This document shows, piece by piece, positions 1 through 7,521 of a stretch of 7,521 bases of DNA. The notes beneath the pieces are model-generated. The model had not been told where the DNA came from. It made no database searches and was given only the letters and a program-made list of their open reading frames with translations. Both the position numbers and the translations under genes were made by a program. The DNA is taken from assembly GCA_021784715.1 (NCBI GenBank), contig JAJYHP010000188.1, positions 1-7,521 on the forward strand, read 5' to 3'. The stretch comes from a bacterium (GTDB lineage Bacteria > Eremiobacterota > Eremiobacteria > Baltobacterales > Baltobacteraceae). The stretch's first letter is position 1; every line of letters begins with the position of its first letter.

Positions 1-1286
1 AGCCCGAGGCCGCTACCGGTAATCTCGCCGCGTTGATCGCCGCGGTAGAAACGCTCGAAGGCGTGGAGTCGCTCGAGTTCGCTCATCCCCGGCCCCTCGT
101 CGCGAACGACGATGCGTACGCGGCCGTTTTCGCGCGAGCCGCGGAGGTGGATCGCCGCGTCCGGGGCGTATTTGAGCGCATTCTCAACGACGTTCCAGAG
201 CGCTTCACCGATCTCGCGTGGATCGGCAAAGACCGCGAGCTCGCCATCGACGCGGTAATCGATATTGCGATGCTCGTCAAAACGGCGCGCCGCATCGACC
301 TGGTCGCGCAGCAATTGTGCGACGTCGAGCCGCTCCGCGAGCGGCGCGGCTTCGGAATCGAGGCGCGAGAGGCGCACGAGCCGATCGATCAGGTTGCGCA
401 TGTGCTCCTTCTCGAGCGTCATGGTTCCCAAAATCTGTCGCGCGATTTTCTCGTCGTTCAACGCGCCGCGCCGCAGCACGTCGATATAGCCGCTGATGAC
501 GGTCAACGGCGTTCGCAATTCGTGGCCGGCATCGGCGACGAAACGCCGCATGCGGTCCTCGGTAGCGCGCCGCTCCTCCATCGCTTGATGGACGTTCGCC
601 GCAGCGTCGTTAAACGCGCCGGTGAGATTACCGATCTCGTCGCCGCCGCCCATGATGAAGGTGCGCGGCGTGTAGTCGCCTTGCGCGAGCGACCGGAGCG
701 CTGCGGCGACGTCATCGAGCGGTCGCAAGGCTTCGCGCGCGAAGATGCGCCCGACGACGAAGGTTCCGAGAATCGCCAGGACGCCGATGGTGAGAACCGT
801 CCGCCAATACGGAAAGAGCGCAACGAAGACCAGCGGCATCGACGGAACGAATGCGACGTAGCCGCCCTGGACGACGGCGAGGCCGAACGGTTCGCGATGT
901 TCGGGGAACGCTCCGGGAGGCTGAGGCGGGCGCAGCCGCTCTCGCCGACGTTGGGCGATCATATGGGCGAGCAACGGGGGATGGAGCGAGGGGTCTCCCG
1001 CGAGCAATTTTCCCTGCTCGTCGAAGACCGCGACATCGAGCCCGATCCCGGAGAGTTCGCGAATCATTCGCGGTGCGGCGCTCTTGAGCGTTTGGCCGTC
1101 ACGCTCGGCGGTCTCGGCGAGGAAGCGCGCCTCGTCGTGTTTGGCGACGATGATATCGTGCGTGAACTGCGAGAGTTCGAAGACCAATGCGATCGAGGAT
1201 GCGACGATCACCAAAAGCACGACGACGGCGAGCATCGTTGCGTACAGGGAGGCGAGGCGAACGGCGAGCGAACCGCGCCCGGTCAT
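1..1286 (-). CDS. Sensor histidine kinase of a two-component system, C-terminus cut by window edge
   Basis: Membrane-bound kinase predicted to autophosphorylate and pass phosphate to the response regulator encoded just upstream. Reading the minus strand from ATG 1286 gives 428 uninterrupted codons to the window edge. A transmembrane segment lies at about residues 12-37 and a second at about 150-182, enclosing a roughly 110-residue extracytoplasmic sensor region with a proline-rich patch (about 119-128). A HAMP linker follows (about 183-235, REALRPLDD at its start). The HisKA H-box is FVADAGHELRTPL, with His255 as phosphoacceptor. The ATPase domain shows an N-box (NVVENALKYAP, about 365-375), a G1 motif (DEGPGM, 396-401), an F-box-like FERFYRGD and the start of the G2 box (TGSGLG) at the edge; only the last few dozen residues should be missing. 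The start is fixed by an in-frame TAA two codons upstream, and the ATG overlaps the regulator's TGA by 4 bp (ATGA), implying translational coupling. The signal sensed is not evident. Confidence 0.93.
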   Translation of the reverse strand, partial: MTGRGSLAVRLASLYATMLAVVVLLVIVASSIALVFELSQFTHDIIVAKHDEARFLAETAERDGQTLKSAAPRMIRELSGIGLDVAVFDEQGKLLAGDPSLHPPLLAHMIAQRRRERLRPPQPPGAFPEHREPFGLAVVQGGYVAFVPSMPLVFVALFPYWRTVLTIGVLAILGTFVVGRIFAREALRPLDDVAAALRSLAQGDYTPRTFIMGGGDEIGNLTGAFNDAAANVHQAMEERRATEDRMRRFVADAGHELRTPLTVISGYIDVLRRGALNDEKIARQILGTMTLEKEHMRNLIDRLVRLSRLDSEAAPLAERLDVAQLLRDQVDAARRFDEHRNIDYRVDGELAVFADPREIGEALWNVVENALKYAPDAAIHLRGSRENGRVRIVVRDEGPGMSELERLHAFERFYRGDQRGEITGSGLG

Positions 1287-1966
1287 ACGTTACTTAAACC
1301 GTACCCGACGCCGCGAACCGTTCGGAGAAACGAGGTGCTCGAGCCCGCCCGGTCCACTTTCGCACGCAAATAGGAGATGTAGGTTTCGACGATATTCGGG
1401 CCACCCTCGAAATCGTGTCCCCAGACGAGTTCGAGCAGATGCTCTTTGCTGAAAATGCGTCGTGGATCGCGCATAAACACGGCGAGCAAATCGAATTCGC
1501 GTTGCGTTAATTCGATCCGTTCGCTTCCGCGACGGAGCTCGCGCGATCCCAGGTCGAGCGCGAGGTCGTTCCAACGGATCTGCTCGTCTTCGTGGATCTG
1601 CGGGCGTCGCAAATGGGCCTGCAGCCGCGCGATCAGTTCTTCGAACAAGAAGGGCTTTACGACGTAGTCGTCCGCTCCCGAACCCAACGTCTTGAGCTTG
1701 TCGTCGAGATCGCCCTTTGCGGTCAGCATGAGGATCGGCGCCTGCGTGATGTTACGCAGCATCGGCACCAGCGTTACGCCGTCGATCTTCGGCATCATGA
1801 TATCGAGGAGAATCGCGTCGGGATTGAACGAGCGCACCAGATCGAGCGCGGCCTGACCATCCGAGGCGCTCTTGACCTCGTAGCCTTCTTGGGTGAGGCC
1901 GAGCTCGATCATCTCGCGCAGCATCCGGTCGTCGTCGACGACGGCAATCTTGGCGTGTTGTTGCAT
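1283..1966 (-). CDS. OmpR/PhoB-family response regulator
   Basis: DNA-binding transcription factor activated by phosphorylation, partner of the overlapping histidine kinase. From ATG 1966 the protein is 227 aa, normal for the family. The receiver domain (about 5-118) has the acidic pair after IAVVDDD (D11-D13), phosphoacceptor D55 in LLDIMMP, T82 in LMLTAKGD and K104 in VVKPF, so all catalytic and switch residues are present. The C-terminal winged helix (about 130-227) shows the typical ELTQREFDLL, the SKEHLLELVWG recognition region and the final RTVRGVGYGL hairpin. ATG 1966 places the receiver at the usual distance from the N-terminus; ATG 1975 is only three codons upstream and also possible, while ATG 2002 would overlap the preceding gene. 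The 4-bp ATGA overlap with the kinase is classic two-component operon design. The target genes are unknown. Confidence 0.95.
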   Translation of the reverse strand: MQQHAKIAVVDDDRMLREMIELGLTQEGYEVKSASDGQAALDLVRSFNPDAILLDIMMPKIDGVTLVPMLRNITQAPILMLTAKGDLDDKLKTLGSGADDYVVKPFLFEELIARLQAHLRRPQIHEDEQIRWNDLALDLGSRELRRGSERIELTQREFDLLAVFMRDPRRIFSKEHLLELVWGHDFEGGPNIVETYISYLRAKVDRAGSSTSFLRTVRGVGYGLSNV

Positions 1967-1991
1967 AGCTATCATGGCTCTTGCGCAAGTA

Positions 1992-2432
1992 TCACGCCGC
2001 ATCCTGGGCCGACGCTGAAGGCAGGGTTCTTTCCCCGTGGACCAGCGTCATCGCGCCGAGCACGTCGATGGGGCTGACGATGATCTCCACCCCGGCCCGC
2101 CGGGCTCGACGGAGCGCGCTCGGCTCGGGGAGACTCCGGGTGAAGAGGTGGACGGAACGGGTGGCACCCCGCCGAGCGAGATCGCGCGCGTAGGCCGCGA
2201 TATCACCGCGAGCACGCTGGGCCGCCGTGGGGTGGAGCTCGGCGACGCCCGAACCGCGCAGCAGCAATGCAAACGAGCCGGAGTGCTGGGAGGAGCGCGG
2301 CGTGAGTTCGACGATCGCGGCCTCGACGGCGGCGTTCGCGAGGCTACCGCCCCACGCATAGAGGGCGATCCGCTGAGGGCTCCGATCGGGTTGCGGATCC
2401 ACGAGAAGTCCGCTGGCATGAAAAGCGTTCAT
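1992..2432 (-). CDS. Uncharacterised 146-aa protein upstream of the two-component system
   Basis: I do not recognise a family. From ATG 2432 it encodes 146 residues without cysteine, rich in Ala, Arg and Ser. There is no signal peptide or membrane segment. Alternating hydrophobic strands and helices (RIALYAWGG, SFALLLRGSG, SVHLFTRSL, VEIIVSPIDVLGAM) suggest a small soluble alpha/beta fold. A GTG at 2453 would add seven residues but lies against the TGCCA-N6-TGGCA repeat, so ATG 2432 is preferred although no strong Shine-Dalgarno is visible. The stop codon is 25 bp before the response regulator's preferred ATG (16 bp before the alternative one), so it is probably co-transcribed with the two-component genes. 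The opposite strand is also open here, but this minus frame has the more protein-like composition and fits the unidirectional gene order. It may be an accessory or regulatory protein; this is inference only. Confidence 0.6.
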   Translation of the reverse strand: MNAFHASGLLVDPQPDRSPQRIALYAWGGSLANAAVEAAIVELTPRSSQHSGSFALLLRGSGVAELHPTAAQRARGDIAAYARDLARRGATRSVHLFTRSLPEPSALRRARRAGVEIIVSPIDVLGAMTLVHGERTLPSASAQDAA

Positions 2433-2454
2433 GCCCCGATTCTGCTCGCGCACC

Positions 2455-2472
2455 CTGCCAGATGTATGGCAG
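2455..2472. promoter_or_regulatory. Inverted repeat TGCCA-N6-TGGCA, possible operator (site 1)
   Basis: CTGCCA-gatgta-TGGCAG is a perfect 6-bp inverted repeat with a 6-bp spacer, in the 62-bp gap between the peroxiredoxin stop and ATG 2432 of the next gene. The 5-6-5 core has the geometry of sites bound by CRP/FNR-type homodimers. The same arms and spacing recur at 3967..3982 at nearly the same distance from another start codon. A protein-bound operator is inferred; no clear -35/-10 pair is visible beside it. Confidence 0.45.
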
Positions 2473-2494
2473 AGTGCGCGGCACCGATGCGATT

Positions 2495-2995
2495 TTAGAG
2501 TTTTGCGAGTTCCTCGAGAATCTGCTCGGGATCGGGCGCCTCGCCCATCGCATGGATATCGATGTAGCGGACGACGCCGTTCCGATCGATAATGAAGACC
2601 GCTCGCTCGGCAAAGCCGCCGTCGCGCAGCACGCCATATGCCTTCGCTACCTCACCGTGCGGCCAGAAATCCGCGAGCAGCGGGTAGGTGATGCCGCCCA
2701 TGCTGAGAGCCCAGGCGCGCAACGAGTGTACTGAATCGATGGAGATGCCCACGACCTGGGCACCGTGCTCGGCGAAACGCGGCAGCGCGCGTTCGAAGCC
2801 GGGCATTTCATTCGTTCAAGTCGGCGTGAACGCGAACGGGATAAAGGCCAGCACCGTCGCGCCGACGCCCTTCCGATCCGCGAGCGAAAATTTTTCGCCG
2901 AGATGGCTTTCAAGCTTGAACGCGGGGGCGGCATCGCCCGCTTTCAACGTCGAACTCTGCGAGGCCGTCGACGTGCGGCCAAAGGTTGTACTCAT
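2495..2995 (-). CDS. Selenocysteine-containing AhpE/Bcp-type peroxiredoxin (TGA at the catalytic position)
   Basis: Predicted thiol/selenol peroxidase reducing hydrogen peroxide or organic hydroperoxides in the cytosol. ATG 2995 to TAA 2497..2495 gives 166 aa if the in-frame TGA at 2818..2816 is read as Sec60; AhpE and Bcp proteins are about 153-160 aa. The N-terminal thioredoxin-fold half (KAGDAAPAFKLES, about 18-30; VLAFIPFAFTPT, 48-59) leads into the active site P53-x3-T57-x2-U60-TNEM, the family's PxxxTxxC motif with TGA at the peroxidatic Cys. The C-terminal half (GISIDS, YPLLADFWPHG, KAYGVL, R131 in ERAVFIIDRNG) strongly resembles mycobacterial AhpE, and R131 is the likely catalytic arginine. 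No cysteine occurs anywhere, so it would be a one-Sec enzyme needing an external reductant. No in-frame ATG, GTG or TTG lies upstream of 2995. A SECIS-like hairpin follows the TGA. Standard annotation would start at ATG 2806 and lose strand and active site. The alternative is a nonsense mutation or sequencing error in a Cys codon. Confidence 0.87.
2770..2801 (-). promoter_or_regulatory. Candidate bacterial SECIS hairpin downstream of the Sec TGA
   Basis: On the minus strand the outer stem CGGC/GCCG (2801..2798 with 2773..2770) and the inner stem AACGCG/CGCGTT (2793..2788 with 2781..2776) enclose a 6-nt apical loop CGCTGC (2787..2782), with a small internal loop between the stems. An alternative inner pairing CGAACGCG/CGCGTTTCG has one bulged U. 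The loop starts 28 nt after the TGA and has G as its second base. Bacterial SECIS elements need a G within the first two loop bases, at about 16-37 nt from the UGA, and this one fits. It lies within the coding sequence, as is usual in bacteria, where SelB recognises the loop. Confidence 0.7.
2816..2818 (-). other. In-frame TGA, predicted selenocysteine codon (Sec60)
   Basis: The minus-strand codons read ACG CCG ACT TGA ACG AAT GAA ATG. Translation upstream (PFAFTPT) and downstream (TNEM) matches the peroxiredoxin active site on both sides without a frameshift, and TGA occupies exactly the column of the peroxidatic Cys (TGC/TGT). Sec at this position is known in peroxiredoxin-family selenoproteins. 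The selenocysteine machinery (selA, selB, selC, selD) is not in this window. Confidence 0.85.
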
Positions 2996-3051
2996 GGGCC
3001 CCCATTTGCCTGCGCGTGCATGATGCCCCTCTCGCCCCGCAACCTCAAGCG

Positions 3052-3384
3052 TTAGACGGAGGCCTCGAATGGCTCGCGGTACTCTTCGTCGCCTTCAAAG
3101 AAGCCGAGTAAATGCTCTTCGAGGTAGAGCAAATGGAGCTCGCGATCGAGCTGCGCGTAACGTTCGGCGTGAGCGGCGCGAAAGGCATCCCAGTCGCTCT
3201 TACTCTCCCACACATCGATCGAAAGATAGATATCTTCTTCGGCGCGATGGCGGAAGAGACGCGTGCGCCGATATCCGGGATGACTTTTAAACAGGTTTGC
3301 AAAGGGCCCATTGGAGCCGAAGGCATGTTCGAATGCCGACGCCTGCTGTGGATGAACGCGATAACGATAGAAAACCTCGACCAC
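3052..3384 (-). CDS. Small antibiotic-biosynthesis-monooxygenase-like (ABM, dimeric ferredoxin-like) protein
   Basis: A 110-aa protein with the pattern of the ABM superfamily: a first strand VEVFYRYRVHPQQASAFEHAF, a middle section HPGYRRTRLFRH followed by the strand EEDIYLSIDVWESKSDWDAF, then an amphipathic helix and an acidic C-terminal tail. Members form dimeric ferredoxin-like alpha/beta barrels and act as cofactor-independent oxygenases, haem-handling proteins or small-ligand binders; the substrate here cannot be told. It lacks cysteine. The start is GTG 3384, supported by a strong Shine-Dalgarno five bases upstream, and no in-frame ATG is better placed. It begins 18 bp after the stop of the upstream gene and ends 56 bp before the peroxiredoxin ATG, so co-expression with an oxidative-stress function is plausible but inferred. 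Confidence 0.85.
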   Translation of the reverse strand: MVEVFYRYRVHPQQASAFEHAFGSNGPFANLFKSHPGYRRTRLFRHRAEEDIYLSIDVWESKSDWDAFRAAHAERYAQLDRELHLLYLEEHLLGFFEGDEEYREPFEASV

Positions 3385-3389
3385 GGCGA

Positions 3390-3398
3390 CCTTCTTCC
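3390..3398 (-). promoter_or_regulatory. Strong ribosome binding site for the GTG start at 3384
   Basis: GGAAGAAGG on the minus strand is followed by five bases (TCGCC) and then GTG. This is the best Shine-Dalgarno in the small-gene cluster and decides the GTG start of the ABM-like gene. Confidence 0.7.
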
Positions 3399-3402
3399 GA
3401 CA

Positions 3403-3942
3403 TTACGCCGCGGTGCTCCCCCGTTGTAACCGCGCGATCTCGTCGAGCCGCATACTCTGCGAGGCCCCAGTGAGCGGGTCGATCAACAGAAGCGCGGCGA
3501 GCGCCTCGCTGCCGCCCGCTCGCTCGATCGCTCCGCGGAGTGCGCGATAGATATCGAGCCGGGCTTCGCCGGTCGGCATCGGGCGAACCACGATGGCGAC
3601 GCTTCGCCCATCCGGAGCGCGGACAAGCGCATCGAAGGGGCGCGCCTTCGCACCGCGCGCGAGAATCTGCACCGGCCGTAGCCGGCGGAGGCGTCGCGCG
3701 AGCGCGCTGCGCGCGAACCGACGCATCTCGGCGACGAGCGCATTGCGTGCATCGAAGAGCAGCCCCGGGCGAATGCCGTCGCGGACCTCCTCTGCCAAGA
3801 GCGCCTCGAAACGCTCGGCGCCGGCGGCGGCGAGCGAGCGCTCCTGCCAACGATTCGGATATCCGAGCGCACCGGCGATCGCATCGCGGGCGGCACGAGA
3901 GCGATAACGGGGAAGGCGGGCGGCGAGTTCGAGCTGGTCCAT
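3403..3942 (-). CDS. Uncharacterised 179-aa arginine-rich protein, first gene after rpoC
   Basis: I do not recognise the family. From ATG 3942 it encodes 179 residues, very rich in Arg and Ala and free of cysteine, with no membrane segment. The N-terminal half is mostly helical (ELAARLPRYR; ARNALVAEMRRFARSALARRLRRLRP), and a C-terminal alpha/beta section (FDALVRAPDGRSVAIVVRP, then ALAALLLIDPLTG) vaguely recalls the core of restriction-endonuclease-like folds, but the expected (D/E)xK catalytic signature is absent (IVVR instead), so no nuclease call is made. GTG 3972 would extend it by ten codons across the inverted repeat at 3967..3982; ATG 3942, with a purine-rich GAGAGAG upstream, is preferred. 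The stop is 18 bp before the ABM-like gene, so the two probably share a transcript that starts after the rpoC terminator. Confidence 0.68.
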   Translation of the reverse strand: MDQLELAARLPRYRSRAARDAIAGALGYPNRWQERSLAAAGAERFEALLAEEVRDGIRPGLLFDARNALVAEMRRFARSALARRLRRLRPVQILARGAKARPFDALVRAPDGRSVAIVVRPMPTGEARLDIYRALRGAIERAGGSEALAALLLIDPLTGASQSMRLDEIARLQRGSTAA

Positions 3943-3966
3943 CACCGCTACTCTCTCAGTCGGCTC

Positions 3967-3982
3967 TGCCACCTGTCTGGCA
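3967..3982. promoter_or_regulatory. Inverted repeat TGCCA-N6-TGGCA, possible operator (site 2)
   Basis: TGCCA-cctgtc-TGGCA lies between the rpoC terminator and ATG 3942, 24 bp upstream of that start. Arms and spacer length are identical to the repeat at 2455..2472; read on the minus strand both match TGCCA-nACAnn-TGGCAG. A TTGCTG (3988..3983) just upstream could serve as a -35 element, which would put the repeat inside the promoter spacer, but no convincing -10 follows. The operator role is inferred. Confidence 0.45.
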
Positions 3983-3986
3983 CAGC

Positions 3987-4021
3987 AAAGGGGCGGGGAC
4001 GAACATCGCCCCCGCCCCTTT
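3987..4021 (-). terminator. Rho-independent-type terminator hairpin after rpoC
   Basis: A perfect 12-bp inverted repeat, AAAGGGGCGGGG with CCCCGCCCCTTT (3987..3998 and 4010..4021), separated by 11 nt, begins 21 bp after the rpoC stop codon. The stem is very GC-rich but the trailing T-run on the minus strand is only three bases (TTTGCTG), so efficiency is uncertain. It separates the RNA polymerase unit from the downstream small-gene cluster. Confidence 0.75.
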
Positions 4022-4042
4022 CGAATCCCCGCCTCGTGGAGC

Positions 4043-5398
4043 TTAGAGCTCTTCGATGCTGATCCCGTTGCGCTGGTCGTACTGAGTCCGCGGTTTCGCG
4101 ACGTGTACCGATTCGTGCTCCGCGTACTCGCCCTCGTAATGCACCGTCGGGGGTGCGTTATTGCGCTCGTATGCCGACGCGAGCCGGCTGGTATCGCCGC
4201 CGCCGACCGCCATCGCTTCGATGAGGGCCGCTTCGTCGGCCGTCATCGCGTACGCGGTATCGAACTGCGGGTGAAGCGGACGTCCGTCCGGATCGATCTC
4301 TTCGCCCTGCGGTTGAATGGTGAGGTTGCGATAGCGCGACATACCCGTTCCTGCGGGAATGAGTTTGCCGATGATCACGTTCTCTTTCAACCCGAGCAGC
4401 GGATCGTATTTTCCGCGAATCGCTGCGTCGGTGAGGACGCGCGTCGTCTCTTGGAACGATGCCGCCGAGAGGAACGAATCGGTCGCGAGCGAGGCTTTCG
4501 TGACGCCGAGGAGCACCGGAAGTGCTTCCGCGATATCTTTTTTCTCGGCGCGCGCTTTTTCGTTTGCGTCGTTGAAGACCGAGGATTCCACCGTCTGTCC
4601 GGGGAGCAAGTGCGTCGCACCGCCGTCGGTGATCTTCACCTTGCGCAGCATCGAACGCACGATCACTTCGATATGCTTGTCGTTGATATCGACGCCTTGC
4701 GAACGATAGACCTTCTGCACTTCTTGAACCAGATAATCCTGAAGCGCGGTCTCGCCCTTAAAGCGAAGGATGACGTGCGGATTGAGCGATCCTTCGGTGA
4801 GACGGTCGCCGGGTTCGACGAGTTGCCCCTCGGTCACCGCGAGATGCGTCCCTTGCGGAATCTCGTAGACCGGCGGCTGGTTTTTCTCATCGTAGAGCGC
4901 GGCTTCGTCGGTGACGATCACGGTGCGATGGACCTTATCCTCACCGAACGAGACGCGTCCCGCGATCTCGGCGACGATCGCTTCACCCTTGGGTTTGCGC
5001 GCTTCGAAGATTTCTTCGACGCGCGGGAGACCGGTGATGATATCCTCGGTCGCCACGCCACCGGTATGGAAGGTACGCAGGGTTAGCTGCGTGCCCGGTT
5101 CGCCGATCGATTGCGCGGCGATAATACCGACAGCGGTGCCGATATCGACGTGTTTGCCGGTCGCGAGATCGCGCCCGTAGCACGCCGAGCAGACGCCGTA
5201 TTTCGACTTACAGGTCAATACCGAACGGATCTTCACCGTCGGAACGCCCGCATCGACGATTTCCTTGGCCTTATCTTCGTCGATCTCTTCACCGCGCTTG
5301 ACGAGCGTCTCCTTACCGTGGACGACGTCCTCGGCGCAGCGACGACCGATGATACGGTCGGTGATCGGTTCGATAATCTCGCGTCCGACGCGGATATG
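4043..5398 (-). CDS. rpoC: RNA polymerase beta-prime subunit, C-terminal part, after an in-frame TAA
   Basis: This is the same reading frame as the upstream rpoC part, continuing for 451 codons after TAA 5401..5399. Conserved beta-prime sequence resumes at once ([17 protein letters not shown] aligns with Bacillus EIIERLEERLIGR). Then come three zinc ligands in [17 protein letters not shown], the trigger-loop region ([17 protein letters not shown]), which lacks the large proteobacterial SI3 insertion, [15 protein letters not shown], the jaw and clamp region ([18 protein letters not shown]) and the C-terminal [17 protein letters not shown]. The natural stop at 4045..4043 is also TAA. If translated separately, the first standard in-frame start is GTG 5236, 54 codons after the stop; it has no clear Shine-Dalgarno and would discard conserved residues. 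Either one gene with a point lesion or error, or a split subunit. Confidence 0.9.
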
Positions 5399-5401
5399 TT
5401 A
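5399..5401 (-). other. In-frame TAA interrupting rpoC
   Basis: Minus strand GGC ATT CTC GTC TAA CAT ATC CGC GTC GGA. Against Bacillus beta-prime (GILAEPLKEGTEII) the TAA falls on a Glu column with no insertion or deletion, so one substitution (for example GAA to TAA) explains it. It separates the first Cys of the second zinc site from the other three. No hairpin or recoding signal is evident next to it. Confidence 0.9.
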
Positions 5402-7521
5402 GACGAGAATGCCGTCGGCGGTGCCGCAATCGTCCTCGCGAACGATGACGTCTTGCGCGACGTCGACGAGGCGGCGCGTGAGGTAGCCGGAGTCGGCGGT
5501 ACGGAGCGCCGTATCGGCGAGCCCCTTACGAGCGCCGTGCGTCGAGATGAAGTACTCGAACATCGTCAAGCCTTCTTTGAGCGACGCCTTCACCGGGATT
5601 TCGAGAATCTCGCCGCTCGGATCGGACATCAGTCCGCGCATACCGCCGAGCTGCTTGACCTGTGCGATCGAACCGCGAGCGCCCGAGGTCGCCATCATGA
5701 AGACCGGGTTGAGCGGCTCCTGCGCCTTCTGCATGGCTTGCGTGACGTCTTCGGAGGCCTTCGACCAGATCTCGATCGTCTTGTTGTACTGCTCCGACTG
5801 GCGGATGAAGCCTTGCTCGTAGAAGCGATGCAATTCGTCGACTTCGCTCTGCGCTTTTTCGATGATCGCATGCTTGGCTTGAGGAACGACGATATCGCTC
5901 ACCGAGACCGAGGTGCCCGAACGCGTTGCGTACCGGAACCCAAGCTCTTTGACCGAGTCGAGGAACATTGCGGTCTCTGCATTTCCGTAGTTCCGGTAGC
6001 AGAGCGTGATGAGCTTCTTGAGCGCACTCTTATCGATGATCTGGTTGACGAACGCGTGGTTCCAATGTTTGGGGAACGAGCTATTGAAGATCACGCGCCC
6101 CGCGGTCGTTTTGATCAACTCGCCGTTAAAGCGCACGTAGATCCACTCCTGGAGCTTCACCGCATGGCTTTCGTACGCGAGCATGACTTCGTTAAAGCTC
6201 GAGAACGTCGGCAGCGAGCCCGGAGCATCGGCCGTGGGAGCGTTCTTCTTCGTCGGCCGATCGCTGATATCGAAGTTTTCGGTAATCTCGCCGCGCGCCG
6301 GGCCCTTATATTCATCGCGTTGGAACGTGATGTAGTAAAGGCCCAACACCATATCTTGCGTCGGAATCGAGACGGCGTTTCCGTACGCCGGCAGCAAGGT
6401 ATTGTTCGAGGAAAGCATGAGGATCCGCGCTTCGGCTTGCGCGCCCGCTGAAAGCGGAAGATGGACCGCCATCTGGTCGCCGTCGAAATCGGCGTTGTAC
6501 GGCGTACAGACCAACGGATGCAAATGGATCGCCTTGCCCTCGACGAGAACCGGCTCGAAGGCCTGAATACCGAGACGGTGGAGCGTCGGGGCGCGGTTGA
6601 GCAGCACCGGATGCTCCTTGATGATCTCTTCGAGAACGTCCCACACCTCGGGCTTCACGCGCTCGACCATGCGCTTCGCGCTCTTGATGTTATGCGCGAG
6701 CTGCCGGTCCACGAGCTTCTTCATCACGAACGGCTTGAAGAGCTCGAGGGCCATCTCTTTGGGGAGACCGCACTGGTGGAGTTTCAGCGTCGGGCCGACC
6801 ACGATCACCGAACGGCCGGAGTAATCGACGCGCTTTCCGAGTAGGTTCTGGCGGAAACGCCCCTGTTTGCCTTTGAGAATATCGGAGAGCGATTTCAACG
6901 GGCGATTGTTGGGGCCCGTCACCGGGCGACCGCGACGGCCGTTGTCGATCAGCGCATCGACCGCTTCTTGCAGCATGCGCTTTTCGTTCTTGATGATGAT
7001 CTCCGGCGCGTTGAGATCGAGCAAACGCTTGAGGCGATTGTTGCGATTGATGACGCGGCGATAGAGATCGTTGAGATCGGAGGTGGCGAATCGGCCGCCG
7101 TCGAGCTGCACCATCGGGCGCAGTTCGGGCGCGATGACCGGAACCGCTTCGAGTACCATCCACTCCGGTTTATTGCCCGAGGTGATGAGCGCTTCGACGA
7201 TCTCCAAACGCTTGATCGTCTTGAGATGCTTCTGGCTGACGGTATCTTTGCCGGCGCGCGTGCGGCGCGAGCCGTTCGGGCCGCCGTCGAGTTCGGAGCG
7301 CAGTTCGTCGCGAACCTTCTGGAGGTTGAGATCCTTCAGGAGCTCCCGAATCGCTTCGGCGCCCATCCCCGCCTTGAACTGCACGCGACCGCGATCGTCT
7401 TTATGCTTGTCGGAGAGTTCGCGATACTTCTGCTCGGAGAGCACCTCGCGTTTTTGCAACGGCGTATTGCCGGGATCGATCACGACCCACGCGGCAAAAT
7501 AGATCACCTTCTCCAGCTGCC
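5399..7521 (-). CDS. rpoC: RNA polymerase beta-prime subunit, N-terminal and catalytic part (5' end outside window, ends at TAA)
   Basis: Catalytic core of transcription, partner of RpoB, RpoA and sigma. The frame is open at the window edge ([17 protein letters not shown]), so the GTG at 7507 is an internal Val codon. Roughly the first 110 residues, including the N-terminal zinc finger, lie outside. Visible blocks are the lid/rudder/zipper region ([40 protein letters not shown]), [18 protein letters not shown], the active-site NADFDGD with three Mg-binding Asp residues (6496..6476), the funnel and F-loop region, and the bridge helix ([20 protein letters not shown]) followed by VREDDCGT, whose Cys (5428..5426) is the first ligand of the second zinc site. 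The frame then meets TAA 5401..5399 directly after ADGILV. The sequence is otherwise intact and well conserved. This break is not at the cyanobacterial rpoC1/rpoC2 junction, which lies farther upstream. Confidence 0.95.

Follow-up and report, generated by a model that had tools for sequence, protein, structure and literature searches.

The window analysed here is a stretch of 7,521 nucleotides (contig JAJYHP010000188.1, assembly GCA_021784715.1) from a member of the Baltobacteraceae in the phylum Eremiobacterota, and the genes and features that concern us are the following:

2995..2495, minus strand: predicted AhpE-type peroxiredoxin selenoprotein gene, ATG start, 166 codons, stop TAA at 2497..2495
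2818..2816, minus strand: in-frame TGA, codon 60, at the peroxidatic position, with a predicted reading as selenocysteine (Sec)
2816..2839, minus strand: PxxxTxxU active-site motif, P53 to U60, sequence P53-F-A-F-T57-P-T-U60
2762..2815, minus strand: SECIS-like stem-loop and putative SelB site directly after the TGA; in the fold of minimum energy its apical loop lies 28 nt further on
2603..2605, minus strand: codon of Arg131, the counterpart of AhpE Arg116 in the alignment to AhpE, and invariant in alignment A1
2495..2806, minus strand: 103-aa ORF, the product of ordinary gene calling, taken as part of the longer gene and not as a separate one
3052-3384, minus strand: protein with an ABM domain (antibiotic biosynthesis monooxygenase family), encoded immediately upstream of the peroxiredoxin gene
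7519..4043, minus strand: rpoC, running beyond the window edge, with an in-frame TAA at 5401..5399

A preliminary description of this DNA, made from the sequence alone, had reported one continuous minus-strand frame of 166 codons from ATG 2995 that is interrupted once, by the TGA at codon 60, and that holds no cysteine codon outside codon 60. Both statements were reproduced when the frame was read through. Ordinary gene calling had been expected to reduce the gene to a 103-aa fragment from ATG 2806, and indeed a standard ORF listing splits 2995..2495 into ORFs of 59 and 103 amino acids, while the 103-aa forms of this gene and its near relatives are present in the protein database as P0002, P0005 and P0008 (the search found 760 proteins, and statements on it rest on the 120 matches listed). 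Against the Pfam AhpC-TSA model the read-through frame scores 124.8 bits, residues 1-59 alone 26.2 and the 103-aa piece 75.1. Because gene callers trim the gene to a fragment, this lineage of Sec peroxiredoxins is easily missed.

The sequences on either side of the TGA had been described as matching AhpE/Bcp peroxiredoxins, and this assignment can now be narrowed to AhpE, with Bcp dropped. Among proteins of solved structure the closest in sequence is AhpE (97.7 bits, followed by a 2-Cys peroxiredoxin with 68.3), and when the predicted model of the protein (pLDDT 93.1) was compared with known folds, ranks 1-12 were taken by chains of one protein, again AhpE. The AhpE structures (1xvw, 4x0x and others) align to the window protein with a TM-score of 0.86-0.87 by query length and 34-35% identity. 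The likeness extends to the PxxxTxxC motif and the active-site Thr and Arg, and the window protein is likewise without a resolving Cys. In the alignment, Sec60, Thr57 and Arg131 correspond to Cys45, Thr42 and Arg116 of AhpE, the roles of which are described in PMC4965862 (excerpt). The two differ in that AhpE has Cys at the peroxidatic position, whereas the window protein would have Sec and comes from a different phylum. The AhpE subfamily is placed in the Actinomycetales by a review (PMC6155587, excerpt), and the AhpE-type enzymes found here therefore widen its range.

The statement in the preliminary description that Sec replaces the catalytic Cys in some peroxiredoxin-like selenoproteins agrees with the literature, in which Sec peroxiredoxins are listed as a selenoprotein family, 'Prx', defined by a PF00578 domain with TxxU (PMC13188914 and PMC9312934, excerpts). 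PxxxTxxU is given as the motif of Sec peroxiredoxins in excerpts of these two papers and of PMC1088965 and PMC1794560, and PrxU of Eubacterium acidaminophilum is the founding member as cited in the same passages of PMC9312934 and PMC13188914; Sec peroxiredoxins are called rare in an excerpt of PMC8533274. The window protein has both the PF00578 domain and the TxxU of the 'Prx' definition, and shares with that family the predicted Sec at the peroxidatic position. It belongs, unlike PrxU, to the AhpE subfamily, and scores 52 bits with the NCBI PrxU model (NF040737), far below the cut-off of 270. With the NCBI model for Prx-SUH, a thiol peroxidase (NF045827), it reaches 43.9 bits where the cut-off is 298; Prx-SUH, a peroxidase of this superfamily, is also listed as a selenoprotein, but has the motif CxxU (PMC13188914, excerpt) in place of the TxxU of the window protein.

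The machinery for Sec insertion, which the preliminary description had proposed to look for, is present in full in the window's genome (2.21 Mb in 45 contigs, about 90% complete). A tRNA-Sec was found with 68.5 bits (gathering threshold 47), in agreement with ARAGORN, which gives the anticodon tca, and SelA (457.9 bits), SelB (302.4) and SelD (364.7) all exceed their cut-offs, with selA and selB adjoining each other; tRNA-Sec and SelB were sought in this genome only. A single TGA occurs within the SelD frame (L017, G000:C30:1136-2059), in SSCAG-U-ASKL. An FdhA-like frame (L143, G000:C45:94677-95426), which scores under the FdhA family cut-off, has an in-frame TGA in ARI-U-HSSTVPGLG; SelD and FdhA can carry Sec at such positions. 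From these motifs, the SelD is probably a selenoprotein itself and the FdhA-like frame probably a further one, and together with the peroxiredoxin at least three frames in the genome would therefore use Sec.

The read-through protein was then searched against 117 genomes of the class, with near-full-length orthologues taken as those with an E-value of at most 2e-50. There were 35 such rows in 34 of the 117 genomes, 33 of them with one TGA and 2 with none; counted by genome, 32 have one in-frame TGA and two (G047 and G092) have none and encode Cys. In G075 the gene is in two pieces, with the TGA in the upstream piece. Within the window's genus a full-length match is present in nine of the ten genomes (the window's included), all nine with one TGA, and the tenth, G055 (81% complete), gave no match. 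For the 35 rows, 30 loci (L020-L049) were fetched, the remaining five rows contributing a stop count only. The codon in the peroxidatic column is TGA in 28 of these loci and TGT or TGC in two, so both of the states that had been envisaged for column 60 are seen among homologues. The same column is Cys in 33/33 database homologues aligned with it, which places the TGA exactly at the peroxidatic Cys, as had been claimed. Pro at -7 occurs in 52/52 TGA rows and Thr at -3 in 50/52 (near-copies included). Degraded flanks in close relatives had been named as evidence that would tell against the Sec reading, and the relatives have intact flanks together with the TGA. A SelA was found in 31 of the 32 genomes with a TGA row, compared with 99 of all 117; in G057 (63% complete), which has the TGA form, no SelA match was found. 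With G075 counted, the TGA form occurs in 32 of the 99 genomes with SelA vs 1 of the 18 without (Fisher p 0.022, relatedness ignored).

More distant peroxiredoxins, with 35-41% identity and one in-frame TGA each, were seen in G003, G005, G007, G009-G013 and G103, and these possibly represent a second Sec peroxiredoxin family in the class.

A scan of named genomes gave 561 confirmed loci, and among the best 80 of these 24 have TGA and 56 a Cys codon. The TGA forms in the best 80 come from Anaerolineales, Sulfobacillus harzensis, a Bacillaceae MAG and single MAGs otherwise titled, and many of the Cys forms are from Streptomyces, by title. The nearest named loci are MAGs, with the protein of L053 (Candidatus Eremiobacterota bacterium) being 96% identical. 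The L053 genome is very probably G049, which belongs to the window's genus, since the SelA matches of the two agree in contig number, coordinates and score. The carriers among named strains are Sulfobacillus harzensis DSM 109850 (L056) and Anaerolinea thermolimosa IMO-1 (L066), both with SelA in their genomes. SelA was found in 13 of the 15 genomes of named Sec loci that were tested and none matched in two; one of the 15 is probably G049 again, and L050-L054 probably repeat class-genome loci, and the class and named-genome counts were kept separate.

Across the nine genus rows, pN/pS is 0.074 before the TGA and 0.073 after it, values that point to purifying selection being equally strong on both flanks. 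Synonymous divergence in the same rows is 0.46 in codons 1-59, 0.19 in codons 61-79 and 0.42 in codons 80-166, and the low value in codons 61-79 fits a second layer of information right behind the TGA. Between the window and G050 there are 2 differences in the 719 bases of 2290-3008, and over 2401-3000 there are 0-1 per 200 bases, compared with 2-23 in the remainder of the window; this near-identity across the peroxiredoxin gene may reflect either strong constraint or recent exchange.

In the window, the putative stem-loop has the upper stem GAACGCG/CGCGTTT and the loop CGCTGC, 28 nt past the TGA. The 57 bases from the TGA onwards were folded for each gene and compared with 60 shuffles in which synonymous codons were permuted within the gene. 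In the 14 Eremiobacterota Sec rows the mean was -20.4 kcal/mol vs -13.5 in the shuffles (z -7.1), and in 19 other Sec rows -19.3 vs -12.8 (z -9.5), with 0/60 shuffles as low in either set, whereas the 25 Cys rows gave -13.7 vs -13.7 (z -0.1), with 27/60 shuffles as low. At five other offsets all three sets had z between -2.5 and +2.5; for the segment 60 bases upstream none of the 60 shuffles was as low in either Sec set, with small z of -2.5 and -2.4. The start of the apical loop falls 23-32 nt past the TGA in 31/33 Sec rows vs 14/32 Cys rows. With RNAalifold, neither Sec group yielded a shared structure at the TGA (0.00), and both yielded one 120 bases downstream of it (-4.95 and -5.10, values reached by 1 and 5 of 60 shuffles). 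Even the commonest base pair has a mean probability of no more than 0.45, and the hairpin therefore shifts register. A guanosine in a small apical loop is described for the SECIS (PMC1088965, excerpt), and G is among the first two apical-loop bases in 26/52 minimum-energy folds, that of the window included. For the window alone, a single fold of 56 nt showed no excess stability against dinucleotide shuffles (z 0.48). From the codon shuffles, the bases following the TGA appear to be selected for folding, and an excess that is found in the Sec genes but not in their Cys homologues is as would be expected of a bacterial SECIS.

The gene thus very probably codes for an AhpE-type peroxiredoxin with one selenocysteine, Sec insertion and activity being predictions, because the TGA is conserved at the peroxidatic column, the Sec machinery is at hand, purifying selection acts on both flanks and the folding is selected. 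The one-Sec AhpE-like peroxidase of the preliminary description, likewise a prediction, is supported by that machinery, by the intact flanks and by the conserved TGA of the relatives. The SECIS-like fold, the occurrence in other phyla and the glutaredoxin fusion (below) lay beyond what that description could see.

The other explanations turn on whether the TGA is genuine and how it is read. That the gene is a pseudogene, or a Cys peroxiredoxin with a recent nonsense mutation, could be argued from the TGA lying one base away from a Cys codon and from the rpoC of the same window also having a non-conserved stop, yet the TGA occupies the same codon position in 28/30 loci, is conserved across genera, families and phyla, and is flanked on either side by sequence under equal purifying selection in a genome that has the Sec machinery. 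This leaves next to no room for a pseudogene; a random nonsense mutation at precisely this codon had already been considered unlikely in the preliminary description. The rpoC stop, lying in an essential gene, calls for its own explanation: the TAA site is a sense codon in four named loci (with peroxiredoxins 89-96% identical) and in G050, from which the window differs there by two adjacent bases. Since the TAA is not conserved in relatives, it is probably a local sequence error of the assembly and not a change of code, and a general recoding of stops was rejected, the site being a sense codon in the four named relatives and G050. The rpoC error leaves the peroxiredoxin TGA untouched, and the relatives confirm the latter. 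It does mean that the window has at least one probable local error, which might raise the suspicion of a similar base error at 2816..2818, but an assembly error there can hardly be credited when all eight other genomes of the genus that have the gene carry TGA.

A genuine TGA might still be read through in part with Cys or Trp, or terminate translation to give two functional pieces, and it is true that a separate ATG, at 2806, opens the 103-aa ORF. The piece from 2806, though, is without the catalytic position and the strands preceding it, and the folding signal is found in the TGA genes and absent in the Cys homologues, which makes this reading very improbable. Somewhat more weight, if still an unlikely one, goes to the idea that Sec is inserted into a protein whose main role is to sense peroxide, to act as a thiol relay or to reduce some other oxidant, and not to detoxify peroxides. 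The neighbours are of little help in this respect, as they comprise the ABM-domain protein (its match to the HmuQ model is far under the cut-off), two ORFs without a Pfam match and rpoC; against it stand the conserved AhpE active-site residues and a fold that is that of AhpE.

For the preferred reading, a one-Sec peroxidase, the following course of events can be proposed. SelB with Sec-tRNA(Sec) would bind the stem-loop after the TGA and insert Sec at codon 60. With Thr57 and Arg131 holding it in place, the selenolate would then attack H2O2 or an organic hydroperoxide. The resulting selenenic acid, with no resolving Cys in the chain, would depend for its reduction on a low-molecular-weight thiol, on a glutaredoxin or mycoredoxin-like protein, or on both. 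The one-Cys enzyme AhpE is reduced by mycoredoxin, directly or via a mixed disulfide with mycothiol (PMC4360819, excerpt). Three Grx-domain matches, one each with CGFT, CPYC and CGYC, were found in the window's genome, and no Grx-type ORF was identified within the window itself. A C-terminal glutaredoxin domain is present in 12/12 TGA loci with a frame of at least 246 aa among the best 80 of the 561 named-genome loci:

L057, L058, L060-L067, L069 (titled Anaerolineae or lower) and L072 (titled Actinobacteria): predicted Sec-AhpE-glutaredoxin fusions

In these fusion loci the Sec-AhpE domain is 48-56% identical to the window protein and has its TGA at the equivalent place; the glutaredoxin domain is what the window protein lacks. 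Database proteins of the fusion kind (P0048, P0076 and P0079) begin past the TGA. Reduction by a Grx-type partner, which we infer from the AhpE paradigm, from the three genomic Grx-domain matches and from the fusion of Grx in Anaerolineales, would be the least certain step of the scheme, and a free thiol or sulfide is a candidate alternative; sulfide is considered a candidate reductant of one-Cys peroxiredoxins, slower for the AhpE type, in PMC12697902 (excerpt).

The exchange of Sec and Cys in this group can be followed to some extent in a tree of 118 rows, obtained by a quick search with 56 of its 115 inner branches drawn open, in which the fewest Sec/Cys changes number 11, four of them forced by well-supported branches. 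Both Cys forms from Eremiobacterota are nested among Sec forms, with moderate branch support of 80-88, and this nesting suggests changes from Sec to Cys in Eremiobacterota. We lean slightly towards a broader view, in which the AhpE-type one-Sec peroxidases would be a subfamily of their own with a broad distribution (Eremiobacterota, Anaerolineales, Sulfobacillus, a Bacillaceae MAG and others) marked by repeated Sec/Cys replacement, with glutaredoxin supplying the missing resolving residue, as a separate protein in Eremiobacterota and fused in Anaerolineales.

In open-licence full texts, no paper was found on selenoproteins or selenocysteine in Eremiobacterota, nor on a selenocysteine peroxiredoxin-glutaredoxin fusion. 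No Sec form of AhpE is named in the excerpts of PMC6155587 and PMC12697902, the main text of PMC13188914 contains no words beginning AhpE, Eremio or Chloroflex, and PMC9312934 contains no AhpE. The Sec peroxiredoxin family as such is thus known, and it is for the AhpE identity and the glutaredoxin fusion form that no description was found in the open-licence texts.

These findings correct a gene that is present in databases as a fragment without its catalytic residue, and they mean that a little-known phylum probably employs selenium in its defence against peroxides. The existence of related Sec and Cys versions of the same enzyme (for example L029 and L045 vs Sec relatives) also offers a test of the benefit that selenium brings to a one-Cys peroxidase.
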